From NCBI GenBank assembly GCA_001512665.1, contig LFSF01000049.1, positions 1-58,257 on the forward strand: 58,257 bases of DNA, given 5' to 3'. A model generated the notes under the pieces. That model saw nothing but the letters and a program-made list of their open reading frames with translations, was not told the DNA's origin and did no database searches. Positions within the stretch are counted from its first letter, which is position 1. Every line of letters starts with the position of its first letter. Source of the stretch: Clostridiales bacterium DTU073 (GTDB lineage Bacteria; Bacillota; Peptococcia; DRI-13; DTU073). A program made the translations under genes and the position numbers. Shown in pieces: positions 1 to 58,257 of this stretch.

Positions 1-36
1 CAAAAACGGACAACCTTCCTTATGCTTCTCCTTCCA

Positions 37-248
37 GAGAGGAGCTGATGTGGGTGTGCGTTTTATTGCGAAGTTCAGCTAAACTGACTTCACGACGGCG
101 AAGTAAGAAAGCTGAGAGACTGACAGGAGGTCAGGCTCAACCCTCGCAGTACAAGGAGGTACATCGAGGGTGGTCAGCTTTCTCCTGAGCCAAGTGTTAG
201 TCAGTTCTGCACTGAGCTCAAAAACGGACACCCACATCAGCTCCTCTC
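37..248 (+). ncRNA. Large structured ncRNA, raiA-motif-like, copy A
   Basis: 27-bp closing helix with one mismatch (37-64 with 221-248). Internal helices AACTGACT/AGTCAGTT (82-89/199-206), AGAAAGCTGA/TCAGCTTTCT (106-115/174-183), CTGAC/GTCAG (120-124/130-134), CCCTCG/CGAGGG (141-146/165-170). Aligns with a second copy at 36933-37155 with compensatory changes. Family name is from memory; strand inferred. Confidence 0.7.
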
Positions 249-251
249 CTC

Positions 252-746
252 TTATAGTTCCTTCGCCGCCAAAGGACCCCGCGAAATCACTATTTTGCCT
301 GTCCGCACAATCTCTACAATACCATGATCTCTCAATACTTCACATAAAGCATCAATCTTATCCTGAGAGCCGGTTAATTCAATAACCATGGTCTCCCGAT
401 TAACATCCACAATATTCGCCCGAAAAATATCCACTATATCAACTATTTCCGAACGTTTTTCTGAATTTGCCTTAACCTTAATCAAAACCAATTCGCGTTC
501 CAGAGAGTCAATCCGCGTTAGATCAACAATCTTAATCACATCTACCAACTTAGCTAATTGATTAGTCACCTGTTCAATTTCTAAATCATCACCATTCACA
601 ACAATTGTAATTCTGGTCATATTTGGTTCTTCTGTATATCCTGCAGCAATACTCTCAATATTAAAAGCCCTCCGACTAATTAACCCGGAAATTCGGGTCA
701 ACACACCAGGTCTGTTTTCTACCAACACAGATAAGACATGAGCCAT
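252..746 (-). CDS. ilvN: Acetolactate synthase small (regulatory) subunit, ACT domain
   Basis: MAHVLSVLVENRPGVLTRISGLISRRAFNIESIAAG motif; 164 aa. Confidence 0.95.
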   Translation of the reverse strand: MAHVLSVLVENRPGVLTRISGLISRRAFNIESIAAGYTEEPNMTRITIVVNGDDLEIEQVTNQLAKLVDVIKIVDLTRIDSLERELVLIKVKANSEKRSEIVDIVDIFRANIVDVNRETMVIELTGSQDKIDALCEVLRDHGIVEIVRTGKIVISRGPLAAKEL

Positions 747-817
747 TATCTAGCCTCCCTCTTGAAATCTTATTAATTATATGTTATTATTATAAATCCA
801 GTAATAGTTTAATCACA

Positions 818-1207
818 ACAAACACATGAGTTCGCCGGATGATCGCGGATGCAAGTACCGAAAGGTCGTATCCGAGGAAAGTCCGAGCTCCATAGGGCAA
901 AGTGCTGGGTAACACCCAGTGGAGGCGACTCCAAGGATAGTGCCACAGAAACATACCGCCGATGACGGACCATTCCGTACAGGTAAGGGTGGAAAGGTGA
1001 GGTAAGAGCTCACCAGCAATCAGGTGACTGGTTGGCTAGGTAAACCCCACTTGGAGCAAGACCGAATAGAGAAGCCATGGAACTGCCCGTTCCGCTTCCG
1101 GGTTAGGTCGCTGGAGGTGTCGAGTAATCGGCATCCTAGATAGATGATCATCGCCCCGTTTTACGGGGTACAGAACTCGGCTTACAGGCTTACTCATGTG
1201 TGTTTGT
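818..1207 (+). ncRNA. rnpB: RNase P RNA, type A-like
   Basis: Conserved blocks GAGGAAAGTCCGAGCTCC, CACAGAAACATACCGCC, GGTAAGGGTGGAAAGGTG, GGTAAGAGCTCACCAG, ACAGAACTCGGCTTACAGGCTTACTCATGTG; ends pair (ACACATGAGT/ACTCATGTGT). Confidence 0.95.
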
Positions 1208-1211
1208 TGAA

Positions 1212-1239
1212 AACACTACGTTTTGACGTAGTGTTTTTC
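1212..1239 (+). terminator. Intrinsic terminator after rnpB
   Basis: AACACTACG TTTTGA CGTAGTGTT followed by a T-run. Confidence 0.8.
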
Positions 1240-1282
1240 CTTTTTACCCTTCTTTTTTAAGATAGTTAATTTTTTATAGTTG

Positions 1283-1993
1283 TTAATTAATCAAAATACG
1301 TCCGCAGTTATCACAATGTTGGATGACTTTTCCTTCTTTTACTCGTTTCACCAAGTTTGAGGAAACACCAATATGGCAGCCCGTACAAACCTCTTTATGC
1401 AGCTTAGCTACAAAACTTACCGGAAAACGTTTTTCCGCATCCAGATACAACTTATTTACTTCAGGAAGCAATTGTTCCTGAACCGCTTCCTGCTGACTTT
1501 TTATCTCAGCAAGCTTTAATTCCGCTTGTGCCTTTAGTTTTCTATATTCCCCTAAATCCTTATTATATTCCAACTGACAAGCCCTGATCATTTTTTTATC
1601 TTCTTTCTTCTGCTCTTTACTCTCTTCAATCTTTTTTAACAGATCCCAATATTTGTTTTCCGTCTCTTTTCCCTGATTTTCTAATTTTAAAATGGATTGT
1701 TGTAAAGAAAGAAGTTCTTTTAAACTGCTACCCCTGGCATCATAAAGTTTTTCCTTCTGAATTTTTAACTGTTCCGCCCGTTTATTGCTCTCTTTTTCTA
1801 ACTCTTTAACTTCATTCTCCGATTTCTCAATCAACTCCGTTAAAGACTGCAATTTCTTTTCACCAATTTTAACATTGTCCCGTAAATCTTTTAATTTTTT
1901 AACTATAGCTTTAATTTCATCCGTTTGGGTTAAACTAACCTCTTCCCGTTTTAGTTCTTGCAACCTCCACAGCAGTTCTTCTTGATTGCGCAT
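1283..1993 (-). CDS. Coiled-coil protein with C4-type zinc ribbon
   Basis: Long coiled coil plus C-terminal CTGCHIGVSS...CDNCGRIL. Start placed at MRNQEELL, internal to the ORF-track start at 2020. Confidence 0.85.
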   Translation of the reverse strand: MRNQEELLWRLQELKREEVSLTQTDEIKAIVKKLKDLRDNVKIGEKKLQSLTELIEKSENEVKELEKESNKRAEQLKIQKEKLYDARGSSLKELLSLQQSILKLENQGKETENKYWDLLKKIEESKEQKKEDKKMIRACQLEYNKDLGEYRKLKAQAELKLAEIKSQQEAVQEQLLPEVNKLYLDAEKRFPVSFVAKLHKEVCTGCHIGVSSNLVKRVKEGKVIQHCDNCGRILIN

Positions 1994-2020
1994 TAAACAC
2001 CTCCATATTTCTGACTTCAA

Positions 2021-3133
2021 CTACATAAAACCAAAAGGATTACTATTAATCTGCGAAACAACTACCTTTACATCCTTTTTCAACAACTCTTGACGTAAAT
2101 AGGCAGCCACTGTTTCCACTACCGGCCACTCCGTTCCAAAATGACCTGCATCCACTAAAGCCAAGTCCCTTGCTAAAGCTTCTTGGGCTTCATGATATTT
2201 AAGATCAGCTGTTAAATAAACATCTGCCCCCAAAAAAGCTGCACGCGAAATATAACCGGCTCCGCTACCTCCACACAACGCTACCTTCTCTATCTTCTTT
2301 TCCAAATCCCCGCAATATCTAACCATAGATAGAAACAGTTTCTCTTTAACCAAAGCAATAAATTCTTTTAAACTTAGCACTTTAGAAAGATATCCGATCC
2401 GACCAATTCCGGCTTTTTCTCTTTCATTAACCAAAGGATAAAGATCATACGCTACTTCTTCATAAGGATGCACCTCTAGCATAGCCTTTATAACATGATT
2501 TAATCTAGATTCCGGAACTATAGTTTCAATTTTTATTTCCTCTACTTTTTCCAGCTTTCCTTTCTGGCCAATAAAAGGCTGAGTACCTTCTAAAGGAAGA
2601 AATGTCCCTATTCCTTTGGTACCAAAAGTACAATGAGAATAATTGCCAATCCAACCGGCTCCGACCTCACATATTGCGTTCCGTACTTTATCTGTATACT
2701 CTAGGGGTACAAATACGGCCAACTTATAGAGTTTTTCCTGCCAGCTTTCCGTTAAAAGCTCCACGTATTGTAATCCTAATACGCGAGCTAAAACATCATT
2801 GACCCCACCTACAGTTGCATCAAGATTTGTGTGCGCCGTATATAAACACATTCCCTGCTGCACTATTTTCTGAATAATCCTTCCTCCAGGAAGATCGGTG
2901 CGTAAATTTTTCAAGGGCTTAAAAAAAGGGGTGTGGTGGACTATTAACATATCCGCTCCTACACCTTGCGCTTCCTCCACAATTTCCTCATTCAAATCTA
3001 AAGACAGAAAAACACAAGAAACAGACTGAGCGGGACTACCTATTTGCAAGCCAATATTATCCCATTCTTCAGCCATTTTTTTAGGTGCATAACTCTCCAG
3101 TAAGTTGATTATGGTTTGGCAACTAACAGCCAT
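2021..3133 (-). CDS. yqfO: Nif3-like dinuclear metal center protein
   Basis: EEWDNIGLQIG, DMLIVHHTPFF, TAHTNLDA, DVYLTADLKYHEAQEA motifs. Confidence 0.92.
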   Translation of the reverse strand: MAVSCQTIINLLESYAPKKMAEEWDNIGLQIGSPAQSVSCVFLSLDLNEEIVEEAQGVGADMLIVHHTPFFKPLKNLRTDLPGGRIIQKIVQQGMCLYTAHTNLDATVGGVNDVLARVLGLQYVELLTESWQEKLYKLAVFVPLEYTDKVRNAICEVGAGWIGNYSHCTFGTKGIGTFLPLEGTQPFIGQKGKLEKVEEIKIETIVPESRLNHVIKAMLEVHPYEEVAYDLYPLVNEREKAGIGRIGYLSKVLSLKEFIALVKEKLFLSMVRYCGDLEKKIEKVALCGGSGAGYISRAAFLGADVYLTADLKYHEAQEALARDLALVDAGHFGTEWPVVETVAAYLRQELLKKDVKVVVSQINSNPFGFM

Positions 3134-3837
3134 TTTCGCAACTCCTTTAACTCTTGCAACTTTTGCCTATATTCAAGGAAACGAAGTTTCGCTCCTTCTT
3201 TATCTGATTTCGCCAATTCATTAAGAATCTCCTGCCATCCTTTTATATCTTTTTCCACTAGGTCCACTAATAACGGATGACGTTTTTTAAGCAGTAACGG
3301 TCCGTAAATAGCTTCAATTTCTGTTAACGTGAAGTCGTTTTTTCTATGTTCTCCTTGTTTTTTCTGCTTAGCTCCGATAATTTGATAATACTGTTTATCC
3401 TCATAAATTAATTCTTCTTCATTAATCAACCAACCGTGATCAATAAGCCAATAACGCACTAACTCTGCACCCTTCATCGGTTGTATTATTAGTTTATCCA
3501 AAGACACTACTAGCTGTGGAGATCTCTCCAAAATATCCCGAATAACCGCTCCACCCATACCGGCAATAATAACAACATCGATTTCCCCAGGTTTGATTAC
3601 CGTTAACCCATTACCTAACCGAATTTCTATTTTCTCTTGTAAACCATATTCTTCAATAGTTGCACAAGCTTTTTGATATGGTCCTTTATTAACCTCTACA
3701 CCAATAGCTGCTGGCGTTATGTGCTCCTTAAGCAAATAACAGGGAAGAAAAGCATGATCGGTACCAATATCAGCTATCTTAGCTCCCCTAGGGACCATCT
3801 GTGCTAAGGCCATTAACCTTCGAGATAATCTCAGCAA
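3109..3837 (-). CDS. trmK: tRNA (adenine(22)-N(1))-methyltransferase
   Basis: ADIGTDHAFLPCYLL, VIIAGMGG motifs; adjacent to yqfO and rpoD as in other Firmicutes. Confidence 0.9.
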   Translation of the reverse strand: MLRLSRRLMALAQMVPRGAKIADIGTDHAFLPCYLLKEHITPAAIGVEVNKGPYQKACATIEEYGLQEKIEIRLGNGLTVIKPGEIDVVIIAGMGGAVIRDILERSPQLVVSLDKLIIQPMKGAELVRYWLIDHGWLINEEELIYEDKQYYQIIGAKQKKQGEHRKNDFTLTEIEAIYGPLLLKKRHPLLVDLVEKDIKGWQEILNELAKSDKEGAKLRFLEYRQKLQELKELRKWLLVAKP

Positions 3838-3934
3838 AATTAATCACCTTTTTCTAACTGTATTTTTATATATTCGCTAAACTGACTAAACTATACACTT
3901 CATAGTCCACAAATATATGTACATATATGCAAAA

Positions 3935-3961
3935 AGGAACCGGTATAATTTACCGGTTCCT
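3935..3961 (-). terminator. Intrinsic terminator after the tRNA pair
   Basis: Perfect stem AGGAACCGGTA/TACCGGTTCCT, 5-nt loop, T-run on the minus strand. Confidence 0.8.
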
Positions 3962-3974
3962 CAACATCCTTAAC

Positions 3975-4050
<76 letters not shown>

Positions 4051-4059
4051 GTTATTTAA

Positions 4060-4134
4060 TGGTGGGCCCACCTGGGATCGAACCAGGGACCGACCGGTTA
4101 TGAGCCGGTGGCTCTACCGCTGAGCTATAGGCCC
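4060..4134 (-). tRNA. tRNA with anticodon CAT (elongator Met or Ile2)
   Basis: GGGCCTATAGCTCAGCGGTAGAGCCACCGGCTCATAACCGG...; encoded CCA; cannot separate Met from lysidine-type Ile by eye. Confidence 0.93.
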
Positions 4135-4229
4135 ATTAATCTCTCGCGGAGACAATATATATTGTATAATAATAATTTTCTTAGGTCAAGACCTAATTTT
4201 TACCCTTCTTTTCCCTAACCTAATCTGTT

Positions 4230-5363
4230 TTATTCTAGATAATCCTTGAGTTTGCGGCTACGACTGGGATGCCGCAGTTTACGCAAAGCCTTAGCCTCGA
4301 TTTGTCTGATTCTTTCCCTGGTTACCCCGAATTGTTGACCGACCTCTTCTAAGGTACGAGCCCTCCCGTCATCTAACCCAAAACGAAGACGCAAAACCTT
4401 TTCTTCCCTAGGCGTAAGGGTTTCTAAAACTTCTTCTAATTGTTCTTTTAAAAGGATAAATGAAGCAGCTTCTGCCGGAGCAAGAGCATCCTCATCTTCG
4501 ATGAAATCACCTAAATGGCTGTCTTCTTCCTCCCCAATAGGAGTCTCTAAAGATACCGGCTCTTGCGCTATCTTTTGAATCTCTCTGACTCGCTCTACGG
4601 AAAGATCCATTTCCTCGGCAATTTCTTCAGGTAAAGGATCGCGTCCTAACTCTTGAAGCAATTGTCGCGAAACACGAACTAATTTGTTAATCGTTTCAAC
4701 CATGTGTACAGGAATACGAATGGTTCTAGCTTGATCTGCAATTGCTCGAGTTATCGCCTGACGAATCCACCATGTAGCATAGGTGCTGAATTTAAAACCT
4801 TTCCGATAATCAAACTTTTCAACAGCCTTAATCAACCCTAAATTTCCTTCTTGAATTAAATCAAGGAAAAGCATTCCTCGTCCCACATAACGCTTAGCGA
4901 TACTGACAACCAGTCTTAAATTCGCTTCCGCTAATTGACGTTTAGCCTCTTCATCGCCCATTTCCATACGCTTTGCTAGTTCTATTTCCTCTTCAGCAGA
5001 AAGAAGTGCTACCCGTCCAATTTCCTTAAGATACATACGTACAGGATCATCAATCCCTACTCCATCAGGTACAGAAAGGTCTAAATGTTCATCTTCATTA
5101 TCATCATCAACACCAACAATATCCGGCAATTTTTCGTTTTCATCATTTTCGAGATTTTCAATATCAACTTTATCAGGTGTAACATCAATACCAAGGACAT
5201 TGAACTGCTCATAAATCTCATCAATTTGTTCAGGAGTAAGATCCACATCCTGAAGGGTACTCATAATTTCTTGATAAGTAAGCACTCCATCCTTTTTTCC
5301 TTTTTCAATTAATTGTTTAATTTCTGCGATTTTTGATTCAGAAAATACATTTTCATCCTTCAA
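4230..5363 (-). CDS. rpoD: RNA polymerase primary sigma factor (SigA/RpoD)
   Basis: [95 protein letters not shown]. Confidence 0.98.
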
Positions 5364-7194
5364 GATTTCCCCCCCCCTTCTTCAGGGTTGACAGCAAGCT
5401 CTGTCTCTCTTTTATCAATACCTGAACTTCAGCCATAATTTTTAATGATTTAGTGACATCGCCATTTTTTTCACTCTGTGTCATTAAAATATTCTTTTCT
5501 TCAATCTTTCTATTAAGCAACTCAATTTCCAAGGTCGTTAGACAATCCTGATAAATTCTTTTTCCTTCTTTTAAAAGCTCATCAGATAATAAAATCTCAG
5601 TCAATACCTGCCTAGCCTCTTCATTCTCTAAATGTGTAACTAAATCTTCAACCTTTATATTATGACCAGCTTGACTTAATAAATAATTAGTCTGGTAAAT
5701 TTCTTGATATAAATCATTACTAAACAGCTCTTTACCGCCGGCTTTTTCTACCTCAAGTAGAATTTCAGGTGTTTCCAACACAAGACGAATTAAAACACGT
5801 TGAGCGGTGTCCGCTGCAGTAACGGTATCTTTTTTACGTTGAACTGTATTTTTTGTAGATTGCTCCCTATTATTAAAGGATTGACCTGTTTGAAACTTTC
5901 TAATCTCTGCATAAATTGCCTGTTCAGAAAAAGATAGACGTTCGGCCAACATTTGAATATACCCTTGACGTTTCACCGGGCTTTGCACTCTGTAGAGATC
6001 AGGTACCAGTTCCTGGATTATTTGAATTTTACCCGAAATATCATCCCGATTATACTTTTCCATTAATTTTAATAAATTATATTCAAAAACTGGATACGCT
6101 TGTAAAAGTGCTTTTTGAAATTCCTCATATCCTTGATTTTTTAAAAATTCATCCGGATCCTCACCTTCCGGGATAGTCATTACTGCTACTTTAAGTCCTA
6201 ACTGCTGCAGAAGATCTAAGCCTCTCTTCGTCGCTTTTTGTCCAGCCGTATCAGCATCAAAGCAGGTAACAACATTATAGGTATACCTCATTAGTAATTT
6301 ACACTGTTCTTCCGTTAAGGCTGTTCCTAAAGTGCCAACTGCTTGCGTAACACCGTGCTGATGTGCCGTAATTACATCCATATATCCTTCCATCAAAATT
6401 GCCTGCTCTTTGTTTCTAATTGATCCTCTGGCTAAATTTAGCCCGTAAAGATGTTTCCCTTTACTGAAAAGAGGAGTTTCCGGTGAATTTAAATATTTAG
6501 GCTGTGTATCATCAAGGACTCTGCCTCCAAAACCAATGATTTTACCACTTGCATTAGTAATCGGAAACATCAAACGATTTCTGAACCGATCAACCAGAGT
6601 ACCTTTCTGACTCTTTACGGCTAAACCTAAAGTAATAAGTTCTTTTTCCGTTACTTTATTTTGTAACAAAAAGCTACAAAGTTGATCCCAAGAATCAGGA
6701 GCAAAGCCTAATTGAAACAGCTTACATGTTTGCTCTGCTAAACCACGATTTTGAAGATATTGCAATGCTCTTTTCCCTTTGGGTTCATACAGCATTTTTT
6801 GGAAAAAGTTAGCTGATAATTCATTAATATGATAATATCTTTCTCTTAATGAATTCTGTCTAAGCTTATCCGGAGAAAGCTCATCCTGCGGTATCGGAAC
6901 ACCACAACGATTCGCTAATTGGACAACTGCTTCGGGAAAAGAAAGACCGTCCTTTTCCATGAGAAATGAATAAACATTTCCGCCCTTTCCACAACCAAAA
7001 CAATGATATATTTGTTTATGTGGTGAAACAACAAAAGAAGGAGTCTTTTCAGCATGAAAAGGACATAAACCTATATAGTTTTGACCTTGTTTTTTTAAGA
7101 CAAGATATTCTCTGATAAAATCTACAATATTTACCCGGTTGCGTAGGTCATCAATAAAATCCTGGGAAAAAAATCCGGGCACATTCCTCAACAC
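5353..7194 (-). CDS. dnaG: DNA primase
   Basis: [29 protein letters not shown] zinc finger; [22 protein letters not shown]. Confidence 0.98.
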
Positions 7195-7339
7195 CTTAAA
7201 TTATTTTTAAATTAGTTTCGATACAAACTATCGTTTTTCCTGCTTTTTTTCAAACTATCTAACACACAACTACGAATTATTCGTGATAAATTTACTACTT
7301 CCTTCTTTTTTAAGAAATTTTTTTGATAAACAAGCCTAT

Positions 7340-8374
7340 CTAGATATAAGAACGAGGAATTACTAATTCTTTAAATATAGTAGTGCAATAATTATCCGTC
7401 ATCCCTGAAATATAATCGGTTACACCTCTTTCTATCCCTTCGTTCTCTGCGATTTTTAAGTAAAAAGACGGGAGCTTTTCATAATTCTGTACATAATAGT
7501 TAAACAAAAACTCCACAACATAAACAGCTCTTTCTCTTTCAGCGCTACATAAAGGACCTAAATAAACAGTTTCAAACATAAATTTGCGCAAACCTATTAA
7601 TGCTTCATTGATTGCCGGGCTAAGACTAATCTTATACAAACCGTTACTAATATTTTTACTACTGTTTTGTACTAAATCCTGAACCAATGTGGAAATCCGC
7701 TCACTGTGTCCCTCACCCAGTACTTTTAAATACTCTTGAGGGATGTCTGCTAATTGTAAAACACCGGCTCTGATACTGTCATCAATATCATGCTGAATGT
7801 AGGCAATCTTATCAGCGTATCTTACAACCTGTCCTTCCAATGTATTGTAACCACTATCTTCCTTTTCCAATCCACTATGATTTAAAATTCCGGCCAAGGT
7901 TTCCTTACACAAATTTAACCCCGGACCTTTTTTTCCTTGTTCTAGATGTGTTAAAACCCGGACACTGTTTTCATTATGACGAAAACCCCCAGGCAAAAGC
8001 CGGTTTAATACTTCTTCCCCGGTATGAGAAAAAGGGGTATGACCTACATCATGCCCCAAGGCAATAGCTTCAATTAAATCTGTATTTAGACCTAGAGCCT
8101 TGCCCACAGTACGGGAAATTTGACTAACTTCCAATGTATGTGTTAATCTTGTGCGATAATGGTCATTTTCGGGTGAAATATATACTTGGGTTTTATGTTT
8201 TAAGCGACGAAATGATTTGGAATGAATAATTCTATCTCGATCGCGCATAAAACAAGTTCTGATAATATCAGGTTCTTCCGGAACCTCTCTACCTTTACTT
8301 TGTGCAGACTTCATCGCATAAGGAGCTAAACTTTTCTCCTCCAAAAGTTGGAGCCTTTCACTGATAATCGTCAT
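7340..8374 (-). CDS. dgt: Deoxyguanosinetriphosphate triphosphohydrolase-like protein
   Basis: HD-domain motifs RRLKHKTQVY, TRLTHTLEVSQISRT, ALGHDVGHTPFSHTGE. Start placed at MTIISERL, internal to the ORF-track start at 8419. Confidence 0.93.
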   Translation of the reverse strand: MTIISERLQLLEEKSLAPYAMKSAQSKGREVPEEPDIIRTCFMRDRDRIIHSKSFRRLKHKTQVYISPENDHYRTRLTHTLEVSQISRTVGKALGLNTDLIEAIALGHDVGHTPFSHTGEEVLNRLLPGGFRHNENSVRVLTHLEQGKKGPGLNLCKETLAGILNHSGLEKEDSGYNTLEGQVVRYADKIAYIQHDIDDSIRAGVLQLADIPQEYLKVLGEGHSERISTLVQDLVQNSSKNISNGLYKISLSPAINEALIGLRKFMFETVYLGPLCSAERERAVYVVEFLFNYYVQNYEKLPSFYLKIAENEGIERGVTDYISGMTDNYCTTIFKELVIPRSYI

Positions 8375-8381
8375 CAACCCC

Positions 8382-8978
8382 CTACAACCGCAAATTTTGC
8401 GTTGCCTGGCTAACTTCAAAAAGACGTTTCGCCATAATTATCATTCGTTGTTGGGCATACTGGTCTTCCGTTGCCGGACGTTGGGCCGCCACACCATAAT
8501 GACCACAATCATTATCTTTTTGGCCATCACCAATTATCGTCATACCTTGAACCAACATCATTTCATGAATAGCCCTTAATGTACCTTCCTGACCTCCAAA
8601 GCGAGAAGCACCAACAGCTACGGCGCCACCCACCACATTTAAAAGCTTCTTTTCGCTCCTAAGACATCGTAGTTTATCCCAGAAAGCCTTCAACTGCCCA
8701 CTAACTGTACCAAAATATACGGGTGACCCTATTAATAGCCCATCTGCTTCCCTTAACTTTTGCAAAACCTCTTCCATTAATGTTCCCTTCAGGCAAGCAC
8801 CTGTGCAAATAGCCGAGCAAACTGTACAAAATGGAACCTTTACACTTTTCAAAACTTCTTGAGTATGAATAAGCTCCGTCTGCGCTCCCATCAGCTCTAA
8901 CTGTTCTAATCCTTTTTTCAATAAAAACACCGTGTTCCCGTCTTTATTCGGGCTACCATTAATAGCTACAAAAAACAT
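8382..8978 (-). CDS. Flavodoxin / NADPH-dependent FMN reductase family protein
   Basis: INGSPNKDGNT, GLLIGSPVYFGTVSGQLKAFWDR-type motifs. Confidence 0.9.
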   Translation of the reverse strand: MFFVAINGSPNKDGNTVFLLKKGLEQLELMGAQTELIHTQEVLKSVKVPFCTVCSAICTGACLKGTLMEEVLQKLREADGLLIGSPVYFGTVSGQLKAFWDKLRCLRSEKKLLNVVGGAVAVGASRFGGQEGTLRAIHEMMLVQGMTIIGDGQKDNDCGHYGVAAQRPATEDQYAQQRMIIMAKRLFEVSQATQNLRL

Positions 8979-9191
8979 TTTATAACCCCTAACGAGGTTT
9001 TCACCATCCTTTCAGTTTATATAAACTCAGTATATAATTTCTGTATTTTTAATACTCCTCAAAAGATAAAAGTCCTGCATAATTCTCATAGAAAAGACAA
9101 GAAAAGACAAGGATCTAATTAGCTCCAAAAAAGGTGCAATTCACAATCTCCTTATCTTTTCTATTATTTAGACATTCCATCTTTAAAATTT

Positions 9192-9404
9192 TTATGCCAT
9201 TTTCGAAAAGTCTTTAGGGTCCAGTTTAAGTTTTTCAATGATGCTGGGAATATATTTATTACCTGAACGATCACCATATAAGATTAGATTAAGATAATTC
9301 TTGCTTGTCCCAATAGCTTCGGCGAGCTGAACCTGGGTCATTCCTAAATCAATAAGTCTTTTCTTTACAACTACACCGAAGGGAGTAAGCTGTCTCTTAC
9401 GCAT
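9192..9404 (-). CDS. Small XRE-family HTH protein
   Basis: LIDLGMTQVQLAEAIGTSKNYLNLILYG helix-turn-helix. Confidence 0.75.
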   Translation of the reverse strand: MRKRQLTPFGVVVKKRLIDLGMTQVQLAEAIGTSKNYLNLILYGDRSGNKYIPSIIEKLKLDPKDFSKMA

Positions 9405-9518
9405 GAAAGCATCCTCCTTTCAATGTTTGGACTTGTTTCAATTATTTGTTTTATTTTAAAATATTCGATATTCTATACTTCTACGTCTTTCCACAAATAT
9501 CCTTTTTTTATTTTAGAA

Positions 9519-10010
9519 TCATTGCTCTAACTTAGTACGAGGAATGATAATTTCTGCTTTTTCTCCTACTTTTAGGGGACTCTCCGGGTCAAGATCTACT
9601 TTAATTTTCATGCTTTCTTTATTCTTGTTGGCTGAAGTCTGCATGTCTCTCGGTGTATATTGAGCCTTAACATCAATAAAACTGATCCTTCCCTTATATT
9701 CTTCTCCTCCGCTAAGAATAGTCAATTCTTGTCCGTGGTTAATCTTCGCTAAATATTCTTCAGGCACATAAGTAACCAAATATTTTTCCGTTTCTGCAGC
9801 AATGTCAACAATGTTATAGCCCGGAGAGACAAGACTCCCCTGCAAATAGTTTTTACTAATAATTATACCATCACGAAAAGCCGTAATGGTGTATTTGGCC
9901 AAATTCTCTTTCGTTTGGCGAATTTGCACTTCTGTTAAAGCCACATCAGCTTTAGCTGCATCTATTTTTTCTTGAGGAGTTTCCTTTTGGACTAAAACTA
10001 ATTTCTGCCT
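9519..10010 (-). pseudogene. HlyD-family membrane fusion protein, C-terminal remnant
   Basis: In-frame text RQKLVLVQKETPQEKIDAAKADVALTEVQIRQTKENLAKYTITAFRDGIIISKNYLQGSLVSPG... resembles the middle/C-terminal half of HlyD-type proteins; no N-terminus or signal. Confidence 0.75.
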
Positions 10011-10312
10011 AGAGCCATGTAGCCGATCTTATTCATTAAACTAAGCTGTGGCATTTTTTGCTCCAAGACATACACTTCACCAGATGTTGCTTCCAGTATT
10101 CCGGCGATTATTTTCACCATGGTTGTTTTACCACAGCCTGAAGGACCAAGTAAGCCATATATACGTCCTGAAGGAATTTCCAAGTTAATATCTTTGAGGA
10201 CATGCTTTTTGCCAAAGTATTTATTCACATTACGCACAACGATACAATTAGAACTTGTGTTGATAAATACATTCCCTTGTTCCCTTTTGGGGTTCATTAA
10301 TCCATTTAGCAT
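9998..10312 (-). pseudogene. ABC transporter ATPase, N-terminal remnant
   Basis: Walker A GLLGPSGCGKTTMVKIIAGIL, then truncated after NKIGYMA; no signature motif or Walker B. Confidence 0.8.
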
Positions 10313-10411
10313 ACATGTCCTCCTTGTACTTCAGAAACTCAGAGCATAGTAATTAGACAGTATAATTAGATTATAAAAAATTAATGATCATACTTCAATT
10401 CAAGTTTATCA

Positions 10412-11518
10412 TTACACATCAAATACCTTAGAAACTTCTTTTAACTGTTCTGCGATAGCTATATGCTGTGGACAGTGTTGTTCACACTGCTTACAACCGA
10501 TACAATCTGCAGCTTTTCCATGGTGCTGGATTAAATTATAATAGTAAGTCCTGTGGGAAGGCTCCAGTCTAAACTGCTTCTGATTATACAAAGAAAAGAA
10601 TTTTGGTATAGGAATCTTTTTGGGACAACCTTCTACACAATACTCACATGCGGTACAGGGGATAGCAATATTATTGTTTATAATCTCCGTTGCCTTTCTT
10701 ATAATATCTTTTTCTTCATCATTCAAAGGTACGACATCCAACATATAGCTGGTATTGTCAATGACCTGTTCTAAATTGCTCATACCACTTAATATCATAA
10801 AAACATTTTCCAAAGAAGCAGTATAGCGGATTGCCCATGAGGCTACGCTCATCTCCGGATTATAATTCTTAAAGAGCTTAACTACTTCTTCCGGTACATT
10901 AACAAGAGTACCTCCTTTAACAGGTTCCATCACAATAATAGGCTTGTTATGCTTTAATGCTACTTCATAACACTTGCGAGATTCTATAATATTACTATCC
11001 CAATCAATATAGTTTATCTGTAACTGTACAAATTCCATCTCCGGGTGTTTTGCTAAAATTTCATCTAATAATTCTGCTTTATCATGGAAAGAGAAGCCAA
11101 TATGTTTTACCTTCCCTTCCTCTTTTAATTTTTTGACAAAGTCAAACCCGCCATGTTTTATGGTTTTCGCATAGTTCTTAACACCAAGGGTATGTAACAA
11201 ATAATAATCAAAATAAGTAACTCCGCATTTCTCTAACTGCTCATTGAAAATTCTTTGATAATCTTCATTTTTCTTGATCAAAAATGTAGGCATCTTATCT
11301 GCAAGTACAAACGATTCCCTAGGATACCTTTCAACAAGTGCTTTTCGCATTGCAAGCTCACTCATTCCCTGATGATATAGATAAGCAGTATCAAAATAAG
11401 TAAAACCTTGCTTTAAAAAATAATCCACCATCTTATTCAATAATTCCTGATTAATACTTTGAGGATTTCCTTCTTCAGTTAGTGGTAACCTCATTAAACC
11501 AAATCCTAGCTTTTTCAT
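10412..11518 (-). CDS. Aldo/keto reductase with C-terminal 4Fe-4S domain
   Basis: [34 protein letters not shown]; cysteine clusters [12 protein letters not shown] and [12 protein letters not shown]. Confidence 0.95.
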
Positions 11519-11569
11519 TACTATCCCTCGCTTTTCTAAATTAGTTTTTAGTCAATTGCTTTCTATCGT

Positions 11570-12538
11570 TTAACCTACGCTTCTAAGTCTTTTTAATGTT
11601 TCCTTTAACATATGATAGCCGATTTCTGGATTATCAATATCAAGTACAGAATTTTCCAAGGGGCACATACCATCACCTGTTCGATTGACGATACTGTTGA
11701 TAATTTTTCCAAAATTGACCTGATAGCCATGGGCACCTAAATAGTCGCGGGCAGCAGCACTCATTATTAAACCATAGACACCTTTGGCGCCACCAAGCAC
11801 CAGAAGTATTGCCGCTGCTTTACCAATCACTTTGTCGACCACAAACGCACCCTGCAAAATTTCCGGCTCATTTTCATAAATTAACAACAATGGAGAAACG
11901 CCTTGTCCAGATAATGTACGAATAATCTTATCGTTTTTGATAATCACACAACTTGCCTTTCCATCTTTAATCATTTGCTTCGCTTTTTCAAGTGATAGGG
12001 TTTTAATTTCTGTATTAAATTGAAAATGCCGATGAGCAAAAGAAACAATTACGGGAAGCAATAATAATTGGATGATAATTCCCGGAATTCCTTCTATTAA
12101 AGCTCCGGTTACTGACAATGCTTGTAATACCCCGTTGTTAAACCTAAGCAAGACGGCAAAGATCAAACCATAGATTACCCGTCCGCAGAGCATAGAAATT
12201 ACTATTGTAGGATAAAGTGGTATCCTGACCTTATAATAAAGAAATCCACTTACAAACCCATATGTAAATAGCTCTCCCAACATGATCGGTAACATGGGAA
12301 AAAACGGCGGCATTCCCGTCAAAAGGCTGGAAAGAAAGGGAATGATTAATCCTCCCAAAGCACCGTACATCGGCCCGCATAACAGACCGATCAGAAAAAC
12401 TGGTAGATGCATTGGCAACAACACTATTCCGGGTATTCCGAAAGCATGAGCGGTAAAATAGGGCAACAACAGACCAATAGCGACAAGTAAACCGGATAAT
12501 ACAACACGATGAGATGCGTTATTACTCAATTTAAACAC
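11570..12538 (-). CDS. ECF transporter S-component-like membrane domain fused to a DUF1893-like domain
   Basis: N-terminal multi-TM region HRVVLSGLLVAIGLLLPYFTAH...; C-terminal domain KTLSLEKAKQMIKDGKASCVIIKNDKIIRTLSGQGVSPLLLIYENEPEILQGAFVVDKVIGKAAA. Confidence 0.8.
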   Translation of the reverse strand: MFKLSNNASHRVVLSGLLVAIGLLLPYFTAHAFGIPGIVLLPMHLPVFLIGLLCGPMYGALGGLIIPFLSSLLTGMPPFFPMLPIMLGELFTYGFVSGFLYYKVRIPLYPTIVISMLCGRVIYGLIFAVLLRFNNGVLQALSVTGALIEGIPGIIIQLLLLPVIVSFAHRHFQFNTEIKTLSLEKAKQMIKDGKASCVIIKNDKIIRTLSGQGVSPLLLIYENEPEILQGAFVVDKVIGKAAAILLVLGGAKGVYGLIMSAAARDYLGAHGYQVNFGKIINSIVNRTGDGMCPLENSVLDIDNPEIGYHMLKETLKRLRSVG

Positions 12539-12673
12539 TCCTTCTAGTATGCATTATTTCATTTATTTAGTACAAATATTGTCACCTACCTTTTATTATT
12601 AATTGCCAAATACGATAAGCACATGCCCTATCCACTATGAATATAATACCATTAAATACGATGAAAGGAAGGA

Positions 12674-13186
12674 ATGAATAACAATATGTATAATTTTTAT
12701 AATACAAATCCATATCTTAAGCCATGTCCTTATTATACTAACTCGCCCATATATAACCCCTACTGTCCAAAACAAGCAATTCAATTAAAGGATTATGGAC
12801 CGGCACCTTTTGTCATCAATATTGAAGATGCTGCTAAGCAAAACAATAATTTTCGTCTGGCCTTATGGACAGGATGCCATTTGCAAGTAACCTTAATGAG
12901 CATCAATGTTGGCGAAGATATTGGTTTAGAGATGCATCCCAACGTTGATCAATTTATACGTATTGAACAAGGTCAAGGGCTCGTAGAAATGGGAGATAGA
13001 AAAGATTGCTTGAATTTCCGCAGAAACGTTTGTGATGACTTTGCCATAATAATTCCCGCCGGGAAATGGCATAATCTGACGAATACAGGTTGCGTACCCC
13101 TAAAACTGTATTCAATCTATGCCCCACCTGAGCATCCGCATGGAACAATTCATAAAACGAGAGAAGAAGCGGAAGAACATCACTAA
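12674..13186 (+). CDS. Cupin domain protein
   Basis: GCHLQVTLMSINVGEDIGLEMHPNVDQFIRIEQGQGLVEMG...IIPAGKWHNLTNTG. Confidence 0.92.
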   Translation: MNNNMYNFYNTNPYLKPCPYYTNSPIYNPYCPKQAIQLKDYGPAPFVINIEDAAKQNNNFRLALWTGCHLQVTLMSINVGEDIGLEMHPNVDQFIRIEQGQGLVEMGDRKDCLNFRRNVCDDFAIIIPAGKWHNLTNTGCVPLKLYSIYAPPEHPHGTIHKTREEAEEHH

Positions 13187-13245
13187 TATTAAATGCTAAT
13201 CTCACACTTTACTTCATATCAACTGTTCTCATATCTGCATAGCAA

Positions 13246-13287
13246 GCAAAGGTATTGTTTTTTATAATTAAAAAACAATACCTTTGC
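13246..13287. terminator. Perfect 19-bp palindrome, likely bidirectional terminator
   Basis: GCAAAGGTATTGTTTTTTA-TAAT-TAAAAAACAATACCTTTGC between convergent genes. Confidence 0.75.
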
Positions 13288-13309
13288 TTTATAAAAACCT
13301 TTTTAACTT

Positions 13310-13645
13310 TTAAATAAAAACATATTGGACAAGCACCATATAGAGAATTGTACCGCCCCCAATACTCAGAAGTATATTCTCCTTCCAATGGTGAAGCACA
13401 GTAATACAAATGATCGCTATTGCCTCCGGAAGCCAAGATGTGGGTGTTTTAAAACTAACAGCTCTAAGACAATATACTACCAATAAACCAATGGCAGAAT
13501 ACGGCAAAAATCGTCCAAGATAACTAATATATGAATTATTTGACTTCGTACCTTGAAATAGAATAAAAGGTAAAAACCTTGTAATAATCGTGCCAATAGT
13601 TACCATGCAAATAATAATAAAGGTTTCAAGAGCTGTTAATGTCAC
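13310..13645 (-). CDS. azlD: AzlD family branched-chain amino acid transport protein
   Basis: MVTIGTIITRFLPFILF..., small membrane protein next to azlC. Confidence 0.88.
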   Translation of the reverse strand: MTLTALETFIIICMVTIGTIITRFLPFILFQGTKSNNSYISYLGRFLPYSAIGLLVVYCLRAVSFKTPTSWLPEAIAIICITVLHHWKENILLSIGGGTILYMVLVQYVFI

Positions 13646-14373
13646 TGTGCTCCCTCCTCTGCTAGTTTTTTCTCTGCTAACTCTTTCTCTACTAGATATT
13701 CTTTTCGCGATATTGTTAATACTGCTAAGATCGCAATCATAGCAGGTATAATAAAATTGCTAGGTCCGAAGATAACCAAACAAATAACAGAACACAAAAC
13801 ACCGATTATCGCCGGTTTATGGTTTTTCTGAGCTTTCCATTGTCCCACAAAAATTACCACAAAAAGGGCAGTTAAAACAAAATCTAGGCCCTTGGTATTA
13901 AAAGAAATCATCGAACCCAACAGCCCACCAAGTGCAGAGCCTATAACCCAATAGCTATGGTCAAGCAACGTAATGAAAAACATAAACCAGTTTCTATTTA
14001 CACCTTCAGGTGGCTCTGTTGAACAAACAATCGAAAAGGTTTCATCACACAGACCAAAAATCAAATATGCTTTTAATTTACCGGTATCTTTATACTTATC
14101 AAGCATTGAAATACCATAAAAGATATGCCGAGCATTTACCATTAAGGTCATCAGCAAGGCGTAAATTGGATTAAAAACTGATGTGAGAAAAGTAATTGCC
14201 ACATATTGTGCTGAACCTGCAAATGCTAAAAGACTGAACAAAACTGTCCATCCAACACCATAACCCTTACTGTTCATTAATATCCCAAAGGCAATACCTA
14301 AAAAGGTAAACCCAATAAGTACAGGAATAGTATAGGGGAAAGCCACCTTTAGTGCTTTGATTTTTTCCTGCAT
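13642..14373 (-). CDS. azlC: AzlC family ABC-independent amino acid exporter
   Basis: KVAFPYTIPVLIGFTFLGIAFGILMNSKGYG..., ARHIFYGISM. Start at MQEK has SD-like AGAGAGGTG; ORF-track start is 14397. Confidence 0.92.
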   Translation of the reverse strand: MQEKIKALKVAFPYTIPVLIGFTFLGIAFGILMNSKGYGVGWTVLFSLLAFAGSAQYVAITFLTSVFNPIYALLMTLMVNARHIFYGISMLDKYKDTGKLKAYLIFGLCDETFSIVCSTEPPEGVNRNWFMFFITLLDHSYWVIGSALGGLLGSMISFNTKGLDFVLTALFVVIFVGQWKAQKNHKPAIIGVLCSVICLVIFGPSNFIIPAMIAILAVLTISRKEYLVEKELAEKKLAEEGAQ

Positions 14374-14393
14374 ATCTTTCACCTCTCTAAACT

Positions 14394-15116
14394 TCATTCA
14401 TGGGTACGCAAGATTTCGAATTTCCTTTTTCCGATTTGTTGTTTTTCTAAACGTATAAATTTTTCATTTTTTACTTTTTGTTGCTTATTCATACAAAGCC
14501 CTATAATTGTATCTGCAGAACAAATACCATGGAGTACATCTAATAACTTATCTATAACTTTCTCCTCATTTCCTCTCCAGTCGACCATATAACCATAAGG
14601 GACATCAGTAACAATAATATCTGGTTTTATTCTAAGATTAATCTCCTCTAAAGCATCAGCATAAAAAACATCAAATTCAATCTTGGTTCTAAGCAAACTC
14701 TTGAGGACAATAGCACTGTTTTTAGCTTCTAGATGTGCTTGCTTTTGATAACTTAAGATCATTTGCTCAATCTCTGTTATTCGCCGGTTTATTCCTTCTT
14801 TACTTAATAATGATAAATTCTTTTTTGCTGTATTAAGTAATTCTAAGTTAATGTCACTTCCCATGATTCTCCCAATCGTGTCTTGATTTAAAAATCCCAA
14901 TACGGTAAGTAAATATCCCCCACCACAACAACAATCATATAAACAAATGTTATTCTTTTTAGATGAGTATTGTAAGCACCTTCCATAAATCTCTTGGGCT
15001 AATCTTACCGGAAAATTGGTCATACCACTTCCATGATAGAGAACACGGCCACTGGCAAAGTTTTCGTAATTATCTTTTTCTGCATATCTATATTTCATCA
15101 AAAAACCCTCGTCCAC
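14394..15116 (-). CDS. AviRa-like 23S rRNA methyltransferase
   Basis: KYRYAEKDNYENFASGRVLYHGSGMTNFPVRLAQEIYGRCL...LYDCCCGGGYLLTVLGFLN...SDINLELLNTAKKNLSLLS...DIIVTDVPYG resembles AviRa from memory. Confidence 0.75.
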   Translation of the reverse strand: MDEGFLMKYRYAEKDNYENFASGRVLYHGSGMTNFPVRLAQEIYGRCLQYSSKKNNICLYDCCCGGGYLLTVLGFLNQDTIGRIMGSDINLELLNTAKKNLSLLSKEGINRRITEIEQMILSYQKQAHLEAKNSAIVLKSLLRTKIEFDVFYADALEEINLRIKPDIIVTDVPYGYMVDWRGNEEKVIDKLLDVLHGICSADTIIGLCMNKQQKVKNEKFIRLEKQQIGKRKFEILRTHE

Positions 15117-15214
15117 ATATAATAATTAATAGTTATTATAGCAAATAAATCCGTCTTCTTATATACTGTTATCTTATATAGATGATTATAGAAATGATAA
15201 CTGTATAATCCATT

Positions 15215-15763
15215 TCAGCTGTCATTTCGTAATTTTTTTGCATAAATTTCTGTATAGGTTAATTTACCTTTGAGCCGTTCAGACTTCATTAAGCTGATTT
15301 TACTTATTTCAATTTGCATGGGTTTTATTAATTTAGAAAACTCCGCTTGATTAAACTGTTGATTAAGTATAATTCTTCTACCTAAAGTTAAATGTGGTCT
15401 GTACTCTCGTTTATCTATAGAAAAACCTGCTAGCATAAGTTCTTGACTAAGTTGTTTCTGAAGAGCAAAGAGCCTATTGTTTCTGTCTATCCCCAACCAA
15501 TAGATATCTCCGCCATCCCGTTTAAAATGTCCCAGATGATCTCTGATCGTCAAGACAAATGGAGCTATATTAACTTTATCCATAAGCTGTTTTATGTTAT
15601 TAACTTTAGCAGGAACAACCTCCCCTAGAAATACCAAGGTTAGATGTAAATTTTCCACCAAAGTAAAATTTCCCTGAATTGCCTGTTCTTTAAGTCTATT
15701 GATAATCTCATTAAGACTGGCCTTTATCTCCTCATTAAAATTAATCGCCATAAACAACCGCAT
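15215..15763 (-). CDS. thpR: RNA 2',3'-cyclic phosphodiesterase
   Basis: Two HxT motifs: ENLHLTLVFLG and YRPHLTLGR. Confidence 0.92.
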   Translation of the reverse strand: MRLFMAINFNEEIKASLNEIINRLKEQAIQGNFTLVENLHLTLVFLGEVVPAKVNNIKQLMDKVNIAPFVLTIRDHLGHFKRDGGDIYWLGIDRNNRLFALQKQLSQELMLAGFSIDKREYRPHLTLGRRIILNQQFNQAEFSKLIKPMQIEISKISLMKSERLKGKLTYTEIYAKKLRNDS

Positions 15764-15874
15764 ATATTACCACCCCTTCTATCATTTTTCAGTTAACAAT
15801 TAGTGGTTTCGAAACCTTATTATAACCAATCTCTTCAGCATTTTCAAAATTCCTTGGAGTTTAAAAATAGACAT

Positions 15875-15936
15875 AGACAATAGAAAAGGATACTGTCTTA
15901 CATGTACATTAAAAACAGTACCCTTTTCTATTGTCT
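15875..15936. terminator. Long inverted repeat, likely bidirectional terminator
   Basis: AGACAATAGAAAAGGATACTGT / ACAGTACCCTTTTCTATTGTCT, one mismatch. Confidence 0.6.
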
Positions 15937-15978
15937 ATTCTATATTGTATATGAAGAACTAAAATTGTATGTGAAAAA

Positions 15979-16611
15979 CTAAATTGCTCTTAAAGATACA
16001 CCGTCAAGCAGCCAAAAGGTTGGATTTGTAGTGCCCTGATCTTCTATCTCCACGAAAAACTCCACAGAAACGCTGGTGACATCAAAAGGTATAGGAACAT
16101 CCGACACTTTCTGGTGGAAAACATAACCCTGCCTCGCCTGAACAGAATCATAATCATATTCAATATCTATGAAATTAGCCGCCCCTTGAAAGACCTTAGC
16201 ACTGATTTTAAGATCGCGAAATCCGTCTCCAGCCTGCAGGAAATTATCGGCAAAGCTTAAAACCAAGAAACATCCGGGAGTCACAGTAACCCATTGCTGA
16301 AATTCAGCAGTTTTTATTTCTACATTAGCTGACGGTGTAGAACCAAATTGCGCACTAAACCGCCCTTCATATGCGAGATCCGACTCAGCAATACTAATAC
16401 CGTCTGTGTCTTCAAGCCAATAAGCAAAGCTATCAAATACACCAATCTCTTCAAACCCACCGTTTTTGAGCAGTTCTGTCGGCGGGCAGGGGCGACAGAT
16501 AGACGTGTTTTCTTTCTCTACTATTTGGCAATTATTGTTGTTTACTAAAGTTGGTTTAATATCTTTACTCTCTTTTTTCAAGCAAGCTCTTGATTCATCA
16601 TCAGAATGCAT
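15979..16611 (-). CDS. Hypothetical protein with a carbohydrate-binding/jelly-roll-like domain, possibly spore-surface
   Basis: LLKNGGFEEIGVFDSFAYWLED...ESDLAYEGRFSAQFGS...WLLDGVSL pattern; no signal peptide. Confidence 0.55.
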   Translation of the reverse strand: MHSDDESRACLKKESKDIKPTLVNNNNCQIVEKENTSICRPCPPTELLKNGGFEEIGVFDSFAYWLEDTDGISIAESDLAYEGRFSAQFGSTPSANVEIKTAEFQQWVTVTPGCFLVLSFADNFLQAGDGFRDLKISAKVFQGAANFIDIEYDYDSVQARQGYVFHQKVSDVPIPFDVTSVSVEFFVEIEDQGTTNPTFWLLDGVSLRAI

Positions 16612-16704
16612 ATCTTCACTCCTCTCAAAGTTTTAACATCAGATTTAGTTACATAATATGATATGCTCACATAGACAAGTAGGTTACCTCAGATATACAT
16701 AAAA

Positions 16705-16746
16705 ACAGGGTACTAACACCTAAAAAAATAAGTGTCAATACCCTGT
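16705..16746. terminator. Stem-loop, likely terminator
   Basis: ACAGGGTACTAACAC...GTGTCAATACCCTGT. Confidence 0.65.
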
Positions 16747-16773
16747 TTCTCTTGATACAGAAATACTAAAGCT

Positions 16774-17364
16774 TTATTTTCCAAAAAATGAATCAGAAAA
16801 TGGCATGAAAAACCCTTGTGGATGTTGACATACATTACAAATCTCTGGCGCATCTTTACCTACATGAATATTGCCACATACAGTACAAATCCAAGGAATT
16901 TCTTCTTCCCTCCTGAATATAGCTCCGTTTTCTATTTCATCAGCTAGTCTCCCAAATCTATCTGCATGGGTTTTTTCAATATTTGCTATACCCTCAAAAA
17001 CCTGCGCAATTTCCGTAAAACCCTCTTCCTTGGCTATTTTTCCAAAACTCTTATATACTTCATTCCATTCTTCTAACTCATTATGCTGAGCTGCCCTCAG
17101 AGCCTTAACGGTATCATCACACAAATCAACGGGATAAGCCCCGGAAATGTTAATATTATCACCTGCAAAATCTTTTAGCTTTTGATAGAAAACTTTAGCA
17201 TGTGCTCTCTCCTGTTCTGCAGTATAATCAAATACAGCTCCGACTACATGAAATCCTTCTTTCTTTGCAGCAGATGAGGCTATATTATAACGATTTCTTG
17301 CCTGACTCTCTCCTGCGAATGCCCTCATTAAATTTTCATACGTCTTACTACCTTTTAAATTCAT
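16774..17364 (-). CDS. Rubrerythrin
   Basis: LKGSKTYENLMRAFAGESQARNRY, C-terminal rubredoxin knot CTVCGNIH...CNVCQHPQ. Confidence 0.97.
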   Translation of the reverse strand: MNLKGSKTYENLMRAFAGESQARNRYNIASSAAKKEGFHVVGAVFDYTAEQERAHAKVFYQKLKDFAGDNINISGAYPVDLCDDTVKALRAAQHNELEEWNEVYKSFGKIAKEEGFTEIAQVFEGIANIEKTHADRFGRLADEIENGAIFRREEEIPWICTVCGNIHVGKDAPEICNVCQHPQGFFMPFSDSFFGK

Positions 17365-17484
17365 ATATATTTCTCCTTTTTTTATTTGTTATATTCAATT
17401 GGTTGCTATTTTATTATTTGTTAAAAATATCAACTCATATTTATGGTAATTTATACAATTATTAAGTAATAGTTATAACAAAAT

Positions 17485-17525
17485 AGGGTACTAACACTAA
17501 AAAAAATATTAAGTGTCAGTACCCT
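17485..17525. terminator. Stem-loop, likely terminator
   Basis: AGGGTACTAACACT...AGTGTCAGTACCCT. Confidence 0.65.
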
Positions 17526-17609
17526 CATTCTATTTTTTATTAGAAATTCTTAAAGCCTTAACACATGAAGTCTAATAAGCTTTATCTATATTTTTTAGCC
17601 TTACCTCGA

Positions 17610-20273
17610 TTAATCTTTATTGATAATCGCCGCTTGAGCGGCAGCTAACCGGGCAATAGGTACGCGGAATGGTGAGCAGCTAACAAAATCCAAATTGATT
17701 AAATGACAGAACTCTACAGAATTAGGATCTCCACCATGCTCTCCACAAATACCAATTAACAAATCTTTCTTTGTGGACCGACCTTTCGTAACAGCCAGTT
17801 GCATTAATTGACCAACACCGTCCCGATCAATTACCATGAAAGGATTCTCTTTAAGAATCTTTTTCTCGAGATAAGGTGTCATAAATTTACCTTCAGCATC
17901 ATCACGACTAAAACCTAAAGTAGTTTGAGTTAAATCATTTGTACCAAAGGAGAAGAAATCTGCAGCTTCAGCAAGCTCATGAGCAGTCAGACAAGCACGT
18001 GGCAATTCAATCATAGTTCCGACAAAGTATTCAAATTTAATGTTGGTTTCTGCCATCACTTCTTCGGCTACTTTTTCTATTTCACCTCTTAAGAATGTTA
18101 ATTCATTTCTGTCTATTACTAAAGGAATTTCTACTTCAGGGATAACAACGACTCCTTCTTTTACTAAACGCGCACAAGCTTGGAAAATAGCTCTGGCTTG
18201 CATCCGATAAATCTCAGGATAAGTGACCCCTAAACGGCAACCTCTGTGTCCCAGCATTGGGTTGAATTCATGTAAGCTTCTAGCTTTCATCAGTAAATTT
18301 TCTTTTTCCGCTATATCCTTCGGATCAGCATTCCTATGTTTCATTTCCACAATTTCAATAGCTAATTCTTCTGTATCAGGAAGGAATTCATGTAAAGGCG
18401 GGTCTAAAAGACGAATTGTTACGGGGAAACCATCCATAGCCTTTAATATTCCATAAAAATCTTCTTCTTGGATCGGCAAGAGTTTATTCAAGGCTTCTTG
18501 TCTCTGTTCCAAGGTTTCTGATAAAATCATTTTCTGCACAATGGGAATACGATCCGGAGCCATAAACATGTGCTCGGTCCGACACAAACCAATTCCTTCT
18601 GCACCAAATTCGCGAGCTTTTGCAGCATCAGCAGGAGTATCAGCATTAGTACGAACACCTAATCTTTTTACTTCATCAGCCCATGTAAGTAATTTCTGGA
18701 ATTCACCACTTAATGCGGGATCAATAAGTTTTGCCTCTCCTAACATCACCCGACCGGTACTTCCATCCAGAGAAATAACGTCACCCTCTTTAAGGACTAA
18801 GTCTTTTATCTGAATTTGTCCAGCCTCAAAATCTATTTTTATGCTTTCACAACCACAAACACAACATTTACCCATACCACGTGCTACCACTGCAGCGTGA
18901 CTGGTCATCCCGCCTCTACTGGTTAGAACACCTTGTGCAGCCACAATTCCATGTATATCATCCGGGGTTGTCTCTGTACTTACTAAGATTACCTTTTTAC
19001 CTTCTTTACCCAACTCTTCTGCTTTATCCGCATTTAAGACAATCGCTCCGGAAGCCGCTCCCGGCGAAGCAGGAAGTCCTTGAGCCACAACATTCAACTT
19101 AGCAATAGGATCAATTCTCCTGTGTAATAATTGATTCAAAGAACTGGGTTCAACTCTTAATAATGCTTCTTCTTTAGAAATCAAGCCTTCTTCATGCATA
19201 TCAACGGCGACTTTAACCGCAGCGTGCGCTGTCCTCTTGCCGCTTCTTGTCTGGAGAATATAAAGTTTACCTTGTTCGATTGTAAACTCAATATCTTGCA
19301 TATCACGATAATGATTTTCCAAAGTATTGCAGATCTCAACAAATTGGGCATATATCTCAGGAGATTCCTTCTCTAAATCACTGATCGGATGAGGTGTACG
19401 AATTCCGGCTACAACATCCTCGCCTTGTGCATTCATTAGGTATTCTCCATAGATTTTCTTTTCCCCCGTAGATGGATTACGTGTGAAAGCAACTCCGGTC
19501 CCCGAATCATCTCCTGTATTACCAAAAACCATCGTCTGAACATTAACGGCTGTGCCTAAATCATCAGGGATGCGATTGATTTTCCGATAAACTTCAGCCC
19601 GAGGATTATACCATGACGCAAAAACCGCCCTAACAGCCATCATTAGTTGTTCTTTAGGATCAGTTGGGAATGAACGACCTGTTTTTTCTTGTACAATAGC
19701 TTTATATTTTTCGATCAACTTTTCTAAATCTGCGGCGCTCAAATCCTTATCTACACTTACACCTGCTTCTTCTTTAACTTGGTCTATCGCCTTCTCAAAA
19801 AGACTATGTTCAACTTCCATAACAACATTAGCAAACATTTGAATAAAACGTCTATAGCAATCCAAAACAAAACGACGATTGTTGGTAGATTTAATCAGAC
19901 CGGCCATAGTATCTTCATTAAGACCTAAATTAAGTATAGTATCCATCATACCCGGCATAGAAACCGGAGCACCGGAACGAACTGAAACAAGCAGAGGATT
20001 AGTGGAATCTCCAAATTTTTTACCGGTTTCTTTTTCAACGTCGGAAAGTTTTTCCCAGATTTCTTCTTCTAATCCTTTAGGTAATTTTTCGCCCTGTTTG
20101 AAATATTCCTTACAAGCTTCCGTGGTAATGGTTAAACCAGGTGGCACAGGTAAACCAATGCTTTTCATTTCGGCGAGGTTCGCACCTTTACCACCCAATA
20201 AAGCTTTCATCTCTGCCTTCCCTTCGTTAAATAGGAACACATACTTAGTTTTACTCACACTTATCCACCTCAC
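17610..20273 (-). CDS. ppdK: Pyruvate, phosphate dikinase
   Basis: LLGGKGANLAEM; GVLTSRGGMTSHAAVVARGMGK; FSFGTNDLTQTTLGFSRDDA; ICGEHGGDP. Confidence 0.98.
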   Translation of the reverse strand: MRWISVSKTKYVFLFNEGKAEMKALLGGKGANLAEMKSIGLPVPPGLTITTEACKEYFKQGEKLPKGLEEEIWEKLSDVEKETGKKFGDSTNPLLVSVRSGAPVSMPGMMDTILNLGLNEDTMAGLIKSTNNRRFVLDCYRRFIQMFANVVMEVEHSLFEKAIDQVKEEAGVSVDKDLSAADLEKLIEKYKAIVQEKTGRSFPTDPKEQLMMAVRAVFASWYNPRAEVYRKINRIPDDLGTAVNVQTMVFGNTGDDSGTGVAFTRNPSTGEKKIYGEYLMNAQGEDVVAGIRTPHPISDLEKESPEIYAQFVEICNTLENHYRDMQDIEFTIEQGKLYILQTRSGKRTAHAAVKVAVDMHEEGLISKEEALLRVEPSSLNQLLHRRIDPIAKLNVVAQGLPASPGAASGAIVLNADKAEELGKEGKKVILVSTETTPDDIHGIVAAQGVLTSRGGMTSHAAVVARGMGKCCVCGCESIKIDFEAGQIQIKDLVLKEGDVISLDGSTGRVMLGEAKLIDPALSGEFQKLLTWADEVKRLGVRTNADTPADAAKAREFGAEGIGLCRTEHMFMAPDRIPIVQKMILSETLEQRQEALNKLLPIQEEDFYGILKAMDGFPVTIRLLDPPLHEFLPDTEELAIEIVEMKHRNADPKDIAEKENLLMKARSLHEFNPMLGHRGCRLGVTYPEIYRMQARAIFQACARLVKEGVVVIPEVEIPLVIDRNELTFLRGEIEKVAEEVMAETNIKFEYFVGTMIELPRACLTAHELAEAADFFSFGTNDLTQTTLGFSRDDAEGKFMTPYLEKKILKENPFMVIDRDGVGQLMQLAVTKGRSTKKDLLIGICGEHGGDPNSVEFCHLINLDFVSCSPFRVPIARLAAAQAAIINKD

Positions 20274-20303
20274 TATTAATTTAAATAAAGCTGCTAAAAA
20301 AAA

Positions 20304-20957
20304 TTATAAATCGTTAAGTCCCATTTGTACATATGCCAACGTAATATTAGTCTTAGTAATTCTACCTATTACTTCTAAGCCTTCCCGCCCATTATAGAAT
20401 GCGGGTTTAACTACCGGAAGGGAATCGATCTCATGATCTACCAGTTTCTTAGCTGCACTCCATAAAGAATCATCTGCATTAATCGAAACAACATTAGGCA
20501 TTCTTGTCATCACAATATTGATTGGTATTTTATGAATATCTGCCTGACCTAGAACAATTTTTAATAAATCTTTACGGGAAACAACTCCTTCTAAAATTCC
20601 GCCTTCACTAGTGATATACAGAGAACCTACATCATTCTGAAATAAATTAACAATAGCATCATAAACAGTTACACCCTCATCAACAACAACCGGCGCTGAC
20701 ATCCAATCTTTAACTTTAAGATTCTTTACATATTCCGTTACTTGAGAAACCAGTCTTTTTCCCGTGTAATAATAACCAACTCTAGGACGCGCCTCTAAAA
20801 AACCACATTTAGTCAAAAAAGCAAAATCTGGTCGCAGGGTGGACCTAACTACACCCAAGATGTCAGCAATATCCTCCCCAATAATCGGGCCCTTTTCCTG
20901 AACAATTTTCAGAATCTGCTCCTGGCGCTCCGTTAATTGAATCTTAATCACCTCCAT
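20304..20957 (-). CDS. ccpN: CcpN/YqzB-type transcriptional repressor (HTH + two CBS domains)
   Basis: LTERQEQILKIVQEKGPIIGEDIADILGVVRSTLRPDFAFLT; CBS repeats; next to ppdK. Confidence 0.88.
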   Translation of the reverse strand: MEVIKIQLTERQEQILKIVQEKGPIIGEDIADILGVVRSTLRPDFAFLTKCGFLEARPRVGYYYTGKRLVSQVTEYVKNLKVKDWMSAPVVVDEGVTVYDAIVNLFQNDVGSLYITSEGGILEGVVSRKDLLKIVLGQADIHKIPINIVMTRMPNVVSINADDSLWSAAKKLVDHEIDSLPVVKPAFYNGREGLEVIGRITKTNITLAYVQMGLNDL

Positions 20958-21092
20958 ATTATTTTATTGTGTTATACTTTTTAAGTTTTTTATCTAATAA
21001 TGTTACACTATTTATTATTTTAATACATACTTATCATTTTTGAAAGTAAAAATAGCTATATTTTTTGAAAACCAACTTTATATTTTATGGAA

Positions 21093-23168
21093 TTACACAA
21101 TTTTACTTAGATCTCCCACTTTTTGTGTCAAATTAACTAAACACCTTAACAGACCCAAACGATTATTACGTACCTTATCATCCTCACACATCACCATAAC
21201 AGCAGTGAAAAAATCATTAACATAACCGGTTAGAGTAGAAAGTTCATTAATCACTTCAGTAAAATTTCTTTGTGTAAGAAAAGGATTAAGCTTTTCTTCA
21301 GTTCTTGCTAATGCTTCATAAAGCAGTTTCTCTGTATCATCCTCAAAATAACTGGGGTCAATTTTTCCACCGGAGTTCTTTTTGGATAAGTTATAAGCTC
21401 GCGTAAATATAGTTAATAATTCTTTAAATTCCGTTTCATCCTTCATGCGACTTAGAACTTCCGCTCTCTTCAATGTGGTAAGTAAATCCCCGTTTTCCAC
21501 AGCAAGTACGGCATCTATTACATCATATTTATGTTCTTTTTCTGTTAGAATATTTTTTATCCGTGCTTGGAAAAAATCTCTAATTTTATCAACTGTTTCT
21601 TGTCCAAGGTTTGCTGAAGGAACAATTCCTTGATAATTAGCTAAAGCTATTTCTGTCAATTCGTTAAGATTTAATTCAAACTGATGCTCTAAAATAATCA
21701 GACAGACCCCTAAGGCCTGACGCCTCAAAGCGTAGGGATCTTGCGATCCGGTAGGTTCTATGCCAATAGCAAAACATCCGACTAAAGTATCCATTTTATC
21801 CGCGATACTTACTAGCGCTCCCTCTAAACTTGCCGGTAGATCATCTCCGGCATAACGAGGCTGATAATGTTCTAAAATCGCCTGTGCTACCGCTTGGTCT
21901 TCTCCTGATTCAAGAGCATAATAACGCCCCATAATTCCTTGAAGTTCCGGGAATTCACCCACCATATTTGTCACCAAATCAGCTTTAGCTAACTGAGCAG
22001 CACGACAAGCTTTTTGGGTAAGAGTACAATCCAGCTGTAACTTTTCAGCAAGCCGAGAAACTATATTCACGACCCGCTCCGTTTTTTGCGCAACCGTACC
22101 TAAGCTTTCTTGAAAAACAATCTTCTCGAGACGCGGCAAATAATCTTCCAACTTAGTTTTTAAATCCTCTTCCCAGAAAAAGCGTGCATCTGCTAATCTA
22201 GCTTTTAACACCTTCTCATTTCCTGCGCGCACAAGATCCAGATATTCAGAATTTCCATTACGCACAGTGATAAAACGATTTAGAAGATTGCCCTCCTGAT
22301 TGCGCACAGGGAAATAGCGTTGATGCTCCCGCATAGGAGTTATAATAACTTCCTCGGGCAAACTCAAATATTCGGCAGAAAAACTACCAACTAAAGCTGT
22401 AGGCCATTCAAGTAAAAAAACTACTTCCTCTAACAATTTCTCGTCTTCTTGTAACTTGCCTTGAATTTTATCGGCTTCAGCCTGAATCTGCCGCCAGCAC
22501 TCTGCTTTTCTGACGTCTTGGTCTACCAAGACATAATTATCCTTTAATTGTGCCTCATAAGTAAGCGGATGCTCGATCACAATTTGTTGTTCACCTAAAA
22601 AGCGATGTCCTCTGGTAATTCTGTCAGCATGTAGCCCCACCATTTCTATAGGAATTATCTGTTCATCCAGAAGGGAAACCAACCAACGAATAGGACGGGC
22701 AAAACGCATTTCATGTGCACCCCAACGCATAGGTTTGGGAAAATTAATTTCTTTAATCAGCTGAGGTACAATTTCCGCAAGAACTTCCGCAGTTGGTCTA
22801 CCTTTTGTCTCTTTCAAGGCATAGACATATTCGCCATTCTCTGAATCTCTCACCACTAAATCTTCTACAGAAACACCTTGAGAGCGGGCAAAACCTAAAG
22901 CAGCCTTAGTCGGTTGACCTAAAGAATCAAAAGCCGCTTTTTTCGCCGGTCCACGTACCTCAAGACGCAAATCTTCTTCCTTATCAGCCATACCCTCAAC
23001 TATAAGCGCCAAACGACGGGGCGTTCCCATTGTACGAATACTATCAAATTTTATCCTTTGTTTTTGTAACTTATTTACCGCTAATTCTTTTAATTGCGCT
23101 AAAGCCCCGGTCATAAATTTTGCCGGGATTTCTTCAGTCCCGATTTCTAATAAATAATCTGCCATCAA
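21093..23168 (-). CDS. glyS: Glycyl-tRNA synthetase beta subunit
   Basis: DYLLEIGTEEIPAKFM, MRWGAHEMRFARPIRWLV. Confidence 0.97.
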   Translation of the reverse strand: MMADYLLEIGTEEIPAKFMTGALAQLKELAVNKLQKQRIKFDSIRTMGTPRRLALIVEGMADKEEDLRLEVRGPAKKAAFDSLGQPTKAALGFARSQGVSVEDLVVRDSENGEYVYALKETKGRPTAEVLAEIVPQLIKEINFPKPMRWGAHEMRFARPIRWLVSLLDEQIIPIEMVGLHADRITRGHRFLGEQQIVIEHPLTYEAQLKDNYVLVDQDVRKAECWRQIQAEADKIQGKLQEDEKLLEEVVFLLEWPTALVGSFSAEYLSLPEEVIITPMREHQRYFPVRNQEGNLLNRFITVRNGNSEYLDLVRAGNEKVLKARLADARFFWEEDLKTKLEDYLPRLEKIVFQESLGTVAQKTERVVNIVSRLAEKLQLDCTLTQKACRAAQLAKADLVTNMVGEFPELQGIMGRYYALESGEDQAVAQAILEHYQPRYAGDDLPASLEGALVSIADKMDTLVGCFAIGIEPTGSQDPYALRRQALGVCLIILEHQFELNLNELTEIALANYQGIVPSANLGQETVDKIRDFFQARIKNILTEKEHKYDVIDAVLAVENGDLLTTLKRAEVLSRMKDETEFKELLTIFTRAYNLSKKNSGGKIDPSYFEDDTEKLLYEALARTEEKLNPFLTQRNFTEVINELSTLTGYVNDFFTAVMVMCEDDKVRNNRLGLLRCLVNLTQKVGDLSKIV

Positions 23169-24053
23169 TTATACCCCCTGTTCCTTTCCCTTTATTAAGG
23201 GATACCCTAAAGATTCCCGTTGCTCAACATAGGCTTGAGCACATAACCGCGCCATATTTCTCACTCTGGCAATAAAACTGGTCCTTTCCGTAACACTAAT
23301 TGCACCACGGGCATCAAGAAGATTAAAAGTATGGGAACACTTTAAAACATAATCATAAGCAGGTTGTACCAGTTTCTTTTCTACTAAGCGCAATGCTTCC
23401 TGTTCATAAGCATCAAAAAGTTTAAATAACAAATCCGTATCTGCAACTTCAAAATTATAATGGGAATAATCTACTTCTGTCTGATGATGAATATCTCCAT
23501 AAGTTATCCCCTTAACCCATTCAATGTCATAAACATTTTCTTTCCCTTGAATAAACATGGCGATACGTTCCAAGCCATAAGTTAATTCTGCACATACAGG
23601 ATGACAGTCAATTCCTCCACACTGTTGAAAATAAGTAAACTGTGTTACCTCCATACCATCTAACCAAACTTCCCAGCCTAACCCCCAAGCACCTAATGTT
23701 GGAGATTCCCAATTGTCCTCCACAAAACGCAAGTCATGTTCTAGCAGATTAATACCCAATTCTTTCAGACTATCTAAATACAATTCCTGCACATTATCCG
23801 GAGAAGGTTTTAAAATAACCTGATACTGATAATAGTGCTGCAGACGATTAGGATTCTCCCCATAACGTCCGTCTGTGGGACGACGGGAGGGCTCGACATA
23901 AGCCACATTCCACGGCTCAGGTCCCAATGCCCTTAAAAAAGTGGCCGGATTCATTGTCCCTGCACCTTTTTCCAAATCATAAGGTTGTTGAATAATACAA
24001 CCTTGCTCTCCCCAAAACTTATTCAAAGCTAAGATTATTTCTTGGAAATTCAT
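23169..24053 (-). CDS. glyQ: Glycyl-tRNA synthetase alpha subunit
   Basis: [58 protein letters not shown]. Confidence 0.98.
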
Positions 24054-24100
24054 TTAAATCACACTCCTACTTTATATACCATAAATAAAATTAAAATATA

Positions 24101-24300
24101 AAAAACCTCTCTCCCAGCAGCCTAAAAGCTGTAGGGACGAGAGGTTATTCCCGCGGTTCCACCCTGCTTGGTCAAAAACAGACCCTCTTTGTATGCCTTT
24201 ACTTGGTTCAGGGCGCCTTTTCCCTACTTCACACACCAGGCTTTCACCCTCCCCGGCTCGCTATAGTTGTTAACGTAAGTACTCTTCCCTTCATCACCAT
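24101..24300 (-). promoter_or_regulatory. T-box leader of glyQS, predicted Gly (GGC) specifier
   Basis: Minus strand: GAAGAGTAC ... AGCGAGCCGGGGAGGGTGAAAGCCTGGT ... AAAAGGCGCCCTGAAC ... AGGGTGGAACCGCGGGAAT ... CCTCTCGTCCCTACAGC-TTTTAG-GCTGCTGGGAGAGAGG-TTTTT terminator. Confidence 0.93.
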
Positions 24301-24346
24301 ATTTAATTAACTTTTAACATTAATTTATCAAAGCAAAAGCTCTTTG

Positions 24347-25294
24347 TCAACTCTCCTGATACGGGTCTGTATGCACTAAAGAATTCACCTTTAATTGCTT
24401 ATTCAATATTTTCTCTACAAAATCCGCAATGTAATGTGACTGCCTTACACTTAACTCCGGTTCAACTTCTATATGCACATTAACATATTTCTTTTGTCCA
24501 TATTGATGTACCTGGATATCATGGATATTTTTTACACCATCAACATTTAAAACAATCTCCTTTACTTCCTGAATAAATTCTTTTGTAGGAGCTTTACCAA
24601 TGATTTCACTGCTGCAATCCCTAATTAACTCCAACCCCGTATATATAATAAGGAAAGAAACTATTATCCCTAATACCGCATCTATGACATAGAAGCCAAA
24701 TTGAGTCATAAATAATGCTACTGCCAGTAACAAAGAAGCTATAGCATCACTACGATGATGCCAGCCATCAGCTATTAGAGACTGAGAATTAATTCTTAAT
24801 CCCAAAAATCGGGCAAAATCAAAGAGCCACTCCTTGATAATCGCTGAAAAGATCAAGACAACAAAAACGGTAAATTTGTAATCTACCGGTTCAGGATTAA
24901 GTAACTTCCCTATGGATTGCTTTAAAAACTCCGCCCCAGCCAAAATAAGGACTGCCGAGACAATAAATGTGGTGACATATTCTGCCCGACCATGTCCAAA
25001 AGGGTGCTCTTCATCCTGCGGCTTTTCCGAGATTTTAAAACCAAGAATAATAGCTATAGAGGTTAGGACATCAGAAAAAGTATGAAAGGCATCGGCAAGT
25101 AAAGAAATACTATTTATCCACAAAGCGCAAATTATTTTCACAACTGCCATTACCATATTAAGAACAATACTAAGCCAACCTTCCAAATAACCATAAGCAG
25201 CACGTACATGTTGATCGCCGGTATTTTCCCACGCCGGAATCATCTTTTTTAAGATGTACTCATTAATTTTTTGAAACATAAAAAGCTCCTCCAA
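24347..25294 (-). CDS. Cation diffusion facilitator (CDF) family efflux transporter
   Basis: SISLLADAFHTFSDVLTSIAIILGFKIS, DEEHPFGHGRAEYV, LIADGWHHRSDAIASL; first M probably at MFQKINEY. Confidence 0.95.
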   Translation of the reverse strand: MEELFMFQKINEYILKKMIPAWENTGDQHVRAAYGYLEGWLSIVLNMVMAVVKIICALWINSISLLADAFHTFSDVLTSIAIILGFKISEKPQDEEHPFGHGRAEYVTTFIVSAVLILAGAEFLKQSIGKLLNPEPVDYKFTVFVVLIFSAIIKEWLFDFARFLGLRINSQSLIADGWHHRSDAIASLLLAVALFMTQFGFYVIDAVLGIIVSFLIIYTGLELIRDCSSEIIGKAPTKEFIQEVKEIVLNVDGVKNIHDIQVHQYGQKKYVNVHIEVEPELSVRQSHYIADFVEKILNKQLKVNSLVHTDPYQES

Positions 25295-25320
25295 AAAACA
25301 ACAGGATATTATTAAGTATA

Positions 25321-25505
25321 AAAAAACCTATGGAACTTAACAGAAGTCCCACAGGTTTTCCCTGCTGCGTTAATGCCCGACTTCATCACAAGATCTATAA
25401 ACCAACTTTCTACTTTACAAAAAGTATAGTTTTTTATCTTATCTTGTAATGGTCTGCTCTTCATCAAGAAGATTACCTATCCCTCTTGACTGCATCATTT
25501 GCTAT
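25321..25505 (-). promoter_or_regulatory. Riboswitch-like leader with terminator; candidate NiCo (czcD) riboswitch
   Basis: Minus strand AGTCAAGAGGGATAGG-[GTAAT..ATTAC arm with GCAGACC]-[ACAAGAT..ATCTTGT arm]-GAAGTCGGGCATTAACGCAG-[CAGG GAAAA CCTG]-TGGGACTTC, overlapping terminator AAACCTGTGGGACTT/AAGTTCCATAGGTTT + T-run; precedes a CDF exporter. Family assigned from memory. Confidence 0.6.
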
Positions 25506-25519
25506 AAATATTAATACCT

Positions 25520-25547
25520 AGTATAACAGCTGTGAAAAAATTGTCAA
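25520..25547 (-). promoter_or_regulatory. Predicted sigma-A promoter of the CDF leader
   Basis: TTGACA - 16 nt - TATACT on the minus strand. Confidence 0.75.
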
Positions 25548-25584
25548 TACCCACTTTCTTGCCTTACCTTAAATATACTATGAG

Positions 25585-26031
25585 CTAATTATCCTGTTCG
25601 TTACTATTTTCTTCCTCCAAAAATTTCAAATCATGGTGTTCGACATTGCCATTCGGACGTACAATTTCCAAGGTGTAATCATTAACAAAAGCCGCAATGG
25701 TTCCAACAACCCCAATTACGGTAAGAATCGGGCTAAGTAAAATCCCACCAACACCAAGAGCTCCAATCGTAGCCGATATTTCCCACACTACCTTATCTTT
25801 CTTTTTTATTCTTACTTTTGTTACATTGCCTTTTTTTATAATATCTTTAATGTAATCTATTAATTTCTGACCCTTTTCCTCAAGTTTATCATCCCATTTT
25901 TTATTAGGCCCCTCCAGATTAATCAGAGCTTGCACAACATCACCGTCTGCTGCTTGTAAGGCCTCTTGAGCCTCTTTATAGGTAACACCTAACCTTTCTC
26001 TGATAATATCTATTTTTTCTAATTCGTCCAT
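25585..26031 (-). CDS. UBA-like + DUF4342 domain protein
   Basis: N-terminal IRERLGVTYKEAQEALQAADGDVVQALINLE; C-terminal VTKVRIKKKDKVVWEISATIGALGVGGILLSPI. Confidence 0.82.
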   Translation of the reverse strand: MDELEKIDIIRERLGVTYKEAQEALQAADGDVVQALINLEGPNKKWDDKLEEKGQKLIDYIKDIIKKGNVTKVRIKKKDKVVWEISATIGALGVGGILLSPILTVIGVVGTIAAFVNDYTLEIVRPNGNVEHHDLKFLEEENSNEQDN

Positions 26032-26065
26032 ATTAAAACCTCCCTATAAATGGTTGTTATAATGT

Positions 26066-26839
26066 TTATTCTACCCTGTTTTTATTGAAAAAAGTATTAT
26101 TCGCCCATATTTCTTTTAAAACACGACGTGACTTAAGAGGATAATCTAACTGATAAATAATGAACCTTTCTAACACATCATCCAATATCTTTAATCCTTC
26201 TCTACTTACTTTCAATCTTTTTAGCATACTTAAATTCATTCTTTGAATTTGCCGCCAAACCTTTAAGGTCTCCGGGGTAAAAAACACAGTGTCCTCTTTC
26301 TTACAACAAGAACATACGACACCTCCTCCTCCCACTGAAAAGAAGACTTTCTGTTCTTCCAACAAAGACCTTCCACAGGAAACGCAACAATCCATATTAG
26401 GCATAAATCCTAAAAGAGAAAGAAGCTTTATTTCCAGTGCCCTGATAATTAATTCATGATGTTCTAACGCCAAAAGATGAAATCCCGCTAAGGCCAGAGT
26501 ATATAATTCGGCATCATTTTGCTCCATAGGAATAAACGAATCCAATAATTCACACCAATAGCATGCTGCCGCCATTGCCTCCATATCATTTCCTACCGTC
26601 GTAAAAGCTTCTAAACACTCACTCTGTGTTACAACATCTAAGTTGCGCCCCTCAGACAAAAGCATTTCATTATGGGTAAATAACTGCACCCCTCCCCGAA
26701 GTCGGCTCTTGGCTTTTCTAACTCCTTTAGCAATAGCACTTATTTTTCCTTTTTTCTGTGTTAGCAAAGTAAGCAGACAATCTGCCTCTCGATATTTTCT
26801 ACTACGTAAAACCAAAGCCTTTGTTTTATACAGGCTCAA
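26066..26839 (-). CDS. recO: DNA repair protein RecO
   Basis: MSLYKTKALVLRSRKYREADCLLTLLTQKKGKISAIAKGVRKAKSRLRGGVQLF; CVSCGR/CSCC. Confidence 0.95.
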   Translation of the reverse strand: MSLYKTKALVLRSRKYREADCLLTLLTQKKGKISAIAKGVRKAKSRLRGGVQLFTHNEMLLSEGRNLDVVTQSECLEAFTTVGNDMEAMAAACYWCELLDSFIPMEQNDAELYTLALAGFHLLALEHHELIIRALEIKLLSLLGFMPNMDCCVSCGRSLLEEQKVFFSVGGGGVVCSCCKKEDTVFFTPETLKVWRQIQRMNLSMLKRLKVSREGLKILDDVLERFIIYQLDYPLKSRRVLKEIWANNTFFNKNRVE

Positions 26840-26881
26840 GATCTATCCCCTCAATTCACAAATTCCGTTCTCCTCTTATTC

Positions 26882-27010
26882 TTAAGAATTTATCTTCCTT
26901 CTCAAAAATTTATACTTCTTTTGTTTTAATTCACAAAAAATAAGATAAGCGCCAATGTTACCTGTTGCCAAAAAATAATCCCAGAAAACTTTGTTCTTTA
27001 GTTGAACCAT
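26882..27010 (-). CDS. yqzL: YqzL family small protein (42 aa)
   Basis: Manual translation MVQLKNKVFWDYFLATGNIGAYLIFCELKQKKYKFLRRKINS*; SD CAGGAGG upstream; upstream of recO as in Bacillus. Absent from the ORF track. Confidence 0.85.
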   Translation of the reverse strand: MVQLKNKVFWDYFLATGNIGAYLIFCELKQKKYKFLRRKINS

Positions 27011-27146
27011 GTATCCTTACCTCCTGAGATTTTATTTGTAAATTTAAACTTACACGCTTACTTGCATCTATATACTAGCTTTTTATTACCAAAAATATAG
27101 CGACTCTGGATTGACACTTTTAATTATACCTAATCCGGAAAAAGAA

Positions 27147-27185
27147 AACAAAGAGCCGTAAAAATTTTTTTATCGACTCTTTGTT
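27147..27185. terminator. Stem-loop, likely terminator
   Basis: AACAAAGAG...CTCTTTGTT with inner A/T pairing. Confidence 0.6.
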
Positions 27186-27207
27186 CTTGTCGAAGGGTGG
27201 CAGGGAG

Positions 27208-27252
27208 GGGACGATGGTGGCAGGGGGACGTTTCACCTGCCACCACCGTCCC
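27208..27252. repeat. REP-like palindrome
   Basis: GGGACGATGGTGGCAGG / CCTGCCACCACCGTCCC, 17-bp stem with one mismatch. Confidence 0.6.
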
Positions 27253-27264
27253 CCTGCTACGTCT

Positions 27265-27957
27265 TCAGTTTTTATCCTTCTGATATTGTTCTAAATACTG
27301 AGTAACAATATTTTTACCGCTGCTTGTACCAAGTCGGCTGGCTCCTGCCAATAACAGTTTTTCCGCCTGAGCCCAAGTCCTGATTCCTCCCGCAGCTTTC
27401 ACTTTAGCTTTCTCGCCTACCGTTTCGACCATTAACCTGACATCATCAACTGTTGCTCCTCCACAATTAAACCCGGTAGAAGTTTTTACAAAATCTGCTC
27501 CTGCTTTCACCGCCAATTCACAAGCTATTCTCTTTTCCTCTGCAGTTAGCAAAGCTGTTTCAATAATCACTTTGACAACCTTACCGGAAAATGTATGGGC
27601 TACCTTAACAACCTCCTCTATCTCGGTAAAAACATCGGAAATACGTCTGTCTTTTAAAGCGCCAATATTCAAAACCATATCTACCTCAGCTGCGCCATCC
27701 GTAAATGCTCTTTGTGCTTCCAGAGCTTTAATCCCCCAACTATTAGCTCCCAATGGAAAACCTACTACTGTAGCCACAACAACCGAAGACGCTTGTAATT
27801 GTTGCACACAAAATGGTACAACATAAGGCAAAACACAAACTGCCTTAAGCCCTAATTCCTTAGCTTCACAGCACAGATGAAAAAAATCTTTTTGTGTTGC
27901 ATCAGGCTTTAATAGGGTATGATCAATACTTTGGATAAGCTCTTTTAAACTGAACAA
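27265..27957 (-). CDS. deoC: Deoxyribose-phosphate aldolase
   Basis: IDHTLLKPDAT, VVATVVGFPLGA, ADFVKTSTGF, VKAAGGIRT. Confidence 0.97.
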   Translation of the reverse strand: MFSLKELIQSIDHTLLKPDATQKDFFHLCCEAKELGLKAVCVLPYVVPFCVQQLQASSVVVATVVGFPLGANSWGIKALEAQRAFTDGAAEVDMVLNIGALKDRRISDVFTEIEEVVKVAHTFSGKVVKVIIETALLTAEEKRIACELAVKAGADFVKTSTGFNCGGATVDDVRLMVETVGEKAKVKAAGGIRTWAQAEKLLLAGASRLGTSSGKNIVTQYLEQYQKDKN

Positions 27958-27980
27958 AACAAAGCCTCCTCATCGTAACC

Positions 27981-28880
27981 TTAATCAGAATGCTGATACC
28001 CTAAAACACGAATGCTTTTCATGCTATTACGCCAATTTTCTTTTACCTTTACCCATAACTCCAAAAAGACTTGTGTTCCCAAAAGACCTTCTATCTCCTT
28101 ACGAGCTAACGAACCAATCGTTTTCAGCATTTCTCCTTTTTTCCCGATAATAATGGTCTTTTGCGAAGCCCGTTCCACATAAATGGTGGCACCTACATAG
28201 AGAAGCTTCTCAGACCTTGGTTCCATTAAATCAACAACTACAGCAACAGAATGAGGGATCTCCTCCCTTGTAGATAAAAGGATCTTTTCCCTAATTAATT
28301 CCGCTATAAGAATTCTTTCCGGTTGATCAGTAAGAGCATCCGGAGGATAATACATTGGTCCCTCCGGCAATAAGTCTGCTGTCGCTTTGAGTAAAGAGTC
28401 TAAATTTTCCCCTGTAAGAGCAGATATAGGGACTATTCCTGTCCATTTACCTTTCTGATGATAAAAATCAATCAAAGGTAACAGGTCAGGTTTTTTTATT
28501 CTATCTATTTTATTTAAGAGTAAAAAAATAGGAGTGTCCACTTTTTGTAGCTTTTCGATAAGATAAGACTCCCCACCCCCAAATGGCACGGTGGCATCAA
28601 TTACATAATAAATAATATCTACTTCATGCAAAGTATTCATAGATGTGCTAACCATAACTTTTCCTAATTGATCTAGCGGTTTATGAATCCCGGGAGTATC
28701 TAAAAAAATGACTTGAAAATTAGTTTCCGTTAAAACCCCGGCTATTTTATTTCTTGTCGTCTGGGGTTTGTCAGAAATAATAGCTACTTTTTGACCTATG
28801 ATTTTATTTAAAAGCGTGGATTTACCCGCATTTGGTCGACCCACCAAAGCAACAAAGCCTGATTTAAAGCCTTCCTTCAT
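27981..28880 (-). CDS. era: GTPase Era
   Basis: GFVALVGRPNAGKSTLLNKIIGQKVAIISDKPQTTRNKIAGV; KH domain IIGKKGEMLKTIG. Confidence 0.98.
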   Translation of the reverse strand: MKEGFKSGFVALVGRPNAGKSTLLNKIIGQKVAIISDKPQTTRNKIAGVLTETNFQVIFLDTPGIHKPLDQLGKVMVSTSMNTLHEVDIIYYVIDATVPFGGGESYLIEKLQKVDTPIFLLLNKIDRIKKPDLLPLIDFYHQKGKWTGIVPISALTGENLDSLLKATADLLPEGPMYYPPDALTDQPERILIAELIREKILLSTREEIPHSVAVVVDLMEPRSEKLLYVGATIYVERASQKTIIIGKKGEMLKTIGSLARKEIEGLLGTQVFLELWVKVKENWRNSMKSIRVLGYQHSD

Positions 28881-29326
28881 TTAACATATTCCTCCCCGGC
28901 CTTTTTGAATCGAAAAGTATAAGGTAATAATTTTTCAACAGTAGTATGCACTATCTTTCCCTTTAGATTACACATAAACACTTCTAATTCCGGAGAAAAT
29001 TCAGCCAAAACCTGACGACATGCTCCGCAAGGAGAAGCAGGTGTCTCACCATCAGTTACGAGAACCAAAGCCCGAAACGAAGAACAGCCTTGAGAAACTG
29101 CTTTAAATACCGCTACCCTTTCCGCGCAAACAGATAAGCCATAGGAAGCGTTTTCCACATTACAACCGGTAAAAATTTCTCCCTCACTACTTAATATTGC
29201 AGCACCTACCGAAAAATGCGAATAGGGAGCATAGGCATATTCCCTTACTTGTTTGGCAGCAGCATACAACTCCTGAAAAAACTTTCTATTTGCTTCTTGG
29301 AAATTTGGATTTCCCATTTTCATCAC
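28877..29326 (-). CDS. cdd: Cytidine deaminase
   Basis: YAPYSHFSVGAAI, GCNVENASYGLSVCAERVA, PCGACRQVLAEF. Confidence 0.97.
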   Translation of the reverse strand: MMKMGNPNFQEANRKFFQELYAAAKQVREYAYAPYSHFSVGAAILSSEGEIFTGCNVENASYGLSVCAERVAVFKAVSQGCSSFRALVLVTDGETPASPCGACRQVLAEFSPELEVFMCNLKGKIVHTTVEKLLPYTFRFKKAGEEYVK

Positions 29327-29327
29327 C

Positions 29328-30368
29328 TCAATAATCTATCCGCAAACCGCGAGGAACAACAGCAATCCAAGTAGGTCCTTCCAACAGAGGAACTATCTTA
29401 CCTTGTTTATCAATAAACTCTGTAAATCCACCCGGAGTTTTCTTCCAGCGGCCCTCAATAACCGTCCCCTTACGAAATATTAGTGCTTCACCCTCACCAT
29501 GCATAATTAACTGCAAATGTCCATCACCGTCAGTGTAACGAAACGGAACAATTTGAATAATCACATTAGCAACCTTTAAATGCTCTCCCAAATAAGTCAA
29601 ATGAGGCTGATTGTCTTCTATATAACGATAAAAAACCCCTTGCTCCTCATGATAAGAAAAGCTAACCGCACTACTCTTATGAGCATAATAAATATTGATA
29701 TTCTCCACTTTATTCCCCTGAATTTCTTCTTCCCAAGAAAGCAATGGTCTCTGCGGAGATAAAGTAGCAAAATTTAATTTTAACTTTTTAATAGTATGAC
29801 GTAAAACATCAGAGCTTGTAAAAAGATTATGCGGTTTTTCCCGATCGGGAATTCGCCAAAAAGATGAAGCTACTTGCACTCCACCGTTTATTTCATCAAA
29901 ATGTTCCAGTGTTCCTTCTTCTAAGATTTTTAAAGCGTCCTCCGAACCCCCCGCATGAATTAAAATTCCCTTATACTCCTTGGCCAAATCAACGATATAA
30001 GGTCTCGCACTACGGATAGGTCCAATCAAATCCATATCATCGATATTAATTACAGCGACAAAGCGGGTCAATCCACCTTCTACAGGAAATTCAACAACAA
30101 CATCTGCTCTTTCCAGTCCAGCTTGAGGTCGTGCTTTCACTGAATTATCAATAACTACGACAAGTGCCCTTTGCCGAGGTTTGTCCTTCCATCCGGCAAA
30201 GGGGTATTCTTGATCTCCTTCTATAATATTCGGATTATCTTCTGTTTCTTTATTATGTAGCGTTTTTTCACCTCTAAAATATGGATGAGCAATATTAAAT
30301 GTTACAGACCCCAGCAACACACTTAGAAAAAAAGCTAACAGGCTCCAGATAACATATTTCTTTTTCAT
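29328..30368 (-). CDS. DUF3048 (YerB-like) lipoprotein/secreted protein
   Basis: RALVVVIDNSVKARPQAGLERADVVVEFPVEGGLTRFVAV, IGPIRSARPY. Confidence 0.88.
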   Translation of the reverse strand: MKKKYVIWSLLAFFLSVLLGSVTFNIAHPYFRGEKTLHNKETEDNPNIIEGDQEYPFAGWKDKPRQRALVVVIDNSVKARPQAGLERADVVVEFPVEGGLTRFVAVINIDDMDLIGPIRSARPYIVDLAKEYKGILIHAGGSEDALKILEEGTLEHFDEINGGVQVASSFWRIPDREKPHNLFTSSDVLRHTIKKLKLNFATLSPQRPLLSWEEEIQGNKVENINIYYAHKSSAVSFSYHEEQGVFYRYIEDNQPHLTYLGEHLKVANVIIQIVPFRYTDGDGHLQLIMHGEGEALIFRKGTVIEGRWKKTPGGFTEFIDKQGKIVPLLEGPTWIAVVPRGLRIDY

Positions 30369-30392
30369 TTTTTACCCCTCTATCACTCAACT

Positions 30393-31646
30393 CTACTCCA
30401 CTTTTCTTAAACGCAGTTTTTCTATTCTTCTACCCATAATTTTTTCTACTTTAACCTGAAGATTTCCTATATATAATTCCTCTCCTTCATTAGGCAATCT
30501 TCCTAAATGATGAAAAACAACACCGCTGATAGTATCATATTCATCATCAGATAAATCGATCTTAATTTCCTCATTAATTTCGGAAATAGAGGTGCGGGCA
30601 TCAACAAGAAATGAACCATCTTCCATCTTTTTTATCGCCTGTTCTTCACGATCATATTCATCCTGGATTTCACCAACTATTTCTTCAATAAGGTCTTCAA
30701 TCGTAGCGATTCCCGCTGTTCCACCGTATTCATCTAGAATGATCGCCATATGTACTTGTTCCTTACGTAATTCCGCAAATAAATCACGTACCTTTTTACT
30801 TTCGGGAACATAATATGCCGGTCGCATTAATTCCTTTAAGGTAATTTTTTCTCTTGCCGGTTCAAAAAAGATTTTCAACAAGTCTTTAGCATAGATTACA
30901 CCAATAATATTATCAACTGTTTGTTCATATACGGGAATTCGAGAATGTCCAACTTGCATGATTAATTTAATAGCATTCTCTAAAGTATCTTCTACCTCTA
31001 ACGCATGAATATCAATCCTGGGAACCATGACTTCACGAACAAGAGTATCATCGAATTCGAAAATACTATCAATCATCTCTCGCTCATCTTCGTCAATAAA
31101 TCCTTCTTCTTCTCCTACGTTAACCAACATTCTCAATTCTTCTTCGGTGATAAACTGCTTCTCCTTAACCGATCCATCTACTAATTTAACCAGCATATTC
31201 GTAAAGGCATTTAAAACGTAAATTAGCGGTGATAAAACTTTACCTAGTTTATCGATAAAACCACTTGTACGTAAAGAAAAATCCTCAGGTCGTCTGGCGA
31301 CTAAAGTCTTAGGGGTAATTTCCCCAAAAATTAAGATTAAAACAGACATTACAGCCGTAGCAATTCCTGCTCCGGAGCTTCCAAAAAAAGTAATGGCTAA
31401 ACTGGTAGCTAACGCAGTAGAACCGATATTTACAACATTATTACCAATGAGAATTGTAGAAATAGGTCTGCCCGGCTGTTCTAACAAACGTCTCAACAAG
31501 ATAGCCCGTTTATTTCCTTCTTCAGCTAGATGCCGTATTTTCACCTTATTTGCGGAAAAAATAGCAGCTTCCGATGCCGAGAAAAAGGCAGACAAACATA
31601 ATAAAACAATAAGAAAAATTAATTGAAAAACCTGTGCTTGCGACAA
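30393..31646 (-). CDS. Hemolysin-family CNNM/CBS/CorC-domain transporter
   Basis: CLSAFFSASEAAIFSANKVKIRHL, REVMVPRIDI, ILDEYGGTAGIATIEDLIEEIVGEIQDEYD. Confidence 0.95.
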   Translation of the reverse strand: MSQAQVFQLIFLIVLLCLSAFFSASEAAIFSANKVKIRHLAEEGNKRAILLRRLLEQPGRPISTILIGNNVVNIGSTALATSLAITFFGSSGAGIATAVMSVLILIFGEITPKTLVARRPEDFSLRTSGFIDKLGKVLSPLIYVLNAFTNMLVKLVDGSVKEKQFITEEELRMLVNVGEEEGFIDEDEREMIDSIFEFDDTLVREVMVPRIDIHALEVEDTLENAIKLIMQVGHSRIPVYEQTVDNIIGVIYAKDLLKIFFEPAREKITLKELMRPAYYVPESKKVRDLFAELRKEQVHMAIILDEYGGTAGIATIEDLIEEIVGEIQDEYDREEQAIKKMEDGSFLVDARTSISEINEEIKIDLSDDEYDTISGVVFHHLGRLPNEGEELYIGNLQVKVEKIMGRRIEKLRLRKVE

Positions 31647-31657
31647 AAATTTCCCTC

Positions 31658-32137
31658 CTAAATACTAATGGCACTAGATAATGAGTTCATAATTTCCTTT
31701 TCCATTTTTCTCATTTCTTGAGTTTCCAGTTCCTCTTGATGATCATAACCTAAAAGATGAAGCATGCCATGTACGGTTAAAAAAGCCAGTTCTCGAACAA
31801 AACTATGCCCGTACTCCTCGGCCTGCTTCTCAACTCTTTCCAAAGAAAAAACAATCTCCCCTAATAAATGAATCTGACAACAATCAGAGGGAGTTGTCTT
31901 CGCTCCCTCAACTTCTTCATCAAATGCAAATGATAACACATCTGTAGCCTGATCTATACCCCGATAATCTCTATTTAAATCTTTAATCATTTGATCATCA
32001 ACAAAAGTAATACTTACTTCTGTTTCTTCTCCCAAATCAAAGCGACGTTCGATTTCCCGACCAACAAGATTAAGCACTTCCTGATGTTGAGGAGTGATCG
32101 TTATTATTTTCTGTTGATTTCCCCAAACTATCCTCAT
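31658..32137 (-). CDS. ybeY: Endoribonuclease YbeY
   Basis: LNRDYRGIDQATDVLSFAFDE, HGMLHLLGYDH. Confidence 0.97.
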   Translation of the reverse strand: MRIVWGNQQKIITITPQHQEVLNLVGREIERRFDLGEETEVSITFVDDQMIKDLNRDYRGIDQATDVLSFAFDEEVEGAKTTPSDCCQIHLLGEIVFSLERVEKQAEEYGHSFVRELAFLTVHGMLHLLGYDHQEELETQEMRKMEKEIMNSLSSAISI

Positions 32138-34166
32138 TGCTTAAAGCTCCTCCCTTCATCGCCTCTAAAACACTATCCGGATATTCAATACGATTATGAA
32201 AGATACCATTTAAAATGCGGGTAAAAGCATTAGCGATTAAATCCAAATCCTTAAAAGTAAGTGGTGATTCTTCTAATTGTCCATCCTGCAAACGTTCCTT
32301 AATAATCTTTCGTACAAGTCCTTCGATTTTACCGCTACTGGGTACAGGCATCGAACGTACAGCCGCTTCAACACTATCAGCCAGCATAATAATAGCAGCT
32401 TCTTTAGTTTGAGGCTTAGGAGCATTATAACGATAATCTTCTTCCTTCACGTTATCAGAGTTCCCCATTTCTAACGCTTTATGATAAAAATAAGCAACCA
32501 AACCTGTACCGTGATGCTGAGCTATTAAGTCCATAACAACAGGAGGAAGATTATGCTGACGAGCTATTTCCAAACCATCCTTAGGATGTGAAGTGATAAT
32601 CAAAATGCTCAAAGGAGGAGACAGTTTTTCATGGGGGTTATCTCCACCCATTTGGTTTTCGATGAAAAAATAAGGTCTTTTTAATTTACCAATATCATGA
32701 TAATATGCTCCAACCCGAACCAACAAAGAATCTGCCCCAACAAGATCAGCCGCAGCTTCCCCAAGATTACCCACTAAAATACTGTGGTGATATGTTCCCG
32801 GAGCTTCAATTAAAAGTCTCTTTAAAAGTGGTTGGTTAGGATTGGAAAGTTCTAAAAGCCGAGCATTGGTAGTTATTTTGAAGCCGGACTCTAAAAACGG
32901 CAAACTGCCATAAGCTAAAATTGAAGAGAAAATCCCGTTGATTATGCCAAAAGAACTGCCCACTAGCAATTCCGGCCATTGCTCATTGTTCATTAAACCT
33001 AAAGAAAGAATACAGAGTAAATTAGCAATAGCAATAAAAACCCCGGCTTTCACCCAATCAAAGCGCTGATGGAATTTCCCTACCGTATAAATACCAACTA
33101 ACCCACCAATAAAGGCATTAATAACAAAAGGTAACTGATTTCCTGTCAATATTCCGATAAAAAAGCTCAAAAGAATTGTGGCAAAAATCGCCAATGTCGT
33201 ATCCAGAAGTATGGCAATCAGCATGGAACCTGTCGCCACAGGAATTAAATAACCTATCATCTTGGCAATTTCCGGGTTAGAGCTTATATTAATTGCGGAA
33301 ATTACTTTCGCCAAAAGTAAAACGAGAAAAACAAGTAAACCTAGCAGCACTAAATTTATCTGCTTGTGATATAAATCCTTACGATACTGTTTGACATAAA
33401 AATTGGTTAAAACGAAAGAGAACAACGTAAAAATAGCAACTCCTAATAAAGTAAGGTAAGGGGCAACTGTCCTTTTAAAACCTAGTGCCTGCAATACTTC
33501 CATGTGTTCTGCAGTAACAACTTCTCCTTCTCCCACAATCTTCTGACCCTTCCGCACCGTTACCATAACGACTCCTTCGTTTTGGGATGCTTCTTGTTTG
33601 GCTCTAAGAGTTGCGGCTTCATCCTTACGATAATTTGCCTCAAATTCGATTTTATTAAATACGGCTTTTAAGAGATTTTTATAAGGAACAGTAATATTTA
33701 ATAAATCAATCTGTGTGTATAGCTTTTCCTTCTTTTCCTTAACTTCAAAATCTCTTACCCCTGTTGCCCAATGTGTCTTTAAAAGACTGGCCGCTTCTAA
33801 ATACAAAGAATTCAGAGTATCACTATCCAAGGAAACTAACGCCCGTACAGTCCCTTCCTGAAGGTTGTATTCTTCCTGAAGAGTCTGCATTTTTTCTATA
33901 TTACTAAATTCAGTACTATTCAAAAAGGAAATCAATTCATCAAAACAGTTTTTTAAATCTTGATCCATACTGGCCAGAATACCGCTGTCCAAAACGTAAA
34001 CTTCCTCAATTCTTTCTTCAGCTTGTTTCCTGCGTTCAGCAGTTTTTTTCGTATCTTCAAAAGTTATAGTCTGCGGAGCTTTAATCGTAGTAGGAGAAAC
34101 CTGTCCCTCTTTTACAGGTAAATCATCAGGAAGAAAATGGAGCGCAAATATACAAAGTATTCCCAA
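32070..34166 (-). CDS. pgpH: 7TMR-HD cyclic-di-AMP phosphodiesterase family (PgpH)
   Basis: EAPGTYHHSILVGNLGEAAAD, VGAYYHDIGKLKRPYFF, IAQHHGTGL; 5' end probably extends upstream of 34166 (see findings). Confidence 0.93.
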   Translation of the reverse strand: MGILCIFALHFLPDDLPVKEGQVSPTTIKAPQTITFEDTKKTAERRKQAEERIEEVYVLDSGILASMDQDLKNCFDELISFLNSTEFSNIEKMQTLQEEYNLQEGTVRALVSLDSDTLNSLYLEAASLLKTHWATGVRDFEVKEKKEKLYTQIDLLNITVPYKNLLKAVFNKIEFEANYRKDEAATLRAKQEASQNEGVVMVTVRKGQKIVGEGEVVTAEHMEVLQALGFKRTVAPYLTLLGVAIFTLFSFVLTNFYVKQYRKDLYHKQINLVLLGLLVFLVLLLAKVISAINISSNPEIAKMIGYLIPVATGSMLIAILLDTTLAIFATILLSFFIGILTGNQLPFVINAFIGGLVGIYTVGKFHQRFDWVKAGVFIAIANLLCILSLGLMNNEQWPELLVGSSFGIINGIFSSILAYGSLPFLESGFKITTNARLLELSNPNQPLLKRLLIEAPGTYHHSILVGNLGEAAADLVGADSLLVRVGAYYHDIGKLKRPYFFIENQMGGDNPHEKLSPPLSILIITSHPKDGLEIARQHNLPPVVMDLIAQHHGTGLVAYFYHKALEMGNSDNVKEEDYRYNAPKPQTKEAAIIMLADSVEAAVRSMPVPSSGKIEGLVRKIIKERLQDGQLEESPLTFKDLDLIANAFTRILNGIFHNRIEYPDSVLEAMKGGALSNEDSLGKSTENNNDHSSTSGSA

Positions 34167-34276
34167 AAAAAATAATGTAAACCAGCCTATTTTTTTAATT
34201 CTACTATTATTCCAAGCAGTAGTTTCTTTTAAAAATGGAACCTTTGATTTTGAGGTAGCGATAACAATCTCCTCCT

Positions 34277-35266
34277 TTAATTAACCAATTCCGTTCCCGT
34301 TTTCTTCTTCTTTTGCTGAAATTTTTCATAAGCTAAAACTATCTTCTGTACTACAGGATGCCTAACTACATCTGCTTGAGTCAAGTATTGAAAACTTATC
34401 TTTTCTATACCTTTTAATATTTGCTGCACTTCTACCAAACCGGAATTAGCTTCTTTAGGTAAATCAACCTGAGTTACGTCTCCTGTGACCACAGCTTTCG
34501 AACCAAAGCCAATTCGTGTCAAAAACATCTTCATTTGCTCTGGTGTAGTATTCTGAGCTTCATCCAGGATAATAAACGAATCGTCTAAGGTCCTACCCCT
34601 CATATAAGCAAGAGGAGCTACTTCAATAATAGATTTCTCCATATACCGACGAGCGGTGTCAATACCTAATACATCATATAATCCGTCATATAAAGGTCTT
34701 AAATAAGGATTTACTTTTTCTTGTAAATCTCCCGGCAAAAAACCAAGTTTCTCTCCGGCTTCTACAGCGGGACGTGTTAAAACGATTCTATTTACTTCCT
34801 TATTTTTCAAGGCGGATACAGCCATCACAACTGCCAAATAAGTTTTTCCCGTACCGGCCGGTCCGATCCCGAAAGTAACATCATTTGCTTTAATAGCTTG
34901 TACATATTGATATTGACCAATCGTTTTCGGTTTAATTTGTTTACCCCTAGCCGTAACTTGAATAACCTGATTCAAGGCTTCCGTAAGACGACCGCCTTTT
35001 CCTGCCGTAACAACCTGAATACAGTAATTTAGATCTGGAATAGAAATATTATTACCTGCTCTAATTAACTTAATTAATTGATTAAAGACCTCACTAACCA
35101 GCTCTACATCTTCTTCACTTCCGGAAATTTGTATATTACCACCACGGGCAACTATTTTCGCTCCTAAATGACTTTCCAAAAACTTTAAGTTTTCATCCTG
35201 TAAGCCATATAATACTGCTGCTTCCTGATTGCTTAAACTAAAATGCCGTTCTTTAATGGCTGACAA
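34277..35266 (-). CDS. phoH: PhoH family ATPase
   Basis: FGIGPAGTGKTYLAVVMAV, FIILDEAQNTTPEQMKMFLTRIG. Confidence 0.97.
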   Translation of the reverse strand: MSAIKERHFSLSNQEAAVLYGLQDENLKFLESHLGAKIVARGGNIQISGSEEDVELVSEVFNQLIKLIRAGNNISIPDLNYCIQVVTAGKGGRLTEALNQVIQVTARGKQIKPKTIGQYQYVQAIKANDVTFGIGPAGTGKTYLAVVMAVSALKNKEVNRIVLTRPAVEAGEKLGFLPGDLQEKVNPYLRPLYDGLYDVLGIDTARRYMEKSIIEVAPLAYMRGRTLDDSFIILDEAQNTTPEQMKMFLTRIGFGSKAVVTGDVTQVDLPKEANSGLVEVQQILKGIEKISFQYLTQADVVRHPVVQKIVLAYEKFQQKKKKTGTELVN

Positions 35267-35386
35267 ACTCTCGACCTCCCAATAGGTTTAACAAATAATA
35301 TACCTTAACAATGTCACATTTGCTACTCCTGTTCAACTTATTATTATATCACCTTATTTTTATTATTGTTTATTTATTTTGTGCCC

Positions 35387-36607
35387 TTACTGTGCATATT
35401 GCTGATATATGCCTATATCTTCGATTGTTTCCAGGACATACCTCACCGCTACTACCCCTTTTTCCTTAACAGTTACAGGCTCAAAACTCTGAGAAATTAT
35501 CTTATAATCAGCAGGCAGTTGCGACCACAAAAAATCTTGAGTTCTTCTGGCTGCCTCCTGATAAGCACCTTCTATACCCCAATCCCTAATCTCACAAATT
35601 TGCTCTTTATAAACAACACTTATTAATTCGACAGGTCCTAATAGATTCCTGCCCTTATACACAAAAAGCGGCTTTGCCTGTCGAACCATGCGGTAATTAC
35701 TGAACGGGATTTCTTTTGTTCCTTTTAAATAGATTTCCTTATCTCTAAATTTTAATACAACTACACTTTTTTCTATACCTGTATCCCAAATCAATTTTTC
35801 CCGAAGTGCACATTTTTCCACATTACTCCGTCTAACCCGGGCGCGCACAACTCCTTTTGCTCTCACAATCTGCGGTTCTCCGCTAGGACAAAGTTCACCT
35901 GTTTCAGAAATAATTATTTCAGGATAGACCAATCCTAAAATCAACACCTGCCCTTTTTTGACCCGATCCCCTTCCTGTACTTGCGGACTACCTTTTAACA
36001 CTAGTAATTCTTCTATTATCCCATCTTCCCGCGCAATTAAATTACCGGGCATGTTTTCTTCATCTGTAGAGGGAAAGGTCTTTTCCGCTACTTCGATCAC
36101 AATTTTTGTTCCTTGTACCTCAATGCCAACCCAAGCAAGCTGTGTAAATTCAGAAAGCAGCTTTTCGGCAATCTTGTTTTTCTCAAAACTAGCTAAATGT
36201 ACCCCTTTTTTCAAACCGTATTCTTCCGCTTTAGCCAAAATAAGCTCTGTAGAAACCAGCTCATTACCTTTTACCTCGATAATCCAAACAAAAGAACTTA
36301 ACAGATATAAAGCCAAACAAAAAAAGAAAGTACCCAGAACTAATACTTTTCTTCTTTTAGCTCGCATTAAGAAAAAAGGCATCCCCTTTTTCTTAATAAT
36401 TTTCACTTTACAAGACGAACTTCTTACTAATAAACGTAAAGCCTTATAACCACCTAAACTAACCTTTAATTGATAGTGCTTATCCTCAGCTAGACGAATG
36501 TCCCAAATAGAAATGCCTCTGCTTAAAGCCATATTTATAACCCGTTCCGGATTTGTTCCCCATAAAGATATTTCCACATACCCTGATATACCAGAAGTCC
36601 ATTTCAT
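35387..36607 (-). CDS. yqfD: Sporulation protein YqfD
   Basis: Single TM after a basic region; GYVEISLWGTNPERVINMALSRGI; adjacent to yqfC and phoH. Confidence 0.92.
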   Translation of the reverse strand: MKWTSGISGYVEISLWGTNPERVINMALSRGISIWDIRLAEDKHYQLKVSLGGYKALRLLVRSSSCKVKIIKKKGMPFFLMRAKRRKVLVLGTFFFCLALYLLSSFVWIIEVKGNELVSTELILAKAEEYGLKKGVHLASFEKNKIAEKLLSEFTQLAWVGIEVQGTKIVIEVAEKTFPSTDEENMPGNLIAREDGIIEELLVLKGSPQVQEGDRVKKGQVLILGLVYPEIIISETGELCPSGEPQIVRAKGVVRARVRRSNVEKCALREKLIWDTGIEKSVVVLKFRDKEIYLKGTKEIPFSNYRMVRQAKPLFVYKGRNLLGPVELISVVYKEQICEIRDWGIEGAYQEAARRTQDFLWSQLPADYKIISQSFEPVTVKEKGVVAVRYVLETIEDIGIYQQYAQ

Positions 36608-36617
36608 AATATACCTC

Positions 36618-36872
36618 CTAACGGTGATACATTAGTCCGGAAATATCTCCATCCAGGCATATTTCATCTGTAGTTATATTACAAATTTCCAAATCCTTGC
36701 CGGTAATTTCAATTTCTCCAGTATTTACCGAAACTCTGATTTTCCCGGTAGTGTATTCAATAATACCTCGATGATTCTCAATCACCAACTGCAAATTACC
36801 AATGAGCGTGACTTTAGGTAAATTATAGATAATTTCTTTGGGCAGCTCTAAAAAATGGGTTATTTTTTCCAT
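36618..36872 (-). CDS. yqfC: Sporulation protein YqfC
   Basis: LELPKEIIYNLPKVTLIGNLQLVIENHRGIIEYT. Confidence 0.92.
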   Translation of the reverse strand: MEKITHFLELPKEIIYNLPKVTLIGNLQLVIENHRGIIEYTTGKIRVSVNTGEIEITGKDLEICNITTDEICLDGDISGLMYHR

Positions 36873-36932
36873 CTATATCCCCTCACTTACCTAATAATTT
36901 ATGCCCACATTCCCAAAAACAGAACAAAAAAC

Positions 36933-37155
36933 CCGTTTGATTGCGAGATACAGCTGAACAGACTTTACGATGGGGAGGTGATAAAGCAGAGAAACTAACA
37001 GGATGTTAGTTTCAACACTCGCAATAAAGAGGTCAGGGGACACACCGCTTGTTTACAAGTCGACCTTGTCGCGGAATGTCCCCAACGTATACATCGAGTG
37101 TTCTGCTTTATCCCGAACCAAGTTTAGTCTGTTCCTGTATTGAGCACAAAACGTT
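36933..37155 (+). ncRNA. Large structured ncRNA, raiA-motif-like, copy B with an expanded loop
   Basis: Helices GAACAGACT/AGTCTGTTC (36956-36964/37126-37134), ATAAAGCAGA/TCTGCTTTAT (36981-36990/37102-37111), GAAACTAAC/GTTAGTTTC (36991-36999/37005-37013), ACACTCG/CGAGTGT (37015-37021/37095-37101). Aligns to copy A with compensatory changes. Confidence 0.7.
37029..37083. repeat. REP-like palindrome inside the variable loop of copy B
   Basis: GAGGTCAGGGGACAcaCCGC ... GCGGaaTGTCCCC symmetrical stem with inner ACAAG/CTTGT. Confidence 0.65.
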
Positions 37156-37693
37156 AAAAGGTATACGGCATATTTCTGCGCCGTAAAGCCTTCGGTTTCT
37201 GTAAAATCTCACTCCAAATAACAGCCTGTTTTAAATCTACTCCTGTGAACATTGACCCTTTCGCATTAGCAATTTGAGGCTCTCTGTTCACCGCAACAGG
37301 ATTAGATTTAGTATAAGATTTACGGTCTATTTTTTTAGCTCGTCTAATGGGAACTACAGGTTTAACTTGTTTAACTCGATCTGTTTGTTCAACTCGTGTT
37401 ACTTGCTCTGTTGGTTCACTGCGTAGTTCCTGTTTGCTGGAGCGTTCTTCCGCAAGAAATTCTTCAACCCCTAAAAACTTCCCCAGAATTTCCTCTAAGC
37501 TTTCAAGTTCTGTGTCCCCTTTTCTCTTCTCCAGCGAAGGGCTCTGCTCTTCCTGTAGATACGGCATACCAGCCGGTTGCTCCATCTTCCGTGCTACTCT
37601 TCTCCGCGGAGAAGTTCTTTCCTTGCCTCGCTGTTTATCTTTTGCCGAACGATAAACAATATAAAGAAAAATTAATAAACCTATAAAATCCAA
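37154..37693 (-). CDS. Hypothetical protein, N-terminal TM anchor and charged low-complexity region
   Basis: MDFIGLLIFLYIVYRSAKDKQ...; located upstream of yqfC in the operon. Confidence 0.65.
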   Translation of the reverse strand: MDFIGLLIFLYIVYRSAKDKQRGKERTSPRRRVARKMEQPAGMPYLQEEQSPSLEKRKGDTELESLEEILGKFLGVEEFLAEERSSKQELRSEPTEQVTRVEQTDRVKQVKPVVPIRRAKKIDRKSYTKSNPVAVNREPQIANAKGSMFTGVDLKQAVIWSEILQKPKALRRRNMPYTF

Positions 37694-37741
37694 GGGGCCT
37701 CCCCCCTTCCTTTTCTGTAAGTATAATTACCGCTGCCTAAA

Positions 37742-38731
37742 TTATTTTTTCTCAGATTCACTAGAATTTGGTAATGTTTGTTTAGCAATAGAATCTCTCA
37801 TGGTCGTATCTGCCAAGATGTTTTGCAAGTGATAATAATCCATTACACCTAATTTGCCTTCACGAAGAGCCTGAGCCATAGCTTTGGGAACTTCTGCTTC
37901 CGCCTCAACAACTTTTGCCCGCATTTCTTGAACTGAAGCAACCATTTCCTGTTCTCTGGCTACAGCAAGCGCACGACGCTCTTCTGCTTTGGCTTGAGCA
38001 ATACGTTTATCTGCTTCAGCCTGATCAGTCTGTAACTCCGCACCAATATTTCTTCCCACATCTACATCCGCAATATCTATGGAAAGGATTTCAAAAGCAG
38101 TTCCCGCATCTAAACCTTTATTAAGAACAGTACGGGATATTAAATCAGGATTTTCTAAAACATCTTTATGTGATTCTGAACTACCAACTGTTGTAACAAT
38201 ACCTTCCCCAACACGGGCAATAATCGTTTCCTCACCGGCGCCACCCACTAAACGATCAATATTCGCTCTCACAGTAACCCTAGCCTTAGCCTTAACTTCG
38301 ATTCCGTTTTTCGCCATAGCCGAAACAACCGGAGTCTCAATTACGCGGGGATTAACACTCATTTGGACAGCTTCCAAAACATTACGTCCTGCCAAATCAA
38401 TCGCCGCAGCACGCTCAAACTTTAAAGGAATATTGGCCCTTTCTGCAGCAATTAAAGCATTTACCACCCGATCAACATTACCTCCCGCCAGGTAGTGAGC
38501 TTCCAGCTGATTGGTACTTACAGCTATCCCTGCTTTATCAGCTTTAATCAAGCTGTTCACAATTAAAGCAGGCGGTACCCTTCTAAAACGCATTCCCACA
38601 AGCGTAAAAATTCCAATCCTTACTCCTGCCGCCAAAGCAGAAATCCACAAGCCTACCGGAATAAAACTAAAAAGCACTGACAGTAAAATTATAGCTAAAG
38701 CAAACATCATCAATATTGCTATTGAACCCAT
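37742..38731 (-). CDS. floA: Flotillin-like protein FloA
   Basis: Single TM then [33 protein letters not shown]...[38 protein letters not shown]. Confidence 0.97.
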
Positions 38732-38762
38732 CTAAAAACTCCCCCTTAATATATTTTAATTA

Positions 38763-40088
38763 CTAGTCTTCTTTGATTGCCCGAACAATCAGCCTGATAC
38801 CTTCAACCTTAATTATTTCAATTCTTTCCCCTTTTTGAATAAAGCTCCCATCAGTTACCACATCTAGTCTGGTCCCATCATCAAGCATAACGGTTCCGGC
38901 CGGTCTTAAAATGGTGATAGCCTCTCCTCTTTTGCCCAGATGAATACTTAAATCTTCTCCCTGGGGAATATATCCCTCCTCCTTTTTATACTTTGTTCCT
39001 AAAACTAAGCGGTCCCAAAATTTTCTCTTTGTCAACAATTTCAAACTGAGTATTATTAAAATAATTGTTCCTAGAATGGCTAAAACCAAAGAAATTATCC
39101 CTGCTTCCCAACTAGGAGCGGAAAGAATAATACTTAAGGAGATACTGGCAATTCCACCGAAGCCAAAGATGCCAAAGCCCGGCATAAATATCTCCACACA
39201 TAATAAAATCAACCCTAATAGGAAAAGTAAGATTGCTTCCCAACCGGTAAAACCCGCTAAAATATGTCCTCCAAAATAAAGTGCTAAGGAGGCCAACCCC
39301 ACAAAACCGGCAATACCCCAGCCAACAGTTAAAATTTCAATTAATATCCCTGCAATCCCTAATGTTAACAAAAGTGTAGATATATAAGGATTGGTCACTA
39401 TTCTGGTGATTTTTTCTGCAGTAGACAGTTGAGCTTCAAGGACTTCAGCCCCACTCAGATTTAAGATTTCTAAGAATTCAGCCTGATCTTGCACCACATA
39501 ATCAGTAAATCTATATTCTAAAGCTTGCTGATAAGTTAAGGTCAACAGTTTGCCTTTTTCAACTAAGCCGGGGATTTCCAGATCACGATCCGCCATCGCC
39601 ATAGCTATTGTTCTGTCTCTGCCATTTCTTTCGGCAGTTGCACCCATCTCGGAAGCCCAATAGGAAACAAATTTTTCATCTGCTCTCTCATCACCTATCC
39701 GAGGTTCTGCATCGCCAATAGTTGAACCGGGAACCATAGCTATTTTCGGGCAAGCCAGCGTTATATAAGCACCGGCAGAAATAGCCCCACCTTTAACCAA
39801 AGCTGCAGTAGAAAGAGGACTATTGGTAATCGTTTTTTTAATCTCCTGCGCCGCATCTACTCTTCCTCCTGGAGTATCTATCTCCAAAAGAACTAAATCG
39901 ACTGCTAATGCCTCAGCTTCCTTATAACTTCTATCGATAAAACTTGCTAAGCCCAGATCAATAGTTGATTCCACCGGAATAACAAAGACTCGCGGTGAGG
40001 GTGCTGCAAACACAGTATTAGTAAAAAGAATTATGAAAAGAATAATTAATAAACCAAATAAAACCAACTTTTTTTTCATAGTATTCAC
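38763..40088 (-). CDS. NfeD family membrane serine protease-like protein
   Basis: LLEIDTPGGRVDAAQEIKKTI, GGAISAGAYITLACPKIAM, C-terminal NfeD OB-fold; paired with floA. Confidence 0.95.
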   Translation of the reverse strand: MNTMKKKLVLFGLLIILFIILFTNTVFAAPSPRVFVIPVESTIDLGLASFIDRSYKEAEALAVDLVLLEIDTPGGRVDAAQEIKKTITNSPLSTAALVKGGAISAGAYITLACPKIAMVPGSTIGDAEPRIGDERADEKFVSYWASEMGATAERNGRDRTIAMAMADRDLEIPGLVEKGKLLTLTYQQALEYRFTDYVVQDQAEFLEILNLSGAEVLEAQLSTAEKITRIVTNPYISTLLLTLGIAGILIEILTVGWGIAGFVGLASLALYFGGHILAGFTGWEAILLFLLGLILLCVEIFMPGFGIFGFGGIASISLSIILSAPSWEAGIISLVLAILGTIILIILSLKLLTKRKFWDRLVLGTKYKKEEGYIPQGEDLSIHLGKRGEAITILRPAGTVMLDDGTRLDVVTDGSFIQKGERIEIIKVEGIRLIVRAIKED

Positions 40089-40251
40089 CTTTGTTCTTTT
40101 TTATATTACACTCAATATCTTACCATATTATCAATATGTCTTCACCTGAATTCTGTGTAAAGTTGATTTCGTTATTTTACTCTTGCCAATTGGATTAATT
40201 TTCATTATAATAAACAATATTCGTCTTTTTTAGTAAGAAAAATTTGGAGGT

Positions 40252-40896
40252 ATGTTGGTGTTTTTTAAAAAGTTAAAAGTGTTCCTAAAGGTTTTTCTTT
40301 GTACAAGTATGGTATTAGGTTCTTTCTTTACAATCTCTTTCTTGTATGAAGAAAAATCCTATCTAGAAAAAGAATTAATAAAATATAAGGAGGAAGTTTC
40401 CCAATTAAATCAAGAATTAGAAAAAATAAATAACTATGTACAAAAAATAAATAAATACGCAAAGGTATATAGAACCACACCGGAGATCATAGCTATGGTA
40501 ACTGCAGAAAGTGAAAAATACAATCTTAATCCTACAATAATGTTGGAATTAATCAGAGTCGAAAGTAATTTTGATTCTCAAGCAATCAGTAAAGTAGGCG
40601 CCAAGGGGCTTTGTCAAATAAATCCGCGTACTGCCCAGGAGTTGGCCCGTGAACTTAAACTCGAATATAGTGAAGAAAAACTCTTTGATGATCATTACAA
40701 TATCCAACTGGGTACATACTACTTGGCTAAATTATTGAAAGAGTACAATATGGATTACCACAAAGCTCTCACTGCATATAATCGAGGTCCTACGGGACTG
40801 GCAAATTTCATGAAAACCAGAGGTACTGCAGTTAGCAGATATTCACAAAAAATAAGTTCAAGGAGTCAACAACTAGCGTACAATAATAACTATTAA
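40252..40896 (+). CDS. Lytic transglycosylase (SLT domain)
   Basis: LIRVESNFDSQAISKVGAKGLCQINPRTAQELA, YNIQLGTYYLAKLL, ALTAYNRGPTGL. Confidence 0.94.
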   Translation: MLVFFKKLKVFLKVFLCTSMVLGSFFTISFLYEEKSYLEKELIKYKEEVSQLNQELEKINNYVQKINKYAKVYRTTPEIIAMVTAESEKYNLNPTIMLELIRVESNFDSQAISKVGAKGLCQINPRTAQELARELKLEYSEEKLFDDHYNIQLGTYYLAKLLKEYNMDYHKALTAYNRGPTGLANFMKTRGTAVSRYSQKISSRSQQLAYNNNY

Positions 40897-40920
40897 AACA
40901 AAAATGCATTATAAAAAACA

Positions 40921-40945
40921 GCCCAAATGTTTCGGGCTGTTTTTT
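40921..40945. terminator. Bidirectional intrinsic terminator
   Basis: AACAGCCC-AAATGTTT-CGGGCTGTT flanked by A-run and T-run, between convergent genes. Confidence 0.8.
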
Positions 40946-40966
40946 ATGTCAATTAAAAGCACTTTC

Positions 40967-41143
40967 TTATCTATATTTTCTTTTTCTAGCCGCTTCGGAC
41001 TTCTTTTTTCTCCTTACACTCGGTTTTTCATAATGTTCGTGTTTTCTAGCCTCGGCAAGAACACCAGCCTTCTGACAGGTACGCTTGAAGCGGCGGAGTG
41101 CACTATCGAGAGATTCATTTTTACCTACTCTCACTTCGCTCAT
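40967..41143 (-). CDS. rpsU: Ribosomal protein bS21
   Basis: Manual translation [58 protein letters not shown] (58 aa). Absent from the ORF track. Confidence 0.97.
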
Positions 41144-41270
41144 TTGTTATCCCTCCCTCCATTACGACCGTCTTACTACTTAAGTAAATTATTGATGCCA
41201 ATCTATTTAAATTAATAAGCGAAAGCAACATATTAAATATTATACTAAAACAGTTCCAAAGGGTCAAGAA

Positions 41271-41612
41271 TTAACCTGCGGGCCATGTCAACTTTTTTCC
41301 GCCCAATAAGTGGAAATGCAGATGCTTAACTTCTTGTCCCCCATCTAACCCGCAATTGTTTACTACTCTAAAACCATTAACCAATCCCAAATCTTTGGCG
41401 ATATTGCGAATAACCCCATGTACATACCCGATTAATTCCAACTGTTCATCCTTAACCTCTGCCAAACTTGTTATATGCTCTTTAGGTATCACCAAAATAT
41501 GTACAGGAGCAGTAGGATTTATGTCATGAAAAGCCAAGACGCGATCATCCTCATAAACCTTTTTACTGGGAATCTCTCCACTGATAATCTTGCAAAAAAT
41601 ACAATCACTCAT
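41271..41612 (-). CDS. Histidine triad (HIT/HinT) protein
   Basis: CIFCKIISGEIPSKKVYEDD...QEVKHLHFHLLGG. Confidence 0.97.
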   Translation of the reverse strand: MSDCIFCKIISGEIPSKKVYEDDRVLAFHDINPTAPVHILVIPKEHITSLAEVKDEQLELIGYVHGVIRNIAKDLGLVNGFRVVNNCGLDGGQEVKHLHFHLLGGKKLTWPAG

Positions 41613-41681
41613 TATTTGCCACCCCCTTACTCTTCATATACAGCTAACACAAACACCATACCTATCAAAGCATAGATGTGA

Positions 41682-43040
41682 TTATTGTAACTGGAAAACG
41701 TCTCCAAAACAATAATTTTTCTCTACTTTTTTTAAATAAATGGGGATAATCTGACCACGCGGTGCCTCATCAGAGTTAAATCTGACTTTGAGATAATTGG
41801 CACTGCTTCCCTCCCATGTATGCTCAGCAACCTTTTCTTCTACGAGAACATCTAAAGTTTGACCCAAAAATTTCTGTGCATACAACTTGGCTAATTTTTC
41901 CCCTAAGCGAATCATTTTTCTGCTGCGGGCTTCTTTTACCGCAGGTGATATTTGTCCGCTAAAGCTAGCAGCCGGTGTACCCCGACGTGGCGAATACTTA
42001 AACACATGTAGTCTACTAAAAGCAACTTTCTCCACAAACTTTAAATACTCTTGAAAATGCTCGTCAGTTTCCCCTGGAAAACCAACCATTATATCGGTGG
42101 TTAGGGCAATATCGGGGATTTTTTTTCTAATATCCGTAATAATCTCCAGATATTGTTCCGTCGTATAAGGTCTATTCATCGCCTTTAAGATTTTATCATG
42201 TCCACTTTGTAATGGCAAATGAAGATGGGGACAAAAATTCCGATATCCCAGCATTAAATCTAATAACTCCGGACTAACTTCAACAGGTTCTAATGAACCC
42301 AAACGCCAACGTACCTGCTCTGTTAACGGGAGTAAGTGTTTTAAAAGATAAACCAAATTTTCCCCTTCTCCCAGATCGCGACCATAAGCCCCTAAATGAA
42401 TCCCTAAGAGCACGATTTCTCTAAATCCGGCCTTAATCAATCTTTCCGCTTCAGCTAAAGTACTTTCTAAGGAGCGACTGCGCACGGGACCACGGGCATA
42501 AGGAATAATACAATAGGAACAAAACTGATCACAGCCTTCCTGCACCTTCAGATATGCTCTGGAACGTTCAATACTCTTTTCCAGCTTAATCTCCTCAAAT
42601 TCCTGCCCCTGTTGATACTTCCGTACAAAAATTTGCGGTGCAGGTTTATTTATAGTCGTCTCCTGCTCCTTACCCTTTAATAACTTGCCCTTTAATAAAT
42701 CTTCCACTAATTCTACTAAACGGCTTTTTTCATTCGTACCCACAATCAAACTAACACCGGCAATTTTTCTAATTGCCTCAGCATCCGTTTGAGCGTAACA
42801 ACCTGTAACCACTATCTGAGCCTGGGGATTGACTTTCAGCGCGCGTCTAATCATTTGTCGTGATTTGCGGTCAGCCAAATGAGTCACCGTACAGGTGTTG
42901 ATAATATAAACATCAGCTTCAGCAGTAAAATCTACAATTTCATAACCCTTCTCCCTAAATTGACCGCTAAAAGCTTCTGTTTCATTCTGATTTACTTTAC
43001 AACCTAAAGTATAAAAAGCGATCCGAGGTATTTCCCTCAT
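41682..43040 (-). CDS. mtaB: tRNA (N6-threonylcarbamoyladenosine(37)-C2)-methylthiotransferase MtaB
   Basis: RIAFYTLGCKVNQNETEAF, KVQEGCDQFCSYCIIPYARG; start at MREIPR overlaps the rsmE stop. Confidence 0.95.
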   Translation of the reverse strand: MREIPRIAFYTLGCKVNQNETEAFSGQFREKGYEIVDFTAEADVYIINTCTVTHLADRKSRQMIRRALKVNPQAQIVVTGCYAQTDAEAIRKIAGVSLIVGTNEKSRLVELVEDLLKGKLLKGKEQETTINKPAPQIFVRKYQQGQEFEEIKLEKSIERSRAYLKVQEGCDQFCSYCIIPYARGPVRSRSLESTLAEAERLIKAGFREIVLLGIHLGAYGRDLGEGENLVYLLKHLLPLTEQVRWRLGSLEPVEVSPELLDLMLGYRNFCPHLHLPLQSGHDKILKAMNRPYTTEQYLEIITDIRKKIPDIALTTDIMVGFPGETDEHFQEYLKFVEKVAFSRLHVFKYSPRRGTPAASFSGQISPAVKEARSRKMIRLGEKLAKLYAQKFLGQTLDVLVEEKVAEHTWEGSSANYLKVRFNSDEAPRGQIIPIYLKKVEKNYCFGDVFQLQ

Positions 43041-43834
43041 TAAACCCAGTCCCCCCATGCAAACATCAACACCGACAGTGCAGCAAGACCTGCTGTCTCC
43101 GTACGTAAAATTCTCGGACCTAAGGAAACCGTTACACCCCCACAACTCTGGACTTGCCGGACTTCCTCTGCGGTAAAACCACCCTCCGGACCAATTATCA
43201 GATAGACAGGGGTTTTTTCTTTTTCCTTAATTAGCTCTGCATCCGGCGAATCTTGCCAGGCAACTACTTGCTTTAAGGCTTCCTGAAAGGGAATGCCGCC
43301 TTCTTCCCAGGGTAAAATTAAATACCTTTTGGGCGGCAATTGCTGCAACAATTCCTTCATAGTGCAAACCGGCATCACCGTAGGTATTAACGCCCGTCGA
43401 CACTGCTTAACGGCTTCTAAAGCTACTTTCTGCCAACGTTTACGCCTTTCCTCCTCTTTTTTTCCCTCTAGCTTGACAACACAGCGTTGTGCTTTTAAAG
43501 GGATAATCCCTCGTACTCCTAACTCGGTAGCCTTTTGAATGATTAATTCCATTTTTTCTCCTTTAGGAATACCTTGAACAAGCCACACCTCCAAAGAACT
43601 TTCCCGAGGTAATAAAAGGGAATCCCCTATACTAAGTATGGCTTCATCTTTCTCTATAGAGAAAATCTTTCCCGCATATTCTCTGCCCAAACCGTCGAAA
43701 ACAGTAACCTCTTGTCCTGGTAATAAACGCAACACACGGGAAAGATGAATGAATTCCTGCCCTTTGATTATCGCCCAATTATGGTGTTCCTGGTCCTGAT
43801 AAAAATCCTCCGGGGGTACATAAAATCTATGCAT
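43040..43834 (-). CDS. rsmE: 16S rRNA (uracil(1498)-N(3))-methyltransferase
   Basis: MHRFYVPPEDF, HLSRVLRLLPGQEVTVFDG, LIIGPEGGFTAEEV, SLGPRILRTETAGLAAL. Confidence 0.96.
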   Translation of the reverse strand: MHRFYVPPEDFYQDQEHHNWAIIKGQEFIHLSRVLRLLPGQEVTVFDGLGREYAGKIFSIEKDEAILSIGDSLLLPRESSLEVWLVQGIPKGEKMELIIQKATELGVRGIIPLKAQRCVVKLEGKKEEERRKRWQKVALEAVKQCRRALIPTVMPVCTMKELLQQLPPKRYLILPWEEGGIPFQEALKQVVAWQDSPDAELIKEKEKTPVYLIIGPEGGFTAEEVRQVQSCGGVTVSLGPRILRTETAGLAALSVLMFAWGDWV

Positions 43835-43838
43835 CACT

Positions 43839-44774
43839 CTACACCCCCAACTGCCAAACTTGGGCCACCCAATCTTCCTGCGTTTTTTCCTCTCTGAGCA
43901 CAAATCCTATCTCCTGAAGAGCAGTAAATACTTCTTCTCGCCTCTCTTTGATAATCCCGGACACTAGGAAAAAACCACCTTGATTTAACCGCTCCTTTGC
44001 CTGTAAAGCCAGCTTTATAATGGTCGCAGCCACAATATTAGCCACAATCAGCTCTACTTTTTGCTCAACTCCTACTAAAAGATTATTCTTTTTAACAGTA
44101 ATCAGATGAGCTAATCCATTTTGTTGAATATTTTCTTGAGCAACTTTCACCGCTACCTCATCGTAATCTAAAGCCAGTACCTCTTCAGCCCCTAAAGAGG
44201 CAGCAATCATCGCTAAAATCCCCGTTCCGGTACCCACATCGATAACCTTAAATCCCGGGTGCAAAAATTTTTCCAGTAGAAGCGCACTCATGGCCGTTGT
44301 AGCATGAGTTCCGCAACCAAAAGCCATTCCCGGATCCATCTCTAAAACAATCTCATCCTCACCTGCTTGATAATCTTCCCAAGTTGGTTTGATTACTATT
44401 CTCGACCCAAGTTTGATCGGTTTAAAATAAACCTTCCAAGAATTGGCCCAATCTTCTTCCTGCACGATAGCTAAACGGATTTCACTGTTTTTTTCACCCA
44501 GACGAGCCATAATCTCTTCTATTCCTAATTTTAATTGCTCTAATTTCTGCGGAAGACTATCATTTATAGGCAAATAGCCTTTGACTACCGGAGAAGATTG
44601 ATACAACCGTTCCTCCGGTAATTCAAAGGCATCCCAATTACCTTCGCTGATTTTGGTTTTCAATAATTCAGGGTCTTCAATAACAACTCCACCAGACCCC
44701 ACTTGATAAAAACATTCAGCTACAGCTTCCACAGCTTCAGAAACTGTAATAACCGTTATTTCTTGCCATTCCAT
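43839..44774 (-). CDS. prmA: Ribosomal protein L11 methyltransferase
   Basis: EMDPGMAFGCGTHATT, VIDVGTGTGILAMIAASLGA. Confidence 0.97.
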   Translation of the reverse strand: MEWQEITVITVSEAVEAVAECFYQVGSGGVVIEDPELLKTKISEGNWDAFELPEERLYQSSPVVKGYLPINDSLPQKLEQLKLGIEEIMARLGEKNSEIRLAIVQEEDWANSWKVYFKPIKLGSRIVIKPTWEDYQAGEDEIVLEMDPGMAFGCGTHATTAMSALLLEKFLHPGFKVIDVGTGTGILAMIAASLGAEEVLALDYDEVAVKVAQENIQQNGLAHLITVKKNNLLVGVEQKVELIVANIVAATIIKLALQAKERLNQGGFFLVSGIIKERREEVFTALQEIGFVLREEKTQEDWVAQVWQLGV

Positions 44775-44779
44775 GGTAA

Positions 44780-45946
44780 TTAATCTCCCATCCCTTTTAA
44801 ACTATCCCAAACCTTTTCCCAGAGTCCTTTATCTTTGCCTTTACCCTTAGGACGATAATTTTCCTCATTAATACTGCTGGCAAAATCACGTAAACGTTGT
44901 TTCTGTTCTTCCGTAAGCTTTGTCGGTGTAACCACTATAACCTTTACATATAGATCCCCTCGGCCACCCCCATGAAGACGGTTGACCCCCTGCCCTTTCA
45001 TTCTTAAAACAGTATGAGACTGAGTACCTTCAGGAATTTTCAAAGTTGCTTTTCCTTGTAAAGTGGGGACCTTAATTTCATCTCCTAAAGTAGCTTGGAT
45101 AAAAGTGATGGGATACTCCATAAACAGATCATATCCGCGTCTTTCAAAATATTTATGAGGTCTAACTTCGATGAAGACATATAAATCTCCCGGTGGTCCT
45201 CCCCTTAGTCCGGCTTCACCTTCTCCGGATAAACGAATCCTTGAACCGGTATCAACTCCGGCCGGTATTTTAATCTTAATTTTCCTCTTCCTCTTAACCT
45301 TTCCGGCACCATGACAATCAGGACAAGGCGTAGAAATTACCTTACCCGAACCACCACATTGAGGACACGTTTTTACAGTTTGAAAATGACCTAATGCTGT
45401 CCTTTGCGTAAACCGGATTTCCCCTTTACCCTGACATTGTGAACAGGTGACCGGGTTTGTTCCGGGTTTTGCGCCACTGCCCTTACAAGTAGTACAGTTT
45501 TCTGTTCGCGGAATCTCTATTTCTTTTTCTACACCAAAGGCAGCTTCCTCAAAAGACAATTCCATATCTAAACGCAAATCGGCACCTTGCTGAGGACCAG
45601 TTTTTCTGGCAGAAGCAGCACCACCAAAAAACATATCAAAAATATCACCAAAACCACCAAAATCACCGGCTGTGCCGCCACCAAAACCACCAAACCCGCC
45701 AAAACCGCCAAAACCATTAGGATCAGTGCCTGCATGGCCAAATTGGTCATATCTTTGTTTTTTCCCGGGGTCACTCAACACTTCATATGCTTCATTGATT
45801 TCTTTAAATTTACTCTCAGCCTCTTTATTTCCTGGATTAACGTCCGGATGATACTGACGGGCTAATTTCCGATAAGCCTTTTTTATCTCTGTCTCTGAAG
45901 CATTTCTATCTACACCTAAAACTTCATAGTAATCTCTTTTGGCCAT
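44780..45946 (-). CDS. dnaJ: Chaperone DnaJ
   Basis: [35 protein letters not shown] region, four CxxCxGxG-type repeats. Confidence 0.98.
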
Positions 45947-46006
45947 GACCTCACCTCCATCTCCGACAAACCAGTGCCACCTTTATATAACTTTTATTAT
46001 CTTAAT

Positions 46007-47857
46007 TTACTTGTTGTCATCATCTTTTACTTCAAAATCAGCGTCTACAACATTTTCTTTGCCTTCACTTTTGGCAGTACCTGTTGTTTCGCCGGTGCCG
46101 GTTGCATTACCGGCATTTGCTGTTTGATTTTGCTGATACATTTTGGAGGTCAATTTATACAATTCATTAGTCAAGGCCTCACTCTTATTCTTGATCTCTT
46201 CAACATTACCACTATTTACAGCTTCTTGCAGAGCCTCTTTTGCTTTATTAATATTGTCTTTATCCTCCTGTGTAGCAATATCACCAGCATCTTTCAACGC
46301 CTTCTCAGTCTGATAAATTAAATTGTCAGCTTGATTCTTCGCATCGACTTCTTCTCTCCGTTTCTTATCTTCAGCAGCATTTTTCTCTGCTTCTTTAATC
46401 ATTCGCTCAATCTCTTCCTGACTCAATCCCGAAGAAGAAGTAATCGTAATGGCCTGTTCTTTCCCTGTCCCCATATCCTTGGCAGAGACATTAACAATCC
46501 CATTAGCATCAATATCAAATTTTACTTCAATTTGAGGCACTCCCCGTGGTGCAGGTGGAATACCGGTTAATTGGAAACGTCCTAGTGTCTTGTTATATGC
46601 AGCCATTTCTCTTTCTCCCTGAAGAACATGAATCTCTACAGAAGTCTGATTATCCGCTGCCGTCGAGAATATCTGGCTCTTGGAAGTAGGAATGGTCGTA
46701 TTTCTCTCGATTAATTTAGTAAATACACCACCTAAAGTCTCAATACCTAAGGATAAGGGAGTAACATCCAAAAGTAACACATCTTTAACTTCTCCGGATA
46801 AAACTCCCCCCTGAATAGCAGCACCCATGGCTACACACTCATCAGGGTTAATGCCCTTAAATGGTTCCTTATTTAATACCCTGGCAATAGCTTCTTGTAC
46901 AGCGGGAATCCGAGTTGATCCCCCAACCAACAGAACCTTATCAATATCCTTGGCTTCAAGACCGGCATCCCTTAAAGCTTGACGAGTTGGTCCCATTGTT
47001 GCTTCTACTAAATCTGCAGTAAGCTCATTAAATTTAGCTCTCGTCAAAGTTAAATCAAGATGAATAGGTCCTTCTGCCGTTGCCGTAATAAAAGGCAGGT
47101 TAATTGACGTGGTTGTCATAGAAGAAAGCTCATGTTTTGCTTTTTCCGCAGCCTCACGTAAACGCTGCATGGCCATCTTGTCTTTTTGCAGATCTACCCC
47201 ATTCTGTTTCTTAAATTCTTCTATCATCCAGTTGACGATGCGCTGGTCAAAATCATCACCGCCTAGACGATTGTTACCACTGGTAGCTTTTACTTCAAAG
47301 ACACCATCACCTAACTCTAAAATCGAAACATCAAAAGTTCCGCCACCAAGGTCAAAGACAAGAACGATCTGATCCTCTTCTTTTTCAATCCCATAGGCCA
47401 AAGCAGCTGCCGTAGGTTCGTTAATAATCCTTAATACTTCTAATCCGGCTATTTTTCCGGCATCTTTTGTCGCCTGACGCTGTGAATCATTAAAATAAGC
47501 GGGAACTGTAATTACCGCCTGAGTAACCTTTTCGCCTAAATAACTCTCGGCATCAGCCTTCAACTTTTGCAGAATCATAGCAGATATTTCCTGGGGAGTA
47601 TATTCTTTATCCTCAATACGTACTTTATGATTTGTACCCATTTCTCTTTTAATTGACTGAATCGTCCGTTCGGAATTGGTAACTGCCTGTCTTTTCGCTA
47701 CTTGCCCTACTAATTTTTCTCCAGTCTTAGAAAAAGCCACAACAGACGGAGTTGTTCTATTTCCCTCGGAATTAGGGATAACTACAGGTTCTCCACCTTC
47801 CATAAAAGCTACACAAGAATTTGTAGTACCTAAATCAATACCTATCACTTTTCCCAT
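46007..47857 (-). CDS. dnaK: Chaperone DnaK
   Basis: [41 protein letters not shown]-track start at 47902 is upstream of the likely ATG. Confidence 0.98.
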
Positions 47858-47894
47858 AAGTACGTTCCTCCTTAACAAACTAATGACAAATCTT

Positions 47895-48533
47895 TTATTC
47901 ACCTACGGCTACTTTCACCATAGATGCCCTAAGCAATTTACCTTTAAATAAATAACCTTTTAACACCTCTTCAACGATCTGATTATCAGCCACACCTTCT
48001 TCAGCAGGAACTTGCATCACCGCTTCATGAATAAGCGGATCAAAACTTGCACCCACTGCTTCGATGGGCTCTAATCCTTCTTTTTGTAGTATTTCTCTAA
48101 ACTGCTTTTCAATCATCTTTATACCAGATAAAACATTCTTTGTTTCCTCATTAAGCTCATTTACTGAAAGCAGCGCTCTTTCAAAATTATCCAACACAGG
48201 TAATAGCTTTTCCACCAGCCCCTGACAAGCATACTGAAACCATTCTTCCTTTTCTTTTTGTACCCTTTTGCGATAATTATCAAAATCAGCATGACTTCTC
48301 AGTAAGCTATCCTTAAGCTCAGCTATTTCTTTCTCTAGCTCTTTCTCTCTGTCCAGAGTATTATCTTGATCTTCCTTTTCGTTACCCTGTCCTTCGTTAG
48401 TTCCAATCTGCTGTTCTTGTTCTTGCTGAGCAATATTCTCCTCATTTTCTAAAGCAATATTACACAGCTCACTTTCTGCTCTATTGGAATTTTCACTCTC
48501 ATTTTTTAAAGTTTCATTTTTTGTCATTCTCAA
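47895..48533 (-). CDS. grpE: Nucleotide exchange factor GrpE
   Basis: [66 protein letters not shown]. Confidence 0.97.
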
Positions 48534-48550
48534 TTCTCACCACCTTAAGC

Positions 48551-50116
48551 CTAGTCTTCGTTTTGTAAATTATTTGAAGAAACATGTTCCTTCTTCTTAA
48601 TAATAGTATCTATCCTTAAAATAGCTGTAGCTACTTCACCGGCTGCTTTCAAAGCATGTTTTTTCACCAAAACCGGGTCATAAACCCCTAGCTCTTGCAT
48701 ATTTACAATTTCACCACTATCACAGTTTATCCCTAGAGCATGATTATTCTCAGCGATTTGCGCCGCAATAACTTCTCCCAACTTCTCTAACGGATTAAAA
48801 CCTGCATTAAAAACAATTTGCGTAAAAGGTTGTTTTAAGGCCTCGATTACACAGTCCATACCATAAACGGCCATCCCTTGAGCTTCCTGACGAATTTGTT
48901 GCAATTCATGCGCTAAGGCTAACTCAATACTGCCTCCCCCGGATACAACGCCGCCTTTTACCGCGGCCTGAACAGCCGCTGCTGCATCCTTAGCAATCCT
49001 TTCTCTTTCTCCTACCACTTCCTCTGTAGAAGCACCCACTAAAACAGAAGCCTTAGGCTGCCCTTTTCCTCCCAAGAGACAAACATGTTTTAGTTTTTCC
49101 TCAAAATATACTTCCTCTACTTTTCCTAAAAACTGTTTAAGTTCTTTTTCCTCTTTTTTCAGACCTGTTCTCTTCAAGGGTTTGGCCCCGGTAAACTCTG
49201 CAGCCTGTCGTAATTCTTTATTGGCAACTCGCTGGAGTACCATAACTCCTGCGTCGGTAAAAATCTCCTCTGCTAAATCATGAGTGCCACGATCAACAAG
49301 AACCAAACCTACTCCTAAATTGACTACTTTTTTCAGATTTTGACGAAATTCTTCCTGATATTTTAAATAACGTGTAAAACCCGCTTCTGTTCCTAAAGCT
49401 TCATCTTCGATTTCTTCTGGTTCTAGGGCATCATCAATAACTAAAACCTTAACTGATTTTAGTTTTTTAGGCATTTCCAAATTTAATGGTTCTTTATCAA
49501 TAATTACCCCAGAAACAACCTGATTCTCAGCCCCTGCAACAGCACGAATAATCTCAGCCAATTTAAAAGATGGCTCAAAGAACTTATCCTTTCCTAAAAG
49601 TATGGCTGCCCTCACTACTAATTCCGCAATATCTTCATTTCCCCGTGCTGCCACCTGAGCTGTTTTCCTTAAAATCAGTTCATTAAGTTCGGTAATTTTG
49701 ACTGCCTTATCCTCTAAAGCAACAATAGCTTTCTTGATACCTAAAGATATTCCTTCGATAACCTTTACAACAGGAACCCCTTTGCGAACTTGTCTGACAC
49801 CTTCATTTACTAAAGCTCCTGCTAAAATCGTTGCCGTTGTCGTGCCATCGCCTATTTCTTCTTGTTGAGCTTTGGCTATATTAATCAACATTTTAGCCGC
49901 AGGATGATTAACATCCATTAGTTCAAGAATAGTAACACCATCATTAGTAATAACTACTTGACCAAATTGGTCTACCAACATCGTATCTAAACCCTTAGGA
50001 CCTAATGTACCTTCCACTGCCTGAGCAATAACCATAACGGCTTTGGCATTAGTCTGCAGTGCAGACAAGGCTTCCTCTTCTCCTGAGCTGGGTTTATTAT
50101 ACTGATTAACATTCAT
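48551..50116 (-). CDS. Group III (archaeal thermosome-like) chaperonin
   Basis: GTLGPKGLDTMLVDQFGQVVITNDGVTILELMDVNHPAAKMLINIAKAQQEEIGDGTTTATILAGAL; GGVVSGGGSIELALAHEL; no GroEL-type GGM tail. Confidence 0.93.
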   Translation of the reverse strand: MNVNQYNKPSSGEEEALSALQTNAKAVMVIAQAVEGTLGPKGLDTMLVDQFGQVVITNDGVTILELMDVNHPAAKMLINIAKAQQEEIGDGTTTATILAGALVNEGVRQVRKGVPVVKVIEGISLGIKKAIVALEDKAVKITELNELILRKTAQVAARGNEDIAELVVRAAILLGKDKFFEPSFKLAEIIRAVAGAENQVVSGVIIDKEPLNLEMPKKLKSVKVLVIDDALEPEEIEDEALGTEAGFTRYLKYQEEFRQNLKKVVNLGVGLVLVDRGTHDLAEEIFTDAGVMVLQRVANKELRQAAEFTGAKPLKRTGLKKEEKELKQFLGKVEEVYFEEKLKHVCLLGGKGQPKASVLVGASTEEVVGERERIAKDAAAAVQAAVKGGVVSGGGSIELALAHELQQIRQEAQGMAVYGMDCVIEALKQPFTQIVFNAGFNPLEKLGEVIAAQIAENNHALGINCDSGEIVNMQELGVYDPVLVKKHALKAAGEVATAILRIDTIIKKKEHVSSNNLQNED

Positions 50117-50144
50117 TGAGGTAACCTCCGAAACAAATATTAGC

Positions 50145-51173
50145 TTACAACTTACGCAGTCCTTCAGTTAAGGCATACGTTAAAAACTCCACAATACTAA
50201 CTGCTTTAGAATACTCCATACGAGTAGGACCGAGAACACCCAAAGTGCCGATGACCTTACCATCCAATTCATAAGTTGCCGTAATCAAACTACAATTTTT
50301 CATCTCTTCATAAGGGTTTTCTGAACCTATTTTTACCTTTATCCCGGTTTCCTGTCCGGCACCAGCTAAAACATCCTTTAAAACCTTTTCTTCTTCTAAA
50401 AGCTCCAAAAGATCTTTTACTTTGTCTACATCTTTAAATTCTGGTTGTTCTAACATATTTAGCATTCCGCCTAAGTAAACCTTATGATCATCTTTAGCCA
50501 CCAGCGCTGTCTCGATTATTTCCATAATCTCATTGAGAAAATGTTTTTGCTGTGCCAATTCATTATAGAGCGTCTTTAAAAGACCGGATTTACACTTCTC
50601 AATAGATAAACCTTGCAAATTATTATTTAAAATTTGAGAAATATAATAAACATCTTCATCTCGAATAGGAAAAGGCAACTCTAAAGAACGATGTTCCACA
50701 TGTCCGTTATCCAGAACAACAACCAAAACAACCTTGTTATTATCTAAAGGCAAAAGTTGAATATGAGTTAATTTGTTTTTTCCCAAAGAAGGAACCATCA
50801 CCAAAGACGTATAATTGGTTAGTTGAGACAAAAGCTTACTACTTAGCTGAATAAGTGCTTCCATTTCACTGATTTTATCACTTAAAATATCCTGTATATA
50901 CTTTTTTACTTGTTCAGACAAAGGCTTTTTTTCCATTAAACAATCCACATAGTAACGATAACCGAATTGTGAAGGAATTCTGCCTGCGGAAGTATGAGGC
51001 TGTTCAATCAGTCCCATTTCCTCTAAATCAGCCATCTCATTGCGTATAGTAGCAGAGCTTACTCCTAATTTATACTTTTTAGCAATAGTACGAGAACCAA
51101 CCGGGTCTCCGGTAGCAATATAATCCAGGATGAGCGCTTGTAGTATTCGCTGCTTCCGTTCATCCATTTTCAT
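50145..51173 (-). CDS. hrcA: Heat-inducible transcription repressor HrcA
   Basis: DERKQRILQALILDYIATGDPVGSRTIAKKYKLGVSSATIRNEMADLEEMGLIEQPHTSAGRIPS; ORF-track GTG start at 51197 lies in the CIRCE. Confidence 0.97.
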   Translation of the reverse strand: MKMDERKQRILQALILDYIATGDPVGSRTIAKKYKLGVSSATIRNEMADLEEMGLIEQPHTSAGRIPSQFGYRYYVDCLMEKKPLSEQVKKYIQDILSDKISEMEALIQLSSKLLSQLTNYTSLVMVPSLGKNKLTHIQLLPLDNNKVVLVVVLDNGHVEHRSLELPFPIRDEDVYYISQILNNNLQGLSIEKCKSGLLKTLYNELAQQKHFLNEIMEIIETALVAKDDHKVYLGGMLNMLEQPEFKDVDKVKDLLELLEEEKVLKDVLAGAGQETGIKVKIGSENPYEEMKNCSLITATYELDGKVIGTLGVLGPTRMEYSKAVSIVEFLTYALTEGLRKL

Positions 51174-51190
51174 GCTTTCCGCCCCCTTTG

Positions 51191-51217
51191 TTAGCACTCA
51201 CCTCCTTTGAGTGCTAA
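51191..51217 (-). promoter_or_regulatory. CIRCE element
   Basis: TTAGCACTC-ACCTCCTTT-GAGTGCTAA: perfect 9-9-9 inverted repeat upstream of hrcA. Confidence 0.98.
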
Positions 51218-51269
51218 GTTCTTCTTATTAAAATACCATTTTGTATTTTTTTTGTCAATATACCTCTGC

Positions 51270-52409
51270 TTACAAAAACTCTTGGAAAACATTATTAGCA
51301 ACAAATATACCCTTCTTAGTTAAAGCTACAAACGTTGGTGTTTCCTGTAGCAATCCTTGTTTCTTTAATTTTTTTAAGACATCCGCAAAACGGTTTTCGA
51401 TACTGACCCCGTGCCTTTTCAAAAATTCAGATTTATTTACCCCCTGCAGAAGCCTTAACCCTAAAAACATCGACTCCGCCATGGCTAATTCCTGATCAAT
51501 CAATTCCTTTTCCGCAACAGGTAATTGGTCTTGCGTAAGAACAATCTTTTGATATAACTCTAAATTAGTTTCATTCGTATACCGAACTCCCTGAAGATAG
51601 CCGCAAGCACCGGCTCCTAACCCTAAATACTCTTCATTTCGCCAATAAAGACTGTTATGCACAGCTTCCTTACCGGGAAAGGCAAAATTACTGATTTCGT
51701 ACTGGTGGTACCCCTTTGCTGCTAAATAATTGATGGCTTCATTATACATAATAAAGGCTTCATCCTGATCAAACCGCTCCAAAAGACCCTTTTCCACCAA
51801 CATAGCATAGGGCGTGCCTTTTTCGATATTAAGCTGGTATAGAGAGATGTGTTCAGGCTTCATTGCAGTTGCTTTTTCAAGATTAACCCGCCACTCTTTT
51901 ATAGTCTGTCCGGGTAAACCATACATTAAATCTATACTAATATTTTTAAAACCTACTTGTCTTGCCAATTCATAAGTATTATATACATCCTGCACAGAGT
52001 GTATACGACCAAGCAGTTGTAATTCATGGGGTGAAAAACTCTGTACTCCCAAAGACAACCGGTTGCACCCAACCTTTTGTAAGGATAATAACTTTTCCTT
52101 ATTTAAAGTACCCGGATTTCCTTCAACAGTTATTTCTATATCCCGGGGTAACTTAAAAAGATTATGCAGGGCAGAAAAAAGCGTAACAAACTGCCCACCT
52201 GTCAGACAAGTGGGCGTTCCTCCCCCAATATACAAGCTTTTCCCTGTTATACCCGCTAATAGTCTCTGATAAGTTTCTCCTTCTTTAAGCAAAGCTGTTA
52301 AATAAGCATCCTTTTCTGCCTCACTCTTGCCGGTATACGACACAAAATCGCAATAATGACATTTAGCCAAGCAAAAGGGAATATGCACATAAATACCAAC
52401 AGTTTTCAT
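51270..52409 (-). CDS. hemW: Radical SAM family heme chaperone HemW
   Basis: GIYVHIPFCLAKCHYCDFVSY, LYIGGGTPTCL, RLSLGVQSFSPHELQLLGRIH. Confidence 0.96.
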   Translation of the reverse strand: MKTVGIYVHIPFCLAKCHYCDFVSYTGKSEAEKDAYLTALLKEGETYQRLLAGITGKSLYIGGGTPTCLTGGQFVTLFSALHNLFKLPRDIEITVEGNPGTLNKEKLLSLQKVGCNRLSLGVQSFSPHELQLLGRIHSVQDVYNTYELARQVGFKNISIDLMYGLPGQTIKEWRVNLEKATAMKPEHISLYQLNIEKGTPYAMLVEKGLLERFDQDEAFIMYNEAINYLAAKGYHQYEISNFAFPGKEAVHNSLYWRNEEYLGLGAGACGYLQGVRYTNETNLELYQKIVLTQDQLPVAEKELIDQELAMAESMFLGLRLLQGVNKSEFLKRHGVSIENRFADVLKKLKKQGLLQETPTFVALTKKGIFVANNVFQEFL

Positions 52410-52416
52410 GATCTCA

Positions 52417-54243
52417 CTATTCCTCTGTTAAACTTAATACAGCCATAAACGCTTCTTGAGGGATTTCTACGCTTCCAACCTGCTTCATGCGTTTTTTACC
52501 TTCCTTTTGTTTTTCTAAAAGTTTACGTTTCCTGGTAATATCTCCGCCATAACATTTATCAATAACATTTTTTCGTAATGCTTTTACCGTTTCACGCGCA
52601 ATCACTTTATTGCCAATAGCCGCTTGAATAGGGACTTCAAACAACTGACGAGGAATAAGGCTGCGCAGTTTTTGTACTAAAGCTCTGCCCTGAAAATAAG
52701 CGCGATCCTTGTGCACAATAAAAGACAAAGCATCAACAGGTTCACCATTAATGAGCACATCCAATTTCACCAAATTGGAAGCACGATAATCTGCAAACTC
52801 ATAATCTAAGGAAGCATAACCTTTGGTTCTGGATTTCAACTGATCAAAAAAATCATAAATAATTTCACTTAACGGTAAATCATACTTTAACATTACCCGA
52901 TTAACAGAAAGATAAGCCATATTGATAAAGATCCCTCTTTTAGCTTGTACCAGTTCCATAACTTGCCCGACAAATTCTGAAGGGACCATAATTGTTGCCT
53001 GCACATACGGCTCGGCAATCTCCTCTACTTCTTGAACAGCGGGAAGTTTTGTCGGATTATCTACCATAACCGTTGTACCATCAGTTTTTTTGATTTTATA
53101 AACAACACTAGGTGCCGTGATTAAAAGTTCCAGATTATATTCTCTTTCCAGTCTTTCTTTGATAATTTCCAAATGCAACAAACCTAAGAAACCACAACGA
53201 AAGCCAAAACCTAAGGCCACAGATGTCTCTGGTTCATATTCTAAAGAGGCATCATTTAGTTTCAATTTTTCCAAAGCATCACGAAGATTCTCATATTCAC
53301 TGGTATCAATAGGATACAAACCACAGTAAACCATAGGTGTTGCTTTACGATAACCCGGCAGAGGCTGATCTGCCGGTTTTTCTTTCCACGTTATAGTATC
53401 TCCAACCCGAGTATCTTTGACATTTTTAATGGATGCTGCCAAAAAACCTACCATGCCTGCTGTAAGTTCTTCCACGTTCTTCATTTCCGGATTAAATACA
53501 CCGACTTCAGTAACCTCAAATGTTTTCCCGTTAGACATTAACTTAATATTCATCCCTTTTTTTAACGAACCGTCGATCACCCGAAAATAAGGAATTGCCC
53601 CTCTATAGGAATCGAAATGAGAATCAAAAATTAAAGCTTTTAAAGGAGCTTCCGGATTACCTTGTGGTGCCGGGATTTTATTTACTATAGCCTCCAGAAT
53701 CTCTTTAATTCCAATTCCTTCCTTAGCCGAAGCCAAGATAGCTTCACTACAATCCAGCCCAATCACTTCTTCAATTTCTTTCTTTATTCTTTCCGGTTCA
53801 GCACTAGGTAAATCAATCTTATTGATTACCGGAATAATCTCTAAATCATGCTCCAACGCCATATAAATATTAGCCAAGGTCTGGGCTTCTATCCCCTGTG
53901 CCGCATCTACTACCAAAATAGCCCCTTCACAAGCAGCTAAGCTTCGAGAAACCTCATAAGTAAAATCAACATGACCGGGGGTATCAATCAGATTAAACAA
54001 ATATTCCTGTCCATCATCAGCTGTATAATTCATCCTTACAGCTTTCAGCTTAATCGTAATTCCCCGTTCTTTTTCCAAATCCATCTTATCCAAGACCTGC
54101 TCTGTCATCTCGCGAGCAGTTAAAGTCCCTGTATATTCTAAAATCCGATCAGCTAAGGTAGACTTCCCATGATCGATATGCGCGATTATACAAAAGTTAC
54201 GGATGTATTTTTGATCCATATTTCTCTCCTCATTTTTCTTCAA
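52417..54243 (-). CDS. lepA: Elongation factor 4
   Basis: [69 protein letters not shown]. Confidence 0.98.
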
Positions 54244-54293
54244 GTTTTAGTCTTTACAAAAAATCCATTAAAATCTAGTATAACAGATTCTTC

Positions 54294-55871
54294 TTAAGAA
54301 TGGGGTGCTTTCCTAAATCGGCGTAACAGAATCTTTTTCACCATTTCTCCTTCCTCCATCTTCAGAAAAATAGCCAGAAAACCAAAAACTAACACACCTA
54401 TGGTAATACTAACCCCCACCTGCAAGAGCTGACCTAATTTTGTATTAACCGATATTACTAATTCCATTAAATTCGCTGTTTGATAAGCTACTATGCCCAT
54501 AAGAGACGAGATTCCCAAAGTGAGAACAAATGAATGTACCATTCTTCGACCATCAATAGATCCTACTTTTTTCCTGAAAATATAGAGAAGCAATAACATA
54601 TTTATTATCCCCGCTAAAGAATACGCTAACGCTAGCCCCCCATGGGCCATTGGTTTAATCAAAAGAAGATTTAAGGCTATATTAAGCATAATGGTAAAAA
54701 TTCCTATGGTTACCGGTGTAATCGTATCCTGTAAAGCATAAAAAACCCTATTTAATAATTGCAGCGCAGCATAAGCAAATAGACCAAAACAATAAAAAAG
54801 CAAAGCATAAGCGGTAGCATTTGTATCTTCTGGAGTAAAAAGTCCCTGTTCAAAAAGGAGTCTAACAATGGGAACACGTAAAGCAATCAAACCTATAGCT
54901 GAAGGAATGGTAATAAAGAAAATCGTACGAATCCCTAAAGACATTGTCTTTTTAAACTGTTCCTTTTCTTCACGGGCAGCTTGTCCTGTTAAGGTGGGAA
55001 AAACGGCCACGGCTATGGCGATAGCAAAAACTCCAATCGGCAACTGCATAATACGTTGCGCCACCCGCAAAGCAGAAATCATACCACTCGGTAAATTTGA
55101 ACCTAAGTTCTGATTAACAAACAGGTTTAAATGGGTTACTGATAAACCGATTAAGACAGGTAAAATCAAAGCGCCTATCTTTCTTACTCCAGGATGCTTT
55201 AAATCAATAACAAATTTATATTTTAAACCAATTTTTAATAGTGCAGGAAGTTGGACAGCAAAATTCAAGGCAGCACCTATTACTACACCCAAAGCAAAAC
55301 CTACTATCCCCATCTCTAGAAAATGAGAGAAAAAAAGCCCTAAAACAATAATGCCTAAATTATACAAAACTGACCCGACCGCGGGGGCTAAAAAATGCTG
55401 ATAAGAATTGAGAATCCCCATAGAAATACCATTCAACGCCATAAAAAAGGTTTGCAAAAACATGATTCTCGTCATCTTTACAGTTAATTGAATATTCTCC
55501 GGGGTAAAACCAGGTACCAATAGTTTAATCAAAGCAGGTGCAAAAACAATGCCTAAAGTAATACCGATCAGCATCATAATAAGCACAAGATTAAAAATTG
55601 TACTAGCGACACGCCAACCCTCTTCTTCTTTGTTTGTAGCGATATAACTTGCAAAAACAGGGATAAAGGCCGAGCTCAAGGCTCCGCCAACCAGCAAATA
55701 ATATAAAAAATCAGGGATGGAAAAAGCCGCATTATAAGCATCAGTCAAATTATTCTGTCCAAAATAAGCATAGATCACCATATCCCTTACATATCCAAGG
55801 ATACGGGAAGCAATCATGGCAACCATCAATATACCCGCTGCTTTAGCCACTTTTGTACCTGTAGCTGACAT
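54294..55871 (-). CDS. murJ: Lipid II flippase MurJ
   Basis: MVAMIASRILGYVRDMVIYAYFGQNNLTDAYNAAFSIPDFLYYLLVGGALSSAFIPVF. Confidence 0.97.
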   Translation of the reverse strand: MSATGTKVAKAAGILMVAMIASRILGYVRDMVIYAYFGQNNLTDAYNAAFSIPDFLYYLLVGGALSSAFIPVFASYIATNKEEEGWRVASTIFNLVLIMMLIGITLGIVFAPALIKLLVPGFTPENIQLTVKMTRIMFLQTFFMALNGISMGILNSYQHFLAPAVGSVLYNLGIIVLGLFFSHFLEMGIVGFALGVVIGAALNFAVQLPALLKIGLKYKFVIDLKHPGVRKIGALILPVLIGLSVTHLNLFVNQNLGSNLPSGMISALRVAQRIMQLPIGVFAIAIAVAVFPTLTGQAAREEKEQFKKTMSLGIRTIFFITIPSAIGLIALRVPIVRLLFEQGLFTPEDTNATAYALLFYCFGLFAYAALQLLNRVFYALQDTITPVTIGIFTIMLNIALNLLLIKPMAHGGLALAYSLAGIINMLLLLYIFRKKVGSIDGRRMVHSFVLTLGISSLMGIVAYQTANLMELVISVNTKLGQLLQVGVSITIGVLVFGFLAIFLKMEEGEMVKKILLRRFRKAPHS

Positions 55872-55919
55872 TATTCCACCTTCTCATCTTATCCTTACGC
55901 TACATTATTTTATAGAATT

Positions 55920-56228
55920 TCAAACTTCTTGTCTATTCTTTAACCATAATAAACATCCCTCTATATACTGAACAATTTGTGTTCTTATCCTTTGCACATG
56001 AGAAAAGGCAGAATCTTTATTAAACACTAAGGACTTACCCAAAAAACGAAATTCCCATAATTCACAATCCCCTTCAACCATAGTAGTAAAAAAAATAAAA
56101 TCTTGTCCATCTCGCAAAGTAATTTTCTCCATGTTTATTGAGACTACACTTAACCCTAGAAAAACAACAAGAAATAATAAAAAAACACCAAGCAACATTT
56201 GCTTTTGATATAATTGCATAAATCCCAT
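55920..56228 (-). CDS. Hypothetical protein, N-terminal TM
   Basis: 102-aa ORF, MLLGVFLLFLVVFLGLSVV TM segment. Confidence 0.5.
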   Translation of the reverse strand: MGFMQLYQKQMLLGVFLLFLVVFLGLSVVSINMEKITLRDGQDFIFFTTMVEGDCELWEFRFLGKSLVFNKDSAFSHVQRIRTQIVQYIEGCLLWLKNRQEV

Positions 56229-56288
56229 CCTTAATCTAACTATACTCTTTCTAAACTTCCCGCAATGCTTAGATTCTATAACAAAAAA

Positions 56289-56315
56289 TTAGCCGTAATC
56301 AAATATTACGGCTAA
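56289..56315. terminator. Stem-loop, likely terminator
   Basis: TTAGCCGTAAT-CAAAT-ATTACGGCTAA perfect 11-bp stem with T-run on the minus strand. Confidence 0.7.
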
Positions 56316-57075
56316 TACTAAATGGAACCTTTTGCACATTTTTTTCTGATTTTTGCTTTTTCAAATTAACTTTATAACGATTTTTATTGTCTTCAAGATT
56401 ATTCTCCTTGGCTTTTTTTAAAAATTCGTTTAAATGAATCTTGTCATTATTCAAAATTTTTTCCTCAAATTCCTGGTCGATTCTGGTCGGTGTCTTAATT
56501 AATCTTGACCAAAGAGGATCGATCTCTTTTTCAATAAGTTTTACCCCTAATAGCTCATTAACTGCCTTATTAGAACCAGCTGCTCTAGAAATAATTCTTT
56601 CAGCTATAAGTTCTTCATCAAGTAACCCTTTGCTGATTTGACGTTCTTTCATTTGCGACCAAGTTAAATTAGGATGATTAAGTTCCAACTGATGTGCCAA
56701 TTCCCGTTCTGCCATTAAATCTCGTGTTTTTTTACGAATCCACTTTCTTAATTGATAAGCCTGCAATGCTTGTGCCTCTAGCGGAAGAGACTTATCTATA
56801 GCTTCCGGTATTTTGGCCAAATAGTATAAATACCATTCTCTTGCCTGAATATTATCTAACGTCTTTTCTGTGGGCATTCTTGTAATATTTAACTGCTTTT
56901 GATAGTAGCTATCATCATGAACCTCTTCCATAATCTTTTTAAGACCAAGCGACTCATAATAATTAATAATATCATCTGTTGTTTGTCTTGACCCAGATGT
57001 AAAACTTAAACATCTTTTTAATCCCGTTAAAATTTTTTCTTTTAGCCGAATCAGCCAATTGTTACTATTATCCAC
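56299..57075 (-). CDS. Hypothetical soluble charged protein
   Basis: 258-aa ORF with no recognised motif; coding-like composition. Confidence 0.65.
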   Translation of the reverse strand: MDNSNNWLIRLKEKILTGLKRCLSFTSGSRQTTDDIINYYESLGLKKIMEEVHDDSYYQKQLNITRMPTEKTLDNIQAREWYLYYLAKIPEAIDKSLPLEAQALQAYQLRKWIRKKTRDLMAERELAHQLELNHPNLTWSQMKERQISKGLLDEELIAERIISRAAGSNKAVNELLGVKLIEKEIDPLWSRLIKTPTRIDQEFEEKILNNDKIHLNEFLKKAKENNLEDNKNRYKVNLKKQKSEKNVQKVPFSISRNI

Positions 57076-57137
57076 AAGTTACTTCCTCCTTGCTTAAATC
57101 ACCCCTTATGCTTAGAAAATTATGCCTTTGATTCTTT

Positions 57138-57842
57138 TTAAATCTCATTTTTAACTTTTATGTATATTATGACTATACATAAAACAATTAAGAGGAGCAG
57201 AGAGAAAAAATTCTTTTTAATAAATTCCTTGCTATAATTCCGTTTTTGTTTCTCCTCTGCATTTTCTAGAGATTCATCTGCTGTTTGTACTTTCCCTACT
57301 TCCTCTATCGGTTCTTTAGCTTGCTTGACTTCACTGGCGTTTTGCTGTGCATCTTCTGTCTTTTGACCGGTTTCTTCCTCATTCTGTTCAGAAGTAACTT
57401 GTTCGCTAATACTCTCCGGATTATTTGCTTCCTCTACATCACTTTTTAAATTGACGCTAAATTCTAAGGTATTGGTTCTATTGCCGACCACCACCAAAAC
57501 TGTAGGATGCTTTATCACATAATCTGGCGGAAGGCCATAGCTTCCATTCTCATCATAACCTCCCCCAATAAGCACAACATATTCTCCGGATGGTAACTCC
57601 TCTGTTAGCTGGTAACCATCGTTTGAAGGTAAAGAAAGGAAAGATTTTGTTTTACTCTCATGGATTAATTGAATTAATAATGGATAGGAAAAATCAGACG
57701 GAACATTAGCTTTAATTTCCAGTAGACCTGTTGATATGTTTGTTATTTCTTCTGTTTCAGTGGCGTAAGTACAAATATTCAGACTAAAGAAGGAAGCCAA
57801 AACAACGCCCAGAGAAAAAATCCGCATCAACGCTTTCATCAA
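57138..57842 (-). CDS. Hypothetical secreted/membrane-anchored protein
   Basis: N-terminal signal peptide, Glu/Gln-rich linker, C-terminal TM FFSLLLLIVLCIVIIYIKVKNEI. Confidence 0.7.
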   Translation of the reverse strand: MMKALMRIFSLGVVLASFFSLNICTYATETEEITNISTGLLEIKANVPSDFSYPLLIQLIHESKTKSFLSLPSNDGYQLTEELPSGEYVVLIGGGYDENGSYGLPPDYVIKHPTVLVVVGNRTNTLEFSVNLKSDVEEANNPESISEQVTSEQNEEETGQKTEDAQQNASEVKQAKEPIEEVGKVQTADESLENAEEKQKRNYSKEFIKKNFFSLLLLIVLCIVIIYIKVKNEI

Positions 57843-57878
57843 TCTGCTCCTTTCTCTTTGTTTTTAAACAAGTATCCT

Positions 57879-58257
57879 TTAGAGATACATTTGCCAATTC
57901 TGCCACACAAAAGGTAACCCCATCGGCCAATTCTCCGGTTTCCAGCCCATCGGCGGCGGCCAGCTAGGTGGATAACCCCACCGATCCACAGGCCAACCAG
58001 GGGGAAGATTTGTCGGCGGAGGGGTGTTCTTAGAGGCTTTTGTTCTAACACCCGGATATTGTTCCTCTATATTATATGTTGCCAAATGTTTCCACCATTC
58101 ATACTCCCATTCCCAATCACTTTTTAAATACTTATCTATAACTCGTTCTTCTTTTTGGGGGTCATTAGGATCAGGATGATAAACTCCATCAAGAGTATGT
58201 GCAGTAAGTGTTACCGTTGCTCCTGCGTGTCCGATACAACATGACTTATAGGCCCAA
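57879..58257 (-). CDS. Hypothetical protein, C-terminal part, Pro/Trp-rich tail (runs off window edge)
   Basis: Manual in-frame extension to the edge: WAYKSCCIGHAGATVTLTAHTLDGVYHPDPNDPQKEERVIDKYLKSDWEWEYEWWKHLATYNIEEQYPGVRTKASKNTPPPTNLPPGWPVDRWGYPPSWPPPMGWKPENWPMGLPFVWQNWQMYL*. Confidence 0.65.
   Translation of the reverse strand, partial: WAYKSCCIGHAGATVTLTAHTLDGVYHPDPNDPQKEERVIDKYLKSDWEWEYEWWKHLATYNIEEQYPGVRTKASKNTPPPTNLPPGWPVDRWGYPPSWPPPMGWKPENWPMGLPFVWQNWQMYL

Follow-up and report, generated by a model that had tools for sequence, protein, structure and literature searches.

A probable MITE-like palindromic DNA element behind ilvN in Clostridiales bacterium DTU073, with a conserved folded body and strongly covarying helices

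Results

The ilvN locus and its palindromic element

The window, by which we mean the whole stretch of DNA analysed here (58,257 nucleotides of contig LFSF01000049.1 from Clostridiales bacterium DTU073), begins with a repeat element and ilvN, which encodes the acetolactate synthase small subunit (252–746, minus strand; NF008864, 221.4 bits). A class A RNase P RNA (827–1200, plus strand, 308.5 bits) adjoins ilvN. The element is a full type-1 copy of 212 nt (37–248), given here on the minus strand, which is co-directional with ilvN. On the ilvN strand it starts 3 nt past that stop codon (252–254). Two outer palindromic arms (37–57 and 228–248) pair over 21 bp, and a further 6 bp (59–64 with 221–226) follow after a single mismatch, which together make up the 27-bp closing helix reported in the preliminary description of this locus. 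Inside it lie a stem with internal loops and a three-way junction bearing hairpin 1 (116–138), with the fixed loop ACAGGAnGT, and hairpin 2 (140–171), with CAnGGAnG in its loop; in other copies hairpin 2 is an insertion site for palindromes. The conserved core, modelled as R1, spans 168 nt (59–226) and scores 188.6 bits. The outer arm varies between copies, and the complementary arm varies along with it.

The element is nearly symmetric between the two strands. As RNA, window positions 1–300 have a predicted fold of −131.4 kcal/mol (z = −8.9), which was equalled by none of 200 shuffled sequences, and the fold predicted for the minus strand of the element is strong. As single-stranded DNA, the 212-nt element folds on both strands (z = −13 and −12). 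Neither recognisable terminal repeats beyond its own palindrome nor a target duplication were found at 37–248. A U-tract following the stem was also sought, but positions 1–36 contain no T-run on the minus strand, so that the window copy lacks this mark of an intrinsic terminator. A reading frame through the element is open in the window copy, but by eye the like frame stops early in another copy (L076) and is therefore not conserved.

The first 10 nt of the window are the end of a second, partial tandem copy, the remainder of which lies on contig C32. As the first 62 nt of the window are identical to the last 62 nt of C32, the two contigs join within a tandem pair of elements. The assembly thus breaks at the repeat, and contig C50 likewise ends within a copy. 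On C32, downstream of the window copy, the start of the next gene resembles, by eye, that of the addB-like gene which relatives have after ilvN.

The preliminary description compared the element with a second copy at 36933–37155. All four of the compensatory helix comparisons that it quoted are present in the sequence, as are the conserved loop strings. The core of this second copy occupies 220 nt (36934–37153, minus strand, 140.2 bits); it has lost the outer 21-bp helix and has a strong RNA fold (z = −9.0). It lies directly 3′ of a 179-aa gene (37154–37693), whose stop codon is at the edge of the core. This gene, situated between the second copy and floA, has no NCBIfam match, and its last codons apparently cross what is outer-arm sequence in other copies. 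Hairpin 2 of the second copy is interrupted by a palindrome (GGTCAGGGGACACACCGC...GCGGAATGTCCCC, at approximately 37031–37083) that is smaller than the element. In the form GGGGACACACCGC...GCGGAATGTCCCC, it lies in hairpin 2 of several copies (window 37031–37083, L035, L036, L039 and others) and also away from a full core, in the downstream flank of L056; it is possibly a separate REP-like family.

Distribution and relation to known families

A DNA search of the genome returned 28 pieces, and the R1 covariance model 24 matches, of which 18 were full-length (E < 1e-16). By this model there are about 20 copies in the 1.67-Mb genome. The helix comparisons with the second copy hold, but it is far from being the sole other copy. 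Among 45 other genomes of the class, 11 contain 1–16 copies by covariance model, nearly all of them full-length (158–172 nt). A broader model, R2, matched 41 of 250 genomes in a sample drawn evenly across the phylum, about a sixth, and its matches were nearly always 160–175 nt long. Searches of plasmid, phage and viral-contig sequences gave no match with the probes used. Truncated and interrupted copies are common. Copies in the window's family are old, and some occupy the same loci in different genera.

The window was scanned with Infernal cmscan against 4227 Rfam families at gathering thresholds, and the surroundings of the two copies at E ≤ 10. At gathering thresholds the scan recovered RNase P and two tRNAs, and left the element unmatched. 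At E ≤ 10 there was no match in window 1–400, and 36800–37300 gave one chance-level match to Trp_leader (13.6 bits against a cut-off of 41). The preliminary description had likened the element to the raiA motif. We found nothing over the cut-off of the raiA model (RF03072, gathering cut-off 101.3 bits) anywhere in the genome; its best score, 9.1 bits, was away from the element. With no relevant covariance-model match at the element, raiA and all other Rfam families were ruled out as its identity. In the literature on palindromic repeats, MITEs and terminators the family is undescribed at the level of titles and abstracts. We conclude that the family is real and apparently undescribed.

Conserved loops and freely changing stems

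A wide alignment of 46 copies bears out the large conserved structure with covariation proposed earlier. Standard pairs make up 92.4% of paired cells, and two-sided changes occur at 54 of the 59 pairs, counts to be read in the light of the relatedness of copies from the same genome. The covariation score was 0.604, compared to 0.194 for shuffled alignments and at most 0.095 with slid partners. While the stems change freely as Watson–Crick pairs, the loops are constant: ACAGGAnGT in hairpin 1 and CAnGGAnG in hairpin 2 are fixed phylum-wide, as is CTTnnCGAAG opposite AG..TAG in the stem. The element thus has the conserved, covarying helices that are looked for in a structured RNA.

Is the pairing kept in RNA or in DNA? 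A structured RNA tolerates G-U pairs, and does so asymmetrically with respect to A-C, which is G-U read on the other strand. The control was RNase P from 26 genomes of the same class, the sole internal RNA control family. In RNase P, 15.9% of flanked pairs were G-U and 0% A-C; the ratio of G-U cells to double changes was 0.85, and that of A-C to G-U was 0.01. In the element, 0.7% of the flanked pairs in its own consensus fold were G-U, the ratio of G-U cells to double changes was 0.07–0.09 (about ten times rarer than in RNase P), and that of A-C to G-U was 0.30–0.52. By cells, G-U still exceeds A-C (96 against 48); as distinct events the two are close (33 and 30). The alignments were fitted to the plus strand, which favours plus-strand G-U; any error in the asymmetry is thus towards too large a value. 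Neither the tolerance of G-U nor the strand asymmetry of an RNA was seen in the element. As an outside comparison, 89.5% of resolved AU–GC switches in Bacillus cereus terminators pass via GU (PMC5381666). The pattern fits pairing that is maintained at the DNA level, whether the folded strand is under selection, the arms are matched to each other by template switching, or both apply. It bears little sign of an RNA strand, and by itself leaves room for use as a transcript.

Carriers, ends and nesting

As in MITEs, the copies are dispersed and come without a conserved gene. In the relative G176, eight near-identical copies sit in a 271–272-nt unit whose ends, GACTCCACTGCGAAAA and (inverted) GATTCTACTGCAAAAA, are terminal inverted repeats. 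Whole copies of this unit are mostly flanked by direct repeats of ~6 bp (AATCAT, ACTTTT, ATTATT, AACTAT, AATTAC, AAAACT, AACATT), and a few are without them. The end sequence occurs 79 times, allowing up to two mismatches. The G176 unit is a MITE, with the terminal inverted repeats and target-site duplication of which none was recognised at the window copy. No parent transposase with matching ends, or autonomous element, was found at the seven G176 loci examined. No helper gene recurs as a neighbour of the copies, and neither a transposase nor a loop-binding protein was identified.

The same body is carried differently elsewhere. The G162 body is part of a unit that sits at intrinsic terminators and whose ends are different (TCAGACTGTAGACAAA); the G142 body is found in either orientation next to another repeat. 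The window's family has a second subtype that is enclosed by the arms of the first, and hairpin 2 harbours small palindromes both there and in G176. From this subtype nesting and the hairpin 2 insertions, it follows that palindrome-in-palindrome nesting is frequent in the element family. The core-bearing units L236–L239 (G162), L203 and L206 (G153 and G075) are located at intrinsic terminators, and each is flanked on either side by a near copy of the complete terminator hairpin, as though the target that was duplicated had been this hairpin itself. A REP/RAYT origin was considered and rejected, as the Y1 transposase (PF01797) is absent from the genome. The assembly is 96.4% complete, and the copies are old.

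Placement behind stop codons

For counts of placement, genes were taken as the longest open frames rather than from a trained gene finder. With the strand turned, copies of the window's family in its four positive genomes follow a co-directional gene by 29 to 3 (p = 3e-6), a count that includes copies at shared loci, which are not independent. Sixteen of the 29 start 0–6 nt past the stop codon, on the strand opposite to the plus strand of the preliminary description. Since copies follow stop codons, the strand co-directional with ilvN would be the co-transcribed one.

In other genomes of the class the orientation bias was weaker (21:7) and one of 21 copies was close to a stop codon; in the phylum-wide sample there was no orientation bias (13:13). 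Stop-codon targeting as a general property was rejected, as it is absent from that sample. Given that the bias is weak or absent elsewhere, closeness to the stop codon looks like an outcome that arose after insertion in the window's lineage. Transposition alone leaves the placement in the window's family unexplained, which suggests a retained function.

The ilvN locus itself varies between relatives. At this site G000 carries the complete element and G006 a nested pair, type 2 within type 1. The copy of G002 has lost internal sequence and keeps a perfect 16-bp stem; G003 and G004 lack the element. In most other families of the order, judged by eye, an apparently ordinary terminator lies shortly past the ilvN stop codon. 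The C-terminus of ilvN is much alike with and without the element; that the element supplies the ilvN stop codon was ruled out, because relatives without it have the same last residues. Another shared site is represented by L040 (G000) and L063 (G002). At L182 (G001), which has no detectable core, a short perfect hairpin lies directly past the ilvN stop codon; it may be what a deletion left behind, or a hairpin unrelated to the element.

Discussion

The best explanation of the data above, which we consider probable, is that a family of palindromic, MITE-like DNA elements, non-autonomous and with a conserved body of ~170 nt, has left an old copy at 37–248. Homology of the body is what would place the window copy in this family. 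Like MITE-type elements in general, the family is short, dispersed and palindromic, without a conserved gene, and in G176 it has terminal inverted repeats and ~6-bp target duplications. It differs from them in that the body, and not the ends, is conserved phylum-wide, the ends varying by carrier, and in that the window copy has lost recognisable ends.

How might such an element work? Its functional form would be a folded single strand (or a cruciform) of DNA, with the fixed loops read by a putative protein. The body would be moved by a transposase supplied in trans, working on the terminal repeats of its current carrier. Movement may have ceased in the window's family, and the flanks there may have eroded down to the palindrome, bringing the element to the stop codon. 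The intergenic hairpins that remain would persist, perhaps as 3′-end hairpins of the upstream mRNA. Tentatively, and at less than even likelihood, the ~170-nt core may itself be the mobile entity, a structure of single-stranded DNA whose three-way junction bears two like loops (CAnGGAnG) recognised by a putative protein. Such a core would have been adopted by transposon-like carriers unrelated to one another, or would insert into them, across the phylum and often within other palindromes.

Several known systems share parts of this description. REP/BIME sequences with RAYT (Y1) transposases are likewise intergenic palindromes, often 3′ of genes and nested or tandem. REPs are 20–40 bp (PMC3733652). 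The present element is, by contrast, ~212 nt with a three-way junction, in a genome without a Y1 transposase. The bcr-type interspersed repeats of the Bacillus cereus group are dispersed and have a large predicted fold, and in this the element is like them, by description rather than by sequence. Integron attC sites are folded single strands with variable stems that lie directly behind stop codons. The element resembles them, again by description, in its folded strand, its variable stems and its strand-linked placement at stop codons, but its copies lie behind chromosomal genes such as ilvN, and no array was seen.

An alternative is that the element acts as a structured RNA in the 3′ UTR, co-transcribed with the upstream gene (here ilvN, on the minus strand), where it protects or ends the mRNA, and that the DNA repeat serves only to spread it. 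The 29:3 orientation in the window's family, with 16 of 29 copies within 6 nt of a stop codon, argues for this, as do the perfect 16-bp stem retained by the internally deleted G002 copy and the strong RNA fold of the minus strand. However, per double change the element has about a tenth of the G-U pairs of RNase P, and there is no excess of A-C, the combination that reads as G-U on the minus strand. With no U-tract past the stem at the window copy, and orientation balanced at 13:13 across the phylum, we regard this explanation as rather unlikely.

The copies could instead be neutral fossils, in which template switching from arm to arm during replication keeps the palindrome perfect without selection. 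Template switching at quasipalindromes is an established process; homogenisation of the arms is expected to give double changes with few intermediates, as seen here, and the many truncated or interrupted copies are consistent with it. It would not keep the unpaired loops and internal loops, which are conserved phylum-wide, and this makes the neutral explanation improbable.

Also highly improbable is a single non-coding RNA gene on the plus strand, converging on ilvN, as first proposed, even when it is taken as a new class and stripped of the raiA label. The strong fold and covariation are in its favour, together with the slight excess of G-U over A-C cells on that strand (96 against 48). Counted as events the excess shrinks to 33 against 30, despite the fitting to the plus strand and compared to an A-C/G-U ratio of 0.01 in RNase P; G-U is avoided with little strand asymmetry, the element is a dispersed repeat that is multi-copy, transposed and nested, and its orientation in the window's family is tied to the opposite strand. 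Membership of the raiA (ModT, RF03072) family, whose RNA is very abundant and is predicted to form two pseudoknots (PMC11706538), is already refuted: the length near 210 nt, the rich structure and the restriction to Bacillota are alike, but the element is a multi-copy palindromic repeat with no covariance-model match at E ≤ 10 and none over the cut-off in the genome.

Covariation is ordinarily taken to prove a functional RNA, yet here a family absent from Rfam combines very strong covariation with the mark of DNA. A pipeline that relies on compensatory changes would take it for a new class of RNA. The two readings can be told apart by setting G-U against A-C, with a known RNA from the same genomes as the reference, and other candidates are open to the same comparison. 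For the family itself, the question is why carriers of different kinds have retained one folded body with fixed loops, and which protein reads it.
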